A DNA stretch of 64,000 bases from NCBI GenBank assembly GCA_937873155.1, contig CALMVZ010000002.1, forward strand, positions 62,001 through 126,000, in the 5' to 3' direction. This document shows positions 1-64,000 of the stretch, piece after piece. This DNA comes from an uncultured Bacteroidota bacterium. GTDB lineage: Bacteria; Bacteroidota; Bacteroidia; B-17B0; Aurantibacillaceae. Under the pieces are notes generated by a model that had not been told where the DNA came from, did not search any database, and saw only the letters and a list, made by a program, of their open reading frames with translations. The position numbers and the translations under genes were made by a program. Within the stretch, counting starts at the first letter, position 1. Every line of letters begins with the position of its first letter.

Positions 1-211
1 CGGCGCTCATAATTCTTTTCTGATCGATGCACTGAAAAAATATTATTCCGGGAAGATCATAATTCCGGATGATGTAACTATTAACTTCAAAGAGGCGCTT
101 ATCTTTGCATTATTAGGGTATTTGAGGTTGAATAATGAGGTTAACACACTATCTTCTGTCACCGGGGCAAAACATGATTCGGTTGGAGGAGCAATTTATT
201 ACGCAAAATAA
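1..211 (+). CDS. anmK: anhydro-N-acetylmuramic acid kinase, C-terminal fragment (5' end outside window)
   Basis: The open frame from base 2 to the TAA at 209-211 encodes 69 residues with no start inside the window. It opens GAHNSFLIDAL and ends SSVTGAKHDSVGGAIYYAK. The FKEALIFALLGYLRL segment and the SSVTGA....GG ending match the end of the AnmK kinase family, which phosphorylates and opens 1,6-anhydro-MurNAc during cell-wall recycling. Only the tail is visible, so the catalytic Asp cannot be checked. It ends one base before the crcB start, so the two are probably co-transcribed. Confidence 0.8.
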   Translation, partial: GAHNSFLIDALKKYYSGKIIIPDDVTINFKEALIFALLGYLRLNNEVNTLSSVTGAKHDSVGGAIYYAK

Positions 212-212
212 C

Positions 213-575
213 ATGGGCGCAATCTGGGTTTTTATAGGAGGTGGAATTGGAAGCGTGATCCGGTATTTGCTCGGGATCCTATTCTCAAAAAGCACCTTAT
301 CGCTCCCAATAGCTACTTTAAGTTCTAACATTGTCAGCTGCCTGATATTTGCAATTGCCCTCTGGTTATTCAATGGCAAATTGCAAGCTAATGGTAATCT
401 TAAACTCTTTTTATTAACAGGCATTTGCGGCGGACTCAGCACATTTTCCACTTTCAGTTACGAGACATTTGAACTGTTAAAGCAACAGAACTATATATGG
501 GCTTCAGCTAACATCCTATTGAGCCTTTTTTTGTGTGTACTTATTTTTTATATCTTTATAGGTAAATTATCATAA
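213..575 (+). CDS. crcB: fluoride ion channel CrcB/Fluc
   Basis: A 120-aa inner-membrane protein with about four hydrophobic helices, the normal size for a Fluc channel, which works as an antiparallel dimer and exports toxic fluoride. The family signatures are visible: GGGIGSVIRYLLG near the N-terminus, an SN pair (LSSNIVSC) in helix 2, and GGLSTFSTFSYE in the broken third helix, whose Phe residues line the fluoride path. An in-frame ATG exists at 135, but that extension is hydrophilic and lies inside anmK. The ATG at 213 starts one base after the anmK stop and gives the family N-terminus. Confidence 0.92.
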   Translation: MGAIWVFIGGGIGSVIRYLLGILFSKSTLSLPIATLSSNIVSCLIFAIALWLFNGKLQANGNLKLFLLTGICGGLSTFSTFSYETFELLKQQNYIWASANILLSLFLCVLIFYIFIGKLS

Positions 576-578
576 CCC

Positions 579-2612
579 ATGAGGAAGCTTATCTTACTCC
601 TAACCCTTTTAGTATTTTCAACAAGTGTTTCCTTTTCACAGGTTAAAAGATATTTACGTAAAGCTGCCCATGCTACCGATAAGGGACAAATGAACAAAGC
701 ACGCGCATATTATTTAAAGGCTTTAGCTATTGATAAAGATAACTATAACGCAAACATTGGTTACGGCATCACACTTTCCGAATTCTTAGATCAACCCGAA
801 GAAGCACTTCCTTACCTGGAGAATGCTTACCGTCATACACCTAAGGACACTTTACCCGACCTTCTTTATGCCTTAGCAAAATGCTATCAATACCATAGCA
901 ACTTTACAGAGTCGATGAAATTCCTTGATATGCTGAAAGGTTCTGTTGCTTTGGACGATGATGATAAATTATATCAACTCGACCTGAAGAAACGCAAGGA
1001 AGACTGCGTATACGCAATGGCCAATGCGTCGAACGCGAAACCAAAAGACTGGTATGTTGTGAATTTAGGAAGCACAATAAATTCAAAAAGCCCTGAGTAC
1101 GTTCCTGTGATCACGCCAAATAACGAATTATTATTTACATCAAAACGCCAGGACGATAAAAAAGAAAAGATCTCTGATCTCGACGGGAAATATTACGAAA
1201 GTATGTACTTAAGCCAATCGGAAGGCGGGAAATTTGCCGCGCCGCGCCGCTATACTGTTCCCGATCTGTTCTTAAGTTCAAAATTCCGCAAACATCATGA
1301 GTCAGTTGTTTCAATGTCGCCTGACGGAAAAAAATTATATGTTTACCGCGATAATAAGATCTTTGAAATTGATATGGAGAATCTGAAAAAAGAAAATCCG
1401 AAGAAACTGTCGAAGAAAATCAATTTCGCTTATTACCAGAACCACGCTTATATCAGCAAAGACGGACAGACCTTATTTTTTACCAGCGAAGCCGATGGTG
1501 GAATTGGAGGAGTTGATATCTACAAATCGAAAAAAGTTTCTGATGGTGTTTGGAGCAAACCTGAAAATCTGGGCCCGCACATTAATACAGTTTATGATGA
1601 AGATGCACCTTTTTTAAGTGACGACGGACATACTCTGTATTTTGCTTCGCGCGGACACCCGGGTTATGGTAATTATGATATTTACAGGTCACAGATGTCA
1701 CCTGATGGAAAATGGGGTACGCCTGAAAATCTTGGTGCGCCTATTAATTCACCGGCACATGATATCTTCATGGTTCAGAATAAAGATGGCAACATTGGTT
1801 ATTTTTCTTCTGCACGTAAAGGCGGGAAAGGTGATATGGATATTTACAAGATCAATTATTTATCTGCTGATCTGAACAAAGAATGTACTTCTGCAGGCGA
1901 TAACGCAGTTGCATTATCAAGCAATGTGATCAACGAAAAAGAGAACGAGTATAATTTCAAAGGAACAATTCCTGACTATTACAAAGTATTGCAAACCGGC
2001 TGGACAGTGAATAATGAAACTGTAGCGGGTAAAGACAATATCTTAGAATACAAATTTGCCAAAACCGGAGATTATAATGTACAAATAAAAGTTATTGCTT
2101 ATTGCGATACTTGTATTGAACCTATCATTGCCTGTAACACTAAAAACATCAGTATCAAAGCTCCTGAGTTACCGGCTGCAGATAATAATGAGGCTATCTT
2201 AGCTGCATTAAAAGATTACCACGGTAAATTAAGCAACGAACAATTAAAAGCTTTAGGATTCGATCTTTCGCCTTTACGTTTTGATTTCAACAAACCTGAT
2301 GTTCGCGAAACAGAAGCAAGTATTCTTTCTAAGAATTTAGAAATATTAAAAAAGTATCCTGAATTACGGATTGAAATTTATGGTTATGCCGATACACAAG
2401 GTAAACCCGGAAGAAACATGGTGCTTTCAGGACAACGTGCAGGTAATGTAAAGAAATATCTTACTAAGAACGGATTATCAGCGAAACAGATCATCAAAAC
2501 TGCCGGTAAAGGATCTACCAATCTGTTGAACAATTGTACTAAAGGCGAAGATTGCGGTAAAGAAGAGAACGAAATGAACCGCCGCGCTGAGATCGCTGTA
2601 TTCAAAAAATAA
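579..2612 (+). CDS. TPR / PD40 beta-propeller / OmpA-family outer-membrane protein, PorE-like
   Basis: 677 aa with a signal peptide (residues 1-21, ending SFSQ). Residues about 22-150 form TPR-like helices. Residues about 165-430 hold PD40/WD40-like blades such as SKDGQTLFFTSEADGG and SDDGHTLYFASRGHPG. A PKD-like beta segment follows, then an OmpA C-terminal peptidoglycan-binding domain (about 567-677, with GYADTQG and LSGQRAGNVKKYL). This order resembles PorE, a T9SS component anchored to peptidoglycan, although many Bacteroidota paralogs share it. The start is three bases after crcB. Role as a T9SS part is inferred; it could be a general envelope-anchoring paralog. Confidence 0.8.
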   Translation: MRKLILLLTLLVFSTSVSFSQVKRYLRKAAHATDKGQMNKARAYYLKALAIDKDNYNANIGYGITLSEFLDQPEEALPYLENAYRHTPKDTLPDLLYALAKCYQYHSNFTESMKFLDMLKGSVALDDDDKLYQLDLKKRKEDCVYAMANASNAKPKDWYVVNLGSTINSKSPEYVPVITPNNELLFTSKRQDDKKEKISDLDGKYYESMYLSQSEGGKFAAPRRYTVPDLFLSSKFRKHHESVVSMSPDGKKLYVYRDNKIFEIDMENLKKENPKKLSKKINFAYYQNHAYISKDGQTLFFTSEADGGIGGVDIYKSKKVSDGVWSKPENLGPHINTVYDEDAPFLSDDGHTLYFASRGHPGYGNYDIYRSQMSPDGKWGTPENLGAPINSPAHDIFMVQNKDGNIGYFSSARKGGKGDMDIYKINYLSADLNKECTSAGDNAVALSSNVINEKENEYNFKGTIPDYYKVLQTGWTVNNETVAGKDNILEYKFAKTGDYNVQIKVIAYCDTCIEPIIACNTKNISIKAPELPAADNNEAILAALKDYHGKLSNEQLKALGFDLSPLRFDFNKPDVRETEASILSKNLEILKKYPELRIEIYGYADTQGKPGRNMVLSGQRAGNVKKYLTKNGLSAKQIIKTAGKGSTNLLNNCTKGEDCGKEENEMNRRAEIAVFKK

Positions 2613-2671
2613 GCCACGAATGTCACTAATATTCACGAATGATTGGTGCAAATTCGTGCAATTAGTGGCTT
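2611..2671. repeat. imperfect inverted repeat of the CACGAAT/ATTCGTG type
   Basis: The outer arms AAGCCAC (2611-2617) and GTGGCTT (2665-2671) are exact reverse complements. The inner part alternates CACGAAT, CACTAAT and ATTCGTG blocks that can pair imperfectly. It begins inside the preceding stop codon and sits between two codirectional genes. It looks like a dispersed intergenic element and may also act as a 3' RNA hairpin. Confidence 0.5.
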
Positions 2672-2682
2672 AAAGTTGAAGT

Positions 2683-3348
2683 ATGGATTTTAAGAACAGC
2701 AAAGACCTTGTATTTATTATCCTCGCCGGATTCTTTGTTACCAATGCCATTGTTGCCGAACTCATTGGCGGAAAACTTGTACAATTCTTTGGCTTGTTTA
2801 CTCAAAGCATAGGGATCATCTTATGGCCTGTTGTTTTTGTCCTCACTGATCTTATCAATGAATATTACGGCAGAAGCGGTGTCAGAAAACTAACCCTAAT
2901 AACCGTTGGCCTGATCATTTACACTTTTATCCTGATAAGCATTGCCATTAATTTAAAAGCAGTTGGCTTTTCTCCTGTAAGTGATATTGATTTCCAAACT
3001 GTGTTCGGACAAAGCCAATGGATAATCGTTGGAAGCATTTGTGCATTCTTAACTTCACAATTGGTTGACGTTTGGATCTTTTGGAAATTACGTAATGTAA
3101 CAGGGAAACGTATGATCTGGGTCCGTGCCACAGGAAGTACTTTGATCAGCCAGGTCATTGATACCTTCATGGTGCAATTCATTGCTTTTGTAATTCCGGG
3201 TAAATGGAGTCTGGGTGATTTTGCAGTGAATGCAAGCTGGGGATACGCATTTAAATTATTAGTGGCAATTGCGATGATCCCGTTAATTTATCTCGGACAT
3301 TTCGCGATTGAAAAATATTTAGGAAAAGGAAAAGAAGCAACCGAATAG
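2683..3348 (+). CDS. queuosine precursor transporter (VUT/YhhQ family)
   Basis: 221 aa, strongly hydrophobic, about six membrane segments. The N-terminal FVTNAIVAELIGGKL and the segment WPVVFVLTDLINEYYG are typical of the YhhQ/COG1738 family, which imports the 7-deazaguanine preQ0 or preQ1 for queuosine tRNA modification. The central acidic TDLINEYYG motif and the later STLISQVIDTFMVQF segment are both present and the length is normal. A queE gene for de novo deazaguanine synthesis lies 56 kb away in the same window, so this cell may both make and salvage the precursor. Confidence 0.88.
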   Translation: MDFKNSKDLVFIILAGFFVTNAIVAELIGGKLVQFFGLFTQSIGIILWPVVFVLTDLINEYYGRSGVRKLTLITVGLIIYTFILISIAINLKAVGFSPVSDIDFQTVFGQSQWIIVGSICAFLTSQLVDVWIFWKLRNVTGKRMIWVRATGSTLISQVIDTFMVQFIAFVIPGKWSLGDFAVNASWGYAFKLLVAIAMIPLIYLGHFAIEKYLGKGKEATE

Positions 3349-3372
3349 AATGTAGAATTAAGAATTAAAATT

Positions 3373-4299
3373 ATGAGTCAATACGCAATAGCAATACATG
3401 GTGGGGCCGGAACGATTCTTCGTTCAATAATGACACCTGAAAAAGAAGCAGCCTATAAAAAAGGATTGGAAGATGCTATTTATGCAGGAGAAACAATTTT
3501 AAAAAAAGGTGGCAGTTCGTTAAATGCTGTAGAAGCTGCCATAAGGGTTTTGGAAGACAACGTTCTTTTTAATGCGGGCAGAGGCTCAGTTTTCACCAAC
3601 GAAGGAAAGAACGAAATGGACGCAAGCATTATGACCGGGAAAGATCTGATGGCCGGAGCAGTTGCAGGTGTTCAGAATATAAAAAATCCAATCACGCTTG
3701 CAAGGGCTGTGATGGAAAAATCGGAACATGTTTTCATGGCAGGTTCAGGTGCGCAGGAATTCGCTAAGAAAAACAATATAGAATTCATGCCTGATGATTA
3801 TTTTTTTACTGAAGCACGATTCGAACAACTAAAAAAAGCAAAAGAAACCGACAGTATTGTCATGGATCACAACGACGAAAAGAAATTCGGAACCGTTGGT
3901 GCCATTGCTCTCGATACATTAGGGAATTTAGCAGCAGGAACTTCTACCGGAGGCATGACCAATAAAAAACATGGTCGCGTTGGCGATACTCCTATTCTCG
4001 GATCAGGAACTTATGCCAACAATAATACTTGCGCGATCTCGTGTACAGGTCATGGTGAATTTTTTATCCGCGCTGTGGTAGCTTATGATATTTCTTGTTT
4101 AATGGAATACAAAGGGCTTACCTTAAAACAAGCCTGTGATAAAGTTGTTATGGATAAATTAGTAAAGATCGGCGGAGAAGGCGGATTGATAGCATTAGAT
4201 ACAAAAGGGAATATCGAATTACCTTTTAACTCAGAAGGTATGTACCGTGCATCAAAAAGGTCCGGCAGTGATATTTATATAGGAATTTACAAGGACTAA
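3373..4299 (+). CDS. iaaA: isoaspartyl peptidase / L-asparaginase (Ntn hydrolase)
   Basis: 308 aa. The N-terminal AIHGGAGT and the autocleavage site GTVGAI, with Thr174 as the expected nucleophile that becomes the new N-terminus of the beta subunit, identify a plant-type asparaginase/isoaspartyl dipeptidase. STGGM (191-195) and the GTYAN loop complete the pocket. There is no signal peptide, so it is cytoplasmic. Such enzymes hydrolyse beta-Asp-Arg dipeptides. Cyanophycinase and cyanophycin synthetase follow directly, so its likely job here is the last step of cyanophycin breakdown, releasing Asp and Arg. That role is inferred from context. Confidence 0.9.
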   Translation: MSQYAIAIHGGAGTILRSIMTPEKEAAYKKGLEDAIYAGETILKKGGSSLNAVEAAIRVLEDNVLFNAGRGSVFTNEGKNEMDASIMTGKDLMAGAVAGVQNIKNPITLARAVMEKSEHVFMAGSGAQEFAKKNNIEFMPDDYFFTEARFEQLKKAKETDSIVMDHNDEKKFGTVGAIALDTLGNLAAGTSTGGMTNKKHGRVGDTPILGSGTYANNNTCAISCTGHGEFFIRAVVAYDISCLMEYKGLTLKQACDKVVMDKLVKIGGEGGLIALDTKGNIELPFNSEGMYRASKRSGSDIYIGIYKD

Positions 4300-4441
4300 G
4301 TTCGGAGTTCGTGGAATCTATTTTACAACGCTCAACGTTTTTGAAAGACTTAATATTTGGAAATTACCTGAAGAGTATAAATTCCGGAGTTAGCAGAGTT
4401 TAATGCTATGAAGTTCGCTGTATGCTTTTACTGCTCCGAAC
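4300..4441. repeat. spaced inverted repeat GTTCGGAG...CTCCGAAC
   Basis: The 8-bp arms GTTCGGAG (4300-4307) and CTCCGAAC (4434-4441) are exact reverse complements about 126 bp apart, in the gap between the convergent iaaA and cphB genes. A related CTCCGAAC word recurs at about 11233 next to CTACGAAC. The spacing is wide for a hairpin, so this is more likely a degraded dispersed element than a terminator. Confidence 0.3.
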
Positions 4442-4473
4442 CACCAACTCTTAACTAAGAACTATTATAAAGA

Positions 4474-5370
4474 TTAAAAACCTGAATCGGGTTTAGGGCT
4501 GATCACCGGTTTAAAATGATCAATGACCAGTTTTCTTGTCTTAAGATCAAAATGATCGCCAATTGACATGACGTGTACAATCAGGTTTTCAATTGAAACA
4601 GGTTCTCCCATTTCAACTTCTGTCATATTTGTATTATTCATGTTAGTTCCATCAACCAAAATAATTAAACCGGAACCTATCGCTTCCATGCTGTAACCAT
4701 CAGTGATAAGCAGTCCTGTATCTTCACCTAACCCGATCCCTAAATTTATCGGATTACTTGCACAAGCGTACAATAAACGGCCAATACGTCCGCGTTGAAC
4801 AAAATGTGTATCAATGATCACATTATTTATAAAACCCAAACCACCGGTGATCTTCACTTCGCCTTTCAATAAAGCGCCCTGGCTGCTTCCCTGGTAGATC
4901 ATATTATTTGAACTTGCTGCTGCTCCGGCTGAAGTTCCTGAGATCACGAAATCTTCATTCTCATATTTATCCAATAATAAACGATGGAAACCTGTCCCTC
5001 CGAAAATAGAAGTTAAACGCAATTGGTCACCACCTGAGAACATAACTATATCCGCTTTTTTCAGGCGGTCTATATTTTCAGGCTTATTAGCTTCTTCGCG
5101 AGTCTTGATATTAAGGACCCCAACGTTTAAAACGTCTAATTGCTTGAATGCTTTTACGTACTCCTCGCCTACTTCTTCCGGGATATTTGAAGCTGTAGTG
5201 ATGATCTCAACACGGGACATGTTATTTTTTGCAGATACTTTTACGATCTTATTTAAGATCCCCTGCTCAAAAAATTTAAGCTTTTTAGGAAGATCGCTTG
5301 CATCCAGCGAAAAACTTCCTTTATCAACCGAACCTCCGATAATTATTAATTTTCCTTTAGGTACTCCCAT
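4474..5370 (-). CDS. cphB: cyanophycinase (peptidase S51 family)
   Basis: 298 aa. The serine-protease nucleophile motif GTSAGA is at residues 145-150 (Ser147), and FSGGDQ at 111-116 is the conserved S51 loop. KLIIIGGSVD opens the protein as in cyanophycinases. The enzyme cuts the cyanophycin polymer to beta-Asp-Arg dipeptides. There is no signal peptide, so it should act on intracellular granules. It is divergent from cphA and convergent with iaaA, whose product would finish the degradation. The length is normal. Relatives such as peptidase E share the nucleophile motif, but the neighbours make cyanophycinase the best call. Confidence 0.92.
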   Translation of the reverse strand: MGVPKGKLIIIGGSVDKGSFSLDASDLPKKLKFFEQGILNKIVKVSAKNNMSRVEIITTASNIPEEVGEEYVKAFKQLDVLNVGVLNIKTREEANKPENIDRLKKADIVMFSGGDQLRLTSIFGGTGFHRLLLDKYENEDFVISGTSAGAAASSNNMIYQGSSQGALLKGEVKITGGLGFINNVIIDTHFVQRGRIGRLLYACASNPINLGIGLGEDTGLLITDGYSMEAIGSGLIILVDGTNMNNTNMTEVEMGEPVSIENLIVHVMSIGDHFDLKTRKLVIDHFKPVISPKPDSGF

Positions 5371-5389
5371 GATGCCTTCATTATTTCTA

Positions 5390-5423
5390 CAAATTTACCT
5401 AAACCCACGCATTATTACCCCAA
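5390..5423 (-). promoter_or_regulatory. candidate Bacteroidota-type promoter for cphB
   Basis: Read on the minus strand, TTG (forward 5421-5423) is followed after 23 bases by TAAATTTG (forward 5390-5397), an exact TAnnTTTG -7 box. Transcription would start roughly 10 bases upstream of the cphB ATG, giving a very short leader. The call rests on pattern only. Confidence 0.45.
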
Positions 5424-5459
5424 ATCCTTTATAAATATCGCCTTATTTTAAACATGCAA

Positions 5460-5490
5460 TTGTTTAGAAGCCATTAATACTTTATATTTA
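5460..5490 (+). promoter_or_regulatory. candidate Bacteroidota-type promoter for cphA
   Basis: TTG at 5460-5462 is followed after 20 bases by TATATTTA at 5483-5490, one mismatch from TAnnTTTG. The cphA ATG is 16 bases further on. With the minus-strand candidate at 5390-5423 it makes a divergent promoter region of about 100 bp, where one regulator could balance synthesis and breakdown. No clear operator palindrome was seen in it. Confidence 0.4.
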
Positions 5491-5506
5491 GAAGTTTACT
5501 GATTCT

Positions 5507-8122
5507 ATGAAAATACTTGATATAAGAGCCCTCCGCGGTCCAAATTATTGGTCGAACTACCGCAAAAAATTAATCGTAATGAAATTGGACCTGGAAGAAA
5601 TGGAAGAATCTCCAACCAATAAAATTCCGGGGTTTTTAGACCGGCTCAAAAAAACGTTACCATCCCTACAAACCCACCGTTGTTCAAAAGATAACGAAGG
5701 CGGTTTTTTTGAACGAGTTGAAGAAGGCACATGGATGGGCCACGTTGTTGAACATATTGCTCTTGAAATACAGACTTTAGCAGGTATGGAAGTTGGTTTC
5801 GGCCGTACCCGCGGCACAGGAACAAAAGGAGTTTACAATGTTGTGTTCTCCTACATGGAAGAAAAAGTAGGAAAATATGCTGCGAAAGCCTCAGTTGATA
5901 TTGCCGAGGCTGTAATTAAAGGGAATGACTACGATCTTGAGAATGATATTAAACAAATGCGACAGATCCGCGAGCGCGAGCGTTTTGGTCCGAGTACCGG
6001 ATCTATTGTTGATGAAGCAGTAGCCCGTGATATTCCGTATATCCGTTTAAATTCACAATCATTGGTGCAATTAGGTTATGGAAAGAACCAGGTGCGTTTC
6101 CGTGCTACAATGACCGATAGGACAAGTTCGATTGCTGTAGACCTTGCAGGGAATAAAGATGAAACTAAAAAGATCCTGCAGGACGCAGCTATTCCTGTTG
6201 CTAAAGGTTCTTGCATCTCATCCGAAAGTGAAATTGAAGAAGCTATTGAGAACATCGGATTTCCATTGGTATTTAAACCACTGGATGGTAATCATGGGAA
6301 AGGCGCATCCATTAATGTAAAAACTTTAGAAGAAGCAAAAGCTGCTTTTCTACATGCAAAACAATATTCGAGAAGCATCATTGTAGAGAAATTCATTACC
6401 GGTTACGATTTTCGTGTGCTTGTTATCAACCATCGTTTTATTGCAGCAGCTTTACGTGAACCTGCTCATGTAAAGGGTGACGGGAAATCTACTATTCAAC
6501 AATTGATAGATAAAGAAAATAAAGATCCGCGTAGAGGTTACGGTCATGAAAATGTACTGACTGAAATTACAGTTGACCGGGAAACACACGACCAATTAGC
6601 AAAATCAAATTATACTTTAGAAACTGTTCTGAAAAAAGATGAGCTCTGTTATTTGAAAGGTACTGCTAATTTAAGTACCGGCGGAACATCAACTGACGTT
6701 ACTGATATCATGCATCCGACAAATATTTTCATTTGTGAAAGGATCTCACGTGTTATCGGATTGGATATTTGCGGGATCGACATTATGGCAAAGAATTTAA
6801 GTGAGCCATTAGAAATCACCGGAGGTGTTGTGCTGGAAGTAAATGCTGCTCCCGGATTCCGAATGCATCTTGCTCCTGCAAAAGGATTACCGCGTAACGT
6901 AGCGGCTCCTGTTCTGGATATGTTATATCCTCCCGGAAAAAGCTGTCGTATTCCTATCATTGCAATTACCGGAACTAACGGTAAAACAACAACAACACGT
7001 TTGATCGCTCACATTGTAAAAAATAATGGTTATAGAGTTGGTTTCACTACTTCAGACGGGATCTATGTACAAAATTCAATGCTGACAAAAGGCGATACAA
7101 CAGGACCTTTAAGCGCTGAATTCATTTTAAAGGATCCGACAGTTGAGTTTGCAGTTCTTGAAACAGCGCGCGGAGGAATTTTACGTTCAGGTTTAGGTTT
7201 CGGCAGATGTGACGTTGCAGTTGTAACAAATATCCAGGAAGATCATATGGGTCTTGGTGATATTCATACTTTGAAAGACATGGCTTCTGTAAAAGGCGTT
7301 GTAGCTTCAAGTGTAAAACGTGATGGTTACGCCGTTCTGAATGCTGATAATGAATATTGCGTTGGATTAAGTAAAATCGTGGATTGTAATGTGGCTTATT
7401 TCAGCCTGGAAGAAAATAGTCCGGTTGTGAGAGAGCATTGCAGAAAAGGAGGGATTGCCGCTATTTACGAAAACGGGTTCATCACCATTAAAAAAGGCGA
7501 TTGGAAATTCAGGGTTGGAAAAGTAACAACAATTCCTTTGACATTCGGCGGCCGCGTAACATTTATGATCAGTAATGTGCTTGCAGCTACTTTAGCAAGT
7601 TATGTTTACGGATTTACCATTGAAGATATAAAATCAAGCCTTGAATCATTTATTCCTTCTGCAACGCAAACACCGGGACGGATGAACATTTTTGATTTCA
7701 AAGAACATAAAGTACTCATTGATTTCGCTCACAACCCGGATGGATTCAGGGGGATAAAGGAGTTTTTATCTACTGTTGACTCTTCATTCAAGATCGGCAT
7801 CATCACCGGTACAGGCGACAGGCGTGATGAAGACATTAGGGAAATGGGAAAGATCTCAGCAGAAATGTTCGACCATATTATCATCAGGCAGGATAAATTT
7901 TTACGCGGCCGTGAAGCACAGGAAATAGTGGATCTGTTGGTAGAAGGTATCAAACAATCAGACCCGAATAAATCTTACGAATATATTCCTAAAGAAATTG
8001 AAGCTTTGAAACATGCCTTGGATATGGCTAAGCCGGGATCATTTATTACCGCATTGAGCGATGTGATCGATAATGCAATAACAGTGGTACAATCTTATCT
8101 GGATAAAGAAAGGGGATTGTGA
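5507..8122 (+). CDS. cphA: cyanophycin synthetase
   Basis: 871 aa, the family length. A CphA-specific N-terminal domain (1-160) is followed by an ATP-grasp domain (about 210-475; VFKPLDGNHGKG at 255-266, VVLEVNAAPGFRMH at 441-454) and a Mur-ligase-like domain (about 480-871) with the P-loop GTNGKTTTT at 489-497. The ATP-grasp half adds Asp to the backbone and the Mur half adds Arg to its side chain, giving multi-L-arginyl-poly-L-aspartate. No frameshift or missing core motif was seen. It is divergent from cphB. This is a CphA1-type enzyme, since both active halves look complete. Confidence 0.95.
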   Translation: MKILDIRALRGPNYWSNYRKKLIVMKLDLEEMEESPTNKIPGFLDRLKKTLPSLQTHRCSKDNEGGFFERVEEGTWMGHVVEHIALEIQTLAGMEVGFGRTRGTGTKGVYNVVFSYMEEKVGKYAAKASVDIAEAVIKGNDYDLENDIKQMRQIRERERFGPSTGSIVDEAVARDIPYIRLNSQSLVQLGYGKNQVRFRATMTDRTSSIAVDLAGNKDETKKILQDAAIPVAKGSCISSESEIEEAIENIGFPLVFKPLDGNHGKGASINVKTLEEAKAAFLHAKQYSRSIIVEKFITGYDFRVLVINHRFIAAALREPAHVKGDGKSTIQQLIDKENKDPRRGYGHENVLTEITVDRETHDQLAKSNYTLETVLKKDELCYLKGTANLSTGGTSTDVTDIMHPTNIFICERISRVIGLDICGIDIMAKNLSEPLEITGGVVLEVNAAPGFRMHLAPAKGLPRNVAAPVLDMLYPPGKSCRIPIIAITGTNGKTTTTRLIAHIVKNNGYRVGFTTSDGIYVQNSMLTKGDTTGPLSAEFILKDPTVEFAVLETARGGILRSGLGFGRCDVAVVTNIQEDHMGLGDIHTLKDMASVKGVVASSVKRDGYAVLNADNEYCVGLSKIVDCNVAYFSLEENSPVVREHCRKGGIAAIYENGFITIKKGDWKFRVGKVTTIPLTFGGRVTFMISNVLAATLASYVYGFTIEDIKSSLESFIPSATQTPGRMNIFDFKEHKVLIDFAHNPDGFRGIKEFLSTVDSSFKIGIITGTGDRRDEDIREMGKISAEMFDHIIIRQDKFLRGREAQEIVDLLVEGIKQSDPNKSYEYIPKEIEALKHALDMAKPGSFITALSDVIDNAITVVQSYLDKERGL

Positions 8123-8153
8123 GTTTGAACAATCTCCTTACATTTGTACAATA

Positions 8154-8849
8154 ATGGTAACCACTACCTTTCTTATAATCATACTCATTTTCTCTGTTTA
8201 TTGTTTTTACGACAGGAATGCGATGTATAAATATTTATTCCATCCCTACTCAATTAAACGGAACAACGAACATTACAGGTTCTTAACGCACGCTTTCATT
8301 CATGGTGATACGATGCATTTATTTCTAAATGTTTTCGCCTTGTATATGTTTGGATATGCCGTTGAGCAGAGTTATTACAGTGATGGCGCGGGTGGAACTA
8401 TTGGAATGTATACCGCCCTGTTTTGCAGGGACGTGAACGACCCTGAAGAGCTTTTAAAAGCAACACGATTAGGAAGGTTAGCTTATATCGGGCTTTTCAC
8501 CGGGGGGATCTATGCAGCTTCCATTACTGAATATTTTAAGAATAAGAATAATCCTTCCTACTCTTCTTTAGGCGCAAGCGGCGCTATTGAAGCGATCATA
8601 TTCAGTTATATAATTATTGAGCCCTTCGATACTTTGTATTTATTTGTCCTTCCGATGCCGGCTTGGTTGTTAGGTGTTGTGTTTTTAGTAGGAAGTTATT
8701 ATTTAAGTAAACGTAAGACAGGCGATCCGGAAACGGACCGTGTTGGACATGAAGCCCATTTTTGGGGAGCGATATTCGGAGTGATCTATACGATTTGTTT
8801 AAAACCATCACTGATCACAAAATTCTTTACAACTATTACCGATCATTGA
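8154..8849 (+). CDS. rhomboid family intramembrane serine protease
   Basis: 231 aa with about six hydrophobic segments. RFLTHAFIHGDTMHLFLN (42-59) carries the conserved His/Asn oxyanion region. GASG at 140-143 gives the nucleophile Ser142, and H202 within GHEAHFWG is the likely catalytic partner. Rhomboids cut substrates inside the membrane. A polar insert of about 40 residues (about 75-110, starting SDGAGG) separates two early helices, which is longer than in minimal GlpG-type proteins. Substrate is unknown and the neighbours do not suggest one. Confidence 0.88.
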   Translation: MVTTTFLIIILIFSVYCFYDRNAMYKYLFHPYSIKRNNEHYRFLTHAFIHGDTMHLFLNVFALYMFGYAVEQSYYSDGAGGTIGMYTALFCRDVNDPEELLKATRLGRLAYIGLFTGGIYAASITEYFKNKNNPSYSSLGASGAIEAIIFSYIIIEPFDTLYLFVLPMPAWLLGVVFLVGSYYLSKRKTGDPETDRVGHEAHFWGAIFGVIYTICLKPSLITKFFTTITDH

Positions 8850-8926
8850 TTACGAATTAATTACGAATATACAGGTACGGGTGTACTAATTCGTAACAAT
8901 TCGTACATTCGTAAAAATTCGTATTC
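8850..8926. repeat. inverted repeat of TTACGAAT / ATTCGTA words
   Basis: The left side carries TTACGAATTAATTACGAAT and the right side carries AATTCGTAACAATTCGTA followed by two more ATTCGT words, so the two halves are imperfect reverse complements. It fills the whole gap between the rhomboid stop and the MBL start. It belongs to the same loose family as the element at 2611-2671. Confidence 0.5.
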
Positions 8927-8929
8927 ATT

Positions 8930-9694
8930 TTGAAAGTTACATTCTTAGGAACAGGTACATCACAGGGTATTCCGTTGATCGGATGCGCGTGTAAAGTTTG
9001 CACTTCTGCAAACCCAAAAGACAACCGCCTGCGTTCTTCAATATTGATCGAGCATAAGAACACTGCCATTGTAATTGATACAGGTCCTGATTTCCGACAG
9101 CAAATGTTACGGGAGAAAGTGACGAAGTTAGATGCTGTTGTGTTTACTCATGAACACAAAGATCATACAGCCGGACTGGATGAAATACGGGCGTTCAACT
9201 TCATAAATCAAATGGTGATGCCGGTTTATGCTACAGAACGCGTACAAGACGCTTTGAAAAGTGCATTCTCTTATATTTTTGAAAATTTGGATTATCCGGG
9301 CATCCCTAAGATCACCTTGCACACCATTAACGATGCTCCTTTTATGGTTGGTGATCTGCAATTGCAGCCGATCAATGTTCTACACCACAAATTACCAGTA
9401 AAAGCATTCCGTATAGGAAATTTCACTTATATCACCGATGCTAATTTTATCAGCGCTGAAGAAAAAGAAAAAATAAAAGGTTCTGAAATTGTGGTAATAA
9501 ACGCCTTACGCCGTAATGAACATATTTCCCATTTTACTTTCCAGGAAGCCATTGATCTGGCCAATGAATTAGGCGCTAAGAAAACATATTTTACACATAT
9601 CTCCCACCAATTAGGCATGCACGATGAAGTGAGCCTTGAATTACCTTCGCATATTGAATTAGGATTTGATGGATTAAGTTTTGAACTTACTTAG
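8930..9694 (+). CDS. MBL-fold metal-dependent hydrolase, PhnP-like
   Basis: 254 aa. The metallo-beta-lactamase motif HEHKDH lies at residues 74-79, after FLGTGTSQG and an N-terminal CACKVC segment seen in PhnP-type cyclic phosphodiesterases; Asp50 in VIDTGPD and a late HISHQLG histidine complete the metal site. Cytoplasmic. The start codon is TTG at 8930, since no ATG is available and the protein begins exactly where the family does. The last 8 bases overlap the 3' end of the convergent beta-helix gene. The substrate is not known; in Bacteroidota this gene usually stands alone without phn genes. Confidence 0.85.
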   Translation: MKVTFLGTGTSQGIPLIGCACKVCTSANPKDNRLRSSILIEHKNTAIVIDTGPDFRQQMLREKVTKLDAVVFTHEHKDHTAGLDEIRAFNFINQMVMPVYATERVQDALKSAFSYIFENLDYPGIPKITLHTINDAPFMVGDLQLQPINVLHHKLPVKAFRIGNFTYITDANFISAEEKEKIKGSEIVVINALRRNEHISHFTFQEAIDLANELGAKKTYFTHISHQLGMHDEVSLELPSHIELGFDGLSFELT

Positions 9695-11186
9695 CCACCA
9701 CTACCCTTCCGGAAAAAACTTTATTTTCACTGCGGATAACAGCAATGTAAACTCCTGAAGCAACAGAATTGTAATTCCACGAATAAGTATTCCCGTTGAA
9801 TTCATTTACGGAAAGTAATTGCCCGAAAATACTGTAAATTTTAATTTCCCCTCCGGTAAACTGAGGCTCATTAATATTGAAGATGGCAGTATTGGAATTA
9901 AGATCCTGTGACACTGATAAATTATTTCCTGAGGCAAAATTCTCAATTCCGGTTGGCGAGAATTCATATGCACCGATATCAATTGCTGGTCCCATAACCG
10001 AACGGGGACTTAAAGCCATTGTATTACTTTGATACATTGAGAGAGGCGTTAAACCATATCCTGTACTTGTACTTCCGCAAAGCGTTCCTTGGTTTATTGC
10101 AGCAGTTGCTGAAGACGATAAATTATAATTCCCTGCTGCAGCATTTACAAAACCAAATGTATTGTAGTTACCCGACATTTTATTTCTTGCCGTATCGATA
10201 ACCGAAGGAACTGTCCCTGAAAAATAAATATTCGTGGCTCCCGGAACAGAAGCGAAAATATTATTATAGAATTTATAAACCGTAACGCCTGACGCAGGCA
10301 CCATGTGCATAAAACGGGTCGTTCCAGATCCTGAATATTTATTTATGATCGTATTATTTGTAAAATATAATTCCTCGATTGGATTTGTAGCAGCATCTAA
10401 ACTTATAATACCGTGGTTTGTTCCCGAATTCCCCTGGATGATAACATTTCCTACAACAACAATTAATCCGCCTTGTGCCAAATTCAATTCCCAACTTCCG
10501 TTACCTGTTCCTTCGTCAATAAAATTGTAAAGAATATAACTACGTTGTGCACGCGTTTTCAAAGAATTCGCTTCGCCTCGTGGATTACGGAAGTGACAAT
10601 TCCTTACTAATAAAGTATCTGTCTGCGCACTGATATAGATGTTATGTTCGTAACCAAGAAAAGTAACATTCGTTCCCTGGTAACCATTATTAAAGAATTC
10701 AGAATTCTCAATTGTAACATTACTTCCGGTATAACTGCCTCCTTCTAAAATTCCGTTCTGGCAATTTTTAAAAATACAATTCTTCACCGTTAAATTAAAA
10801 GCCTGCATACGGATACCGGCTCCATTTCCTCCATTGGCATCCGAAACTTGTGCGCCATCAAAAGTTATATTCTCAATGTACGGGTTATCACAAGTACCTG
10901 CAGTTTCAAACACCCAAATTCCCTTTCCATTCGGAATATCACCTGTATATTGAAGAACAGTCGGAACCATTACGGTACCTAACCCAAAAAATTTCAGGTT
11001 CTTTTTCGGCCACTTTACAGCATCATTTGTATAAACAGCCCCATCAATATAAACTGAATCGCCATCAGCCACAAGAAGACGAACAGCACTCGGCACTGTA
11101 TAAGTTTTACTCGGCCCTACATTCCATTTAGTGGAAAAACATACGATGGATTGTAAAACAAAAAAAGCAGTAAAAAATTTATTCAT
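9687..11186 (-). CDS. secreted right-handed beta-helix protein with T9SS type A sorting domain
   Basis: 499 aa from the ATG at 11186, which begins a signal peptide (MNKFFTAFFVLQSIVCFS). An upstream in-frame ATG at 11267 would add 27 hydrophilic residues, hide the signal peptide and overlap the DUF3467 gene, so it was rejected. Residues about 100-370 contain short Asn-rich repeats such as IENITFDGA, VKNCIFKNC and IENSEFFNN, typical of pectate-lyase-like parallel beta-helices. The end (IKIYSIFGQLL....SGVYIAVIRSENKVFSGRVVVAK) is a T9SS C-terminal sorting domain, predicting export to the cell surface. Binding target unknown. Confidence 0.85.
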   Translation of the reverse strand: MNKFFTAFFVLQSIVCFSTKWNVGPSKTYTVPSAVRLLVADGDSVYIDGAVYTNDAVKWPKKNLKFFGLGTVMVPTVLQYTGDIPNGKGIWVFETAGTCDNPYIENITFDGAQVSDANGGNGAGIRMQAFNLTVKNCIFKNCQNGILEGGSYTGSNVTIENSEFFNNGYQGTNVTFLGYEHNIYISAQTDTLLVRNCHFRNPRGEANSLKTRAQRSYILYNFIDEGTGNGSWELNLAQGGLIVVVGNVIIQGNSGTNHGIISLDAATNPIEELYFTNNTIINKYSGSGTTRFMHMVPASGVTVYKFYNNIFASVPGATNIYFSGTVPSVIDTARNKMSGNYNTFGFVNAAAGNYNLSSSATAAINQGTLCGSTSTGYGLTPLSMYQSNTMALSPRSVMGPAIDIGAYEFSPTGIENFASGNNLSVSQDLNSNTAIFNINEPQFTGGEIKIYSIFGQLLSVNEFNGNTYSWNYNSVASGVYIAVIRSENKVFSGRVVVAK

Positions 11187-11241
11187 CACGAATTGTTTTT
11201 TAATTTCTCTTAAACCTCTACGAACTAAAAACTCCGAACTA

Positions 11242-11562
11242 TTACGCTTGTGCGGTTGGTCCGCCAAAACTCAGAGGTAACGCATTCACGTCTGAATCTT
11301 TTATTTTTCCATGTACTTGTTCGAAACGCTGCACATTATCGTTCAAAGCTTTTACCAAACGTTTAGCGTGCTGCGGCGTTAATACGATACGGGATTTTAC
11401 TTTTGCTTTCGGCACACCCGGCATCATTTTAATAAAATCTAACACAAATTCACTTTGTGAATGGGTTATAATAGCGAGGTTCGAATAAATTCCTTCAGCA
11501 ATTTCTTCGCTCAACTCGATGTCGATCTGATTTTGATTATTTTGATTCTCTTCCATATTCAT
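11242..11562 (-). CDS. DUF3467 family protein
   Basis: 106 aa, cytoplasmic. The segments IELSEEIAEGIYSNLAIITHSQ and VKSRIVLTPQHAKRLVKALNDN match DUF3467, a short conserved family of unknown function common in Bacteroidota. Either of two nearby ATG codons (residues 1 or 3) could be the start. It lies 21 bases downstream of pyrF and in the same direction, so it is probably co-transcribed with it. No catalytic motif is visible. Confidence 0.85.
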   Translation of the reverse strand: MNMEENQNNQNQIDIELSEEIAEGIYSNLAIITHSQSEFVLDFIKMMPGVPKAKVKSRIVLTPQHAKRLVKALNDNVQRFEQVHGKIKDSDVNALPLSFGGPTAQA

Positions 11563-11583
11563 TTTTTTTAATTAGTACATAAA

Positions 11584-12411
11584 TTATGCTGACACCTTTC
11601 CATTCAGGAACGGCTTCATTTGGTCTGCTATCTTTTTTGCTTCTTCAGCTGCTTTTTTAGCGAAATCTTTTCCATTTCCGGCGTAAATAATATTCCTTGA
11701 TGCATTCACGATCAAACCGATATCCTTATTCATACCATATTTGCAAACTTCTTCCAACGACCCTCCTTGCGCACCAACTCCCGGCACCAATAAAAAATGA
11801 TCCGGAATTATTTTACGGATATCATCCAACATTTGCGCTTTGGTGGCCCCAACCACAAACATCATATTCTGATCGGTTCCCCACGAAGCACAGGTACGGA
11901 TCACATTCAGATACAACTCCTCATTTCCCACTTTCAGTTGCTGAAAGTCAGCTGACCCTTCATTGCTGGTCAAGCCTAATATGATCGCCCATTTATTTTC
12001 AAATGCCAAAAAAGGCTTCACAGAATCACTTCCCATGTAAGGAGCAACTGTGATCGCGTCCGCTTCCAATCTTTTGAAATATGCTTTTGCATACATGGTC
12101 GATGTATTTCCAATATCCCCGCGTTTTGCATCGGCAATTAAAAAATGAGCCGGATAATTTAATTTGATGTACTTGATCGTTTTTTCTAAACTCTCAACCC
12201 CGCTTAATCCGTAAGCTTCATAAAAAGCATTATTTGGCTTAAAGCCGATACAATATTCGGCAGTAGCGTCGATGATCTCCCTGTTAAATTCAAAGATCGG
12301 ATCTTCTTCATCCAAAATATACTTTGGCATTTTATCCACATCCGGATCAAGGCCGACGCATAAGAATGTTTTCTTTAATTTGATCTGCGCTACAAGTTCT
12401 TCTTTCTTCAT
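11584..12411 (-). CDS. pyrF: orotidine 5'-phosphate decarboxylase (type 2)
   Basis: 275 aa. LCVGLDPD at 17-24 and the active-site motif DAKRGD at 94-99 (Asp/Lys pair) identify OMP decarboxylase, the last step of UMP synthesis. The length and the [11 protein letters not shown] continuation after the active site fit the longer type 2 subgroup rather than the 230-aa E. coli form. Cytoplasmic TIM barrel. It sits upstream of the DUF3467 gene and downstream of a class IV aminotransferase, with an intervening dispersed repeat. Confidence 0.95.
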
Positions 12412-12442
12412 TTTATTTAATTCAATTTCATTCGGAGGCCGG

Positions 12443-12467
12443 TGTCATCCTGAGCTTGCCGAAGGGT
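12443..12467. repeat. GTCATCCTGAGC...GAAGGGT dispersed repeat
   Basis: The 24-base word starting GTCATCCTGAGCTTGCC and ending GAAGGGT is a very common intergenic repeat type in Bacteroidota and other genomes. Here its edge meets the aminotransferase stop codon (12467-12469), so the element may have landed at, and now supplies, the end of that gene. One copy only was seen in the window. Confidence 0.55.
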
Positions 12468-13327
12468 CATGCAATAGTTTTATTAACGGTGAGCTCATTC
12501 AGCTTCTCAGTGAAGAACACACTCATTTTATTTGTATAGAATTTTGTTTTGTATTGACCAACCCAACGGATCCCCCTTATTGAACTGGTCAAGAACACTT
12601 CATCCCCATTCATCAATGAGTTTATTGTCAGAGGCATTTCAAAAGTCAGTACTTTGTTCGCTGTTGCCAGTTTTAAAATTTGTTTCCGCATTATACCATC
12701 CACACAACCTTCAGCTAAAGGCGCTGTGTACATACAACCGTTCTTCACCACAAATACATTCGAACTGATGCTTTCGCAAATATTACCGTTCTCATTAATG
12801 ATAAAACACTCATCAAGTTTCATTGAAGTTTTTGCCAATCCTGCCATTACGTAAATAAGAGCATTACTGCTTTTTATATTAGCAAGTTTGTTGATCTGCT
12901 TTTTTATATCCGCATAAATATCCATCCACAATCCTTTTTGATTCAGTACATAACCTTCTGCTTCAATATTCTCAGCTTCTATCAAAAAAGAAATATCATT
13001 TGTTTCAGGTGCATAGAATCCGCCTTCATTCCTGAATACAGTTAAACGTACTCTTCCATCACGACCAATTTTATTCTTTACCAATATAAGTTTAATGAGT
13101 GCATCTACATTCTCAAAATTAAATTCAGCCGGCAAATTCATTCTCAGAACTGTCATCCCTAATTTTAAGCGGCTGAGATGGTCTTTAAGGAACATGATCT
13201 TTCCATTACATACCCTTATGCTTTCAAACAAAGCATCCCCGTAACGGAAAGCCCTGTTCGAAAACGTAATGGCCGGTTCGTATATACTGATAAGATGGCC
13301 GTTAAATATGCAGTGGACGTCTTCCAT
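12467..13327 (-). CDS. class IV aminotransferase (aminodeoxychorismate lyase / branched-chain aminotransferase type)
   Basis: 286 aa. A fold-type IV PLP enzyme: RYGDALFESIRV near residue 27, the expected PLP lysine in NIKSSNALIY, and EGCVDGIMRKQIL, the usual EGxxxGIxR turn. Enzymes of this group either cleave 4-amino-4-deoxychorismate to p-aminobenzoate (PabC) or transaminate branched-chain or D-amino acids. The size and the RLKLGM segment lean towards PabC-like, but no pabA/B or ilv genes are near, so the substrate stays open. Normal length and no breakage. Confidence 0.8.
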   Translation of the reverse strand: MEDVHCIFNGHLISIYEPAITFSNRAFRYGDALFESIRVCNGKIMFLKDHLSRLKLGMTVLRMNLPAEFNFENVDALIKLILVKNKIGRDGRVRLTVFRNEGGFYAPETNDISFLIEAENIEAEGYVLNQKGLWMDIYADIKKQINKLANIKSSNALIYVMAGLAKTSMKLDECFIINENGNICESISSNVFVVKNGCMYTAPLAEGCVDGIMRKQILKLATANKVLTFEMPLTINSLMNGDEVFLTSSIRGIRWVGQYKTKFYTNKMSVFFTEKLNELTVNKTIA

Positions 13328-13400
13328 TCGTGAATAAAGTTAAAGCATAGACTGTATAATTCATAATATTGTTGAAAACCGACAACAAAACCTATGGTTT

Positions 13401-13434
13401 TTGGGCTAAAATTGGCTAAAAATCGATAATTTTG
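13401..13434 (+). promoter_or_regulatory. Bacteroidota-type promoter for the alpha-oxoamine synthase gene
   Basis: TTG (13401-13403) is followed after 23 bases by TAATTTTG (13427-13434), an exact TAnnTTTG box. The ATG at 13461 lies 27 bases past the box, leaving a leader of about 20 bases. Confidence 0.55.
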
Positions 13435-13460
13435 GCAAACATTTCTATTATACCAACACT

Positions 13461-14714
13461 ATGAAAGATATATTTGAAAAAGTGACCGCTAATATGGGAG
13501 CCATTGGCGAATACGCTAACGAATCTCACGGTTATTTTACATTCCCGAAATTGGAAGGCGAAATTGGTCCGCATATGACCTTCCGCGGTAAAAAATTACT
13601 GAACTGGAGCTTAAATAACTACTTAGGATTAGCTAACCATCCTGAAGTCCGTAAAGTGGATTCTGAAGCTTCTCAAAAATACGGTTTAGCATTACCAATG
13701 GGTGCACGTATGATGAGCGGGAACTCTGACCAGCACGAACAATTGGAAAGAGAATTATCAGCTTTTGTACAGAAAGAAGATTCTATTCTTTGCAACTTCG
13801 GTTACCAGGCGATGGTAAGTGCTATTGATTCTTTGGTGGATCGTCATGATGTAATTGTTTACGATGCGGAGAGTCATGCTTGTATCTTAGACGGTATGCG
13901 TTTACACATAGGCAAGCGTTTTGTGTTCAAACATAACGATATTGCTGATTTCGAAAAACAAATGGAGCGCGCGGCTAAATTGGTGGAAAAGACCAATGGC
14001 GGGATCTTAGTTATTACAGAAGGCGTTTTCGGGATGCGCGGTGACCAGGGAAAATTAAAAGAGATAGTTGCTCTGAAGAAAAAATATAAGTTCCGTTTAT
14101 TTGTGGATGATGCTCACGGTATTGGTACACTGGGAAAAGGCGGCGGCGGAACCGGTGTTGAACAAGGTTGCCAGGATGGAATTGATGTTTACTTCGGGAC
14201 TTTTGCGAAATCATTTGCATTGATCGGCGGATTTATCAGTTCGACCAAGAACATCGTTACTTATTTACGTTACAATATGCGTTCTCAGATATTCGCCAAG
14301 GCTTTACCAATGCCTTTAGTGGTTGGCGCTTTGAAGCGTTTAGAATTAATGCGTAACCATCCGGAATACAAAGATAAATTATGGGAGATCACCGATGCAT
14401 TGCAAAATGGTTTAAAAGAGGCCGGCTTTAATATTGGCGATACGAACAGTTGCGTTACACCTGTTTATTTGAATGGTTCTATTCCTGAAGCTACAAACAT
14501 GGTGTTCGACCTGCGTGAGAATTTTGGCATTTTCTGTTCAATGGTAACGTATCCTGTAATTCCGAAAGGAATGATCATTTTACGTTTGATCCCAACTGCA
14601 ACTCATACCTTAGAGGATGTAAAATATACCATTGAAAGTTTCTCTAAAATTGTAGGAAAATTAAAGAACGGCGATTACAACAAAGCTTTTGCTAAGGTAA
14701 AGGTCGATCTGTAA
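13461..14714 (+). CDS. PLP-dependent alpha-oxoamine synthase (serine palmitoyltransferase / cysteate acyltransferase type)
   Basis: 417 aa. DDAHG (216-220) and FAKSFALIGG with Lys250 as the PLP Schiff-base lysine place it in the alpha-oxoamine synthase family, which condenses an acyl thioester with an amino acid. The serine-type AKSFALIGGF loop and the gene's lone position resemble the Bacteroidota enzymes that start sphingolipid (serine) or sulfonolipid (cysteate) synthesis, rather than BioF or Kbl; no biotin or threonine genes are adjacent. Cytoplasmic. The amino acid used cannot be decided by eye. A good promoter lies before it and a hairpin terminator after it, so it is probably monocistronic. 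Confidence 0.82.
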   Translation: MKDIFEKVTANMGAIGEYANESHGYFTFPKLEGEIGPHMTFRGKKLLNWSLNNYLGLANHPEVRKVDSEASQKYGLALPMGARMMSGNSDQHEQLERELSAFVQKEDSILCNFGYQAMVSAIDSLVDRHDVIVYDAESHACILDGMRLHIGKRFVFKHNDIADFEKQMERAAKLVEKTNGGILVITEGVFGMRGDQGKLKEIVALKKKYKFRLFVDDAHGIGTLGKGGGGTGVEQGCQDGIDVYFGTFAKSFALIGGFISSTKNIVTYLRYNMRSQIFAKALPMPLVVGALKRLELMRNHPEYKDKLWEITDALQNGLKEAGFNIGDTNSCVTPVYLNGSIPEATNMVFDLRENFGIFCSMVTYPVIPKGMIILRLIPTATHTLEDVKYTIESFSKIVGKLKNGDYNKAFAKVKVDL

Positions 14715-14737
14715 ACCAAACTAACATATAATTAAGG

Positions 14738-14766
14738 AACTCTCGTTACAACGGGAGTTTTTTTTT
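14738..14766 (+). terminator. intrinsic terminator after the alpha-oxoamine synthase
   Basis: AACTCTCG (14738-14745) pairs with CGGGAGTT (14752-14759) with one G-U pair and a 6-base loop, followed by a run of eight T. Confidence 0.8.
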
Positions 14767-14793
14767 GAAAAAATGTGACTTAAAATATTATAT

Positions 14794-15041
14794 TTGATTA
14801 AGCATATCTTTATAAGAAAGTACTTATTCATTTTACCTATACTTATTTCATTTTGTGGTCTGGCGCAAACCTATGAGTGATAACAGTAAAAGAAAGAACA
14901 GCCGAAGTTATAGAACAAAAACATTTACTGGAAGAAAAACAAAAAGAAATAATTGATAGTATCACCTACGCTAAGCGGATCCAAACCTCATTAATACCAA
15001 CTGAAAAATATATTTCCAGAATACTTAAAAAAAAGAAATGA
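14794..15041 (+). pseudogene. remnant of a SpoIIE-type phosphatase/sensor protein
   Basis: Two short frames in a 490-bp gene-free stretch look like pieces of one lost gene. TTG 14794 to TGA 14880 reads as a signal peptide (IRKYLFILPILISFCGLAQ, then TYE and stop). In another frame, 14877-15041 reads ERTAEVIEQKHLLEEKQKEI, then IIDSITYAKRIQTSLIPTEKYI and a stop. The second phrase is the well-conserved coiled-coil and first helix found before SpoIIE/PP2C phosphatase domains in Bacteroidota TPR or 7TM sensors. The TPR/sensor part and nearly all of the phosphatase are missing. The rest of the gap (15042-15205) has no gene, only a TAACCC/GGGTTA hairpin (15065-15087) and the palindrome described separately. 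Confidence 0.65.
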
Positions 15042-15129
15042 TATTCTTTAAGCAGCCCCCTTTATAACCCAATGTTACCAAGGGTTACAGCTATACCACT
15101 TCTACCCGTCTTATTGATGTAAACATGTA

Positions 15130-15146
15130 ACTTTATGCCATAAAGT
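15130..15146. promoter_or_regulatory. perfect 17-bp palindrome upstream of lon, possible operator
   Basis: ACTTTATG-C-CATAAAGT is an exact 8+1+8 inverted repeat located 60 bp before the lon ATG. A short centre and perfect symmetry fit a dimeric regulator site better than a terminator, and no T-run follows. An overlapping TAACTTTA (15128-15135) resembles a -7 box with one mismatch, but no well-spaced TTG was found. Confidence 0.45.
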
Positions 15147-15205
15147 CGGGCTTTTAATATTGGCATGGAATTGGTAACTTAATGGTCTGATTAAACTGAT
15201 AATTA

Positions 15206-17635
15206 ATGAACTTTTTTAGTGATAGCGACAGGATGCCTTTTAACCCTGCAATTGACGAGGATAGCGATTTTATACCCCTTCTTTCGAGTGAAGATGAAGA
15301 TAACATGCAGGCTGAAATGCTGCCTGATGTACTGCCAATATTACCGCTCCGTAATACCGTTCTTTTTCCCGGTGTAGTTATACCAATTACTGTTGGCCGC
15401 GATAAATCCATTGCCCTTATTAAAGAGTCTTATAAAGGCGACCGCACCATTGGAGTTGTGGCTCAGAAAAAAGATTCGATAGAAGAACCCGGATTTGCTG
15501 ACCTTAATACGATCGGTACTGTTGCACACATCATAAAGATGTTACGTATGCCCGATGGAAACACTACTGTTATCATCCAGGGAAAAAAACGTTTCAAAAT
15601 AAAAGAATTCTTACAGAGCGAGCCTTTTCATAAAGCTAACATAGAAGCTTTTGATGAAGTGAAACCTCCGAAAGACGATAAAGAATTTGCGGCTATCATT
15701 TCAAACTTAAAAGAGATCTCACACCAGATCATTAAGCAATCTCCGAATATTCCAACTGAAGCCGGGTTTGCTTTGAATAATATTGAAAGTACTACTTTCC
15801 TGATCAATTTTATTTCTTCGAATATGAATGCCAGTACTGCTGATAAACAAAGCATGCTGGAGGTTCCGGATCTTAAACAACGTTCAATGTTAGTGCTCGG
15901 CAATCTGAATAAAGAATTGCAGATGCTGGAATTAAAGAACCAGATCACAGATAAAACAAAACACGACCTGGATAAACAGCAACGCGAATATTTCTTGCAC
16001 CAACAAATGAAGACCATCCAGGATGAATTGGGCGGGAATAATTTTGAGCAGGAACTGAACGAATTCAAAGAAAAAGCAAAAGCAAAGAAATGGGGAAAAG
16101 AAATTCAGGCTGTTTTTGATAAAAGTTTCGGTAAACTTCAGCGTATGAATCCAAATGCGGCTGAATACGCAATACAAACGAATTATATTGAGTTGATGCT
16201 GGAATTACCCTGGGGCGAATACACTCAGGATAATTTCGATATCAAACATGCTGAGAAAGTTCTGAATGAAGATCACTATGGTTTAGAAAAAGTTAAAGAA
16301 CGTATCCTTGAACATTTAGCAGTAATAAAATTGAAAGGCGATCTGAAAGCCCCGATCCTTTGTTTATACGGCCCTCCCGGTGTTGGTAAAACCTCATTGG
16401 GAAAAAGTATTGCTAAAGCATTAGGGAGAAAATACGTGCGGATGAGTTTGGGCGGTTTAAAGGATGAGAGCGAGATCCGTGGTCACCGCAAAACATACAT
16501 TGGAGCAATGCCCGGACGTATCCTTCAGAATTTAAAAAAGGTACAGAGTTCAAACCCTGTTTATGTATTAGATGAAATTGATAAAGTAGGAAATGATTTT
16601 CATGGCGACCCATCTTCTGCCCTATTGGAAGTTTTAGATCCGGAACAGAATTCAACTTTCTATGACAATTTCCTTGAAATGGATTATGATCTGAGCAAGA
16701 TCATGTTTGTTGCTACCTGTAATAACTTAAATACATTACAACCTGCCCTCCGTGACCGTATGGAGATCATCGAAGTGAATGGTTATACCGTTGAAGAAAA
16801 ACTGGAGATCGCCAAACGTCACTTAGTTCCTAAACAAACTGAAGAGACCGGCCTGAAAAAATCACAATTCAAATTGAGCGACAAGGTTCTTGAACATGTT
16901 ATAGACAATTATACTTCAGAAAGTGGTGTCCGTAACCTCGAAAAGAAGATCTCTAAGATCGCGCGTCATGTGGCTGTTCATATTGCTGCAGGTAAACCTG
17001 AACCAAAGATCACTGAAGAATCATTAGTAAAAATATTAGGGGCTGCGCATATCAAAGATAAATACCAGGGAAATGATGCAGCCGGTGTTGTTACAGGTTT
17101 AGCCTGGACACAAGTAGGCGGTGATATTTTATTTATTGAAACAAGTTTAAGCAAAGGGAAAAATCAAAAATTAACCCTTACGGGAAATTTAGGCGATGTA
17201 ATGAAGGAAAGCGCAACGCTCGCCTTAGAATTCTTAAAGGCACACCCGGATATTCTTGGCCTGGACCAGGAATTATTTGACAACTACAATATCCACATTC
17301 ACGTTCCTGAGGGTGCAACACCAAAAGATGGTCCGAGTGCCGGTATTGCGATGTTAACTTCATTAGCAAGCGCATTAACCCACCGCAAAGTAAAACGTAG
17401 CATTGCCATGACCGGTGAAATTACCCTCCGCGGAAAAGTATTACCTGTTGGCGGGATCAAGGAAAAAATATTAGCTGCAAAACGTGCCGGTATCAAAGAG
17501 ATCATTCTGTGCGCAGAGAATAAGAAAGATGTTGATGAGATCAAGGCTGATTATTTAAAAGGCTTGAAATTTAATTACGTAAGCCAAATGAGTGAAGTTT
17601 TGGAAATCGCCCTGCTAAAAGAGAAGGTTAAATGA
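15206..17635 (+). CDS. lon: ATP-dependent endopeptidase La (Lon protease)
   Basis: 809 aa, normal size. The N-terminal LON substrate-binding domain starts around residue 42 (LPILPLRNTVLFPG). A coiled-coil linker holds EYFLHQQMKTIQDELG. The AAA+ module has Walker A GPPGVGKT at 389-396. The C-terminal protease has the Ser-Lys dyad: Ser711 in DGPSAGIAM and Lys752 in GGIKEK. It degrades misfolded and regulatory proteins in the cytoplasm. An acidic N-terminal tail of about 35 residues precedes the LON domain. Transcribed alone after a decayed gene; an exact 17-bp palindrome lies upstream. Confidence 0.97.
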   Translation: MNFFSDSDRMPFNPAIDEDSDFIPLLSSEDEDNMQAEMLPDVLPILPLRNTVLFPGVVIPITVGRDKSIALIKESYKGDRTIGVVAQKKDSIEEPGFADLNTIGTVAHIIKMLRMPDGNTTVIIQGKKRFKIKEFLQSEPFHKANIEAFDEVKPPKDDKEFAAIISNLKEISHQIIKQSPNIPTEAGFALNNIESTTFLINFISSNMNASTADKQSMLEVPDLKQRSMLVLGNLNKELQMLELKNQITDKTKHDLDKQQREYFLHQQMKTIQDELGGNNFEQELNEFKEKAKAKKWGKEIQAVFDKSFGKLQRMNPNAAEYAIQTNYIELMLELPWGEYTQDNFDIKHAEKVLNEDHYGLEKVKERILEHLAVIKLKGDLKAPILCLYGPPGVGKTSLGKSIAKALGRKYVRMSLGGLKDESEIRGHRKTYIGAMPGRILQNLKKVQSSNPVYVLDEIDKVGNDFHGDPSSALLEVLDPEQNSTFYDNFLEMDYDLSKIMFVATCNNLNTLQPALRDRMEIIEVNGYTVEEKLEIAKRHLVPKQTEETGLKKSQFKLSDKVLEHVIDNYTSESGVRNLEKKISKIARHVAVHIAAGKPEPKITEESLVKILGAAHIKDKYQGNDAAGVVTGLAWTQVGGDILFIETSLSKGKNQKLTLTGNLGDVMKESATLALEFLKAHPDILGLDQELFDNYNIHIHVPEGATPKDGPSAGIAMLTSLASALTHRKVKRSIAMTGEITLRGKVLPVGGIKEKILAAKRAGIKEIILCAENKKDVDEIKADYLKGLKFNYVSQMSEVLEIALLKEKVK

Positions 17636-17643
17636 AATAAACC

Positions 17644-17673
17644 TTGTTTTTCTCGTAAAAAATCATAATTTTG
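17644..17673 (+). promoter_or_regulatory. Bacteroidota-type promoter for the T9SS beta-helix gene
   Basis: TTG (17644-17646), a 19-base spacer, then TAATTTTG (17666-17673) is a close match to the Bacteroidota consensus. It overlaps the earliest possible ATG of the next gene (17671), which could not be translated from this transcript, so it supports the ATG at 17722. Confidence 0.6.
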
Positions 17674-17721
17674 TTATATGGTCTTACAAGAAACATTAGG
17701 TTTAATTTTATACCTGCTTGC

Positions 17722-18978
17722 ATGAAAAAACTTATACCCTTCTTATTTATTATAGCTTATTTAACCTCAAACGCGCAAACCGCTGTTTCAGGAAGCATCT
17801 TATCAAATACAGTATGGCCGCTTTCCGGGAGTCCGTATATCGTATCCGGAAACCTTGTTGTTTTCAGCGGCGTAACGCTTACTGTAGATCCGGGCGTAAC
17901 CGTAAAATTCAATTCTGGCGCTTCACTTGAAGTCCGCGGCACATTATCAGCCATTGGTACAAAAGTGGACTCTATCACTTTTACATCTAACTCCCTTACA
18001 CCAACTAAAGGCTCATGGGGAGGTATCAAGGCTATCGGAACAACAAACCCACTAGGTGTAGGCAACCAGATCACCATGGTTTTTGTAAAGGGTTTGTATG
18101 CCAATAGGTTTATTGATCTTGATCTCGCCTATCATGGTCCGTATGTTTTTAAACACAGTTATTTCGCGAATAACAATAAGGTCAACCACGATGGAGGAAT
18201 GCCCTCCACAACTTTTGACAGATGCAAATTCGAATTCAATACACTTGGATTAGATTATTGCCAGTTTAGCTCAAGGGTTAGTAATAGTGAATTTATAAAT
18301 AATACAGACGGTTTAAGCGGATTCGGCATTGTGGATTCCTGTTATTTTTCAAACAATACAGGAATCGCATTATCACCTTATGGCATTACACGTGGCTGTA
18401 CAGTTGTAAATAATAACATTGGCGTTAACTGTATGTTCAATGGTGTTAATAATACTTTTATAAACAACAATGTTTCCAATAATTTCAATGGTGTTGAGAT
18501 CCTAACGTATTTTAACGGCTCAATTACTTTTACAAATAATTTCATTTGTAATAATTCCAATTATAATATCCGTTTGTTAACAGCCAATAATGCAGATCTT
18601 TCGGGCAATTGCTGGTGTTCAAACAACGCAGGCACCATTGCTTCAAAAATTTATGATGGCAATATCAATACAGCCTACGGATTGGTTAATTTCACCCCTT
18701 TCAATACCAACTGCTCAATAACCGGACTTAACGAAGCTGTTTTAAATAATGCTTCTGTTTCATTTTACCCAAATCCTTTCCGTGAAGCACTCCATGTTTC
18801 TATAGAAAACGACGGGCCTTCGGAACTGATCTTATACGATGTTACATCGAAGGAAGTACTAAAGGAAAAATTTATCCGGAAAACCAACATATTAACTCAT
18901 CAGCTTGTTAGTGGCGTATATTTTTACCGGATACTTAATGACACTGAAGTATTACAAGGGAAGATCATCAAAAACTAA
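17722..18978 (+). CDS. secreted beta-helix protein with T9SS type A sorting domain
   Basis: 418 aa from the ATG at 17722, chosen because it begins a clean signal peptide (MKKLIPFLFIIAYLTSNAQ). Residues about 25-340 contain GVTLTVDPGVTVKFNSGASL, a common start of periplasmic/extracellular beta-helices, and repeated Asn-rich strands (FINNNVSNNFNGV, FTNNFICNNSNYN). The end, with FYPNPF, LILYDVTSKEV and GVYFYRILNDTEVLQGKIIKN, is a T9SS C-terminal sorting domain. It should be exported and anchored on the surface. No catalytic residues can be named; it is a second beta-helix cargo next to the one at 9687-11186, with little shared sequence. Confidence 0.85.
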   Translation: MKKLIPFLFIIAYLTSNAQTAVSGSILSNTVWPLSGSPYIVSGNLVVFSGVTLTVDPGVTVKFNSGASLEVRGTLSAIGTKVDSITFTSNSLTPTKGSWGGIKAIGTTNPLGVGNQITMVFVKGLYANRFIDLDLAYHGPYVFKHSYFANNNKVNHDGGMPSTTFDRCKFEFNTLGLDYCQFSSRVSNSEFINNTDGLSGFGIVDSCYFSNNTGIALSPYGITRGCTVVNNNIGVNCMFNGVNNTFINNNVSNNFNGVEILTYFNGSITFTNNFICNNSNYNIRLLTANNADLSGNCWCSNNAGTIASKIYDGNINTAYGLVNFTPFNTNCSITGLNEAVLNNASVSFYPNPFREALHVSIENDGPSELILYDVTSKEVLKEKFIRKTNILTHQLVSGVYFYRILNDTEVLQGKIIKN

Positions 18979-18992
18979 ATCTCGTTCGCCCC

Positions 18993-20006
18993 ATGAAATT
19001 CATTCCTGAATTAGCAGGTCTCAGGGGTTTAGCAGCTACAATGGTGTTTGTTGCCCATGCAGCCATAGATGGATTTCTGCCAAAGTTTATCGCCAACACT
19101 TATGGCAAACTCGGATTGATCTGTTTTTTTATTCTGAGCGGGTATCTTATTGCACAAGTGTACTTATACAAAACATTTAACAAAGAAAATTCGAAAAATT
19201 ATTTGCTCGCCCGCCTGGCCCGCATCGCCCCTGTTTATTTGTTAGTGATCCTTGCTTCATTTGTTATTTCGAATTTCATTTACCCTGACTTTCATTATGA
19301 TTTTACTGATAAGACAAAATTCTTACTAAGTCTTTTATTCATCAATACACCTTACGAGCCCTGGACCATTCCAGTTGAGGTTCAATTCTATTTTTGTTTT
19401 CTTTTATTCTGGTATCTGTATTCTTCAGAAAAGATCAATCGCAGGCTGTTGTATATTGCGCCTATATTCCTTTTGCTACCTTCATTTGGTTACATGTATC
19501 TCTATCACAAAGTACCTCATGTTATGCCCTCTTTTTCGATCTTCTTCTTTTTAGGCGTCTACATTTCACTCCTCCATCAAAAAGGATATTTTGAAAAGTT
19601 AACCGCAAAGACCCCTCTGTTTGTTTCGCTTATTTTTTTATTTATTCTGGCAATAGGCATGCCTTTACTAAGAAGAAAACTGGGAGTTTACATTACTGTC
19701 ACGTGGTATGATCCTCTTTTAATTTTAACAGCTTGTATCCCGTTCATTTTAATAATTACAAAGCCTGGACATTTTTTTATTCTAAAATTAAAACCGATCA
19801 TTTTTATGAGTGAGATCTCTTATGGCTTTTATTTGATTCACAGGCCGCTAATGAAGATCGCGACAGAACATTTCGGCACGACTCCATTAATAGGAATAAC
19901 ATTGCTTGTCATTTGTATACTATTATCCTGGATAAGCTTTAAATTCATTGAAGTTCCCGCAAGGAAATTCATTGAAGCCAGGTTAAAGCAACCTGTAACG
20001 GCTTAA
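18993..20006 (+). CDS. acyltransferase 3 family membrane protein (OafA-like)
   Basis: 337 aa with about ten hydrophobic segments. It opens [20 protein letters not shown], the family signature whose His is needed for acyl transfer, and has a late [10 protein letters not shown] motif. Such enzymes acetylate or acylate sugars of O-antigen, capsule or peptidoglycan at the inner membrane. There is no SGNH domain, so this is the short form. It lies 14 bases downstream of the beta-helix gene and overlaps the convergent purC by 4 bases. The acceptor sugar is unknown. Confidence 0.88.
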
Positions 20007-20947
20007 AGTTTAGCTAAAAAATCACCTACTCTATCCTCAATTTCCCTATTGAAATTAAGAGCATCGTGTTTTACGAATTTTTCACCCGTTACTTTCTCAT
20101 ATAGTTCGATATAACGGTCAGAAATTTCTTTTACCCACTCATCATTCATTTTGGGAACAGATTGTCCTTCTTTTCCCTGGAAACCATTTTCGATCAACCA
20201 GCGGCGAACGAACTCTTTACTTAACTGCTTTTGTTCCTCACCTTTTTCCTGGCGCTCTTCGTAACCTTCTTTATAAAAATAACGAGATGAATCAGGTGTA
20301 TGGATCTCATCCATCAACGTAACTTTCCCATCATATAAACCGAATTCATATTTAGTATCAACCAGGATTAATCCCATTCTATTGGCGATCTCCTGTCCAC
20401 GCTGGTACAATGCTCTTGTATATTTTTCCAATTGAACATAATACTTTTCTTCAACGATGCCTTGTTTCAGAATTTCTTCACGACTGATATCTTCATCATG
20501 ACCTTCAGAAGCTTTTGTGGTTGGCGTAATAATTGGTTCAGGGAATTTATCATTCTCTTTCAATCCGTCAGGCATTTTCACACCACATAAAACACGGAGA
20601 CCAGAGTTATAAGTCCGGGCAGCGTGACCCGCAACATAACCTCGGATCACCATTTCCACTTTAAAAGGCTCACACATTTTTCCAACGCTTACATTAGGAT
20701 GTGGCGTTCCCAACAACCAATTCGGAACAATATCTTTTGTTGCATCTAAGAATTTCTTAGCTATCAAATTCAATACCTGGCCTTTGTAAGGTATTCCACG
20801 GGGCAGGACAACATCAAATGCGCTAATACGGTCGCTTGCCACCATTACTAAATATTTACCATCGATCGTATAAACATCACGCACTTTACCTTTATAAACT
20901 TTCGTTTGCTTCGGGAATTTGAAATTGGTTTCTGTAATTGAGTTCAT
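20003..20947 (-). CDS. purC: phosphoribosylaminoimidazole-succinocarboxamide synthase
   Basis: 314 aa from the ATG at 20947 ([14 protein letters not shown]). The ATG at 20974 adds 9 residues and would overlap the upstream kinase gene, so it is less likely. [11 protein letters not shown] and [19 protein letters not shown] are SAICAR synthetase signatures (ATP and substrate binding), and DTKYEFG followed by [12 protein letters not shown] completes the site. It performs purine synthesis step 7, joining Asp to CAIR. It is the longer Bacteroidota/eukaryote-like form, not the 237-aa E. coli type. Confidence 0.95.
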
Positions 20948-20955
20948 AGTATCTG

Positions 20956-21984
20956 TCAGTTGTTGATTGTCCATGTAGTTAAACCTTGTTGCGTGAATTT
21001 GAACGGCTGCGCTCTGCCGCCTAATTGTTCAATTGCTTTTAATACTTTCATTTTTGTAACGAGCGGACAAAAGAAGAACATAAATCCGCCGCCGCCGGCT
21101 CCTGAAATTTTTCCTCCTGTTGCGCCGCTTTTGATAGCTGTATTATAAATATTGTCGATCAGGTCATTCGAAATTGAATGCGCCATATTCTTTTTGTTAT
21201 TCCATCCGAAGCTTAAGATCTCTCCTAATTTATTCAATTCGCCGCGCAGCAAAGCATCCTTCATCTGATGCGCCTGCTCTTTTAAATTATGCATGGCATC
21301 AACAGATTTTTCATTCTTGTCTTTTACGTTTTGTACCTGCTCGTTAATGATAGTTGCCGATAAACGCTGCGTTGCTGTAAAATATAAAAGTAGATTCAAC
21401 TCTAATTCATTCAGAATTTCAGGTTTTAATTGAAGAGGGTTTACGATAACTCTATCGTTTGCTAAAAACTCAATATAATTTACGCCGCCGAATGTTGCAG
21501 CGTACTGATCTTGCTTACCTCCTGACATATTCAGATCAACACGTTCGATCTCATAAGCTAAATGCGCGATATCGTATTTTCCTAATGGCAATTTCATCCA
21601 TTCAATGAATGCGCCCAATAAAGAAACAACGATCGTAGAAGAAGTTCCTAAACCTGAACCCTGTGGCGCTTCAATAAATGAAGTTAAACGGAATGATAAT
21701 GGTTTTAATTTAAATTGTTTGATCACGCGGTTATAAACACCTATGAATAATTCAAATCCTTCAACTAATTCTAAATTTTCTTTTGAATCTAAAACCAAAC
21801 ATTTATCCGAACCATCAATGCAGAATTCTATCTTCCCGTTATTCAATGGTTCCAATGAAGCGTAAGCATACAGATCTATAGTCGCATTTAAGATCGCACC
21901 TCCATAAATATCCGAGTATGGAGAAACGTCTGTTCCGCCACCAGCTAATCCAATTCGTAAAGGTGCTTTGCTTCTTATAACCAT
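20956..21984 (-). CDS. GHMP kinase, D-glycero-D-manno-heptose 7-phosphate kinase-like
   Basis: 342 aa from the ATG at 21984 ([19 protein letters not shown]), the family N-terminus; an ATG at 22008 adds 8 residues. The ATP loop [12 protein letters not shown] and the C-terminal [19 protein letters not shown] are GHMP motifs, and [12 protein letters not shown] is typical of HddA-type sugar kinases that feed GDP-heptose or related sugars into surface polysaccharides. No gmhA/gmhB/hddC lies beside it, so the sugar is uncertain. Eight bases separate it from purC. Confidence 0.82.
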
Positions 21985-22032
21985 TTTATTTCTTACTTCA
22001 CTATTCAAATGTTCTATTGTTAAAGTATTCGA

Positions 22033-22521
22033 TCACTTCATATTTACAAATTGCAATGGAACATCATACTTACCTTTCTCGCATATAGCGATCACTTTTT
22101 GCAATTCATCAATGCTTTTACTGCTCACACGAATGATCTCATCCATTTTTTGAGCAGTCACTTTGAGTTTAGCATCTTTAATATCTTTCATTATCTTTTT
22201 CGAACTTTCAGCATCAATTCCTTGTCGGGCCGTTATATCTTTTTTGATCATTGGTCCGCTCGGGTAATGCGCTTTTTTCTCGTCCAGTGAACGCGGATCT
22301 AAACCTTGCTTTATCATTCTGCTGTGGATCGCACCTAAAATTGCATCCAGGCGCATTTCATTCTCTGTAGTGATATTGATGATCAGATCTTTTTTATTCA
22401 GTTCAACTGTGCTCTTGCTGTCTTTAAAATCCCAGCGGTTCAATATCTCCCTTTTAGCAACATTGATAGCATTATCTAATGTTTGCCCGTCTACTTTACT
22501 GCTTATGTCAAATGAAGGCAT
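22033..22521 (-). CDS. yajQ: YajQ family nucleotide-binding protein
   Basis: 162 aa, the family length. It starts MPSFDISSKVDGQTLDNAIN and contains LNRWDFKDSKS and QGIDAESSKKIMKDIKDAKLKV, all conserved YajQ segments forming two ferredoxin-like folds. Members bind nucleotides or RNA, and some bind cyclic di-GMP. Cytoplasmic. A TAAATTTG box on the minus strand (forward 22545-22552) lies about 25 bases before the ATG and could be its -7 element. Confidence 0.93.
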   Translation of the reverse strand: MPSFDISSKVDGQTLDNAINVAKREILNRWDFKDSKSTVELNKKDLIINITTENEMRLDAILGAIHSRMIKQGLDPRSLDEKKAHYPSGPMIKKDITARQGIDAESSKKIMKDIKDAKLKVTAQKMDEIIRVSSKSIDELQKVIAICEKGKYDVPLQFVNMK

Positions 22522-22603
22522 TTCTTAACTACTTTTGTGTCGGTCAAATTTAACAAAAAGGCTAAAAAAGCATAACCTTAGTTTACACATTTAATTAACT
22601 TTT

Positions 22604-23353
22604 TTGAGAGTATTTTACGGCATATTTCTTATTCTTTCACTGTGCCTGTCCTGTACCCAGGAAAGCACCTCCGTCATTGTGAAAAATAAGCCCGCTCAGG
22701 TTAAAACCGATACTATTCCACAGGAAAAACCCACACGAGACTCATCAGAATACGAGAAACTTTTTGTAAGGAACGGGCTCGTTAACATTAACGAATTTGA
22801 CCCTGACATCCGAGTTGTTCTACTATACAATACCGATAAGAATTTTTTAGGCAAGAGTTTTTATAAAGGCCTTGATCAATGTTACCTCCATTGCGATGTA
22901 GCCACAAAATTGAATCATGCTCAAAAAATATTAAAAAAAGAACATCCATTCTATAACCTTATTGTTTTTGACGCTACACGTCCGAATCACGTGCAAAAAA
23001 TGATGTGGGATTCACTAAAAATGAAACCGGTTGACAAATACAATTACGTGGCCCGGCCTGATGAATTATCCTTACACAATTTTGGGGCAGCTGTTGATGT
23101 TGGAATTATCAATGAAAATGGTGTTCTGCTGGATATGGGTACCTCATTCGATTTTTTCGGGGAATTAGCACAACCTAAATTAGAAAATGAAATGTTTTAC
23201 GCCGGAAAATTGAGCAAGCAGGCTTACAAAAACCGCTTAAAATTAAGGGAAATAATGAAAAAAGCAGGCTTTACACCTATTACCTCCGAATGGTGGCATT
23301 TTAATTCATGTTCCAAGCTATTTGCAGCAGAAAATTATAACTTAATCCCTTAG
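22604..23353 (+). CDS. M15 family D-Ala-D-Ala dipeptidase-like lipoprotein
   Basis: 249 aa starting at TTG 22604; no ATG is available and the TTG begins a lipoprotein signal (FLILSLCLSC, lipid-acceptor Cys14 or Cys17). Zinc-site motifs of VanX/DdpX peptidases are present: SLHNFGAAVD with Ser156, His158 and Asp165, and EWWH at 229-232. It would cleave D-Ala-D-Ala or related cell-wall dipeptides in the periplasm, most likely for peptidoglycan recycling; no van genes are near, so a resistance role is unlikely. Confidence 0.85.
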   Translation: MRVFYGIFLILSLCLSCTQESTSVIVKNKPAQVKTDTIPQEKPTRDSSEYEKLFVRNGLVNINEFDPDIRVVLLYNTDKNFLGKSFYKGLDQCYLHCDVATKLNHAQKILKKEHPFYNLIVFDATRPNHVQKMMWDSLKMKPVDKYNYVARPDELSLHNFGAAVDVGIINENGVLLDMGTSFDFFGELAQPKLENEMFYAGKLSKQAYKNRLKLREIMKKAGFTPITSEWWHFNSCSKLFAAENYNLIP

Positions 23354-23376
23354 TATTTTTGTAATTTTAAAGCTGT

Positions 23377-24615
23377 ATGGAACGCATAATTATTATTGGC
23401 GGCGGCTTTGCCGGTTTAAAATTAGCCCGCGACCTGAAAGGTACAGATAACGAAGTGTGGCTGTTCGATAAAAATAATTTTCACCAGTTCCAGCCATTAT
23501 TTTACCAGGTAGCAACAGCGGGTTTAGAACCAAGCTCCATTTCTTTTCCTTTGCGGAAGGTTTTTCAGGATCATAAAAATTTTCACGTCAGGGTAACAGA
23601 AGTGACAGGTATTGATCCGGCTAAAAATTCGATCACTACACCAATTGGAGAGTTTACCTATGACAAATTAATAATTGCCACCGGTGCCACCACTAATTTT
23701 TTCGGGAATAAGATCATAGAAAGCAATTCTATTCCAATGAAATCAGTGAATGAAGCTCTTTACCTCAGAAACAAGATCCTTCAGAATTTTGAAGATGCTT
23801 TATCAGTTTCAGAAGAAGAAAGGCAAGCTTTAATGAATATCGTTATTGTAGGTGGCGGAGCAACAGGTGTAGAAGTTTCCGGCGCTCTTGCAGAAATGAA
23901 AAGGTGCATTCTTCCTAAAGATTATCCCGAACTCGATTTTAAAAAGATGAATATTTACCTGATAGAAGCCGGCCCGAAAACGCTGGCAGCTATGTCAGAA
24001 GAATCCTCAGCCAAATCAAGGGAATATCTCGAGAAATTAGGCGTAAATGTGTGGACCGATACATTAGTAAAAACCTTTAACGGCAATGAAGTCGTGCTTG
24101 GTAACGAAAAAATACTTCCGACAAAAACCGTTGTGTGGAGCGCAGGAATTACAGGAAATATAATTAAAGGGCTTCCTGAAACTTCTGTTGCAAAAGGAAA
24201 TCGCTTTATAGTTGACCGGACCAATTTAATTCAGGGTTGCACTAACATTTACGCCATAGGTGATATTGCTCTGATGAAAACCGAGAAATTCCCTAACGGA
24301 CATCCACAAGTGGCAACCGTAGCTATTGAACAGGGAAAACTTTTAGCAAAAAATATAAAAAATAAGACCGCTGAACCCTATGAATACTCCAATAAGGGTT
24401 CTATGGCAACTATAGGTAAGAATTTAGCGGTGGTTGATCTCCCGAGATGGAAATTTCAGGGCTTTTTTGCCTGGCTGGTATGGATGGGGCTGCATCTTTT
24501 TCTTATTCTTGGGGTTAAGAATAAATTAATAATATTCGTAAATTGGCTGTGGAATTATTTTACGTTCGACGCATCGTTACGCTTAATTATTAAACCGTTT
24601 AAAAAACCTTTATGA
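23377..24615 (+). CDS. ndh: type II NADH dehydrogenase (NDH-2), FAD-dependent
   Basis: 412 aa. The FAD-binding GGGFAGLKLA motif at residues 8-17 and the NADH-binding IVGGGATGVEVSGAL motif near 165 are clear, with FAD ribose contact TNIYAIGD near 290. The hydrophobic C-terminal stretch (FFAWLVWMGLHLFLILGVKNK) anchors the protein to the inner membrane. It passes electrons from NADH to quinone without pumping protons. It overlaps the fumarylacetoacetase start by 4 bases (ATGA), so the two are translationally coupled. Confidence 0.92.
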   Translation: MERIIIIGGGFAGLKLARDLKGTDNEVWLFDKNNFHQFQPLFYQVATAGLEPSSISFPLRKVFQDHKNFHVRVTEVTGIDPAKNSITTPIGEFTYDKLIIATGATTNFFGNKIIESNSIPMKSVNEALYLRNKILQNFEDALSVSEEERQALMNIVIVGGGATGVEVSGALAEMKRCILPKDYPELDFKKMNIYLIEAGPKTLAAMSEESSAKSREYLEKLGVNVWTDTLVKTFNGNEVVLGNEKILPTKTVVWSAGITGNIIKGLPETSVAKGNRFIVDRTNLIQGCTNIYAIGDIALMKTEKFPNGHPQVATVAIEQGKLLAKNIKNKTAEPYEYSNKGSMATIGKNLAVVDLPRWKFQGFFAWLVWMGLHLFLILGVKNKLIIFVNWLWNYFTFDASLRLIIKPFKKPL

Positions 24616-25886
24616 GTTCTAAAGCCAATAACCCTTTATTGCAAAGTTGGAGAGAAGTTAAACCCGGAAGCGATTTCCCGATCCAGAATTTACCTTTTGG
24701 TTTATATTCCGATTCAAAAGTTTCGCATCATGCCTGCTCAGCAATCGGTGATTACATCATTGATCTTTATGAATTAGTCAGGAACGGTTATGCCGATGCA
24801 TTGAATATCCCTATTGAAGTTTTAAGAGACAATAGTTTAAATGATTTTATTGCTTTAGGAAAACAAACTACGAACGGTTTGCGTGAACGTTTATCAGAAC
24901 TATTAGTTGATACCAACCGTGAATTACAAGACCATAAAGAATTTCACTTTCTTGTTTTTAAAAGACAAAGTGATGTGAAGATGTTGCTGCCGATCCAAAT
25001 TGGTGATTATACAGATTTCTACAGCAGTATCGATCACGCCACAAATGTCGGCACTATGTTCCGCGATCCTGCGAATGCACTGTTACCTAACTGGAAACAT
25101 TTACCGGTTGGTTATCATGGAAGGGCTTCGAGTATTTGCGTAAGCGGACATTCATTTCACCGTCCGAAAGGCCAACAAAAACCACCTGATGCTGAGTTAC
25201 CTGTATTCGGACCGAGTAAATTATTAGATATTGAATTAGAAACTGCTTTCATTATTGGGAAATCCACCAAAATGGGAGAATCAGTTACTACTGATAAAGC
25301 CGATGAATATATTTTCGGTATGGTTCTGTTCAATGATTGGAGCGCACGAGATATCCAAACCTGGGAGTATGTTCCGTTAGGGCCATTCTTAGCGAAGAAT
25401 TTTGCTTCGACGATTTCTCCGTGGATAGTAACATTAGAAGCTTTAGAACCATTCAGAACAAGCGGGTACACGCAGGAACCAAAAGTATTGCCGTATTTGC
25501 AATATCACGGTGACAAAAATTTAGATATTAAGCTTGAAGTTTATTTAACTCCTGAAGGCGGGGAAGACAATAAGATCGCTACTTCCAATTATAAATACAT
25601 GTATTGGACCATGGAGCAGCAATTAGCGCATCACACTGTTAACGGTTGTAACATTAATGTTGGTGATATGATGGCGAGCGGAACAATTAGCGGCCCGGAA
25701 CCACATGAATACGGCAGTATGTTAGAATTGACATGGAAAGGAACTAAACCAATTAAATTAAAAGATGGAAGCGAACGTAAATTCGTGAATGATAATGACA
25801 CCATCACCATTAAAGGTTATTGCGAGAAAGGCAATGTGAGAATTGGTTTTGGCGAATGTAAAGCAAAACTGCTACCGGCTAAATAA
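24612..25886 (+). CDS. fahA: fumarylacetoacetase
   Basis: 424 aa, the size of the eukaryote-like FAH. LPVGYHGRASS, the metal-binding DIELETAFIIGK (E-x-E) and NDWSARDIQTWEYVPLGPF with its Asp are FAH signatures; the C-terminal SGTISGPEPHEYGSMLELTW is also conserved. It hydrolyses 4-fumarylacetoacetate to fumarate and acetoacetate, the last step of Tyr/Phe breakdown. No other gene of that route is in the window. It overlaps ndh by ATGA, which may simply supply reducing-power handling; REP-like palindromes follow it. Confidence 0.95.
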   Translation: MSSKANNPLLQSWREVKPGSDFPIQNLPFGLYSDSKVSHHACSAIGDYIIDLYELVRNGYADALNIPIEVLRDNSLNDFIALGKQTTNGLRERLSELLVDTNRELQDHKEFHFLVFKRQSDVKMLLPIQIGDYTDFYSSIDHATNVGTMFRDPANALLPNWKHLPVGYHGRASSICVSGHSFHRPKGQQKPPDAELPVFGPSKLLDIELETAFIIGKSTKMGESVTTDKADEYIFGMVLFNDWSARDIQTWEYVPLGPFLAKNFASTISPWIVTLEALEPFRTSGYTQEPKVLPYLQYHGDKNLDIKLEVYLTPEGGEDNKIATSNYKYMYWTMEQQLAHHTVNGCNINVGDMMASGTISGPEPHEYGSMLELTWKGTKPIKLKDGSERKFVNDNDTITIKGYCEKGNVRIGFGECKAKLLPAK

Positions 25887-25898
25887 TTTTCGATTAGA

Positions 25899-26056
25899 AG
25901 TCCGAAGGACTGAAATGATTATAATAAGAATCACTAAAAACAAATAAAACCCGAAGGGGTGAAATTCAGGATGTAAAATGCCACCCTTTCAGGGTTTAGA
26001 AATTGGGTCATAATTAGTTCTATAATAATTGCATCCCTTCGGGATTTATTCGGTAA
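25899..26056. repeat. cluster of four REP-like palindromes with GAA/TTC centres
   Basis: Four short palindromes follow the FAH gene: AGTCCgaaGGACT (25899-25911), AACCCgaaGGGGT (25948-25960), ACCCTttcAGGGT (25983-25995) and ATCCCttcGGGAT (26033-26045). The last is followed by TTATTCGGTAAA, which matches the tail of the units at 37.9-38.3 kb. The whole 214-bp gap holds no gene. Confidence 0.6.
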
Positions 26057-26100
26057 AAAAAAGAAATCAAGCCCAAAGAACTTGAAAGATCAAAAGACAA

Positions 26101-27450
26101 ATGCTTAAACAAAACAAACTTCCCATCGGCAAACAAATCGCTTATGCCTTTGGCATGATGGGATGGAGTATCATGATCAACCTCATCAGTGTTATTTTAA
26201 TTTACCTTTATTTACCTCCTGTAAACAGCGGACTTCCAAATTTAATAACCCAATCTGTTATTTTAGGTGCTTTTAATGTGATCGCAATTATTACAGCAAG
26301 CGGAAGGTTTGTTGACGCTATCTACGATCCTTTTATTGCGCAATTCAGCGACAGAAGTAAAAATCCCAAAGGTAGACGGATCCCGTTAATGAAGCTGGCA
26401 ATTGTTCCCTCATTTATATTCTGCTTCCTTATTTTTTATCCTTTGTACGAAAGAGAATGTACGGGCAATATTATTTGGCTTACTATAATGTTGATCGGAT
26501 TTTATATTTCTTCAACAACCTACATCATTCCTTACAATGCGCTTTTACCTGAGCTGGCTCCTACTTCTGAAGATAAAGTCAGGCTTTCTACCTGGCAATC
26601 GGTTGGTTTTGTATTTGGGGTTGGTATTGCTTCGAATGCTTTCAATTTAACGGATGAGTTGTTACCCGCACTTAATATGGAATCGCGGATCGCTGCCCTT
26701 CAACTATCTGTTCTTATCATGAGTTTATTTGCCGCAGGATGCATGTTGTTACCCGTTCTGGCAATCAATGAAAAAAAATATAGTGATGCCAAACCGAGTC
26801 ATGTCCCGATGAAAGCAGCTTTAAAACAAACGTTGACCAACAAGAATTTTTTATTATTTGTAGTAGCTGATTTCTCGTATTACATTTCAGTTACTATCAT
26901 CACATCCGGACTAATGTATTTTGTAACCGTCTTGTTGCGATTGGATGAACGTATAGGAAACAAATTAATGATCACAATGGTATTGATCTCATTCGTATTT
27001 TATCCCATCATCAATTATTTAGTAAAGCGGACCGGGAAAAAAATAGTTGTATTCATTTCACTTCTTCTTCTGTCGGTTACTTTTTTGGGTATCTATTTTT
27101 TAGGAAAAGCCCAGTTCGATCCGGAAGCCCAGATCTACGCCTTAATTGCACTCGCAGCAATTCCTCTCGCCTCTTTAAATATTTTACCTAATGCGATCCT
27201 TGCTGAGATCATTGAAAAGGACAGTAAAGATACAGGTGAAAATAAAGAAGCTATTTATTTTGCTGTGCGTTATTTCTTCGTGAAGATCGCCCAAACATTA
27301 GGCATTGCTTTGTTTGCTATGATGCTGATCTATGGTAAAGACATTGGAAATGACCTTGGAATACGCTTGAATGGAATTCTTGGGTTTTCTTTATGTTTAC
27401 TGGCAGCTTTGATCTTTACGAGATTCAAAGAGAAAAAACCTAACGCCTGA
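26101..27450 (+). CDS. MFS transporter, glycoside-pentoside-hexuronide (MelB-like) family
   Basis: 449 aa with about twelve hydrophobic segments. GRFVDAIYDPFIAQFSDRSK near residue 65 is the GPH-family motif (Asp residues that bind the coupling cation). The family includes sugar symporters, but also members beside lipid-modification genes. It converges with and overlaps by 11 bases the CFA-like gene that ends the lipid cluster, so a role in moving a lipid or lysolipid is possible; that link is inference only. Substrate unknown. Confidence 0.82.
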   Translation: MLKQNKLPIGKQIAYAFGMMGWSIMINLISVILIYLYLPPVNSGLPNLITQSVILGAFNVIAIITASGRFVDAIYDPFIAQFSDRSKNPKGRRIPLMKLAIVPSFIFCFLIFYPLYERECTGNIIWLTIMLIGFYISSTTYIIPYNALLPELAPTSEDKVRLSTWQSVGFVFGVGIASNAFNLTDELLPALNMESRIAALQLSVLIMSLFAAGCMLLPVLAINEKKYSDAKPSHVPMKAALKQTLTNKNFLLFVVADFSYYISVTIITSGLMYFVTVLLRLDERIGNKLMITMVLISFVFYPIINYLVKRTGKKIVVFISLLLLSVTFLGIYFLGKAQFDPEAQIYALIALAAIPLASLNILPNAILAEIIEKDSKDTGENKEAIYFAVRYFFVKIAQTLGIALFAMMLIYGKDIGNDLGIRLNGILGFSLCLLAALIFTRFKEKKPNA

Positions 27451-28678
27451 TATTATTTGGCCTTGCGTAAACCATTTGCATCACGTTTATGTTACGCATA
27501 TCAAACGCGGCTTCGCAATAACAGAAATAATAATTCCATTTGCGGATAAAAGTATCATCAAAGCCTAATTTTTTAATTTCAGAGATGTTCTTATTGAATT
27601 GCTCTCTCCACAAATTTAAAGTGCGGGCGTAATCTAATCCAAGATCTTTCAGATCAACTAAAGTAAGATCGCCTGTATTATTGATAGCGCGGTTGATCGC
27701 GGCTACAGATGGTAACAACGAACCGGGAAAAATATGTTTCTGGATCCAATCCACACCGGTACGTAAACTTTCAAAACGCGAATCAGGACATGTAATGACT
27801 TGTAATGCTAAAACGCCATCTTTCTTTAACAAATCATGACATTTTTTAAAATACGCGTCATAGAACTTTGCACCAACAGCTTCTAACATTTCAACTGAAA
27901 CGATCTTATCGAATTGTCCGGATAAATAACGGTAATCCTGTAAAATGATATTTACTTTATCAGCTAGTCCTTCCTTCTCTACTCTTTCTTTAGCCAGTTT
28001 ACATTGCTCTTCGGAGATAGTTACACTAGTCACATAACAACCGTAATTCTTCGCCATGTGAATTGCATTTCCTCCCCAGCCACTACCGATTTCTAAAACA
28101 TGATCGTCGGGTCTTAAATTCATTTGTTTACACAGACGGTCGTATTTTGCTAATTGGGCTTCCTGTAAACTGATTCCGTCCTTATAAAAATAAGCGCCGG
28201 AATAGGTCATAGTTGAATCCAGGAACGAAGCAAAAAAATCATTATTCAGATCGTAATGCGCAGCAATATTTTTCTTCGAACCTTTTAAAGTGTTCTCTCG
28301 CTTTGAGTGATAAATTGTATTGAATACCCTAAGAATATTTAAAACAACCGATTGAGCAGAACTTCCGGAAACAGAAGGTGCATTCTCAACATTCAATAAG
28401 AACCACCTGATCACGTTCGTGATATTATCAGTATCCCAATCCCCATCTACATAAGCTTCACCAAAACCTATGTCGCCGTAAAGAACACAACGTTTAAAGA
28501 AGTAAGGATCTTTTATTTCTGCATTAGCAACAATTCCGCCTTCACCATTTCCTAAGGTAACTTGTTCGCCGCTTGGTAAAGTTAAATTAAGGGTGCCCAA
28601 GTTCATTTTGGAAAGCATACCTAAAACGGTTCTCTCGTAAAAACCTCTTTTAGTATTTATTGCTATAGCGCTGGACAT
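27440..28678 (-). CDS. cyclopropane-fatty-acid synthase-like SAM methyltransferase with altered active site
   Basis: 412 aa: an N-terminal acyl-binding-like region (about 1-135) and a class I methyltransferase domain with LEIGSGWGG at 195-203. Compared from memory with E. coli Cfa, the YSCAYW cysteine (C139) is Gly161 (YSGAYF) and the HTIG histidine (H266) is Gln293 (ALQVIT), while Glu266 and Tyr350 match E239 and Y317. Loss of two bicarbonate-site residues suggests a CFA-family methyl transfer other than plain cyclopropanation. It is the last gene of the lipid cluster, 43 bases after DUF1365, a partner often seen with this subgroup. Confidence 0.85.
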   Translation of the reverse strand: MSSAIAINTKRGFYERTVLGMLSKMNLGTLNLTLPSGEQVTLGNGEGGIVANAEIKDPYFFKRCVLYGDIGFGEAYVDGDWDTDNITNVIRWFLLNVENAPSVSGSSAQSVVLNILRVFNTIYHSKRENTLKGSKKNIAAHYDLNNDFFASFLDSTMTYSGAYFYKDGISLQEAQLAKYDRLCKQMNLRPDDHVLEIGSGWGGNAIHMAKNYGCYVTSVTISEEQCKLAKERVEKEGLADKVNIILQDYRYLSGQFDKIVSVEMLEAVGAKFYDAYFKKCHDLLKKDGVLALQVITCPDSRFESLRTGVDWIQKHIFPGSLLPSVAAINRAINNTGDLTLVDLKDLGLDYARTLNLWREQFNKNISEIKKLGFDDTFIRKWNYYFCYCEAAFDMRNINVMQMVYARPNNIRR

Positions 28679-28721
28679 ACTCTTACAAATATATACGAAT
28701 TAGATACAAGTTCCTTACAAA

Positions 28722-29513
28722 TTATTCACGGTATTTATTGAATACTTCCCGCTGTAAATCAGGATGTTCCGTCTTTTTATAATAGCGGATCTTCTTCATC
28801 CATAACCTCAGCGCATTATAGTGGATAAGGGTAATAATTTGAAGGGTGATGAATGGAAAACGAATACTATACCAAAACAAATTCCGGTTATTGATCTGTT
28901 TTTTAGTGCCGCTTAAAGTACTTATGAAAAAACGTTCTCCGTCTTTATAATCATCGATACGAATATTCAGTTTTTCTCCCGGAATTATAAGATTGAAGTC
29001 AAAATTCGTATCGTGTTCGATAAAAGGCGACACATAAAAATATTTTGTTGTATTTAAATGAAACGTATTACCATTCAACCTGTCTTTCCCTAAAAAGAAC
29101 GGTTTCATTTCACGGAAAGTATTGCTGATCTCGGCGACACAACATAATGGTTCATTCATCTCATCGAAACAATAATAAAAGGACACCGGATTGAAATTAT
29201 ATCCCAACACATTTAAATTAGTAAGGAGCATGATTCTTGAAGCCTTTGTAACTCCGTTTTGCCTGAGATAATCCAGGATATGCTGTTTTGTGCTTTTTGT
29301 TTTATCAGGATCGTTGATCGGTAATTGTAAGTGCTCTTTGTCTTTGAAACTGAAGAAATTGAATTTATTGATACTAAGAAGAAATAGTTTTTTATTTAGT
29401 ACCTCTAATTCATCAAGATCGATATAGAACATAAAGACATTGTAATGAAAGGCGTGCTTTTTAGGAGCTAACCTGTTGTGCATTACTTTGGCTTTATAGA
29501 GACAAGAATTCAT
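28722..29513 (-). CDS. DUF1365 domain protein
   Basis: 263 aa. It begins with CLYKAKVMHNRLAPKKHAFHYNVFMFYIDLDEL, trimmed here to describe: an early KVMHNRL and a HxFxYxVFMFYIDLDEL block, then NVLGYNFNPVSFYYCFD near residue 110. These are DUF1365 marks. The family has no proven reaction but travels with CFA-like methyltransferases and flavin oxidoreductases in many bacteria, and in some is controlled by oxidative-stress sigma factors. Cytoplasmic or membrane-associated; no signal peptide. Its place between the two such genes here supports a shared lipid pathway. Confidence 0.88.
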   Translation of the reverse strand: MNSCLYKAKVMHNRLAPKKHAFHYNVFMFYIDLDELEVLNKKLFLLSINKFNFFSFKDKEHLQLPINDPDKTKSTKQHILDYLRQNGVTKASRIMLLTNLNVLGYNFNPVSFYYCFDEMNEPLCCVAEISNTFREMKPFFLGKDRLNGNTFHLNTTKYFYVSPFIEHDTNFDFNLIIPGEKLNIRIDDYKDGERFFISTLSGTKKQINNRNLFWYSIRFPFITLQIITLIHYNALRLWMKKIRYYKKTEHPDLQREVFNKYRE

Positions 29514-29624
29514 TTTCGTATTACACGAATTTACTAATCTTTATGTAGAAACATGTAACAAGCATCATAAGTTCTCAATGTAAATTGCGCAGGAATCTTA
29601 ACTGACACTTGTACTACTGATCTT

Positions 29625-29912
29625 ATGAAACATGCTCCTAAAATTACCCCTCCGGAAAAATCCGGAAAACTGACTTTTCGCTCCATTGTACTTGGAATTC
29701 TTACCGGGGTTTCTGTCGAAATTTTATTCATTCTCGGAGCTTTTCTTTTAGGTAAATACGAAAGCGAGGCAGCATACTTATACAAAGAGAAATTATGGTG
29801 GTTAGCAACCGGGATCTTGTCCTTTTTTCTTGGCCGGTACGTCACTTCAAAAGTAGCCGGAGTTAAGTTAAAAAGTATCTTTAGATGGGAAGATGAAAAA
29901 GACAGATCATAA
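29625..29912 (+). CDS. small two-helix membrane protein, unknown function
   Basis: 95 aa on the strand opposite to the surrounding lipid genes. It has a Lys-rich N-terminus, two hydrophobic segments (about 21-43 and 60-80) and a charged tail (RWEDEKDRS). The hydrophobicity pattern and codon use look genuine, whereas the opposite-strand frame across 29534-30004 has neither. Its last 6 bases overlap the 3' end of the flavin oxidoreductase gene. No family was recognised. Confidence 0.6.
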   Translation: MKHAPKITPPEKSGKLTFRSIVLGILTGVSVEILFILGAFLLGKYESEAAYLYKEKLWWLATGILSFFLGRYVTSKVAGVKLKSIFRWEDEKDRS

Positions 29913-31151
29913 CTGTTTGCATAATTCCACCGAACTTTTATATGCATCCTCATGGAAGCCGTATTTAAAATAGCTTCCGCAATAATAAAGCTGGCCGGTT
30001 TCATTTAGTTTATGTAATTCGTTTTGTGCTTGAATGGCAGCGACATCAAATAAAGGATGATGGTATTCAATTTCTTTGATGATCTTATTTTTAGCAACAG
30101 TTCCTTCCAAGGAATTAATGGAGACAAAATAATTTTTCTTCTTCGAAACACCTTGTAAGCTATTCATCCAATAGATCGTTGTGGGAATTAATTTTCCGTT
30201 TCTCTCCTCTATTCTATAATTCCAGCTGCTCCAGGTTGCTTTTGTTTTTGGCATGATGGATTCATCGGTATGAACTGTTGCGATATTCTTTTCGTATTTG
30301 AATGGAGTTAATAAACGACTTTCATCCGGAGTTGGGTTTTCCAGCAATTTCAAAGTCTCATCCGCATGAGAAGCAAAGATCACTTTATCAAATTCGTGTG
30401 ATTTCCCGTTCTTAGTGGTAACAATTACTTTATTTTCTTCGCGTTTAACTTTTATTGCTCCATTATTGACCTGGATCTTGTCCTTAAAAGGTTTAATTAA
30501 GATTTCGCGATAAGCTTGCGATCCTTTTTCCAACGTCCACCATTGATGTTGGGTATTTAATCCTAAAAACCCGTGATTTTTAAAGAACCGGATTAAAGTA
30601 ACAACGGGGAAATCCAGCATCTTTTCCATTGGTGTACTCCAAACTGCCGAACTCATAGGAATTAAATATTTCCAAAGCATATCTTCTCCAAAACCAAATT
30701 CTTTAATGTATTTGCCTAAAGAATAATCTGCATATTTCGGATCGTCCATTATTTCCACGCTGATCTTATTGAAGCGTGATATCTGTTTCAGCATTTTAAT
30801 GTACTTTATACTGAAAATATTTTTCCGCTGTGCGAACAAACCGTTTATTCCCGAACCGCAATACTCTAAATTAGTCGGAACATGTTGCACGCTAAACGAC
30901 ATATCCGTTTTTTTGATCGGCGCTTTTATTTCGTTAAACAGATTGCAAAGATTCGGATAGGTTTCGAAATTGAATACCATAAAACCCGTATCCATATAAA
31001 CCGGCTGCCCCTCTTCATCAACAGCTACCGTATTGGTATGTCCACCGATGTAATTGTCTTTCTCGAAAATAGTAAGGTCGTATTTTTCATGGAGATGATG
31101 CGCACAACCCATTCCTGCAATTCCGGTTCCTATGATTCCTAATTTGAGCAT
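29907..31151 (-). CDS. FAD-dependent amine-oxidase-like oxidoreductase of the DUF1365/CFA cluster
   Basis: 414 aa. The dinucleotide-binding motif GTGIAG is at 8-13, followed by IFEKDNYIGGHTNTV, typical of the NAD(P)/FAD-binding amine oxidase superfamily. Members beside DUF1365 and CFA-like genes include desaturase-like flavoproteins (UfaD in furan fatty acid synthesis) and the reductases of 10-methyl fatty acid synthesis. Here it most likely oxidises or reduces a modified acyl chain; that is inferred from context. It is separated from the next gene upstream by a CACAGAG repeat. Confidence 0.85.
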   Translation of the reverse strand: MLKLGIIGTGIAGMGCAHHLHEKYDLTIFEKDNYIGGHTNTVAVDEEGQPVYMDTGFMVFNFETYPNLCNLFNEIKAPIKKTDMSFSVQHVPTNLEYCGSGINGLFAQRKNIFSIKYIKMLKQISRFNKISVEIMDDPKYADYSLGKYIKEFGFGEDMLWKYLIPMSSAVWSTPMEKMLDFPVVTLIRFFKNHGFLGLNTQHQWWTLEKGSQAYREILIKPFKDKIQVNNGAIKVKREENKVIVTTKNGKSHEFDKVIFASHADETLKLLENPTPDESRLLTPFKYEKNIATVHTDESIMPKTKATWSSWNYRIEERNGKLIPTTIYWMNSLQGVSKKKNYFVSINSLEGTVAKNKIIKEIEYHHPLFDVAAIQAQNELHKLNETGQLYYCGSYFKYGFHEDAYKSSVELCKQL

Positions 31152-31162
31152 TTTGTTATTTC

Positions 31163-31235
31163 AACACAGAGGTCTCAGAGGTTTTTGAGTTCACAGAGAC
31201 TCTACATTACTCTATCACTCTGTATCTCCGTGTTT
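31163..31235. repeat. CACAGAG-type inverted repeat
   Basis: The left arm AACACAGAGGTCTCAGAG pairs imperfectly with the right arm CTCTGTATCTCCGTGTT (31219-31235); the middle holds TCACAGAGACTC. This is a common type of dispersed intergenic repeat. It occupies the 92-bp gap between two genes of the lipid cluster. Confidence 0.55.
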
Positions 31236-31243
31236 GGTTAAGA

Positions 31244-32257
31244 TCATTTCTTTTCAAATAAATAATGTACTACCATCCATTCATTTCCTTTATTATATCC
31301 CCATAATTCGGCGCAAGCCATGTAAAAGATTCTCCAATACACCCACCACTTCGTAGCATTCTCTTTTCCGTAAGTTTTCTCGAATAATGGAATGATCTCT
31401 GTTTTGTGTTTATCCATATTCTGCAACCAGGCTTCTGAAGTTTTACTGTAATGCATTCCATTAACGGTCCATTGATTTACGATCTTCAGATCATCATTAA
31501 AATATGAGAACAGATCGTTACTTGGCATGATCCCTCCCGTAAAGAAATATTTGCTCATCCAATCCGTATCATCTATCACTTCGAATTTGTAAGCGTAAAT
31601 TTTATGGGTGAACACATGCACGAACATTTTTCCCTCATCTTTTAACAGAGAAGAAATTTTATTGAAGAGTAATTTATAGTTTCTTAAATGTTCGAACATT
31701 TCTACAGAGACAACTCTGTCGAATTTTTTATCGAGGTTGAAATTATTGATGTCGATGGTGAGAACAGTCAGATTATTGATTCCTCTTAATTTCGCTTGCT
31801 CATCAATATATATTTTCTGGGTTCTTGAATTCGAAACAACGGTAAAACTGCTTTTCGGAAATCTGGCCGCCATGAACAACGACAAAGAACCCCATCCGCA
31901 GCCTAATTCTAAAACTTCTTGCCCGTTTTGCAATTCGGCCCGTTCGCAGGTAATATCGAGCATATCTTTTTCTGAAGTATCAATATCTGTTACCCCATCC
32001 TTCCAGAACCCACTGCTGTACTTTAAATGTTTCCCTAAACAGTATTGATAGAATTGAGTCGGGACTTCGTAATGTTGTTCGTTGGCCGCTTTTGTTTCTA
32101 TGGCGATAGGAGAATTTTTTAATTCTTCGATGAGTTTCGGCAAATTCTGTTCTTGAGTTTCTTCATCCCGTAAACGTTGCTTTAATAAACGACGAATGCC
32201 TATTCTGATAAGAAAATCCGGAATTAGATCTTTTTCGAGAAGTTTATCGTAAAACAT
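31244..32257 (-). CDS. CFA-synthase/coclaurine N-methyltransferase-like SAM methyltransferase
   Basis: 337 aa. The SAM motif LELGCGWG is at 116-123, with VEMFEHL (187-191) and MFVHVFTHK (211-219, His214) following. The Cys of CFA synthases is Ser82 in LKYSSGFW, and the end FYMACAELWGYNKGNEWMVV resembles coclaurine N-methyltransferases of plants, a branch of the CFA superfamily. It is only about 25% alike by eye to the other CFA-like gene, so the two likely act on different substrates. It is 3 bases from the DUF1295 gene, indicating translational coupling. Confidence 0.85.
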   Translation of the reverse strand: MFYDKLLEKDLIPDFLIRIGIRRLLKQRLRDEETQEQNLPKLIEELKNSPIAIETKAANEQHYEVPTQFYQYCLGKHLKYSSGFWKDGVTDIDTSEKDMLDITCERAELQNGQEVLELGCGWGSLSLFMAARFPKSSFTVVSNSRTQKIYIDEQAKLRGINNLTVLTIDINNFNLDKKFDRVVSVEMFEHLRNYKLLFNKISSLLKDEGKMFVHVFTHKIYAYKFEVIDDTDWMSKYFFTGGIMPSNDLFSYFNDDLKIVNQWTVNGMHYSKTSEAWLQNMDKHKTEIIPLFEKTYGKENATKWWVYWRIFYMACAELWGYNKGNEWMVVHYLFEKK

Positions 32258-32260
32258 AAA

Positions 32261-33040
32261 TTATTTTTTCTTGAACCATGGTACGAATGCACTTGTTGTT
32301 CTTTGATAATCGACATAAAGCTGTCCTTTACTGCGAACGGCTTGTTCTTCTGTCATAGGAATACCGGTCACTTTAAAAATTAAATAACCAATAGAAAGCG
32401 GACAAATAACAGAGATCCATCCGTAAGGACTTGGTAATGCAAAGATCAACACCGAAACCCAGATCATGAACTGAAAAAAATAATTCGGGTGGCGTGAATA
32501 ATTCCATAATCCGTTCTCACAAACTTTTCCTTTATTAGTCGGGTTCTTTTTAAATTGAGCTAATTGAAAATCAGAAAGACCTTCACCGATAATACTAATT
32601 AACCACATCCCTGCACCAATGTATTCAATAATGCTAATTTCAGGATTTGGATTTAAAGCGATCACAAAGAAAGGAATGGATAACATCACATTACTGAAAG
32701 CCTGCATCTGGAAAAAGAAAAAGAATTTGGTATCATTCCACTCTAAGCGTAATTGCTTGTAGCGGCCTTCCTCTTCCTTTATATGTCCGCCGACACGGAT
32801 TCCCAAATATGTAGTTAACCGCAAAGCCCATAAAGCTGCTAATCCGCAAACGATATTTTTTCTTTCCTCGAAGCCATCTGCCAATATCCAAATAATAACT
32901 GCGATCACTAAAAAATTGAATGCCCAGAAAATATCAACGATACCATTATTCTTTATAGCAAGCGCCCATAAATAAATGATCACCATAATAGCGGCAACCG
33001 CTGCCCAAGAAATTAAAGGAATAGATAAATAGTTTGACAT
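32261..33040 (-). CDS. DUF1295 family membrane protein (steroid reductase / isoprenylcysteine methyltransferase-like)
   Basis: 259 aa with about six hydrophobic segments. NNGIVDIFWAFNF near residue 31 and NGLWNYSRHPNYFFQFMIW near residue 190 are DUF1295 marks; the RHPNYF box resembles the cofactor-binding region of 5-alpha-reductases and ICMT-type methyltransferases. It sits in the inner membrane. Just downstream is the CNMT-like methyltransferase, a pairing common in Bacteroidota and proteobacteria. A reductase or methyl-transfer role on a lipid is inferred. Confidence 0.87.
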   Translation of the reverse strand: MSNYLSIPLISWAAVAAIMVIIYLWALAIKNNGIVDIFWAFNFLVIAVIIWILADGFEERKNIVCGLAALWALRLTTYLGIRVGGHIKEEEGRYKQLRLEWNDTKFFFFFQMQAFSNVMLSIPFFVIALNPNPEISIIEYIGAGMWLISIIGEGLSDFQLAQFKKNPTNKGKVCENGLWNYSRHPNYFFQFMIWVSVLIFALPSPYGWISVICPLSIGYLIFKVTGIPMTEEQAVRSKGQLYVDYQRTTSAFVPWFKKK

Positions 33041-33097
33041 ATACCTACGAATTACAAATTAATACGAATATACTAATCTGCGTGTAAAATCAGAATT

Positions 33098-33826
33098 TTA
33101 AGCTTTATTCAATTTAATGATCCGCATCCAACCCAGCACTTTAATTACAAAATAGCTGGGATCCAATTCAAATTTCCGTTGTGCGAAATTCACATCATTT
33201 GGTTTTTTGTGATGGTTGTTCTGAAAGAACTCTCCTAACATTATAATATCAATGGGTAATGTATTCTTGCTATGATCTTTATTATCATAATTACTGTAAC
33301 CGTATTTATGTCCGCACCAGTTCACAATTGCACCATGAATTGGCCCCATAAAGAAATGTATCGGCAATAAAGCGAACATCCACCAGGCTGTCGCAAATTT
33401 TACATAGAATAAAATATATGCCGCAGCAAATAACAAACGTACTACCCACATATCTGTTATCTTATCCATTATTCTCCACTCCGGGTAACCGCCCCTGAAT
33501 TTTTCTTCCGGCTCAACATTATATTTAGCGTAATTCAGATAGATATCTTTAGTGTGCATGGTCATTTGCCATATATCTTTAAAGAACATCGGCGAATGCG
33601 GATCTTTTTCGGTATCGCTGTATTCATGATGCATACGGTGAAGTATAGCATAGGCGCGCGGGTTTAAAAAAGAAGAACCTTGGGTAATAAAAGTAAAAAG
33701 GTAAAAGAAACGTTCCCATGGTTTATTCATGGTAAACATTTTATGTGCTCCGTAACGGTGCAGGAAAAAAGTCTGACAAAATAAAGAAAGGAACCAGTGT
33801 GCCAGGAAAAATATAAGGATGTACAT
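33098..33826 (-). CDS. membrane fatty acid (acyl-CoA type) desaturase
   Basis: 242 aa with about four membrane segments. The three histidine boxes of the di-iron site are present: HRYGAH at 23-28, HRMHH at 63-67 and a late NNHHKKP. It introduces a double bond into acyl chains, using reduced electron donors and O2. At 242 aa it is shorter than typical delta-9 desaturases, but the boxes are intact. As the first gene of the minus-strand lipid cluster it could supply the unsaturated substrate that the CFA-like methyltransferases modify. Confidence 0.9.
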
Positions 33827-33921
33827 ATTAAGTGCCGTGTATTAGTAAGCTGTAAATATAGGCGAATAAAGAGCGAATCCCTTACATCGTTTCGTGTAGT
33901 TGTGATTATTTATGGTTTGTT

Positions 33922-33956
33922 AAAAAGGAAAAGCCCCCGCTAACAACAGGGGCTTT
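33922..33956 (-). terminator. minus-strand intrinsic terminator in the recA upstream gap
   Basis: AAAGCCCC (33930-33937) and GGGGCTTT (33949-33956) form an exact 8-bp stem. On the minus strand it is followed by CTTTTCCTTTTT-like T-rich sequence (forward 33922-33929), whereas on the plus strand ACAC follows. It therefore ends a minus-strand transcript, yet it lies before the desaturase start, so that transcript must arise from 33957-34270. Confidence 0.6.
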
Positions 33957-34105
33957 ACACAAACACGAACTAAAATAACCTAAGAGTACTAACTGACTAT
34001 ATTAAAGGTACATCAAAAAGAACCTTAAACCCAGTCTATTTAGCCTGATAGGCAAGCCATTGAGCCAAATTGGGGTAATACCGAGTAACTGAAGGTCCGG
34101 AAACC
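33925..34105 (-). ncRNA. candidate structured small RNA ending at the minus-strand terminator
   Basis: The 445-bp gap before recA has no gene. On the minus strand a TTTTTG-N15-TAGGTTTC promoter-like pair (close to TAnnTTTG) lies near forward 34110-34140, and the terminator at 33922-33956 would close a transcript of roughly 175 bases. Inside are possible hairpins: GCCTATCAGGC, and TTAAGGT pairing with ACCTTTAA. Size and position would suit a 6S-like or other regulatory RNA, but no known family was recognised. The call depends on the terminator and is otherwise inference. Confidence 0.25.
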
Positions 34106-34149
34106 TAAGTTTTGAACAATTTCAAAAATGCTACAATTTATAGCAAGGC

Positions 34150-34175
34150 TTTGCTACGTTTAGCATATACCTTTG
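34150..34175 (+). promoter_or_regulatory. candidate recA promoter
   Basis: An exact TACCTTTG (TAnnTTTG) lies at 34168-34175, with TTTG at 34150-34153. The 14-base spacer is shorter than usual, so the -33 part is doubtful. The recA ATG is 97 bases past the -7 box, which would give a long AT-rich leader. A TTTTGA/TCAAAA inverted pair lies upstream near 34111-34130. Confidence 0.35.
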
Positions 34176-34271
34176 TTTATAATTAAGCGCCAAAGTTTAA
34201 AAATGCAGAGGCAATTAAGGTGTAAAAATTGTAATTTAATAATATAGTATAAACTCAAAAAACAAAAAATC

Positions 34272-35342
34272 ATGGCACGTAAATCGGACGAAGTTCTCGA
34301 AATGAACGAAATGAAAGACTCAAAAAAAGACAAATCGGTAAATACCGAAAAATTAAAGGCCTTACAGCTTACTTTAGATAAGTTGGAGAAAACTTACGGA
34401 AAAGGTGCCGTAATGAAATTAGGTGATGGCACTATTGAGCCTTTGGAAGCAATTTCAACAGGATCTTTAGGATTAGATATCGCTTTAGGCATTGGCGGTT
34501 TACCAAAAGGAAGGGTTGTAGAGATCTACGGCCCTGAATCATCAGGTAAAACAACTTTAGCTATTCATGCAATTGCTAACGTTCAAAAAAATGGCGGCAT
34601 TGCAGCTATCATAGATGCGGAACATGCGTTCGACCGTTTCTACGCTGAGAAATTAGGCGTGGATACAAAAAGCCTTTTAATATCTCAACCGGATAATGGT
34701 GAACAAGCTTTAGAGATCGCTGATAATTTGATCCGCTCAGGTGCAGTTGATTTAGTGGTAATCGACTCCGTAGCAGCTTTAACTCCGAAAGCTGAGATCG
34801 AAGGTGAAATGGGCGACAGCCGTATGGGATTACAAGCGCGTTTAATGAGCCAGGCTTTACGTAAGTTGACCGGCACTATTAATAAAACAGGATGCTGCTG
34901 TATTTTCATTAACCAGTTACGTGAGAAGATCGGTATCATGTTCGGAAATCCTGAAACAACAACCGGTGGTAACGCATTAAAATTCTACGCATCGGTACGT
35001 TTGGATATCCGTCGAATTAGCCAGTTAAAAGAAGGTGATGTGGTGCAAGGTAACCGTGTTCGTGTAAAAGTAATTAAGAATAAAGTAGCGCCGCCGTTCC
35101 GTATGGCAGAGTTCGATATCATTTTTGGTGAAGGGATCAGTAAAGTTGGTGAGATCATTGATATTGGTGTGGAAAAAGGAATTATCAAGAAGAGCGGATC
35201 GTGGTTCAGTTATAACGATACTAAATTAGGACAAGGTCGTGATGCCGTGAAATCGATATTCGCAGAGAATCCTGATCTGGCAGAAGAGATAGAAAATAAA
35301 ATTGTAGCGGCGTTAACAACGATTGCTGCTGCTGAAGAATAA
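34272..35342 (+). CDS. recA: recombinase RecA
   Basis: 356 aa. Walker [10 protein letters not shown] at 87-95, the DNA-binding L1/L2 region (including [14 protein letters not shown]) and NQLREKIG are all present. It forms filaments on single-stranded DNA for strand exchange and triggers LexA-type cleavage where that exists. The N-terminus has an extra charged tail of about 20 residues before the usual start ([10 protein letters not shown]), and the C-terminus is short and less acidic than in E. coli. A perfect hairpin terminator follows. The accessory region starts directly after it. Confidence 0.98.
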
Positions 35343-35413
35343 GAGTAAATAAGTTTAGTTTTTGTGTAGCCCTGCCATGGGCGAATGTAACCGAGTTTTT
35401 TGTTTACTCTCTT

Positions 35414-35447
35414 AACCACTCATCTGAAATACGGTGAGTGGTTTTTT
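35414..35447 (+). terminator. intrinsic terminator after recA
   Basis: AACCACTCA (35414-35422) and TGAGTGGTT (35435-35443) form an exact 9-bp stem with a 12-base loop, followed by a run of T. Confidence 0.85.
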
Positions 35448-35477
35448 AAGCTTTAATTAAAACCAATTTGCCTGACA

Positions 35478-36605
35478 ATGGCTAAAAAAGATGCCAAAAT
35501 AAACTTACTTGATCACTCCGAAGCGAAAGTAGGATTGTACGGTAGATATTTGTCTATTTTTTTAAATATACTGTCAAGAAGCCCTATTAACACCATTCAC
35601 TTGTTTGATCTTTTCTGTGGCGAAGGTGTTTTCGAAGACGGTGGCAAAGGAAGTCCAATTGTCGCCTTGGAAACGATTAGAAATCATTTTTTTAATAACA
35701 ATAAAACATGTCCAAATATTAATATAGTTTTTAATGATACTGGCTTCTCTGAAATTGAACCTACTAAATTAAAAACCGACCGAGTAAAAGAAAATGCTTC
35801 TAAAATATTTAAGCCGAAAAATGTTAATGTTGGATACGTTAATATTGATTATTCTGTATTGATTGAAAAAGTTATAAATAGAACTGATAAATTAAGATCA
35901 AATGAAAGAGCTTTAGTATTTATAGACCCTTGGGGATATAAAGAGATTGACCCAAATGACATTAAAAAACTCCTTTCTAATGGGAAAACGGAAGTAATAC
36001 TTTTCCTACCCATTTATTTCATGGCCAGATTTGTTGAAAAATCAAGGGATGATGAATTTAAAGGCGGAAAAGCTATTAGAAAATTTATTGAATTACTCTT
36101 TGGATCAATAGATAATTATCCAAAATCAAAAAGCCAAAAGGAATTTATTTACAAAATTCAGGAACAATTTAAGGTATTTCTTAATTTAAAATATGTTGAT
36201 ACCTTTAAAATCGAAAGAGAAAGCAATAACTGGTTCTGTCTTTTTTTCTTTACCAATAATAAAAAGGGATTTCAAAAAATGATTGAAGCAAAATGGTTGA
36301 TAGATAAAAAGCATGGGACAGAGTTTAAAATTGGAGAAGATCTTAAAATGGATCTTTTTGACGAAATTGAAGTATCAAATTATACCGAAAAGGTCTCGAG
36401 TTTTTTAAAAAACAATTTAGCTGCAACAAACATAGATTTGATGAATTTTGGATTAGAAAATAATTTCCTACCACCACATACAAAAAAAGTCCTAGATGAA
36501 ATAAAATTAAATCACGGAATTGATATTATATCGTTAGATGGGTTACCAGCTAGAAGTTATTATTTAGGAGATGAAAAAAGGCTCGTTAATATAAAAATAA
36601 GATAA
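35478..36605 (+). CDS. tcmP: three-Cys-motif partner protein TcmP
   Basis: 375 aa. DLFCGEG at 44-50 resembles motif I of class I methyltransferases, and FIDPWGYKEID around 148-158 resembles their catalytic DPxx motif, as in TcmP proteins; a C-terminal region (about 290-370) looks like a winged helix. TcmP genes are named for their constant pairing with DUF5131 'three-Cys-motif' proteins and are spread by transfer; the reaction is unknown. The TAA is followed at once by the partner's ATG. The coding sequence is more AT-rich than recA, with many AAA/AAT/ATT codons, consistent with transfer. Confidence 0.85.
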   Translation: MAKKDAKINLLDHSEAKVGLYGRYLSIFLNILSRSPINTIHLFDLFCGEGVFEDGGKGSPIVALETIRNHFFNNNKTCPNINIVFNDTGFSEIEPTKLKTDRVKENASKIFKPKNVNVGYVNIDYSVLIEKVINRTDKLRSNERALVFIDPWGYKEIDPNDIKKLLSNGKTEVILFLPIYFMARFVEKSRDDEFKGGKAIRKFIELLFGSIDNYPKSKSQKEFIYKIQEQFKVFLNLKYVDTFKIERESNNWFCLFFFTNNKKGFQKMIEAKWLIDKKHGTEFKIGEDLKMDLFDEIEVSNYTEKVSSFLKNNLAATNIDLMNFGLENNFLPPHTKKVLDEIKLNHGIDIISLDGLPARSYYLGDEKRLVNIKIR

Positions 36606-37334
36606 ATGGCTCAATCAAGTATAGAATGGACTGAAATGACATGGAACCCTACAACCGGTTGTACTAAAATCACCGCGGGTTGTAAATTCTGCTACGCAGA
36701 GGTTATGTCAAAGAGGTTACAAGCCATGGGTATTGAAAAATACAAAGATGGCTTTAAGAAAGTAAGAATTCATGAAGACCAACTTAATATTCCATATACA
36801 TGGAAAAAATCAAAGGTTGTTTTTGTAAACTCAATGAGTGATTTATTTCACAAAGACGTTCCTTTAGAGTTTATTAAAAAGGTATTTCATGTAATGAATG
36901 ATAACCCAAATCATGTCTTTCAGGTTTTAACAAAACGATCTGAGAGATTGTTAGAATTACATAAAGAACTAAAATGGACACATAACATATGGATGGGTGT
37001 CTCTGTTGAAAACGAAAAAGTAAAAGATAGAATTGATTTTCTTCGGAAAACGAATGCAAAAGTGAAATTTTTGTCTCTTGAGCCACTTATCGGCCCTCTT
37101 CCAAAATTAAATCTTAAAAAAATTGATTGGGTTATTGTTGGGGGCGAGAGCGGCCATAAACCAAGACCTATGGACCCGGATTGGGTATTAGACATTCAAG
37201 AACAATGTGCAAAAACTGATACTGCATTCTTTTTTAAACAATGGGGTGGCAGAAATAAGAAAAAAAATGGCCGAATTTTGAATGGCCGAACTTATGACGA
37301 AATGCCCGAAATCGAGCAGCAATTAAGTGTCTGA
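36606..37334 (+). CDS. DUF5131 (phage Gp37/Gp68) three-Cys radical-SAM-like protein
   Basis: 242 aa. [20 protein letters not shown] carries Cys19, Cys26 and Cys29 (C-x6-C-x2-C), the three cysteines that in this family are thought to hold an iron-sulfur cluster in a radical-SAM-like barrel. [38 protein letters not shown] and FFFKQWGG are family blocks. It abuts tcmP with no gap, so the two are co-expressed. The family is common on phages and plasmids. Nucleic-acid modification is a reasonable guess for the pair, not established. Confidence 0.88.
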
Positions 37335-37412
37335 ATCTAGACATTCCTATATTTTACGGGTCATATAATAATACGCGGGTTAATTTAAAATCATTAACTG
37401 AAAAATTATTTT

Positions 37413-37871
37413 ATGAAAATTAAAACATTTAAGATCCGTCTTGGTGATCAGTTGAACCAGGATGAACAAACCCTCAATGCATTTATGGAAACCGTAACAA
37501 TTAAAAAAACAGCCACCGAATTTGTAACAGATTCGGTAAACTATTGGTCGATCGTTATCTATTATGAAGATAAAGCTACTCAAAGACCATCTTTTGTAAA
37601 AGAAAAAACGGCGGATAAACTAGCCTTCCCTTCAGATGCGACGTTAAACAATGAAGAAGAACGTGTTTTTAATACACTTCAAAAATGGCGGAATGATGTT
37701 GCTATCCGAACTAGCTTACCCGGATACATGATCTGCAACAGGTCTGAATTGGTTACGATCTCCAAAGTCAGGCCGAAAAATCTGGAAGAACTCGGAAAGA
37801 TCAGAGGTTTCAGTTCCAAAAAGCTGATGAAATATGGAGATGATGTTTTGGCGTTGTTGAATTCCGTATAG
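37413..37871 (+). CDS. HRDC domain protein
   Basis: 152 aa. The N-terminal half (1-75) has no known motif. The C-terminal half (about 80-150) reads as an HRDC domain: ERVFNTLQKWRNDVAIR, PGYMICNRSELVTIS, and LEELGKIRGFSSKKLMKYGDDVLALL. HRDC domains bind DNA in RecQ helicases and RNase D. Stand-alone proteins of this size are found in Bacteroidota; function is not known. The gene ends right before the REP-like array. Confidence 0.82.
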   Translation: MKIKTFKIRLGDQLNQDEQTLNAFMETVTIKKTATEFVTDSVNYWSIVIYYEDKATQRPSFVKEKTADKLAFPSDATLNNEEERVFNTLQKWRNDVAIRTSLPGYMICNRSELVTISKVRPKNLEELGKIRGFSSKKLMKYGDDVLALLNSV

Positions 37872-37872
37872 T

Positions 37873-38335
37873 TTAATCCCTACGGGATTAAAAAAGTTTG
37901 GGGTTAGCGCAGTTACCGTTATTTAGTCCCTACGGGACAATGGGGAGATGATTAGAGTTAGATGGAATCCTGTAAAGATTTTATATCGGTAGCATATTGG
38001 AGGAAAACAAGTAAACCCTAAGGGTTTTATGTCTATAACAAAATCCTATAACCCCACAGACAAATCCCATAGGGATTTTATATCGGTAAAAGATCCTAAA
38101 AAAGACAACCAAAATCCCGTAGGAATTTAATGTTGGTAAAATAAAAATACAACAGACAAAAAAATCCCGTAGGGATTTAACATCAGTAAAAAGCGAACAA
38201 AAAAGATTTAAAATCCCGTAGGAATTTAATGTTGGTAACAGAAAACAATAATAGACAAATATCCCGTAGGGATTTAATATCGGTAAAATAAAAATACAAC
38301 AGACAAAAAAATCCCATAGGGATTTCACATTAATG
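37873..38335. repeat. array of about ten REP-like palindromic units
   Basis: Fills the 487-bp gap between the HRDC gene and the Y1 transposase. Typical unit: AAATCCCGTAGGGATTTAA followed by a tail near TATCGGTAAAA. Units are at about 37873, 37924 (AGTCCCtacGGGAC), 37966 (decayed), 38012 (AACCCtaaGGGTT), 38062, 38112, 38161, 38210, 38257 and 38308. The palindrome centre varies (GTA, CAT, CTA, TAA) and three units carry a GGAAT variant that breaks the stem. The units after 38060 are direct repeats, all with the tail on the same side. Spacing is 38-51 bp and spacers are partly alike (AAAATACAACAGAC twice). Confidence 0.8.
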
Positions 38336-38358
38336 AATAATTAAAATAAAAAAAGGCC

Positions 38359-38884
38359 ATGGCAAACACTTATACCCAAATCCATTTACAAATTGTTTTT
38401 GTTGTGAAGTATCGTGATAGAGTGATCCATAGTTCATGGAAACAAAGATTATACAAATACATAACAGGAATTGTTCAAAACAACGGCCACAAGTTGATCA
38501 CAATTAATGGCATGCCAGACCATATACATATGTTAATTGGAATGCGACCCACTCAATCTCTTTCCGAATTAATGCAGGATGTTAAGAGATGTTCATCCAA
38601 ATGGATCAATGAAAGCAAATTAATTCAGGGAAAGTTTGCCTGGCAGGAAGGTTATGGGGCGTTTTCTTATTCAAAATCAGAAGGGAAAGTTTGCCTGGCA
38701 GGAAGGTTATGGGACGTTTTCTTATTCAAAATCAGACTTGCCCATTGTAATTGATTATATCGAAAACCAGGAAGAGCATCATAAAACAACATCCTTCAAA
38801 GAAGAATATGTCAAACTTCTAAATAGCTTTGAAGTTGTATTCGAAGAAAAATACCTTTTTGAAACTGAAAAAGAATTAGCTTAA
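38359..38884 (+). pseudogene. IS200-like Y1 (HUH) transposase, possibly REP-associated, frameshifted
   Basis: The frame from ATG 38359 encodes the Y1 transposase core: YTQIHLQIVFVVKYR, the HUH motif in DHIHM (His55, His57) and WQEGYGAFSYS with probable catalytic Tyr99. It leaves frame after a 55-bp tandem duplication and stops at 38754. The true C-terminus continues in another frame from inside the second copy to TAA 38884 (DLPIVIDYIENQEEHHK...). Removing one copy restores a 156-aa protein, the usual size for these transposases. No TnpB lies nearby, and a REP-like array is directly upstream. Decay looks recent since the rest is undamaged. Confidence 0.85.
38628..38737 (+). repeat. 55-bp tandem duplication inside the transposase gene
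   Basis: Two copies in tandem, 38628-38682 and 38683-38737, both starting GGGAAAGTTTGCCTGGCAGG. They differ at one inner base (GGGGC versus GGGAC) and at the last base. 55 is not a multiple of 3, so the second copy shifts the frame. The segment contains the WQEGYG catalytic-tyrosine motif. Confidence 0.92.
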
Positions 38885-38892
38885 TTTAAATT

Positions 38893-40674
38893 ATGACATT
38901 AACTCAAGAACAGATAGACATCATCAACTCCTCAGGCAATATTAAAATCAATGCGGTGGCAGGTTCAGGGAAAACAACTACAATAATTGAATATGCCAAA
39001 ACCAGGCCGGTCAAAAGCAGGATCCTTTATCTCGCTTTTAACCGCTCGGTAAAGTTGGAAGCTGTTAGAAAATTTTCAGAGGAAAAACTTTCAAATGTGC
39101 AGGTGGAAACAGCTCACTCTCTCGCATACAAACATATTGTTTCGAAAAACAACTACAAAGTTAGAAGTCAGGGCTACAAGATCAATGAAATAGTCGAGAT
39201 CCTGAATTTACAAGGTACTGAAGAAAAACATACTGAATACGTAATCGCGAATCATATAAATAAATTCGTGACCTACTATTGTAACAGCACGGCTCAAAAC
39301 ATACAAGAATTAAGTTACCTGGATGTAATTTTCGAGCCAAGCGTTAAAGCATTTGTAAAAACAATATACGCCTATCTTGAGAAACAAACCCGGATATTTA
39401 TCAGCCTGATGGAAACCGGAAAGATAGAGATCAGTCACGATTTCTATCTTAAAAAATTCCAATTATCCGAACCTGTCTTGAATTACGATTATATTCTATT
39501 TGACGAAGGGCAGGATGCTTCAGCAGTCATATTGGACGTTTTCATGAAACAAAACGCAACGAAAGTTATCGTTGGCGACACCCATCAGCAGATCTACAGC
39601 TGGCGTTTTGCCGTTAATTCACTCGAGAAAATAGATTTTAAAATATATTATCTTTCAACCAGTTTCCGTTTCAGCCAGGATATTGCAAACCTTGCTCTCG
39701 AAACTCTGCAATTGAAAACCCACTTAAATAAAAAACCCGATGCTGTTATCACCGGCAAAGGCGATTCCAAAAGCTATAAAATAAAAGCTGTTTTAGCGAG
39801 AACAAACCTGGCTTTACTCCTGAAGGCCATTGAATATGTGACCGAAAAAAAAGTGAACCGCATTTATTTTGAAGGCAATATCAATTCATATACATATGCA
39901 GATGATGGTGCTTCTTTGTATGATGTTTTGAATCTTTATAATGGAAAGCATCATTTAATAAGAGATAAACTTATTAAGTCGATGAAAAGCCTGAAGGAAC
40001 TGGAAGCTTATGTTGACAAAACTGAAGATGGGCAGCTAGGCATGATGATAGAAATAGTAAAAGAGTATGGGAATGAAATTCCAAAAATAATCCGCCGGAT
40101 AAAAGAAAAACATGTTCCGGACGGAGAAAAAGAAAAAGCGGAAATGATATTTTCTACAGTTCACCGTTCAAAAGGCATGGAATATGATTCTATACAATTA
40201 GTAAATGATTTTATTACAGAAGAAAAGATCCTGAAACAACTAAAGGATAATAAAAACAAAGAGTTGAATTTTAATAAACTGAACGAAGAGATAAATCTTT
40301 TATATGTGGCAATTACCAGGACAAAGAACACCATTCACATTCCGGAGACACTTGTTCCGGTTGAATTCCCTTCTTGTCCGCAAATTTATGTGATGCGAGA
40401 GGAAGTTATTGAGGAAAACAACGAAGGTGAAATTGAAGAGCATGTCACGCAGGCGATCGAACAGCGACAGACTATGAAAGAAAAAGCGTACTCTTTAGAA
40501 TCTATCCGTGAAAAACATAAAGAAGCCTACAAACCTTGGACTATTGAGTTAGATGAAGAACTATCGAATATGTACCTGGAAGGAATCCATGTAAAAGACC
40601 TTGCCAAACATTTTGGCAGAACTAAAGGAGCAATAAATTATCGCCTTTTGAAACTTGAATTGATAGAAGAATAA
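38893..40674 (+). CDS. UvrD/Rep-like superfamily I helicase with C-terminal HTH-like domain
   Basis: 593 aa. Walker A AVAGSGKTTT at 21-30, DEGQD (204-208) as motif II, QQIYSWR as motif III, STVHRSKGMEYDSI and LLYVAITRTKNTI as motifs V/VI. This is a short UvrD-like or FBH1-like helicase. The last 50 residues (PWTIELDEELSNMYLEGIHVKDLAKHFGR..., abbreviated) look like an added HTH domain as seen in other prokaryotic helicases. It follows the broken transposase by 8 bases. Likely a DNA repair or recombination factor; no nuclease domain is visible. Confidence 0.87.
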   Translation: MTLTQEQIDIINSSGNIKINAVAGSGKTTTIIEYAKTRPVKSRILYLAFNRSVKLEAVRKFSEEKLSNVQVETAHSLAYKHIVSKNNYKVRSQGYKINEIVEILNLQGTEEKHTEYVIANHINKFVTYYCNSTAQNIQELSYLDVIFEPSVKAFVKTIYAYLEKQTRIFISLMETGKIEISHDFYLKKFQLSEPVLNYDYILFDEGQDASAVILDVFMKQNATKVIVGDTHQQIYSWRFAVNSLEKIDFKIYYLSTSFRFSQDIANLALETLQLKTHLNKKPDAVITGKGDSKSYKIKAVLARTNLALLLKAIEYVTEKKVNRIYFEGNINSYTYADDGASLYDVLNLYNGKHHLIRDKLIKSMKSLKELEAYVDKTEDGQLGMMIEIVKEYGNEIPKIIRRIKEKHVPDGEKEKAEMIFSTVHRSKGMEYDSIQLVNDFITEEKILKQLKDNKNKELNFNKLNEEINLLYVAITRTKNTIHIPETLVPVEFPSCPQIYVMREEVIEENNEGEIEEHVTQAIEQRQTMKEKAYSLESIREKHKEAYKPWTIELDEELSNMYLEGIHVKDLAKHFGRTKGAINYRLLKLELIEE

Positions 40675-40712
40675 TTGCTGAAAATTGTCTATTTTTATAT
40701 AAAATCTCCGCT

Positions 40713-41084
40713 ATGGAAAATCAATATAACTACGTCACCAAACTCGATGTCAAGTTCGAACATTTACAATTGATAGATGTGAACAAAATGGTGAAGGAAA
40801 ACCCTCACAAATGGTATAATGAAACTCTTACTAAAGTTAACGACAGCGTTGTAAGGTTAGGAATTGTTGAAGGTGAATACCATTGGCACAAACATGATAA
40901 CGAAGACGAATTTTTTATCGTATTGGAAGGGCAATTATTAATTGATCTGGAAGGAAGTACTATTGAATTAAATCCAGGACAAGGAACTACTATTACCAAA
41001 GGCGTGATGCATCGCCCGCGGGCACCGAAAAAAACAGTGATGTTGATGGTGGAAACAGATACTATTGTACCAACAGGAACCTAA
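40713..41084 (+). CDS. cupin domain protein
   Basis: 123 aa. Cupin motif 1 reads EGEYHWHKHDNEDEFFIVLEG with its metal-type His and Glu, and motif 2 PGQGTTITKGVMHRPRAP supplies the second His. A single-domain cupin with no signal peptide. Such proteins bind a metal and small acids or sugars; the exact ligand cannot be told. It is followed 3 bases later by a secreted protein gene. Confidence 0.85.
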   Translation: MENQYNYVTKLDVKFEHLQLIDVNKMVKENPHKWYNETLTKVNDSVVRLGIVEGEYHWHKHDNEDEFFIVLEGQLLIDLEGSTIELNPGQGTTITKGVMHRPRAPKKTVMLMVETDTIVPTGT

Positions 41085-41087
41085 AAG

Positions 41088-41492
41088 ATGAGATCTTTTC
41101 TGTTTGTACTTGGTGTTATTTTTTCCTTCTCCTCATTTTCACAGGAGGAAGCGATAGATTCTTTAATAATAAAATCAAACACACAGGTTTATTTAGAACA
41201 TGTGCCTAACGATACGACTGACGGTTATTTTAAATTCCGTGATAGTGTGATAGCGCCAGCAAAAGCATTACGGATCAAAGTGACGACTAAACCTGCCATG
41301 GGTTCGGTACTGGAAATATTTAATCCATATGAAGTTCCTTTTACTTACAAAGCTTTTATCTATAATTTCAAAAAGAAAAGATATGAAGCTGTTGGTGTTT
41401 ATCCGGTTCAGCCAAAAATGGGTGTAAGGGAAATGTGGGATTTTCCGATAGAACACATTTTAATAAAACAATTTAAAATGGAAAAAGAGTGA
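41088..41492 (+). CDS. small secreted protein, unknown function
   Basis: 134 aa with a signal peptide (MRSFLFVLGVIFSFSSFSQ). The mature part is beta-rich and mixed in charge, ending RKMWDFPIEHILIKQFKME-like residues; no Cys and no sorting domain, so it is probably periplasmic or outer-membrane associated. Not recognised as a known family. It starts 3 bases after the cupin gene and may be co-transcribed. The gene at 41495 faces it, leaving a 2-base gap. Confidence 0.6.
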   Translation: MRSFLFVLGVIFSFSSFSQEEAIDSLIIKSNTQVYLEHVPNDTTDGYFKFRDSVIAPAKALRIKVTTKPAMGSVLEIFNPYEVPFTYKAFIYNFKKKRYEAVGVYPVQPKMGVREMWDFPIEHILIKQFKMEKE

Positions 41493-41494
41493 AC

Positions 41495-41806
41495 CTACTC
41501 TATTAGTTTAGATCGTTTTTCGATCTTTTCAGGAAATGCAAGCTTTCTGTAGTCCTGATCGCTGCCAGCTCTTACTTGTAACCAGATATTGAATTTATTA
41601 CAAAGCTTATCTTCCATCCTGCAAAACACGGGTTTCTTTTGCGGTGATAAAAGTTTAAAATTCAAAACTGCCGGAGCTGATGAAGCAAAAACAGGTTTGA
41701 AATTGGTATTGAAATAATTGTTTTTGAATTCAAGAAAAGAAGGGTCGGTTTGAGCAGAAACACCGTTCACACCAAGCAGAATAAAAAACAGAAACACCTT
41801 CTTCAC
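41495..41806 (-). CDS. small secreted protein, unknown function
   Basis: 103 aa with a signal peptide (MKKVFLFFILLGVNGVSAQ) and a short mature part containing two Cys residues (FCRMEDKLC) that could form a disulfide. No family recognised. Convergent with the neighbour at 41088-41492. Reading on this strand is preferred because the opposite-strand frames there are short and carry no signal. Confidence 0.55.
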   Translation of the reverse strand: MKKVFLFFILLGVNGVSAQTDPSFLEFKNNYFNTNFKPVFASSAPAVLNFKLLSPQKKPVFCRMEDKLCNKFNIWLQVRAGSDQDYRKLAFPEKIEKRSKLIE

Positions 41807-41963
41807 CTACTAAAGTTAATTAAAAACACCATAAAAATACAGTCAATTTAATTCAATATTAAACTAAAATCGTTTTAGAAATTCTCAAATGTAAAACTTA
41901 CATGAATACCTGTTAACCGAGTCTCAAAATGCATTACTTTTAAGGCACATTAATCCCAATACC

Positions 41964-44483
41964 ATGAAAAGAATTTTATTTGCCATTATTTCGCTTTTAT
42001 TCTTTGCCGAAACGGCTAATTGTGTATCAGCTAAAGATCCGATTATTGCGAATCCTTACCAGGTTCATTTTGATAAAGCATACCAACTTTATCCTGATAT
42101 CCCTAAAGGGACTCTTGAGGCAGTGGCTTTTACAAACACCCGCTTTCAACATATCACTTCAGCCGAAGCTGAAAGTTGTACCGGTATGCCGCGTGCTTAT
42201 GGTGTAATGGGACTTACACTTGACGGAAAAAATTATTTTTCAAATAATCTGAAACAAATTTCAAACCTTTCACATATCAGCGAGAATGAAATACTAAACT
42301 CGCCCGAAAAAAACATCTTGGCTTACGCAAAATCCTTTCATATTCTTTTGAATTCAATTGATCGTAAAAAAAACACTAACAAAACTGATCAGATCGCATC
42401 AGTTCTGATTCAGCTAAGCGAGCTTCCAAATACAACAACCGGACAAAACTTCGCTTTAAATACGCAGTTATACGGCATGCTTTCATTCATGAATGATAAA
42501 GAGAATCAAGCCTTATATAAATTTCCTGATCATAATTTAGATCTGAAAAAATATTTTGGAGAAGAAAATTTTAAAGTATTAAGCGGCTCTCATATAACTC
42601 TTTCAGTAGAAAAAATTAAAAATGAGAATGGAAACTCTTATGAAGTTCCTGAAGGACAGGCCCTGGAAACTAACAAGAACGACAATACCGCAACCATACA
42701 GTCACCCGATTACGCTCCTGCTCTTTGGGCAGCGGCTTCTTCTTGCAATTATAGTTCAGGGCGTTCACAAGCAATTTCAGCTGTAACCATTCACTTTGTT
42801 CAGGGTAGTTATGCAGGTTGCATTGGCTGGTTCCAGAATTGCTCAGCAGGAGTTTCAGCTCATTATGTTTTGAGAAGTTCAGATGGACAGGTCACGCAAA
42901 TGGTTCTTGAATCAAATACAGGTTGGCATGTAGGGAGTCAAAACCCATATACCATTGGTCTTGAACATGAAGGCTTTGTAAGTAGTGCTTCATGGTTCAC
43001 TACTGCCATGTATAGTTCATCCGCAGCTTTATGTCGAGACATTTGCGGCAGCGGTTATGGTATCAATCCAAAACGTACGGGTTTTTGGCCTTGGTTAAAT
43101 ACTACTTACTACAATACGTCTTCACTGCCCGGTTCATGTGCTAAAATAAAAGGACACATGCATTACCCCTCTCAAACACACACCGATCCGGGACCAAACT
43201 GGAACTGGGATTATTTTTACAAGCTTGTAAATAGTCCCGCTCCGGCTCCAGCACTTTATTCAACAGCCACCGGTAATTTTTATGATTCCGGAGGGGCTTC
43301 TTCAAATTACAACGATGATGAGCGCCTTTTATGGACCATTGCGCCTCCGGGAGCAACAAATGTTACACTTACATTCAGCAGTTTTAATGTTGAGAATACC
43401 TGGGATTATATGTATGTATACGATGGTGCCGATGTATGGGCTCCATTGATTGGTTATTATACCGGAGCAACAAATCCCGGAACTTTAGTTGCAAACAGCG
43501 GTACAATGACAATAGAATTCAGATCGGATTGCAGCACAACCGCTCCGGGATGGAATGCCACATGGCAAAGTAATGCTACTACAATAACACCGGCCAACTT
43601 AGCTATTGCAACAGCCGTTTGTCCGAATCTCAACGTTGTACTTAATTGGACAAACAGTGGTCCAGGCTGGTATGTAGATGTTACTGATGATGTGACATGG
43701 GCAGATTATTACAATAAAGCTGTTCCTAATTTAACAACAGTCACCTGCCCAGGCTCATTTGCTAATATTACTGTTCCCACTAAATTTCTTGCTTTCCAGC
43801 CAAGCACTACTTACTATTGGCGAATTTGGGATGGCACCTCGCATACTTACGGAAATAGTTTTATGACCCCTTCGTGTACTTATAATTACCCATCTTGTAC
43901 AGGAACATTTGATGATACCGGCGGATCAGGAAATCCTTATTCGGGCAATGAAGATTATCTAACAGTAATACAACCTCCTGGAGCTTCTTCTGTCAGCATT
44001 TCGTTTACGAGTTTCGACCTGGAACTAAATTATGACTCATTATGGATCTATAATGGCGGAAGTACAAGCGCACCTCTTTTAGGTGTTTATACAGGAACTG
44101 TTGGTCCGGGTACAGTAACGGCAAACACCGGAACGATGGCTATCCGTTTCAAAGCCGATCCATTTATAAATAATTCCGGCTGGACTTCTACTTGGAGTTG
44201 TGTTCTTGCAGCTACCGGGGTAAATGAAAGTATTTTGAATAATAACTCTTTCAAAATATATCCGAATCCTTCGGCTGGCGTTTTTAACCTTATTGTTGCA
44301 GATGAATTGAAACGATCTCCAATAGAAATTTATAACGCCTTAGGAGAGAAAATAATCACGCTTGCAGTTGACAAAAGCAATATCAGTAAAATCGATCTGT
44401 CATCACAGCCGGGTGGAATTTATTTTATTCATTTGAGATCTGAAAACGGAACACTAACCCAAAAACTGGTCATCGATAAATAA
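41964..44483 (+). CDS. secreted N-acetylmuramoyl-L-alanine amidase with two CUB domains and T9SS sorting domain
   Basis: 839 aa with a signal peptide. The amidase_2 zinc site is seen in AVTIHFVQ (His277) and HTDPGPNWNWDYF (His406), with TGWHVG between. Two CUB modules follow (about 435-530 and 645-745), each with a YDG or YNG...APLLG type motif. The C-terminus (YPNPSAGVFNLIV and GGIYFIHLRS) is a T9SS type A sorting domain. The product is a surface or released peptidoglycan hydrolase, so attack on other bacteria's walls is plausible. N-terminal residues 25-260 have no recognised domain. Confidence 0.87.
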   Translation: MKRILFAIISLLFFAETANCVSAKDPIIANPYQVHFDKAYQLYPDIPKGTLEAVAFTNTRFQHITSAEAESCTGMPRAYGVMGLTLDGKNYFSNNLKQISNLSHISENEILNSPEKNILAYAKSFHILLNSIDRKKNTNKTDQIASVLIQLSELPNTTTGQNFALNTQLYGMLSFMNDKENQALYKFPDHNLDLKKYFGEENFKVLSGSHITLSVEKIKNENGNSYEVPEGQALETNKNDNTATIQSPDYAPALWAAASSCNYSSGRSQAISAVTIHFVQGSYAGCIGWFQNCSAGVSAHYVLRSSDGQVTQMVLESNTGWHVGSQNPYTIGLEHEGFVSSASWFTTAMYSSSAALCRDICGSGYGINPKRTGFWPWLNTTYYNTSSLPGSCAKIKGHMHYPSQTHTDPGPNWNWDYFYKLVNSPAPAPALYSTATGNFYDSGGASSNYNDDERLLWTIAPPGATNVTLTFSSFNVENTWDYMYVYDGADVWAPLIGYYTGATNPGTLVANSGTMTIEFRSDCSTTAPGWNATWQSNATTITPANLAIATAVCPNLNVVLNWTNSGPGWYVDVTDDVTWADYYNKAVPNLTTVTCPGSFANITVPTKFLAFQPSTTYYWRIWDGTSHTYGNSFMTPSCTYNYPSCTGTFDDTGGSGNPYSGNEDYLTVIQPPGASSVSISFTSFDLELNYDSLWIYNGGSTSAPLLGVYTGTVGPGTVTANTGTMAIRFKADPFINNSGWTSTWSCVLAATGVNESILNNNSFKIYPNPSAGVFNLIVADELKRSPIEIYNALGEKIITLAVDKSNISKIDLSSQPGGIYFIHLRSENGTLTQKLVIDK

Positions 44484-44488
44484 ACTAA

Positions 44489-44971
44489 ATGCATTCCTTT
44501 TCTGCCAGGATAAAGATCATTGGTATCAACCCTTATGTTCTGCTTCCGGGAGAAGTATTAAAAACTATTTTCAAACAAGCAGGAAAAGACAAGGGTGCTA
44601 TCCAGGTGAAAGGCACACTGAATAAAAAACCATTTATTCAAAATTTAGTGAAGTATAGCGGCAAATGGCGCTTGTATCTGAATGGCCCTATGCGGGAAGC
44701 TGCCGGAATTGATGTAGGCGATACAGCTCATGTGAAAATAAAATTCGATCCAAAGCCGCGGATCATTAAAATGCACCCAAAATTAAAACTAGCTTTCACT
44801 AAAAACAAAAAAGCAAAAGCAGTATTTGATGAATTGTCGCCTTCACGACAAAAAGAGATCGTTCGGTATATTGCCAAACTAAAATCAGAGGAGTCGATCG
44901 ATAAAAACATTCAACGTGCTTTAGATTTTTTATCTGGCAAGGAACGATTTATAGGCAGGGACAAACCCTGA
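44489..44971 (+). CDS. DUF1905 / YdeI-OmpD-associated protein
   Basis: 160 aa. Residues about 1-92 read as DUF1905 (QVKGTLNKKPFIQNLVKYSGKW, abbreviated, then IDVGDTAHVKIKFDPKPR). Residues about 110-155 fit the YdeI/OmpD-associated fold (FDELSPSRQKEIVRYIAKLKS). The pair is common in Bacteroidota and linked elsewhere to bacteriocin or envelope-stress protection, but with no known reaction. Cytoplasmic. It starts 5 bases after the amidase, which is suggestive but not proof of a functional link. Confidence 0.8.
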   Translation: MHSFSARIKIIGINPYVLLPGEVLKTIFKQAGKDKGAIQVKGTLNKKPFIQNLVKYSGKWRLYLNGPMREAAGIDVGDTAHVKIKFDPKPRIIKMHPKLKLAFTKNKKAKAVFDELSPSRQKEIVRYIAKLKSEESIDKNIQRALDFLSGKERFIGRDKP

Positions 44972-45009
44972 ATTTTGTTTTCAATTAAATTTTAGTAGTT
45001 TTAAACCCA

Positions 45010-45441
45010 ATGAAAGCCCATTGCTATACCCTATTTTTTATTTGCTTTATCTCATTGACAAATGCCCAGGTGGCCGGCCGATGTAAAACCGAAACAGATA
45101 AAGAGTCGAAACGCGAATATTATACAATTGCCGATATCAATGGCAGCACCCCTTTTGGCTTCAGCATGATCGAATTCATGCAGGCGAATTTCAGATTACC
45201 GGCCGAAAAAACCTATAAGAAGAAAGACAAGATCTCCTTTGCGTGGCTGATAGAACCTAATGGCACTTTAACCTTTCTTAAAATGCTTTCTTTAAAGGAT
45301 GATAAAGAAATAGCTGATGAAGTTAAGCGTATCGTCAGCCTCATGCCCGCCTATGCCCCAGCCTATTGCGGAAAGACGAAGGTTCCTTACTATATGGATT
45401 TTAACATTGGCATTGAATTCTTAAAGAAAAGTCAACAATAA
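45010..45441 (+). CDS. secreted TonB-C-terminal-like protein
   Basis: 143 aa with a signal peptide (ends TNAQ). The segment FAWLIEPNGTLTFLKMLSLKDD...ADEVKRIVSLMPAYAPAYCG resembles the TonB C-terminal fold (partner-plus-strand pattern), which in Bacteroidota often occurs in stand-alone secreted proteins. No TonB transmembrane anchor, so it is not a normal energy transducer. Function unknown. Confidence 0.55.
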   Translation: MKAHCYTLFFICFISLTNAQVAGRCKTETDKESKREYYTIADINGSTPFGFSMIEFMQANFRLPAEKTYKKKDKISFAWLIEPNGTLTFLKMLSLKDDKEIADEVKRIVSLMPAYAPAYCGKTKVPYYMDFNIGIEFLKKSQQ

Positions 45442-45497
45442 GTCTTTTGGCTTTTTTCATTTCTCTTTTGTAAATTGTACTGACAAAAACACACCTC

Positions 45498-45995
45498 ATG
45501 AAAAAATTGATCATGGTACTGGCACTTTATACAGGCCTATCTGTAAACGCCCAATCCTTTGAAATGGGATCTAAAGGGTTACAGAATGGCGACACCATTA
45601 ACATGACCGATGCTAATGGCAAAAGGCAGGGCAAATGGATCGTTTTAGGAAGACATAACCCAAAAGTCCCAGGTTATGAACTCCATCAAAAAATGTCGGA
45701 AGGCATGTATAAGGACAATAAAAAAACAGGTGTATGGGTCGATTATTTCCCCAGCGGGAATATAAAGAACAAAATAAATTTTAAAGACGGCAGGCCTTCC
45801 GGACAATGCAATTTATATTTTTGGGATGGTAAAATAAAAGAAGAAGGAACATGGCTGAATAACCGTTGGGTAGGTAATTATAAATACACATTTGAGAACG
45901 GCGATGTTCTGGAAATTGTGTTTGATGATATGGGTAAAGAGATCACCAAAAAAATGACTCACGCTAAAAAAGATGTAACTTCGAATAAAAAATAA
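45498..45995 (+). CDS. secreted MORN-repeat protein (YwqK-like)
   Basis: 165 aa with a signal peptide (MKKLIMVLALYTGLSVNAQ). The repeats EGMYKDNKKTGVWVDYFPSG, abbreviated, and KINFKDGRPSGQCNLYFWDG are MORN/YwqK-type beta hairpins. In Bacteroidota such proteins are widespread and their role is unclear; the family name linking them to a toxin-antitoxin system is not supported here. Ends 1 base before the GNAT gene. Confidence 0.7.
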   Translation: MKKLIMVLALYTGLSVNAQSFEMGSKGLQNGDTINMTDANGKRQGKWIVLGRHNPKVPGYELHQKMSEGMYKDNKKTGVWVDYFPSGNIKNKINFKDGRPSGQCNLYFWDGKIKEEGTWLNNRWVGNYKYTFENGDVLEIVFDDMGKEITKKMTHAKKDVTSNKK

Positions 45996-45996
45996 A

Positions 45997-46551
45997 ATGC
46001 TCGCCCTTAATTTCACTCCCTTCCCTACCCTTACAACTGATCGCTTACTATTAAGAAAGATCGTTATGGAAGATGCGCCTGAATTATTCTTCCAACGAAC
46101 CGATGAACGTGTAATGAAATATATTGAACGTCCGCGCCCGACAAGTATAGATGATACTTATGCATTCATAACAAAAATCACTGAAGCTGAAAAGAACAAC
46201 GAGCTGATCACATGGGGGATCACCTTAAAGAATGATCCGAAATTAATCGGAACTGTTTGTTATCTGAATATCCAGAAAGAAAATCATCGCTCAGAATTAG
46301 GTTACGCTTTGCATCCGGATCATTGGGGAAAAGGTGTAATGAATGAAGTTCTTGATGCGGTTATTGATTATGGTTTCAAAGAAATGAAATTACATTCTAT
46401 CGTTGCGAATATAAATCCGGCCAACATTGGTTCACAAAAGCTTTTAGAGAAACATAAATTCGTGCGTGAAGCTTATTTTAAAGAAAATTTCCTCTGGCAG
46501 GGTAAGTTTTTAGATTCTGCAATTTATACTTTATTGACACCTCTTAAATGA
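45997..46551 (+). CDS. GNAT acetyltransferase, RimJ/RimL type
   Basis: 184 aa. TDRLLLRKIVMEDAPELF at the start and ELGYALHPDHWGKGVMNEVL (acetyl-CoA binding Q/RxxGxG/A loop as HWGKGVM) mark a GNAT of the RimL group. NIGSQKLLEKHKFVREAYF is the expected later block. It may acetylate ribosomal protein N-termini or small amines. The stop overlaps the ATG of the next gene (ATGA at 46548-46551). Confidence 0.85.
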   Translation: MLALNFTPFPTLTTDRLLLRKIVMEDAPELFFQRTDERVMKYIERPRPTSIDDTYAFITKITEAEKNNELITWGITLKNDPKLIGTVCYLNIQKENHRSELGYALHPDHWGKGVMNEVLDAVIDYGFKEMKLHSIVANINPANIGSQKLLEKHKFVREAYFKENFLWQGKFLDSAIYTLLTPLK

Positions 46552-46712
46552 GCATTTGTCCGAATTGCAAAACCGAATTCCATTGCGGATCAAAAGATAA
46601 AGATCCTTGCTGGTGCTGCAGTTTGCCGAATATAGTTCCGTTAGATTCAGACAAATGCCTATGTAAAAATTGTCTTGAAAAGAAGATAAAAGAATTACAA
46701 ACAAAAAAGTAA
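46548..46712 (+). CDS. cysteine-rich CWC family protein
   Basis: 54 aa, too short for most gene finders. MSICPNCKTEFHCGSKDK and PCWCCSLPN give the CPxC...C...CWCC pattern of the Cys-rich CWC family, followed by CLCKNCL. Nine Cys could hold one or two zinc ions. The ATG overlaps the GNAT stop and the TAA is 2 bases before the next gene, so it is clearly part of the run. Function unknown. Confidence 0.8.
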   Translation: MSICPNCKTEFHCGSKDKDPCWCCSLPNIVPLDSDKCLCKNCLEKKIKELQTKK

Positions 46713-46714
46713 CT

Positions 46715-47137
46715 ATGGAAACATGGATCATTTATGCTATTCTCTCAATGGTCTTCGCGGGCATCACCGCGATACTAATTAAGTTCGGACTACAAAATAT
46801 TAATCCTGATCTTGGCTTAGGCATAAGGATCACTGTTATATTCTTTATAATTGCACTCATTAATATCATCGGTGAAAAATATAAAGACCTTTCTTTACTC
46901 ACCGGAAAACAATTAACCTTCCTGATCGTTTCAGGGATCACCACCACATTGAGTTGGCTTTTCTATTACCGCGCCGTGAAAGAAGGGCCTGTTTCTTATG
47001 TTGCCGCAATCGATAAAGGAAGCGTCGTGATTACTATTCTTCTCTCCTATTTTCTTTTAAAAGAACCTCTGACGCCCAAACTTATTATTGGAGCGGCTTT
47101 GATGATCGGCGGACTCTTAGTTTTAACATGGAAATAA
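46715..47137 (+). CDS. EamA-family transporter, single-domain (EmrE-size)
   Basis: 140 aa with about four or five membrane helices and one EamA domain: LSMVFAGITAILIKFGL at the start, VKEGPVSYVAAIDKGSVVIT in the middle and LKEPLTPKLIIGAALMIGGLLVL at the end. Full-length DMT carriers have two such domains, so this half-size protein presumably works as a dimer. Substrate unknown. Confidence 0.87.
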   Translation: METWIIYAILSMVFAGITAILIKFGLQNINPDLGLGIRITVIFFIIALINIIGEKYKDLSLLTGKQLTFLIVSGITTTLSWLFYYRAVKEGPVSYVAAIDKGSVVITILLSYFLLKEPLTPKLIIGAALMIGGLLVLTWK

Positions 47138-47151
47138 CTTACACCTGAAAA

Positions 47152-47490
47152 ATGATAAAAGATTTTACAAAAAAAACATTTACAAAAGACAAACTGAAAA
47201 ACTTCTTCGTTACTGCAACTCTTGGAAATTTTATTGGTTTTTTAACAGGGACCTTTGTAACCTATCTTCTTACCTATAGCACCATTGAAAGAAGGGCTGT
47301 TACTAATTTATTTGGTGTATTGCCTCGCAAAAAGATCGTAGTCCATTTTTTACCCGAATGGCTCGAATGGACCCTTTCTATTATTTTAGGATTCTTAGCC
47401 ATGGAATTTGTTAAACATCTTTTTGCTGAAAAAGGACATTTGATCTTGAATCTATTCAAATCGAAAGACAGATCCAAAGACAAAGTATAG
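47152..47490 (+). CDS. small membrane protein, unknown function
   Basis: 112 aa with two likely membrane helices (about 16-38 and 75-95) separated by a charged loop, and a Lys-rich C-terminus (KSKDRSKDKV). Overall layout recalls the 95-aa protein at 29625-29912, but sequence identity is low by eye. No family recognised. It ends 1 base before the next GNAT gene. Confidence 0.6.
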   Translation: MIKDFTKKTFTKDKLKNFFVTATLGNFIGFLTGTFVTYLLTYSTIERRAVTNLFGVLPRKKIVVHFLPEWLEWTLSIILGFLAMEFVKHLFAEKGHLILNLFKSKDRSKDKV

Positions 47491-47491
47491 T

Positions 47492-48010
47492 ATGCCTTAC
47501 AAATACGAAGACAATTTACAAAGCGAACGCCTAAGCACCCGGTTCTTAACCAGGGAAGATGAGATTATCTGGACAAAGTTCTTAGGAAATAAAGAATGTA
47601 TTGAATTTTTTCCGGGCAAGTTTAAAACGGCTCAAGAACATGCCGAATTCTGGATCGAGAAACAATTGACCCGTTACAAAGAAAATAAATATGGTCTACA
47701 GGTATTGCTTGATAAAAAAACCGGAAAGTTTATCGGTCAGTGTGGTTTATTATTGCAGAACGTTGACGGCAAACTGGAATTGGAAGTAGGTTACCACATT
47801 ATGAGAGAGCATTGGAAAAAAGGTTACGCGATTGAAGCGGCTAAACTGTTTAAAGAGTATGGCTTCAAAAACAAACAAGCTGATTCCATAATTTCAATTA
47901 TCCATCATCAAAACTTCCGCTCACAAAATGTCGCTATAAAAAATGGCATGTATAAAGAGAAACAAACTAAATGGATGGACCTCGATGTTTTTATCTTCAG
48001 AACTCAATGA
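47492..48010 (+). CDS. GNAT acetyltransferase
   Basis: 172 aa. LQSERLSTRFLTREDEIIW at the start and LEVGYHIMREHWKKGYAIEAAKLF (acetyl-CoA loop HWKKGYA) mark a RimJ/RimL-type GNAT, followed by QNFRSQNVAIKNGMYKEKQ. Distinct from the GNAT at 45997. Its TGA overlaps the next gene by ATGA (48007-48010). Confidence 0.85.
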   Translation: MPYKYEDNLQSERLSTRFLTREDEIIWTKFLGNKECIEFFPGKFKTAQEHAEFWIEKQLTRYKENKYGLQVLLDKKTGKFIGQCGLLLQNVDGKLELEVGYHIMREHWKKGYAIEAAKLFKEYGFKNKQADSIISIIHHQNFRSQNVAIKNGMYKEKQTKWMDLDVFIFRTQ

Positions 48011-48462
48011 TAAATATCCGTGAACGACATAAAGTTTTTGAAACATCCCAAAATTTAAAAAGCAATGCTTCTCCACTATTCGGCATCATGACACCTCAAC
48101 ATATGATCGAACACCTGATCTTTGTTTTAAAGTTTTCCAATGGTAAATTACCACAACGGTTGATGGTTGATGAACGTCTTTCCAAAACCATAAAATATTA
48201 CACGATTGATACAGATAGAGAAATGAGCATTGGTTTTAAAGCACCGATGTTAGGTGAAGGTTTAGTTCCTTTACTTCTCCCTGATCTTAATTCAGCAATT
48301 GAACAATTAAGAAAAGAATTAATTGATTTTGATTTTTACTTCAAAACAAATCCGGATTCAAAACCAATGAGTCCAGTGTTAGGAGAATTAGATCATAGAG
48401 AATGGATCATTTTCCATAACAAACATTTTACACACCACTTTAACCAGTTCGGTTTACTGTAA
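48007..48462 (+). CDS. DUF1569 family protein
   Basis: 151 aa from the ATG at 48007; an ATG at 47971 would add 12 residues lying inside the GNAT gene. PLFGIMTPQHMIEHLIFVLKFSNGK, abbreviated, and HREWIIFHNKHFTHHFNQFGL contain the conserved His residues of DUF1569, a DinB-like helical-bundle family that may bind metal. Cytoplasmic. Last gene of the small-gene run; it converges on the giant PKD gene with a 9-base gap. Confidence 0.82.
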   Translation: MINIRERHKVFETSQNLKSNASPLFGIMTPQHMIEHLIFVLKFSNGKLPQRLMVDERLSKTIKYYTIDTDREMSIGFKAPMLGEGLVPLLLPDLNSAIEQLRKELIDFDFYFKTNPDSKPMSPVLGELDHREWIIFHNKHFTHHFNQFGLL

Positions 48463-48471
48463 TTCTAAAAA

Positions 48472-51400
48472 TCACCTTATCAGTTTAAAGGTACTAGTCT
48501 TAAAGAGTGGTTCTTCATCAATATATGTTTCTACCGACACCTGCCACACATACGTTTCCATATTCTGCGGCACACCCTGATAGGTTCCATCCCAACCGAC
48601 ATTGATGTCGGTTGATTCAAATAATAATTGTCCCCAGCGGTTATAGATCCGGAAGAAATTTAATTTCTTGATACCCCAGCCATCCACATAAATGACATCG
48701 TTTATACCATCACCATTTGGTGTAAATGCCGTTGGAACGTCTACACTTGATTTAGGCAACACTTCTATTGTGAATGTATTATTCCTCATGAAGCAACCCA
48801 TTGTATCCATCACCAAAGCAGTATACGTCATATTCACAGTGCCTGAGAAAACAGGAGTCGGACAATTCGTACAGCTTAAATAGGATGTTGGGTTCCAGGT
48901 GTAAGTAAAACCGGGTCCTGCATATCCTGGAATAGTGATCTGTTCTCCAATAACAATTGTTGTATCCCAACTGATCGGCCATGGCGGTTCCTGTATGTAA
49001 ACGGATTGGGTTAGCACACTTGTACAACCATCAACATCTGTAACCTGTATTGTAAAGATCGTACTTGTTGTAAGGGTTGCTATAGGGTTCGCAACATTAG
49101 GATTATTCAAATTTGCTGAAGGCGACCATGTATAAGAATACGATGGTAACCCAGTTGTAGTAAATTGCGAAGGACTCAATGCACAAGTTGGCTGTGGAAC
49201 AACGGTGATGGATGGGAGCGCTAAAATTTCCATTGTCTTCCTCAATGTATCTTTACAACCATAGATGTTATCCTCAATCGCTAACATTACTGTATAAGTT
49301 CCGATGTTTGTATAGGTATGGGAAGGACTCAAAGATAAACTTGTAGCTCCATCTCCAAAATTCCAGAAATAATAATTCGGTGTTCCTGTCGACACATTGT
49401 TGAATTGATCAGTTGTTCCTATACAATGTCTCCAATCGATCGGGGTAAGTTCAAGATTCCTGTCAAAGTCAGCAACTACATCACGGATATTGATAGGATA
49501 TACAACTGAATACTTACAAGCTGAATCACTTGTCCAATAAGTTAAACTTGCATTGGTTGTTCCACCCGGCGGATAGAAACTATAATAATGTGGTATCGGC
49601 GAAACATTTCCTGTATCACGGCCATCGCCAAAATCCCACGACCATGTCATGACATTGTTCGTGTCTTTTATTGTAAATGAGATGAAAGAATTTTTACAAA
49701 TTGTATTTGCACTGGTTGTAAAATCTGCCGATGCGCCCAGAACAGTGATGGTATGCGAAACAACTGCGGGACAACCGAAAGATGTAGTAACAGTTAATGT
49801 GATCGGATATTGGCCCGGTGTTGTATAAGTATTACCAACGGTTGCCGTACCTACCACAGGCCCGCCACTCGATAAATCCCAGTTCCTTGGCCCGGGCACA
49901 GGATTAATAGATGTATCCTGGAATACAATGGCACAACCGGAACAGGCTACTGTACTTGTAGTATTACACTGGTTCACGTAACTGAATCCTGGTATAGGAT
50001 AACTCTGTACAAAAACAGGGAATGTTGTTTTTCCAACACACCCGTTCACATCTGTAATAGTGAGCGAGACCGAATAAACACCCGCATTCGTATAGGTATG
50101 CGGAATTGAAGTTGCAGTGACCGTTTGTGTAGGCGAGCCGTCATTAAAGTTCCATACATAGCTGACTGCACCCGGAACATTTGCTCCATTAAAAGTTAAC
50201 GGACTATTGACACAAATGGAGTTACTTGAAGAAGGGCTTATTATTGGAGCAGGGGCGTTGACCGTTATATTCGTAAACGCTGTATCCTTACAGCCATTCG
50301 TATTTGTGGCTATCACCGAGACCGTATATACACCTCCGTTTGTATAAGTATGCGTACCGTTAACGCCTGTTGTTGTATTGGTTGCTCCGGCTGAAGGATT
50401 GCCATATGTCCATACGTAGGTCATTGGAGCGTCTGACACGCTGGTATTAGTGGTTGTCAAAACATAAGTTGGTAAACAACCAACAGATGAAGAAGTAACT
50501 GCAAAATTAGCTGTAACACTACTGATGGTGATCATAGTTCTGGCCGTATCAAAGCAATTATTTGTATCGCGTACCACAAGCATTATACTATGAGTTCCGG
50601 AAGTATAGATAGGATAATTGATCGTATCTTTAGAAGTTACCCTTGGCGGAGCATTATCAATATACCATGTAAAACCAATACCGCAGCCTTTCATTACATC
50701 CTGTGAATTAAAAGAACTGAATATTGACGGGATCGTCCGGCAAGCTATAGGAGGACTTGTAATTGAGGCGTTGATCTTTCGCACAGTAACAACAATTGTA
50801 TGTGTGAATGGCGCGCACCCTGTAGAAGGATTATAACCTGTGATCGATGCTGTATAATTTCCTGACGCTGTATAAGTATGGGTAGTAGTGAATGAACCTG
50901 TACCTGTTAATGTTTGATTCGGAGAACCATCGCCATAATTCCAGACCCCGCTCTGACAATCCTGCAAATGAGCTCTGAATTGAACTACATAAGATGAATC
51001 ACAACGTGTATAGAACCGTCCGCGTGCAATTGGTCCTTTTACTGTAACGGAACTTGTAGAAGGCGTACTTCCTTTACATCCGTGAACGTATGCTGTCATT
51101 GTGAATCCATGAACACCTGTGTGATTGAAATGCCAATATGGAGTTGGATTGTTAACGCAGCCGGAGAAATAACCATCATCGCTGGTTATGTGCCAATGAT
51201 TCACGGTATCGCCGGGAACGACTGTTGTTGTATTGATAATTTGTACAGAGTCGTTCCAACAAACAGAAGAAGGTGAAAAAGAAAAACTAGGGACAGGCGG
51301 GTTCTTCACATAGATCCAATGGATGAATGAGATATCTGTACAGCCTGCAGTATTTGTAACGGTATGCACAACACTGTAAGTCCCGACTGCAGTGTAAGTA

Positions 51401-52944
51401 TGAACAACAATACTTTGTGTTGGTCCGGTAAGCAGCGGACTTCCGTCTCCAAAATCCCAGCCATAATTATTTAAAGGTGCTGTAGTGAAACTTGTATCTG
51501 TGAATTTGACTGTCAGTGGTCCGCAGCCTTCACTTTTATCTGTATAAAAATAAGAAGTGATCTTTTTGATCGAATCATAAATATGTTGGATAGTATCCCT
51601 GCAACCGAATTTTGAAATCGCGATCAATTGTACAGTTGGCTTATACATTGTGAAAATAGTATAAGGATTCATACTGCCTTGAGTCAGGGTAAACGTTGGA
51701 TTTGTCAGTGTACTTGTTGTAAATCCGGGTGAAGAATTTATAGGAGAGAACGACCAGTTCCAGGTGTATGGCGAACCGACGAGCGTGTTTGTTGTATTCA
51801 CAAATGTTGCAGGGAAAGGCTGATTACAACTGAACGCTAATGGCGTTGATGTAAAACTAGCGATCACTTGCTGAACATAAACGGTAAAAGTTTTTACATC
51901 CAGACAACCGCCGCTATTTGCAGTAACTGTGATTGTTTGAACGCCCGGCTGCATAAAATGATGCATTACCGTATCTGTTGGCACGTTGAATGTATTCGGA
52001 GAAGAATCACCCCATGCCCATGTTGTGAAACCTGCATCAGAAGAATCACGTTCTATAACATAAGCACCGTAACAAACTGTATCTTTTATTTTAACTTTTA
52101 CTTTCGGTAATTGAAGGTTCACGGTAGTAGAAACGGTTTTTGAACATTGATTGTTGTCAGTAGCAGTTAATGATACAGTATAAACTCCATTCGTTGTATA
52201 GGTAACAGGAGACGGAGTTACAGAAGTAGAAGTTTGACTATTACCAAATCCCCAATTGTAAGTGAGGGGTCCGCCACTCGGAGAACCGGTGACACAATTT
52301 GTTCCGCTGAACTGAACCGTGAATGGAACCGTACACGATGATAATGACAAAGGATTACTATTGATGATAACTGTTGGCTGCGCAGAAACTTTTATGATCG
52401 CCATTTTTGTAATAGTAGAATCGCAACCATTCGCATCTTTTGCAATTAAAGTGACATTGAATGTTCCGGGAATTGTATATATGTATGTTGGACTTTGTGT
52501 ATTCCCTATTCCACCATCACCGTAAGCCCATTGCCAAGACGTAATTGGTGTTGTTCCGCTTCCTACTGAAAGATCTGTAAAAGGAACTGTCATAGGCGCA
52601 CAATGACTTGCAGGAATTGTATATGAAAAATTAGGAGTTGGCTTTCCGTACACCCTTACCATCATAGTTTGAGTAACCGGTGCACTTGAAACTATAGCTG
52701 TATAAGTAACAACGTAATTACCGGGAGACGTATAGGTATGAGAAGGATTGTTTACAGGGGAAGAAGTCGCATCACCAAAGGTCCATAAAATAGTTCCTGC
52801 AGTAGCTCCTGGCATCCCAGTAAACAGAACACCAACCAAAGGAGAACAGCCTGCTGATGGAGTAGCAACTATCTGCGATTTTCCCTTGAATGAAAAAAGC
52901 GCGAACAGAACCACTAAAAAAAACCGCGTAATCCTTTTAATCAT
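48472..52944 (-). CDS. giant PKD-repeat adhesin-like protein with T9SS type B (gliding-motility) sorting domain
   Basis: 1490 aa with a signal peptide (ends SFKGKSQ). At least a dozen PKD modules carry motifs such as WDFGDGS, WTFGDAT, WNFNDGSP and WNFGDGA. The C-terminus (VPTAFTPNGDGINDVIYVDG, followed by FRIYNRWGQLLFES, WDGTYQG and TFKLIR) is the gliding-motility-associated type B sorting domain. It should be exported by T9SS as a long surface or secreted fibre. Partner unknown. Many Cys residues sit at the same place in successive PKD units. Confidence 0.93.
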   Translation of the reverse strand: MIKRITRFFLVVLFALFSFKGKSQIVATPSAGCSPLVGVLFTGMPGATAGTILWTFGDATSSPVNNPSHTYTSPGNYVVTYTAIVSSAPVTQTMMVRVYGKPTPNFSYTIPASHCAPMTVPFTDLSVGSGTTPITSWQWAYGDGGIGNTQSPTYIYTIPGTFNVTLIAKDANGCDSTITKMAIIKVSAQPTVIINSNPLSLSSCTVPFTVQFSGTNCVTGSPSGGPLTYNWGFGNSQTSTSVTPSPVTYTTNGVYTVSLTATDNNQCSKTVSTTVNLQLPKVKVKIKDTVCYGAYVIERDSSDAGFTTWAWGDSSPNTFNVPTDTVMHHFMQPGVQTITVTANSGGCLDVKTFTVYVQQVIASFTSTPLAFSCNQPFPATFVNTTNTLVGSPYTWNWSFSPINSSPGFTTSTLTNPTFTLTQGSMNPYTIFTMYKPTVQLIAISKFGCRDTIQHIYDSIKKITSYFYTDKSEGCGPLTVKFTDTSFTTAPLNNYGWDFGDGSPLLTGPTQSIVVHTYTAVGTYSVVHTVTNTAGCTDISFIHWIYVKNPPVPSFSFSPSSVCWNDSVQIINTTTVVPGDTVNHWHITSDDGYFSGCVNNPTPYWHFNHTGVHGFTMTAYVHGCKGSTPSTSSVTVKGPIARGRFYTRCDSSYVVQFRAHLQDCQSGVWNYGDGSPNQTLTGTGSFTTTHTYTASGNYTASITGYNPSTGCAPFTHTIVVTVRKINASITSPPIACRTIPSIFSSFNSQDVMKGCGIGFTWYIDNAPPRVTSKDTINYPIYTSGTHSIMLVVRDTNNCFDTARTMITISSVTANFAVTSSSVGCLPTYVLTTTNTSVSDAPMTYVWTYGNPSAGATNTTTGVNGTHTYTNGGVYTVSVIATNTNGCKDTAFTNITVNAPAPIISPSSSNSICVNSPLTFNGANVPGAVSYVWNFNDGSPTQTVTATSIPHTYTNAGVYSVSLTITDVNGCVGKTTFPVFVQSYPIPGFSYVNQCNTTSTVACSGCAIVFQDTSINPVPGPRNWDLSSGGPVVGTATVGNTYTTPGQYPITLTVTTSFGCPAVVSHTITVLGASADFTTSANTICKNSFISFTIKDTNNVMTWSWDFGDGRDTGNVSPIPHYYSFYPPGGTTNASLTYWTSDSACKYSVVYPINIRDVVADFDRNLELTPIDWRHCIGTTDQFNNVSTGTPNYYFWNFGDGATSLSLSPSHTYTNIGTYTVMLAIEDNIYGCKDTLRKTMEILALPSITVVPQPTCALSPSQFTTTGLPSYSYTWSPSANLNNPNVANPIATLTTSTIFTIQVTDVDGCTSVLTQSVYIQEPPWPISWDTTIVIGEQITIPGYAGPGFTYTWNPTSYLSCTNCPTPVFSGTVNMTYTALVMDTMGCFMRNNTFTIEVLPKSSVDVPTAFTPNGDGINDVIYVDGWGIKKLNFFRIYNRWGQLLFESTDINVGWDGTYQGVPQNMETYVWQVSVETYIDEEPLFKTSTFKLIR

Positions 52945-53011
52945 TAAAAATTTTAATTAGATTTGATGTATAACAAATATAATTAAAATTTGTGTTTTAA
53001 ACCATATTTTA

Positions 53012-53866
53012 ATGAGGTATAAAGTAGTTTTATTAGTTCTTGTTCTTTTAGGGTGTTTTCCTGCTTTTTCGCAGGATTGCGGAAGTAAACTTATGCCTAA
53101 TTATGCTGCTTTAAAAAAACAATACAATAACCAGATAGCAGCTCCCAGTGGCACACTTCTACCTCACGATACTTGCCTGAACAAAAAACTCTCTATCGTA
53201 TTTTATGTTTTCTTAGATAGTTTGGGTCAGACCGGTGTAACTGCAAGTCAGTACACAGCGTGCATCTCAATGCTCAATAAATATTTTAAACCTATTTGTC
53301 TGGAATTCATGAATTGCAGTACAGTTTATATCCCTGAACACGAGTACAACAAATGGGATGAACCTAATCATGAAGATAAAATTGTAGGCAATTACAATTG
53401 GTTCACCGAAAAAACAATTAATATCTATTTAGTTCAGCAAATGATAGTACCTCCGAAAGCAGGTTATGCCTATGGCCCTGGCGGAAGAGATCTGATCGTA
53501 ATGCTCAAATCAGCTTTTTCGGGCATGACAGCTGTACATGAAATGGGTCATTTCTTAGGATTACCTCATACATTTTCTGAAATATCAATTGGCTCTATTG
53601 ATGGTCCAAGTTCAGAGTTAGTGAACTTAAGTAATTCCCAAAATTTTGGTGATGGATTCAGCGATACAGATGCTGATCCTTATAGTATAGGTTCAGGTCC
53701 CGGCCCTTGTGGCTTCGTCTACGGACCGAAAGATGCCAATAATCAGTATTACGTTCCTCCCGTTGATAATATCATGAGCTATTGGGGATGCCGCTGCAGA
53801 TTTACTCAGGAGCAATACAACTGGATGGCGTACATGTATCTCACCGTACGCAATTACCTGCACTAA
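53012..53866 (+). CDS. secreted zinc metallopeptidase (M43-like)
   Basis: 284 aa with a signal sequence ending CFPAFSQ; LLGC could also be a lipobox. The zinc site HEMGHFLGLPH is at 176-186 (HExxHxxGxxH, metzincin type) and a downstream NIMSYWG is the Met-turn. No sorting domain, so it is probably periplasmic or outer-membrane bound. Protein target unknown. Divergent from the PKD gene. Confidence 0.83.
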   Translation: MRYKVVLLVLVLLGCFPAFSQDCGSKLMPNYAALKKQYNNQIAAPSGTLLPHDTCLNKKLSIVFYVFLDSLGQTGVTASQYTACISMLNKYFKPICLEFMNCSTVYIPEHEYNKWDEPNHEDKIVGNYNWFTEKTINIYLVQQMIVPPKAGYAYGPGGRDLIVMLKSAFSGMTAVHEMGHFLGLPHTFSEISIGSIDGPSSELVNLSNSQNFGDGFSDTDADPYSIGSGPGPCGFVYGPKDANNQYYVPPVDNIMSYWGCRCRFTQEQYNWMAYMYLTVRNYLH

Positions 53867-55213
53867 TTACATCATTTTAAAATCTGTGGTCGGTTTATCA
53901 TGACCCCATTTGCCTTTGTATCCTTCTTTTTCAGGAGTCAGCCAAATATTTATTATTCCTGAATTCGAGAGTGCTATGATCCTGATCTCGTTCTTATCCT
54001 TTACAATGTCAAGAATAGGAATTTCTCCTCTTGAAAAGCCGACAATTATTCCTTTTTTTCCGTCAACAATAAGGTCACCTTCCATGTTACCATTGTTCTT
54101 GGTCATGAATTTGAAAGGTTTGCTTGGAAGGATACCTTTTTCGATCACATAATCATTTAAAAAATAACCTGCTATTGTTTCAGCTTCTCCTTCAGAAATT
54201 GGCGCCCTAAACACATTCGCGCAAATAGAAATAACTAATTTTTCTTCAGGATAGATCAGTAAGAATGCTCTTGCCCCTTCCGATTCGCCGCCATGAAAAA
54301 TAACTTTTCTTCCTTTACTGTCGGTTCCGATCTTAAAACCAAATCCCGCTCCTGTTTCTTTTCCATCAGACGTTTTTTGCTGATCAAGTAAAAGCGGTAA
54401 ATAATTTTTAGAAACAACTTTTTCATTCAGAATTGCATTTCCGAATTTCACAAGATCTTTTGGCGTGGAAAGGTAACCGCCGGCAGGCCATTTATAACTG
54501 TAATCTTCACCTGCTGCCAACGAGAATCCGGTTTTGGAAGGATAATAGAACATACTCTTTCCCGGCATTTTTTGTCCTAATAGTTCAGGGCAAGTATGCC
54601 GCATTTGAATTGGTTTTGAAACCAGGGAATCTATCACTTTATTAAAACTTTTTTGTTGTTGATTTTCGATCGCTGCACCCAAAAGAACATAACCGTAACT
54701 TGAATAAACATATTTACTTCCCGGATAAGCCAGTAAACTGTCGTTTATGAAATGGCCTAAAGCTGTTTCCAGTTTCTTATGGGTCGCTTCATTCTGCGAA
54801 CTGATCTCATGTGTTCCATAATGCCTGATCCCGCTTGTATTGGCAGCTAATTGCCCGAGTTTAATTACCTGTAAAGCAGAAGGAACATTTACATAACGGC
54901 TGATGTAATCATTCTCCTTTAGCGCTCCGCCTTCTATCAATTTAGTAAATGCGGCTGATGTGAATAGTTTAGTCACGCTCCCGATCCTATAAAGACTGCT
55001 GTCGGTTGCCTGAATTTTATTATTTACATCAGAATATCCAAAAGCATTATTATAAACGATCTTATCGTTCATCGAAACACAAATAGAAAGTCCGGGAATA
55101 TTAGCGACGGTAATATAAGAGTTAAGCAGTTTGGTAACGCTTTGATCGATCTGTTTGTTTTGCGACTGCGCAACAGATACTGTTACCATTAACAGTAAAT
55201 AGATCTTTTTCAT
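53867..55213 (-). CDS. serine hydrolase, beta-lactamase/PBP4* family
   Basis: 448 aa with a signal peptide. The nucleophile motif S79-V-T-K82 (GSVTKLF) matches SxxK, the second motif reads YSSYGYVLLG, where the usual YxN has Ser in place of Asn (Tyr170-Ser-Ser172), and HGG near residue 302 takes the place of KTG, as is usual in class C-like hydrolases. C-terminal about 100 residues form a beta domain. A peptidase or esterase role is more likely than antibiotic resistance. It starts the opposite way from the next gene and ends a base after it. Confidence 0.85.
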   Translation of the reverse strand: MKKIYLLLMVTVSVAQSQNKQIDQSVTKLLNSYITVANIPGLSICVSMNDKIVYNNAFGYSDVNNKIQATDSSLYRIGSVTKLFTSAAFTKLIEGGALKENDYISRYVNVPSALQVIKLGQLAANTSGIRHYGTHEISSQNEATHKKLETALGHFINDSLLAYPGSKYVYSSYGYVLLGAAIENQQQKSFNKVIDSLVSKPIQMRHTCPELLGQKMPGKSMFYYPSKTGFSLAAGEDYSYKWPAGGYLSTPKDLVKFGNAILNEKVVSKNYLPLLLDQQKTSDGKETGAGFGFKIGTDSKGRKVIFHGGESEGARAFLLIYPEEKLVISICANVFRAPISEGEAETIAGYFLNDYVIEKGILPSKPFKFMTKNNGNMEGDLIVDGKKGIIVGFSRGEIPILDIVKDKNEIRIIALSNSGIINIWLTPEKEGYKGKWGHDKPTTDFKMM

Positions 55214-55243
55214 ACAGCAATTTAAGCAAATTTAATGCCAATA

Positions 55244-55275
55244 AAAAAGCCGTCACACGAATGCGACGGCTTTTT
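55244..55275 (-). terminator. hairpin terminator after the M43 metallopeptidase gene
   Basis: AAAAAGCCGTC (55244-55254) and GACGGCTTTTT (55265-55275) form an 11-bp perfect stem. On the minus strand, TTTTTT follows the G/C-rich arm, ending the gene at 55293-57650. A and T runs on both sides could make it bidirectional. Confidence 0.85.
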
Positions 55276-55292
55276 AGAATAATTAATTGATA

Positions 55293-57650
55293 TTATTTAT
55301 TCAGAACCACACGCTTAACGACTTTCTCGTCTTTGCCTTGTAATTCGATAAAGTAAACACCATTGTTATAAGAAGAAAGATCTACCATGTAAACATTATT
55401 AGTTACACCTGTGATCTCAGATTTTGTTATTACCTGGCCTAACGCATTTGTTACTGTTAAAGTAATATCAGTAGGATCCGGTAAAGTTAACGCAACCTTA
55501 ACTTGTCCGCTTGTAGGGTTTGGCATTAAAGTAATATTCTGAGCTAAAACGCTTTCATGGATACCTGTTGGAGTTACAGAACAAGTGATCTCAGGGATGA
55601 TAGCCATTGCAGCATCAAAACCACCCCATGTAGGAGATACGTTGAACCATCCGTTAGGGCTCCATAATTCCCAGTTAGTACCTACCGCTAATCCGTTATC
55701 AGACATTACTACTACAGTATCACCGGAAGTTGTAGGTGTAGTTACTGAAGCAAAGAATCCGTTTGTTGCAGGAGCATTAGGATATGAAGGGAAGTTGTAT
55801 TTATAAGGAATAATGATAGGAAGTGAGAACACTACCGGAGCACCACAATTGTTTACTGAAGTTGTAGGTGTTGTAGCAGTGATCATACCTAAGTTAGCTG
55901 TTGCAGTCGCGATAGGTGATGTTGTACCTGTTGGACCTGAAGCCATAGTTCCGTTGTATAATTTTAAGTTCACCGGAACTGATGCACTACCGCCTGTACC
56001 TTGTGTACCATTCTTGAAGAATAATACAGTTACACTCTTAATTTTTGGAGTTGGGATAGAAGCATACATACTTTGTGTAAAGTATTCAGCTTTTTCTAAG
56101 TCATCATAACAGTTAGAACCGAAGATATAACCTGCTTTAGGGCTGCAACCCGGAGTTGCTGTATCAGAACCTGCAGTAGCTAAATTCAATGTCGCAGTAG
56201 ATTGAACGTTTGTGATTGATGCCGTACAAACAGCGGCACAAGTTGAAACGGAAACTGCCTGAGTATATGAACTGGTACCTAAAGAGTTAGTAGCAACTAA
56301 AGTAATAACGTAGTTTCCTGTGCTGCCAAAAGTGATAGACGGTGTTACGTTTGTACTGTTAGGAGAGAAAGTAACTGATGTAGGAGCTGCAGACCATGAA
56401 TAAGTTGGCGCAGGAGTTCCTGTTGTATTATTTGTAGTTGTAATTGCAGAACCAACACAAGCTGTACTTGCAGTTGAGAAGTTTGCACTTGGAGCAGTTG
56501 CCGTCATAACACATAATGTAGCTGCACTTGCCGATAAATTCATACGGTAAGTACCTTGAACCATACATTGCTGCATACGTGCTTTTTGACCTGCAGTGAA
56601 CATATACATACAAGCATCATCAGTGTAATCCATGAAGTTCATGAACATCTCTCCGTTTGGGGTATTACCTGCACAATTTGTTGTATGGTATGGTGATGCA
56701 GAAGAAGGACAACCACTATGCAGACCTTCAACTGGAGGTGTGTCACTAACGCAATCACTTGCCGTGCAGTTACCGTCCCCGTTAATATGGCGTAAGCCCA
56801 ACCAATGACCTAATTCATGAGCTAGTGTACGTCCTCTGTTATAAGGACCAGCCAGTGAAGCCGTACCTATGCTTCCAATATATTGATATCCGTTCACAAC
56901 ACCATCAGTCGTACTTGTTCCATTACCTGTGATACAAGTGATTGATGTACCGCTGGGGAAAGTAGCATAACCTAATATACCACCGCTTAAAGCAGTAACC
57001 CAAACATTACAATAACGTATTGGATCCCATATAGTTTGAGGTTTGATTGTACCATCACAAGTTGTCTGACTATAACCAGAACCAGGGGCTGCTAAACCTG
57101 TAATAGACGTGTAAGCTCTTCTGTCAATTCCCGGTTCTGCTAAGATACCGCCTGTCGGGTTTTTTGTTGCTAAACAAAAAGTAATCTCAACATCTGCTTT
57201 AACAGGCAAAAAATAAGAAGGGCACAAAGTGCTATTTAATCCAGCAGATTTAAAGTCGTTGTTTAAAATATTCAATTGGTCATTGATCTGTGCTTGGCTT
57301 AGATTGATACCTGCACCCACGGCAGTTCCACCATGTACAATGTGGAATACAATAGGAATTGTATAAGCGACAGCATTCTTTTGACTTTTTTGATCGTAAT
57401 TAGGGAAATTAACACGGGCTAATTCCTCTAATTGAGCATCAGTCATATTTTCCCACTCGCCATGAGGAATCTCAGTTCCGCATATTCTTGTCGGAGTAGA
57501 TTCTGTATGATTCGAATGAGAGTTTCCTCCCTTAGTTCCAGTGGCAGTATTCAAGGTATTCTTACCTGCTACTGTTCTACCGTTTTGAGCATTTAAACCA
57601 AAGCAACAAAGTGCTAAAGCTAATGCTGTTAATTGTAAATTCTTTTTCAT
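55293..57650 (-). CDS. secreted M43 zinc metallopeptidase with PKD and T9SS sorting domains
   Basis: 785 aa with a signal peptide. The zinc motif HELGHWLGLRH is at 278-288, with GDGNCTASDCVSDTPP and MNFMDYTDD (Met-turn) further on, as in pappalysin-like M43 proteases. A PKD-like domain follows (about 395-475), then a beta-rich module (about 480-690). The C-terminus (MPNPTSGQVKVAL, NALGQVI, GVYFIELQGKDEKVVKRVVL) is a T9SS type A sorting domain. A surface or released protease. Not an operon with its neighbours. Confidence 0.9.
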   Translation of the reverse strand: MKKNLQLTALALALCCFGLNAQNGRTVAGKNTLNTATGTKGGNSHSNHTESTPTRICGTEIPHGEWENMTDAQLEELARVNFPNYDQKSQKNAVAYTIPIVFHIVHGGTAVGAGINLSQAQINDQLNILNNDFKSAGLNSTLCPSYFLPVKADVEITFCLATKNPTGGILAEPGIDRRAYTSITGLAAPGSGYSQTTCDGTIKPQTIWDPIRYCNVWVTALSGGILGYATFPSGTSITCITGNGTSTTDGVVNGYQYIGSIGTASLAGPYNRGRTLAHELGHWLGLRHINGDGNCTASDCVSDTPPVEGLHSGCPSSASPYHTTNCAGNTPNGEMFMNFMDYTDDACMYMFTAGQKARMQQCMVQGTYRMNLSASAATLCVMTATAPSANFSTASTACVGSAITTTNNTTGTPAPTYSWSAAPTSVTFSPNSTNVTPSITFGSTGNYVITLVATNSLGTSSYTQAVSVSTCAAVCTASITNVQSTATLNLATAGSDTATPGCSPKAGYIFGSNCYDDLEKAEYFTQSMYASIPTPKIKSVTVLFFKNGTQGTGGSASVPVNLKLYNGTMASGPTGTTSPIATATANLGMITATTPTTSVNNCGAPVVFSLPIIIPYKYNFPSYPNAPATNGFFASVTTPTTSGDTVVVMSDNGLAVGTNWELWSPNGWFNVSPTWGGFDAAMAIIPEITCSVTPTGIHESVLAQNITLMPNPTSGQVKVALTLPDPTDITLTVTNALGQVITKSEITGVTNNVYMVDLSSYNNGVYFIELQGKDEKVVKRVVLNK

Positions 57651-57760
57651 GTAATTAGTGTTTGTAGTTATAGTTATAAAACTAGGGAATTATCTTAAAA
57701 AATGCAAAAACTAAATGCTTTAGATTGCATTATTTAATTAACAAAATGGTAATCTTATGT

Positions 57761-58474
57761 TTATAAGCTCATTATGTCTTTTAATTTAACAGCTTGCCTG
57801 CGTGATATTTCAACTTCCTGGCCCCCTTTTAATTTAACCATCAGGCCGCCATTGAACCACGTTTCAATAGAGTCAACCCATTTTAAATTAATGATATGCT
57901 TGCGGCTGGCCCTGAAAAAGGATTTTTCCGATAAACGCGTTTCTAAACTATTCAAACTTCTTAAAATAAGCGGCCGGTAAGTATCAAAATAAACTCTTAC
58001 ATAATTCCCCTCTGATTCGAAAAGACGGATATTCTTTAAACTAACAAACCAGCATTTTTCCCCATCTTTTACAAATACCTGGTCCTCCTCATTTAACGGC
58101 GAATCATTCTCTTTCCTTTCTGCTCCTTCTTTATTCAGTAACTTTTTAACAGTTTCCGCTAAGCGCTGCGGCTGCACCGGTTTCAATAAATAATCCAAAG
58201 CATTTATTTCGAATGCACGGATCGCATATTCATCATATGCCGTTACAAAAACAACTTCAGGTAATGCGGAAATTTCTTCCAATAATTCCAATCCCGTTTT
58301 TCCCGGCATTTGGATATCCAGGAAAATCACATCCGGACTTATCGCCGCAATTTTCTCTTTTGCTTCCTCTGCATTAGCACATTCGGCAACAATTTCAATT
58401 TCTTTGTGAGCCGATAATAAATTCTTTAATTCCTGGCGTGCTAAACGTTCATCATCAATAATTATAGCCTTCAT
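57761..58474 (-). CDS. LytTR-type response regulator
   Basis: 237 aa. The receiver domain has DD at 7-8, Asp53 as phosphate acceptor (VIFLDIQMPG) and Lys105-like KPVQP. The DNA-binding LytTR domain (about 135-237) has NYVRVYFDT and the beta-strand KHIINLKWVDS. It pairs with the histidine kinase gene that lies 6 bases upstream. Targets unknown; LytTR regulators often control exported or cell-wall functions. Confidence 0.92.
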   Translation of the reverse strand: MKAIIIDDERLARQELKNLLSAHKEIEIVAECANAEEAKEKIAAISPDVIFLDIQMPGKTGLELLEEISALPEVVFVTAYDEYAIRAFEINALDYLLKPVQPQRLAETVKKLLNKEGAERKENDSPLNEEDQVFVKDGEKCWFVSLKNIRLFESEGNYVRVYFDTYRPLILRSLNSLETRLSEKSFFRASRKHIINLKWVDSIETWFNGGLMVKLKGGQEVEISRRQAVKLKDIMSL

Positions 58475-58480
58475 AATAAT

Positions 58481-59461
58481 TTAGTTAAATGGTATTTTAA
58501 TTTTTACAGATACTTCGTTATTAAATGTATTTGAAATGTTGATAGTAGCTTTATTTCCGTACAGAAGTTCAAGACGGTGCCGGCTATTTTGCAAACCAAA
58601 ACCGGTTTCGCTTTTCTCATTACTTAATTGTCCTGTATTTTTCACTTCTATATAAAGATCCTTATCGGTGATCTTAGCCGCAATATTTACAGAACCGCCA
58701 TTCTGCAATTTTGAGATGCCGTGTTTAATTGCGTTCTCAACCTGTGCCTGCACGATCAACGGCGGAACTATTTTTTTTAAGGCTGCTTCCTGGATATCAA
58801 AATCATATTTCAAACGTTCTTCGTACCGGATATGCTCTAATGCCAAATAATCTTTTACTATTCTCAATTCCTCTTCCAGCAAAATTTCTTTATTCTTATT
58901 CATCAATAAAGTATTACGCAAAATATTGGAAAGTTGTGTCACCGCTTCTTTTGCTTTTGCGGGATCTTCATCTATCAGGGCGCGGATACTGTTCATGCTG
59001 TTGAACATGAAATGCGGATTCAATTGGGATTTTAATTTATTCAATTCAATATCCTTACTCGATGCCTCCCAGCGTAAATTCTGGATCTCTGTTTTTTTGT
59101 AATTCTCCAAATAATGAAACCCGAAATAGATCAGCGACCAGAATACAAACGGAACAACACCGTTGATCACTTCCTCAATAGAAAAAACAAAAAATATCGA
59201 ACCTGCTAAACAAAATATAACTGATAAAAGAAGACTTGAAACAGCAATGAATACCATTTGATATAACATCTTCAGACGCAGGATGTCGGCCTTTAAGATC
59301 AATATCCTATAGAAATGGGTAAGCACTACACCGGTCACTACCAAGAACAAATAATTTAGAAGGATCCGTAATGAAGGTTTATTGAAAAGAAGGTTGACCA
59401 ATGCAAAGAATAACCATCCGCTGATCTGGCACAACCAATATATCTTTTGCTTTCTGCTCAC
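58481..59461 (-). CDS. LytS-type sensor histidine kinase
   Basis: 326 aa. Four hydrophobic segments (residues 8-120) form the membrane sensor. The HK family (His_kinase) block QLNPHFMFNSMNSIRAL has His150 as phospho-acceptor, and VENAIKHG plus GFGLQNSRHRLEL form the ATP-binding site. It transfers phosphate to the LytTR regulator downstream, spacing 6 bases. No cytoplasmic sensor domain is visible, so the signal is read in the membrane. Confidence 0.93.
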   Translation of the reverse strand: MSRKQKIYWLCQISGWLFFALVNLLFNKPSLRILLNYLFLVVTGVVLTHFYRILILKADILRLKMLYQMVFIAVSSLLLSVIFCLAGSIFFVFSIEEVINGVVPFVFWSLIYFGFHYLENYKKTEIQNLRWEASSKDIELNKLKSQLNPHFMFNSMNSIRALIDEDPAKAKEAVTQLSNILRNTLLMNKNKEILLEEELRIVKDYLALEHIRYEERLKYDFDIQEAALKKIVPPLIVQAQVENAIKHGISKLQNGGSVNIAAKITDKDLYIEVKNTGQLSNEKSETGFGLQNSRHRLELLYGNKATINISNTFNNEVSVKIKIPFN

Positions 59462-59549
59462 AATTATGAATTAAAAATACAATTAATAAAATTGGGCGGA
59501 AAAAATAAGTGATGAATGGTCAAAGGGGTTTATACAGACTCAAAATCGC

Positions 59550-60203
59550 TTATGGAATGTTCATGTATTTATGGCTTTGCAGGGAAACCATCCAGTCCTG
59601 GTGTGTTTTAACGAACTCCACTATCAAAGGCATCATCTCATTGCTTTTGCTCCATTCAGGCTGTAAGAACAACAAGCAATCTTTATTTACTTTTTTAGCT
59701 TCCTGCTGCGCCCATTCCAGGTCGTGTTTATTGTAAACGATAACTTTCAATTCGTTCGCTTTCTTATAAACCTCTTCGAGAGGGGTCATTGTTTTCTTTG
59801 GCGATAAACAGATCCAATCCCAATTTCCGCTTAACGGATAGGCGCCTGAAGTTTCAATGAATGTTTCGATATTTTTTTTCTTGAATTCAGAAGTTATGTA
59901 ATCCATATTATACTGCAACGGTTCACCACCTGTTATCACCACTGCTTTTGAACCGGAACCGGATACTTTTTTTACAACATCATCAACCTTTACCAACGGA
60001 TGAATAGAAGCATCCCAGCTTTCTTTCACATCACACCAATGACAACCAACATCGCAACCCCCTACCCTGACAAAGTAAGCAGCTTTACCTGAATTAAAAC
60101 CTTCGCCCTGGATGGTGTAAAAATCTTCCATCACCGGTAATAATTTTCCCTGCTCCAGCAATTCAGCTTGCTCTGTATTAAGGCTTTCGATCTTGTAATT
60201 CAT
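59550..60203 (-). CDS. queE: 7-carboxy-7-deazaguanine synthase
   Basis: 217 aa. FYTIQGEGFNSGK begins the barrel and VGGCDVGCHWCD gives Cys50-x3-Cys54-x2-Cys57, the radical-SAM iron-sulfur site. GGEPLQYN is the SAM-binding GGE motif. QueE converts 6-carboxy-tetrahydropterin to CDG on the way to preQ0 and queuosine. The 3-residue spacing and small size are usual for QueE. No queC/queD/queF is adjacent. A queuosine-precursor importer lies at 2683. Confidence 0.93.
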   Translation of the reverse strand: MNYKIESLNTEQAELLEQGKLLPVMEDFYTIQGEGFNSGKAAYFVRVGGCDVGCHWCDVKESWDASIHPLVKVDDVVKKVSGSGSKAVVITGGEPLQYNMDYITSEFKKKNIETFIETSGAYPLSGNWDWICLSPKKTMTPLEEVYKKANELKVIVYNKHDLEWAQQEAKKVNKDCLLFLQPEWSKSNEMMPLIVEFVKTHQDWMVSLQSHKYMNIP

Positions 60204-60230
60204 TGCGCTTGCAAAGGTAGTTGTTTAACA

Positions 60231-60256
60231 CCGATATTCATAAAATGAATTATCGG
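60231..60256. promoter_or_regulatory. inverted repeat between queE and bshA
   Basis: CCGATATTCAT (60231-60241) and ATGAATTATCGG (60245-60256) are reverse complements except for a single extra base, with a three-base AAA centre. It sits in the 75-bp gap between the two divergent genes, 28 bases before the queE start and 23 before the bshA start. The symmetry and place fit an operator; no T-run on either side. Confidence 0.4.
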
Positions 60257-60278
60257 GGTAAATTCGTAATTTTATGGG

Positions 60279-61412
60279 ATGAATATCGGAATTGTTTGTT
60301 ACCCTACTTTCGGTGGAAGCGGTGTTGTTGCTACTGAACTTGGAAAAGCTCTTGCAAAAAAAGGACATCGTGTCCATTTTATGGCTTATAATTTACCATT
60401 TCGCCTGAACCCTTTTAACGAGAATTTATTTTATCACGAAGTAAGCGTTAATGATTACCCTCTTTTCGAATACCAGCCATACGAATCAGCTTTAGCAAGT
60501 AAAATTGTGGATGTGGCCATGTACGAGCGCCTGGATGTTTTGCATGTGCATTATGCTATTCCGCACGCTTCGGTTGCATACACTGCCCAACAAATTTTAA
60601 AATCGAAAAAGATATTTTTACCATACATCACAACACTTCACGGAACTGATATCACTTTAGTAGGAAGAGATCCTTCTTTTGAACCGGTGATCCGTTTTTC
60701 ATTGAATAACAGTAACGCTATCACTTCTGTTTCTGAGAGTTTGAAGAAAGATACGCTCTCAACTTTCAAGATAGATAACAAAATTGATGTGATCCCTAAT
60801 TTCATCAATATTGAAGATTATTCCAAAGCAGGAAATACCTGTGAGCGTAAACATTATGCGCCTAACGGAGAGAAAATAATGGTTCACGTTTCTAATTTCC
60901 GAAAGGTAAAACGCGTGGAAGATGTTTTGAAAGTGTTTGATAAAGTACGTAAAGCTGTTCCTACAAAATTAATTTTGGTTGGTGATGGTCCTGAACGTCC
61001 GGCCATCGAAAAATTATGCAGGGAATTAGATACGTGTAAAGATATCATCAGCCTTGGAAGAATAAATGACCCAATGGATGTGTTAAAAATGGCTGACCTG
61101 TTCATATTGCCTTCTGAAACTGAAAGTTTCGGTCTTGCTGCTTTGGAAGCAATGGCAATGCACATTCCTGTTATTTCAACCAATACCGGCGGTTTACCTG
61201 AAGTGAATGTTCATGAAGTAACAGGTTACTTAAGTAATGTTGGCGATGTGGATGATATGGCGGCCAACGCCATTAAATTATTGAGCGACGAAAAATTGCT
61301 TGCTGAATTTAAAGAGAACGCCTTCGAACAGGCTAAAAAATTTGATATAAATATCATTCTTCCGATGTACGAAAAGTTATATCAAAAAATGACCAGTAAA
61401 GAAATGGTTTAA
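60279..61412 (+). CDS. bshA: N-acetyl-alpha-D-glucosaminyl L-malate synthase
   Basis: 377 aa. The GT4 glycosyltransferase opens with IGIVCYPTFGGSGVVATELG, a BshA signature, and has LHVHYAIPHA and the ESFGLAALEAMA donor-sugar motif near residue 288. BshA joins UDP-GlcNAc and L-malate as the first step of bacillithiol, the low-molecular-weight thiol of many Bacteroidota. Cytoplasmic. bshB and bshC are not in the window. Confidence 0.94.
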   Translation: MNIGIVCYPTFGGSGVVATELGKALAKKGHRVHFMAYNLPFRLNPFNENLFYHEVSVNDYPLFEYQPYESALASKIVDVAMYERLDVLHVHYAIPHASVAYTAQQILKSKKIFLPYITTLHGTDITLVGRDPSFEPVIRFSLNNSNAITSVSESLKKDTLSTFKIDNKIDVIPNFINIEDYSKAGNTCERKHYAPNGEKIMVHVSNFRKVKRVEDVLKVFDKVRKAVPTKLILVGDGPERPAIEKLCRELDTCKDIISLGRINDPMDVLKMADLFILPSETESFGLAALEAMAMHIPVISTNTGGLPEVNVHEVTGYLSNVGDVDDMAANAIKLLSDEKLLAEFKENAFEQAKKFDINIILPMYEKLYQKMTSKEMV

Positions 61413-61491
61413 AAAAACTATCCTTTTTAGTTTCAAAATTATTTACTAGTTTCAACTGCACATTTTGTTTTACGATTGAAAACCATTTACT

Positions 61492-63222
61492 ATGAGGTTA
61501 TATTTCACTTTACTATTCTCATTGGCTTCATTGTCATTTTATTATTCACAGCAAACGCCACCCTGCTCTACTGTAAGCGGCTGCAATAGCGGAAATAATT
61601 TCCAGTGGGCAGCGCAGGAGTTTTACGTTAATACAGATTCCGTAATTAGTATCACTGATACTTCCGCGATCCTGAAGGGTTATGGAACCACAATGGATGC
61701 CAATTGCAATTATGGAGGGTTCCAGTTTAAAATAACGGCTATCGCTATGATAACAAAAGATTGTAATGTCGCCTGTAACAGCAATCTCGACGCGGGTAAG
61801 GTCTTTACTCAGGTATACGACAATACAACTTGCTGGGCATGGACTAATGGTCAATCTACATCTATACAAATGAATGGTTTAAGACCTAATACCACCTATT
61901 ACGTCAGGTTTCTTCTCCATAGGCAATTTTACAGCAATCCCCCGAACAATTTCAATTATGTAACACACCAGGTTGACCAATATTTTATTGGAAACATTCT
62001 TAAGTTCAAAACAGCTAAAGGATACGCTGAATTAAATAATAATTATATAAGCGTAGAGAACCCTGTTTATTGTGTAAATCAAAATCCGAATGAGAAGGCT
62101 GCTACTTATATCGCGAAAGGCTCTGATCCGGCTGGTGCTATTGGTAACTACGCTTATAATTGGCAGATGTCATCCGATGGTGGAGTAACATGGTTAGCCG
62201 CGACCGGCGATAATAACAATCCTACAAATACGAAAGATCTGAACCTGGCTTTTGGTTTTTTTCAGTTTAATTGGAAAAGACAATTGAGACGCATCGTTAG
62301 TTCGGGATATCACTCCGATACAAGTAATGTAGTTAATATAAGATATTATGCTACTCCGCCTAATGCGTTTGTAAATATCGTTCAGCAATCACAGCTGTCA
62401 AAAGACGTATTACTGGTTCCCCAGGTAAGTAATTACTCCGGAAATTATAAAGTTCAGTGGCTGGATAGCATAAATGAACAACCATCCCAGCCAATTGCTT
62501 CATTGGCTAATGGCAGTTTATTGTTACCTGTTACTACGCAAACAGTCCATAATTATCGTGCAATAGTAAATATTGGTCACGGCTGTCCTACCTTCGCCGG
62601 TCCTGTTATCGGAGTCAGCAACCCGGATGGCTCCGGAAATATTTATCCAACAATACTTATAGGCACTCAAAATTGGTTCATTTCTAACCTTCGTACAGAA
62701 AAACTTACTGATGGCACAGCTATCAATTTAGTTAAAGATAATAGTCAATGGAATAGCACAAACAGTTCAGCTTATTCGTGGCATAATAACGATAAACAAA
62801 ACTCGGTTCCTTATGGCGCATTATATAATGGATATGTAGTTTTAAATAACAGTGACAAAGTTTGCCCGGCCGGTTGGCGTGTTCCAACGTGGCATGAATG
62901 GAAAACGCTTGTAACTTTTGTAGGCGGCCAGGATGGTTCATCTGCAGGAAATTCATTAAAAACAAATTCCTTATGGCTGCCGCCAAACAATGGAAGTAAT
63001 ACGGTTAATTTTGATGGCTTTCCTGTTGGTAAAAGAAACGGTAATGGATCTTTCATGGGGAAGTATAATGATGGATACTGGTGGTTCTTCAACTCGAAAA
63101 GTAAATGGGGCTACGTGCAGCTAAATAATTCATCGCCGACTCTGTTCGACAATACCAGTAATGGCGCCAACCCGGATGCTCAACTCCTTAACAGCGGTTA
63201 TTCCATACGATGCATAAAATAA
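61492..63222 (+). CDS. secreted FISUMP-domain protein
   Basis: 576 aa with a signal peptide (MRLYFTLLFSLASLSFYYSQ). The C-terminal about 180 residues fit the Fibrobacter succinogenes major paralogous (FISUMP) domain: IGTQNWFISNLRTEKLTDGT, SWHNNDKQNSVPYGALYNGY, CPAGWRVPTWHEWKTL and the end SGYSIRCIK. The central part (about 190-280) has a fibronectin-like YNWQMSSDGG block. No sorting domain; it is probably anchored in the outer membrane or released. Function unknown. It is 17 bases from a related secreted gene. Confidence 0.87.
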   Translation: MRLYFTLLFSLASLSFYYSQQTPPCSTVSGCNSGNNFQWAAQEFYVNTDSVISITDTSAILKGYGTTMDANCNYGGFQFKITAIAMITKDCNVACNSNLDAGKVFTQVYDNTTCWAWTNGQSTSIQMNGLRPNTTYYVRFLLHRQFYSNPPNNFNYVTHQVDQYFIGNILKFKTAKGYAELNNNYISVENPVYCVNQNPNEKAATYIAKGSDPAGAIGNYAYNWQMSSDGGVTWLAATGDNNNPTNTKDLNLAFGFFQFNWKRQLRRIVSSGYHSDTSNVVNIRYYATPPNAFVNIVQQSQLSKDVLLVPQVSNYSGNYKVQWLDSINEQPSQPIASLANGSLLLPVTTQTVHNYRAIVNIGHGCPTFAGPVIGVSNPDGSGNIYPTILIGTQNWFISNLRTEKLTDGTAINLVKDNSQWNSTNSSAYSWHNNDKQNSVPYGALYNGYVVLNNSDKVCPAGWRVPTWHEWKTLVTFVGGQDGSSAGNSLKTNSLWLPPNNGSNTVNFDGFPVGKRNGNGSFMGKYNDGYWWFFNSKSKWGYVQLNNSSPTLFDNTSNGANPDAQLLNSGYSIRCIK

Positions 63223-63239
63223 ATTATAAAATAAACGAT

Positions 63240-64000
63240 ATGAGAAAATATCTTATTATAACACTTTTTTTTATTTCCTTGAAAGTATCTTTTTCTCAGG
63301 TTACTCCTAATTTTGGATTACTTGTTGAAACTATTTATTCCAATACAGACAACAATTATACCACCGGTTCAGTATTGGGAGGCCAGTACCGGATAAATGG
63401 TAAGTTTTCAAAACCGGCAACCATCAGCGGAGGGTATTTATTCGGGGGAGTTCAATGGAGCACAACTTCCAATTTTCCGGCCGCAAACTTTTTTAACCCG
63501 CCTTCAAATTCGAAATCCGGCAACGCGACTTTTACTCCAAAGTTTGAGTTTAATGCAGGAACTTTGCCTGCCGGATTTCTTTACTTCAGAGCTTACGTAA
63601 TTTTTGTGCGTGATCGAAAAGCTTCATATCCATATTACGGCAATATTATTAAAATTGAGATCCCTGCAGACGACGGCAGCTTTCAAATTAATAATAATGA
63701 AATCACCAATGGTAATATTGTAAGCTGCAACACCAATTCAATACAGCTTAACGGAAGTACGCCCACCGGAGGCCTGAATAATACTTATACTTACACCTGG
63801 CAAAGTTCTAACGATGGTTCTTCCTGGTCTGTTATTAATTCAGCCAATACCAAAGATTATCTTGTTCCTTCAATTATACAACCGACTACAAACACTACTG
63901 TATGGTATAGAAGGATTGTAAATTCCGCATTAAGAACAAGTACAAGCGTACCTGTATCTCTGACTTATCTCACAGGAACTCTTCCTGCAATAACTTTAAC
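63240..64000 (+). CDS. secreted protein related to the upstream FISUMP gene, cut by window end
   Basis: The ATG at 63240 opens a 253-residue frame that runs off the window. A signal peptide (MRKYLIITLFFISLKVSFSQ) is followed by beta-rich sequence and a YTWQSSNDGSSWSVINSA block, which resembles YNWQMSSDGGVTWLAA of the upstream gene, so both may share a domain and end in a FISUMP module beyond the window. The 17-base gap suggests co-transcription. Confidence 0.75.
   Translation, partial: MRKYLIITLFFISLKVSFSQVTPNFGLLVETIYSNTDNNYTTGSVLGGQYRINGKFSKPATISGGYLFGGVQWSTTSNFPAANFFNPPSNSKSGNATFTPKFEFNAGTLPAGFLYFRAYVIFVRDRKASYPYYGNIIKIEIPADDGSFQINNNEITNGNIVSCNTNSIQLNGSTPTGGLNNTYTYTWQSSNDGSSWSVINSANTKDYLVPSIIQPTTNTTVWYRRIVNSALRTSTSVPVSLTYLTGTLPAITL

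Follow-up and report, generated by a model that had tools for sequence, protein, structure and literature searches.

Six genes in a row on the minus strand of the window (the whole stretch of 64,000 nucleotides that was analysed, from an uncultured Bacteroidota bacterium) encode enzymes of families that modify fatty acids, and raise the question of which acyl chain they make. An earlier note, made from the letters alone, had proposed an unusual chain built from a desaturated precursor, either methyl-branched, cyclopropane or furan. Comparison of the sequences supports this proposal and selects the furan branch of it, because the cluster links all three of UfaM, UfaD and UfaO and its second CFA-like protein resembles FufM; most probably, the operon makes dimethyl furan fatty acids and so modifies a membrane lipid. 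Lipids of this kind are protective, and the enzymes that make them were elucidated in two photosynthetic proteobacteria, Rhodobacter and Rhodopseudomonas, in both of which UfaM, UfaD and UfaO yield monomethyl furan fatty acids. Some plants, fish and microbes are known to contain furan fatty acids (PMC7380195, partial text).

Gene content and conservation of order

The six genes fill the span 27440-33826 (Table 1), every frame is open in the ORF list, and the gaps from the desaturase to UfaM are 57, 3, 92, 393 and 43 bp. The earlier description of a row that begins with a desaturase, ends with a CFA-like enzyme and is interrupted by one small gene of the opposite strand agrees with both the ORFs and the Pfam matches. 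The span that it gave contains all six genes and leaves out a conserved convergent MFS_2 transporter, whose stop overlaps that of UfaM by 11 bp.

Table 1. Features of the cluster and its surroundings, with predicted roles
Feature	Coordinates	Strand	Match
MFS_2 (GPH-type) transporter, convergent with UfaM	26101..27450	+	PF13347 3e-44
UfaM, predicted SAM-dependent methylase of fatty acyl chains, step one of the furan pathway	27440..28678	-	CMAS 3e-88
UfaO, DUF1365 protein, predicted O2-dependent furan-ring former	28722..29513	-	PF07103 1e-70
Orphan ORF, 95 aa, within UfaD-UfaO gap	29625..29912	+	ORF only
UfaD, predicted FAD-dependent fatty acyl desaturase making conjugated methyl diene	29907..31151	-	Amino_oxidase 5e-19
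FufM, predicted SAM-dependent furan-ring methylase (second methyl)	31244..32257	-	CMAS 3e-40
DUF1295 membrane protein, steroid-reductase-like family	32261..33040	-	PF06966 1e-63, Steroid_dh 2e-8
Fatty acid desaturase, presumed source of unsaturated substrate	33098..33826	-	PF00487 1e-15
Terminator-like hairpin, ~104 nt before desaturase start	33930..33956	-	12-pair stem + T tract

The order desaturase-DUF1295-FufM-UfaD-UfaO-UfaM is a recurring one. Among 35 Bacteroidota loci with DUF1365, window included, UfaO and UfaM are adjacent in 34, UfaD and UfaO are linked in 34 and FufM and UfaD in 32, and this linkage is more than chance. One locus (L053, genome G372) has UfaO and no UfaM was seen in it; in G318 desaturase-DUF1295-FufM-UfaD lie on one contig and UfaO-UfaM on another. 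The proposal survives the gene-neighbour check in close relatives that the earlier note had suggested, since two (G296 and G297) of the seven genomes of the same genus show the same order. Part of the cluster is found on a short contig of a third congener (G298, 82% complete), and four of the seven are without DUF1365, two of these four being 99-100% complete. The near-complete congeners G301 and G302 lack the cluster. G303 (99% complete) carries desaturase-DUF1295-FufM-UfaD with no detectable DUF1365.

The outer genes are less constant. The desaturase, with H23/H28, H63/H66/H67 and H205/H206 invariant in 17 rows, lies within the locus in 16/35 cases, and the genome holds four further FA_desaturase matches. 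DUF1295 lies on the same strand as FufM and no more than 300 bp upstream of it in 27/35 loci (in L057, a further case, one gene intervenes), and directly upstream of FufM also in Rhodopseudomonas, Shinella, Burkholderia, Acinetobacter and Cupriavidus. As an obligatory part it is ruled out: relatives of at least 47% identity occur in just six of the nine UfaO-bearing genomes of the phylum (in G099 on another contig than the UfaO locus), and the remaining three (G062, G120, G156) have relatives of 31-37% identity only; one of the 287 phylum genomes without UfaO (G093) has a relative at the 47% level. A relative of the transporter (at least 352 bits) is convergent with UfaM in 22 of the 35 loci, at most 200 bp away in 18; no match was obtained at E<=1e-5 in 14 proteobacterial stretches or at E<=0.001 in the PDB.

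The orphan ORF occurs once in the genome, without match in Pfam, NCBIfam, PADLOC or the loci of the 34 Bacteroidota relatives, and the UfaD-UfaO interval is 6 bp in the congener G297 versus 393 bp in the window; it is probably an insertion outside the pathway. The hairpin is retained in one congener (L059), and the recA-desaturase leader folds only slightly better than its shuffles (z -1.8) and reaches the threshold of no Rfam family; a role of the hairpin as attenuator or small-RNA end is speculative. As a separate observation, three proteins of the window carry T9SS sorting domains, and the four best RecA matches among plasmid records come from Phocaeicola, Parabacteroides, Bacteroides and Prevotella; both results speak for a placement in Bacteroidota.

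Two methylases and the enzymes between them

The earlier note had spoken of two CFA-family methyltransferases, and both proteins do match CMAS, and no other CMAS match in the genome comes near full length (the cut-off is passed by three further, partial ones); the second, however, groups with FufM and N-methyltransferases. We compared them in a quick tree with SH-aLRT support only, for which the software flagged long branches and, among the proteobacterial rows, an unusual composition; identities were computed for two of four Rhodopseudomonas genomes. Since the published R. palustris strain CGA009 lies outside the genomes compared, orthology to FufM and the Ufa enzymes runs via its congeners.

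UfaM is 40.7 and 41.5% identical to the UfaM of two Rhodopseudomonas congeners, not of CGA009 itself, and a branch with support 99 sets the 41 UfaM rows (fragments of L012 and L051 dropped; L053 has none) apart. They fall outside the sampled Bacteroidota CFA group, in a wider branch (support 87) with long-branched Lactobacillus, Aquifex and mycobacterial enzymes. The bicarbonate ligands of cyclopropane synthases are Glu, His and Tyr (PMC11387697, partial text). In UfaM this set is broken, the His being Gln in 41/41 rows, with ExxEA kept in 41/41 and a Cys near the His lost in 40/41. The His is retained in 26 of the 27 CFA comparators, namely 21 further loci among the matches listed (with many more weak ones besides), five PDB chains and one Rhodopseudomonas third CMAS. 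Both grouping and residues thus place the protein among UfaM-type CMAS methylases, with the Rhodopseudomonas congeners as reference.

FufM is 43.6 and 44.5% identical, over 97% of the protein, to two Rhodopseudomonas FufM (that of CGA009 is not among them) and 24% identical to a Rhodopseudomonas UfaM. The 40 FufM rows (L013 has no FufM; L065, L067 and L074 carry it on other contigs) share one side of a branch with support 100 with two plant N-methyltransferases, and without the plant rows the support is 75; identity and tree agree on orthology to Rhodopseudomonas FufM. The closest PDB entry is coclaurine N-methyltransferase (1.5e-80), E. coli CFA following at 5e-29.

The distribution of FufM follows that of DUF1365. 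Of 296 phylum genomes nine, under seven family labels, have DUF1365, and a strong FufM match (57-100% identity, at least 451 bits; the next best genome reaches 114 bits) occurs in these nine and in no others. Among 120 relatives all 27 DUF1365 genomes carry FufM, and 27 of the 29 FufM genomes have DUF1365, the exceptions being G298 and G303, described above. All four Rhodopseudomonas genomes have both, and in four other named genomes (4/4) neither DUF1365 nor a FufM match above 32% identity was found.

UfaD, 34.0 and 33.3% identical to two Rhodopseudomonas UfaD, has the amine oxidase LkcE as closest PDB match (1.5e-24), and 97% or more of 43 rows keep its glycines G8, G10 and G13; it is a UfaD-type predicted FAD desaturase linked to the DUF1365 protein. 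UfaO shares only 31% identity with the UfaO of two Rhodopseudomonas genomes, and H12, R14, G104, N131, T132, K157 and VSPF161-164 are conserved in 97% or more of 44 rows; the viral-contig scan found no relatives in viral contigs. Single-sequence structure predictions of UfaO and DUF1295 (mean pLDDT 42.7 and 48.9) were discarded.

A dimethyl furan pathway and other readings

In the proposed pathway the desaturase would supply a mono-unsaturated acyl chain and UfaM would move a methyl group from SAM onto one alkene carbon, a proton then being lost from the chain and not from the new methyl, presumably because the bicarbonate histidine is replaced; the product would be a methyl-branched trans alkene, not a cyclopropane. 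UfaD would oxidise it to a conjugated methyl diene, UfaO would add oxygen from O2 and close the furan ring, FufM would methylate the free ring carbon, and DUF1295 may assist FufM in this step or act on what the step yields. The furan lipid would probably trap singlet oxygen and other oxidants. The steps of UfaM, UfaD and UfaO have been demonstrated in Rhodobacter, where the R. palustris set has the same effect, and furan-ring methylation has been shown for R. palustris FufM (PMC7380195, partial text).

A cyclopropane or 10-methyl product, with another role for DUF1365, was weighed against this, since both methylases are of the CMAS family and FufM retains the three bicarbonate ligands in 40/40 rows, so that its residues alone are compatible with cyclopropanation and the tree has to decide. 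In the tree UfaM and FufM each form their own group, not with known cyclopropane synthases, and cyclopropane is disfavoured because UfaM has lost the histidine, and in all rows but one the nearby Cys, and lies apart from the sampled Bacteroidota CFA, while FufM stands beside FufM and N-methyltransferases. The ring-forming UfaO moreover belongs to DUF1365, which adjoins UfaM in nearly every locus, and UfaD matches Amino_oxidase, whereas TmsA belongs to another oxidoreductase type; we therefore regard such products as very unlikely. It is also unlikely, if a little less so, that only monomethyl furans are made while FufM and DUF1295 serve a different substrate such as an amine lipid. The N-methyltransferase structures closest to FufM, whose plant members methylate alkaloid nitrogen, and the separability of the modules in G318 and G303 would fit that reading; against it, FufM accompanies UfaO in every UfaO-bearing genome of the phylum and of the relatives, and is 44% identical to Rhodopseudomonas FufM, which in R. 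palustris is represented by an enzyme that adds a methyl group to the furan ring. That the genes are a relic or a non-functional transfer, as the patchy distribution, the absence from near-complete congeners and the orphan ORF inside the operon could suggest, is hardly credible given six open frames, conserved residues and an order kept across genomes of several family labels.

Returning to the dimethyl furan pathway, we tentatively suggest, as a possible though doubtful extension, that this branch has in DUF1295 a dedicated enzyme not described before, one that prepares the acyl chain for FufM or reduces the enedione left by singlet-oxygen trapping (its family resembles steroid 5-alpha-reductases, which are enone reductases); that DUF1295, together with desaturase and MFS_2 carrier, completes a self-contained make-use-repair lipid antioxidant module run without ChrR in Bacteroidota; and that plant alkaloid N-methyltransferases share ancestry with FufM. 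If the pathway is as proposed, Bacteroidota that do not look phototrophic join the organisms that produce dimethyl furan fatty acids, and the known furan steps are packed in one operon suited to heterologous tests. DUF1295 might be a missing component, for it neighbours FufM in groups ranging from Alphaproteobacteria to Bacteroidota and, according to the partial text of the Chlamydomonas work cited below, is induced in that alga by singlet oxygen along with homologs of the pathway genes.

Comparison with known systems

The cluster is a variant of a known pathway, DUF1295 and the MFS_2 transporter being the parts beyond it; no Bacteroidota cluster of this kind is described in the titles and abstract beginnings among the matches listed from the open-access literature. 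Rhodobacter sphaeroides has the same three enzyme families (ufaM RSP2144, ufaD RSP1091, ufaO RSP1090) and an adjacent UfaD-UfaO pair, but its ufaM has a distant locus number and its product is monomethyl, whereas in the window a single operon unites them with FufM, DUF1295 and the desaturase (PMC7380195, PMC6852236, both partial texts). Its furan genes are targets of sigmaE-ChrR in the same sources; in the genome of the window the ChrR domain PF12973 has no match, so ChrR control is rejected here, and the 35 Bacteroidota loci hold no ChrR and one sigma-like match (L057). Regulation is probably not by the Rhodobacter-type pair, a trait of the proteobacterial systems and not of the enzymes.

The dimethyl pathway of Rhodopseudomonas palustris (RPA2569-2571 and FufM RPA0924) has all four enzymes in common with the window. 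In four Rhodopseudomonas genomes DUF1295 directly precedes FufM, as here, but the FufM-DUF1295 locus is separate from UfaD-UfaO-UfaM, and no relatives of the window desaturase were found in the Rhodopseudomonas stretches examined. An Acinetobacter plasmid (CP085288, L010) has the same content of desaturase, UfaD, UfaO, UfaM, DUF1295 and FufM, with UfaD-UfaO-UfaM placed before DUF1295-FufM, an extra lipocalin gene and a desaturase 28% identical to that of the window.

Among eukaryotes, homologous enzymes are annotated in Arabidopsis (AtUFAMD1, with UfaM and UfaD regions in one protein, AtUFAO1 and AtFUFM1/LIME1) and a homologous set in Chlamydomonas (CFA1, CFA2/CPLD27, a DUF1365 gene and a DUF1295 gene), where singlet-oxygen induction of the four genes requires SAK1 (PMC4067076, PMC10940516, both partial texts). 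The open-access literature yielded no paper tying coclaurine N-methyltransferase to FufM or furan fatty acids. The plant benzylisoquinoline N-methyltransferases (CNMT 6gkv, pavine NMT 5kn4) are the nearest solved relatives of FufM, on the same side of the branch with support 100, and among the proteins sampled their nearest bacterial relative is FufM and not CFA.

Organization of the cluster and likeness to known enzymes

Six co-oriented genes compose the cluster, in the order desaturase, DUF1295, a CFA-like protein of 337 aa (FufM), flavin oxidoreductase (UfaD), DUF1365 protein (UfaO) and a CFA of 412 aa (UfaM), and comparison of their sequences gives good support to their being a variant of the known furan fatty acid pathway. 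It has been demonstrated in R. sphaeroides that UfaM methylates cis-vaccenate, that UfaD turns the methylated acid into a methyl diene by desaturation and that UfaO, a DUF1365 protein, makes the furan ring with O2; in R. palustris the second ring methyl comes from FufM (PMC7380195). Four Rhodopseudomonas genomes were compared (R. pseudopalustris DSM 123, R. pentothenatexigens, R. infernalis and Rhodopseudomonas sp. AAP120), and the window enzymes are tied to the tested ones via congeners because the published strain CGA009 is outside this set. Against two of these genomes identities are 40.7 and 41.5% for UfaM, 34.0 and 33.3% for UfaD, 30.7 and 30.8% for UfaO, and 43.6 and 44.5% for FufM, versus 24% for the window FufM against a Rhodopseudomonas UfaM. 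If the window enzymes act like their characterised relatives, they would carry out methylation, desaturation, ring closure with O2 and a second methylation; the cluster desaturase would supply the UfaM substrate, DUF1295 and the convergent MFS_2 transporter might also have a role, and the furan lipid may protect against singlet oxygen.

Apart from one interval of 393 bp that separates the flavoenzyme gene from the DUF1365 gene, intergenic gaps are at most 92 bp. The long interval contains a 95-aa ORF on the opposite strand; this ORF has no family match and is single copy in its own genome. The gap measures only 6 bp in the congener G297. Varied small ORFs, of kinds judged by eye, recur in the UfaD-UfaO gap of relatives (for example loci L042, L052, L054, L058, L060, L062, L066, L068), which suggests a spot tolerant of insertions. 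T9SS sorting domains in three of the window's proteins mark the host as a Bacteroidota bacterium, and in a comparison with plasmid records the window RecA is closest to Phocaeicola, Parabacteroides, Bacteroides and Prevotella.

The two methyltransferases

The second CFA of the cluster is, on its sequence, FufM-like. In a quick tree of 110 CMAS-family rows, with SH-aLRT as its only support and program warnings for long branches and for the unusual composition of proteobacterial rows, all 40 FufM rows share one side of a branch with two plant alkaloid N-methyltransferases (support 100; 75 for FufM rows minus the plant rows), the 41 UfaM rows form one group (99), and E. coli Cfa groups with 21 Bacteroidota CFA-like proteins (84). 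In the PDB, FufM matches coclaurine N-methyltransferase best (1.5e-80; E. coli CFA, 5e-29).

In E. coli CFA synthase the proton-taking bicarbonate is held by Glu239, His266 and Tyr317 (PMC11387697). In our alignment, whose row numbering runs one ahead of the E. coli residue numbers, the bicarbonate His is Gln in 41/41 UfaM rows and is retained in 26 of 27 CFA comparators and in 40/40 FufM rows. A Cys near this site, present in all 27 comparators, is replaced in 40/41 UfaM and 36/40 FufM rows; moreover, the GxxEH motif reads ExxEA in all UfaM rows and ExxEH in all FufM rows. These residues argue against cyclopropanation by UfaM; those of FufM, taken alone, do not discriminate.

Distribution and gene order in Bacteroidota

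In two tallies that both count the window's own genome, and whose relatives are not independent, FufM closely accompanies DUF1365. Among 296 genomes of the phylum, DUF1365 is present in nine, under seven family labels, and the strong FufM match is confined to the same nine (57-100% identity, at least 451 bits; next genome, 114 bits). Among 120 nearer genomes DUF1365 is found in 27, all with FufM, and two more, G298 (82% complete) and G303 (99% complete), have FufM without DUF1365; in G303 desaturase-DUF1295-FufM-UfaD is present and UfaO is not detectable. Eight named genomes were also compared: both genes occur in all four Rhodopseudomonas, and DUF1365 is missing from the remaining four, whose CMAS matches reach at most 32% identity. 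The cluster also separates into two modules, desaturase-DUF1295-FufM-UfaD and UfaO-UfaM (L231 in G303; L065 and L232 in G318).

Across 35 Bacteroidota loci, the window counted, UfaO adjoins UfaM in 34, UfaD is linked to UfaO in 34 and FufM to UfaD in 32. In 28 loci FufM is preceded by DUF1295 on its own strand, at a distance of no more than 300 bp in 27 of them and across one intervening gene in L057; three further genomes have the two as neighbours on a different contig. The desaturase is within the locus in 16, and the MFS_2 transporter is convergent with UfaM in 22, at most 200 bp apart in 18. Relatives also have genes that are absent from the window, of which examples were scanned with Pfam: a membrane-anchored alpha/beta hydrolase relative between FufM and UfaD (14 loci), a DUF1475-type protein (nine) and MerR-type regulators with B12-binding domains, adjoining the cluster (L047, 4582-5532; L048, 3862-4848), which may point to light control in these last two genomes.

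Leader region and the pathway outside Bacteroidota

The recA-desaturase intergenic region, which holds a strong terminator-like hairpin, aligns with the locus L059 of one congener, where the hairpin is retained; the leader and hairpin match no Rfam family, and the hairpin is a candidate attenuator or small RNA. The ChrR cupin (PF12973) has no match in the window's own genome.

Features of the window
Feature	Position	Strand	Remark
Cyanophycin synthetase	5507-8122		1271 bits, above NCBIfam cut-off; Bacteroidota genome
Six-gene cluster	33826-27440	minus	
recA-desaturase intergenic region	33827-34271		
Terminator-like hairpin	33930-33956	minus	cluster strand
Candidate defence gene pair (PADLOC)	35478-37334		PDC-M30A + PDC-M30B/M41B; directly past recA
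ATCCCGTAGGGATTT-type repeats beside transposase-like ORF	37872-38351 and 38359-38884		~50-nt spacing; ORF resembles IS200-type transposase (by eye)
55-nt tandem duplication	38627-38736		inside IS200-like ORF; reading frame shifts there

The surprises are the host phylum, how tightly FufM is linked, and the recurrence of the DUF1295 and MFS_2 genes. Close DUF1295 relatives (at least 47%) occur in six of the nine UfaO-bearing genomes and also in G093, which lacks DUF1365; a strict tie of DUF1295 to the pathway was rejected on these counts. UfaO and DUF1295 were also modelled from single sequences, and both models were too poor to use. In Chlamydomonas, CFA1 and CFA2/CPLD27 are listed, together with one DUF1365 and one DUF1295 gene, among those whose induction by singlet oxygen depends on SAK1 (PMC4067076).

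Outside Bacteroidota, an Acinetobacter plasmid has the order lipocalin-desaturase-UfaD-UfaO-UfaM-DUF1295-FufM; UfaM, UfaD, UfaO, DUF1295 and FufM are also on Burkholderia, Shinella and Cupriavidus plasmids, with a sigma and anti-sigma pair beside the Burkholderia and Shinella sets. Pseudoalteromonas has UfaD-UfaO-UfaM with ChrR, in a stretch that lacks both FufM and DUF1295. RPA0923 has been deleted alone and together with fufM (PMC7380195); since DUF1295 immediately precedes FufM in 4/4 Rhodopseudomonas genomes, RPA0923 is probably the DUF1295 gene. In Rhodopseudomonas this FufM-DUF1295 pair stands apart from UfaD-UfaO-UfaM, whereas in the window all are in one cluster.
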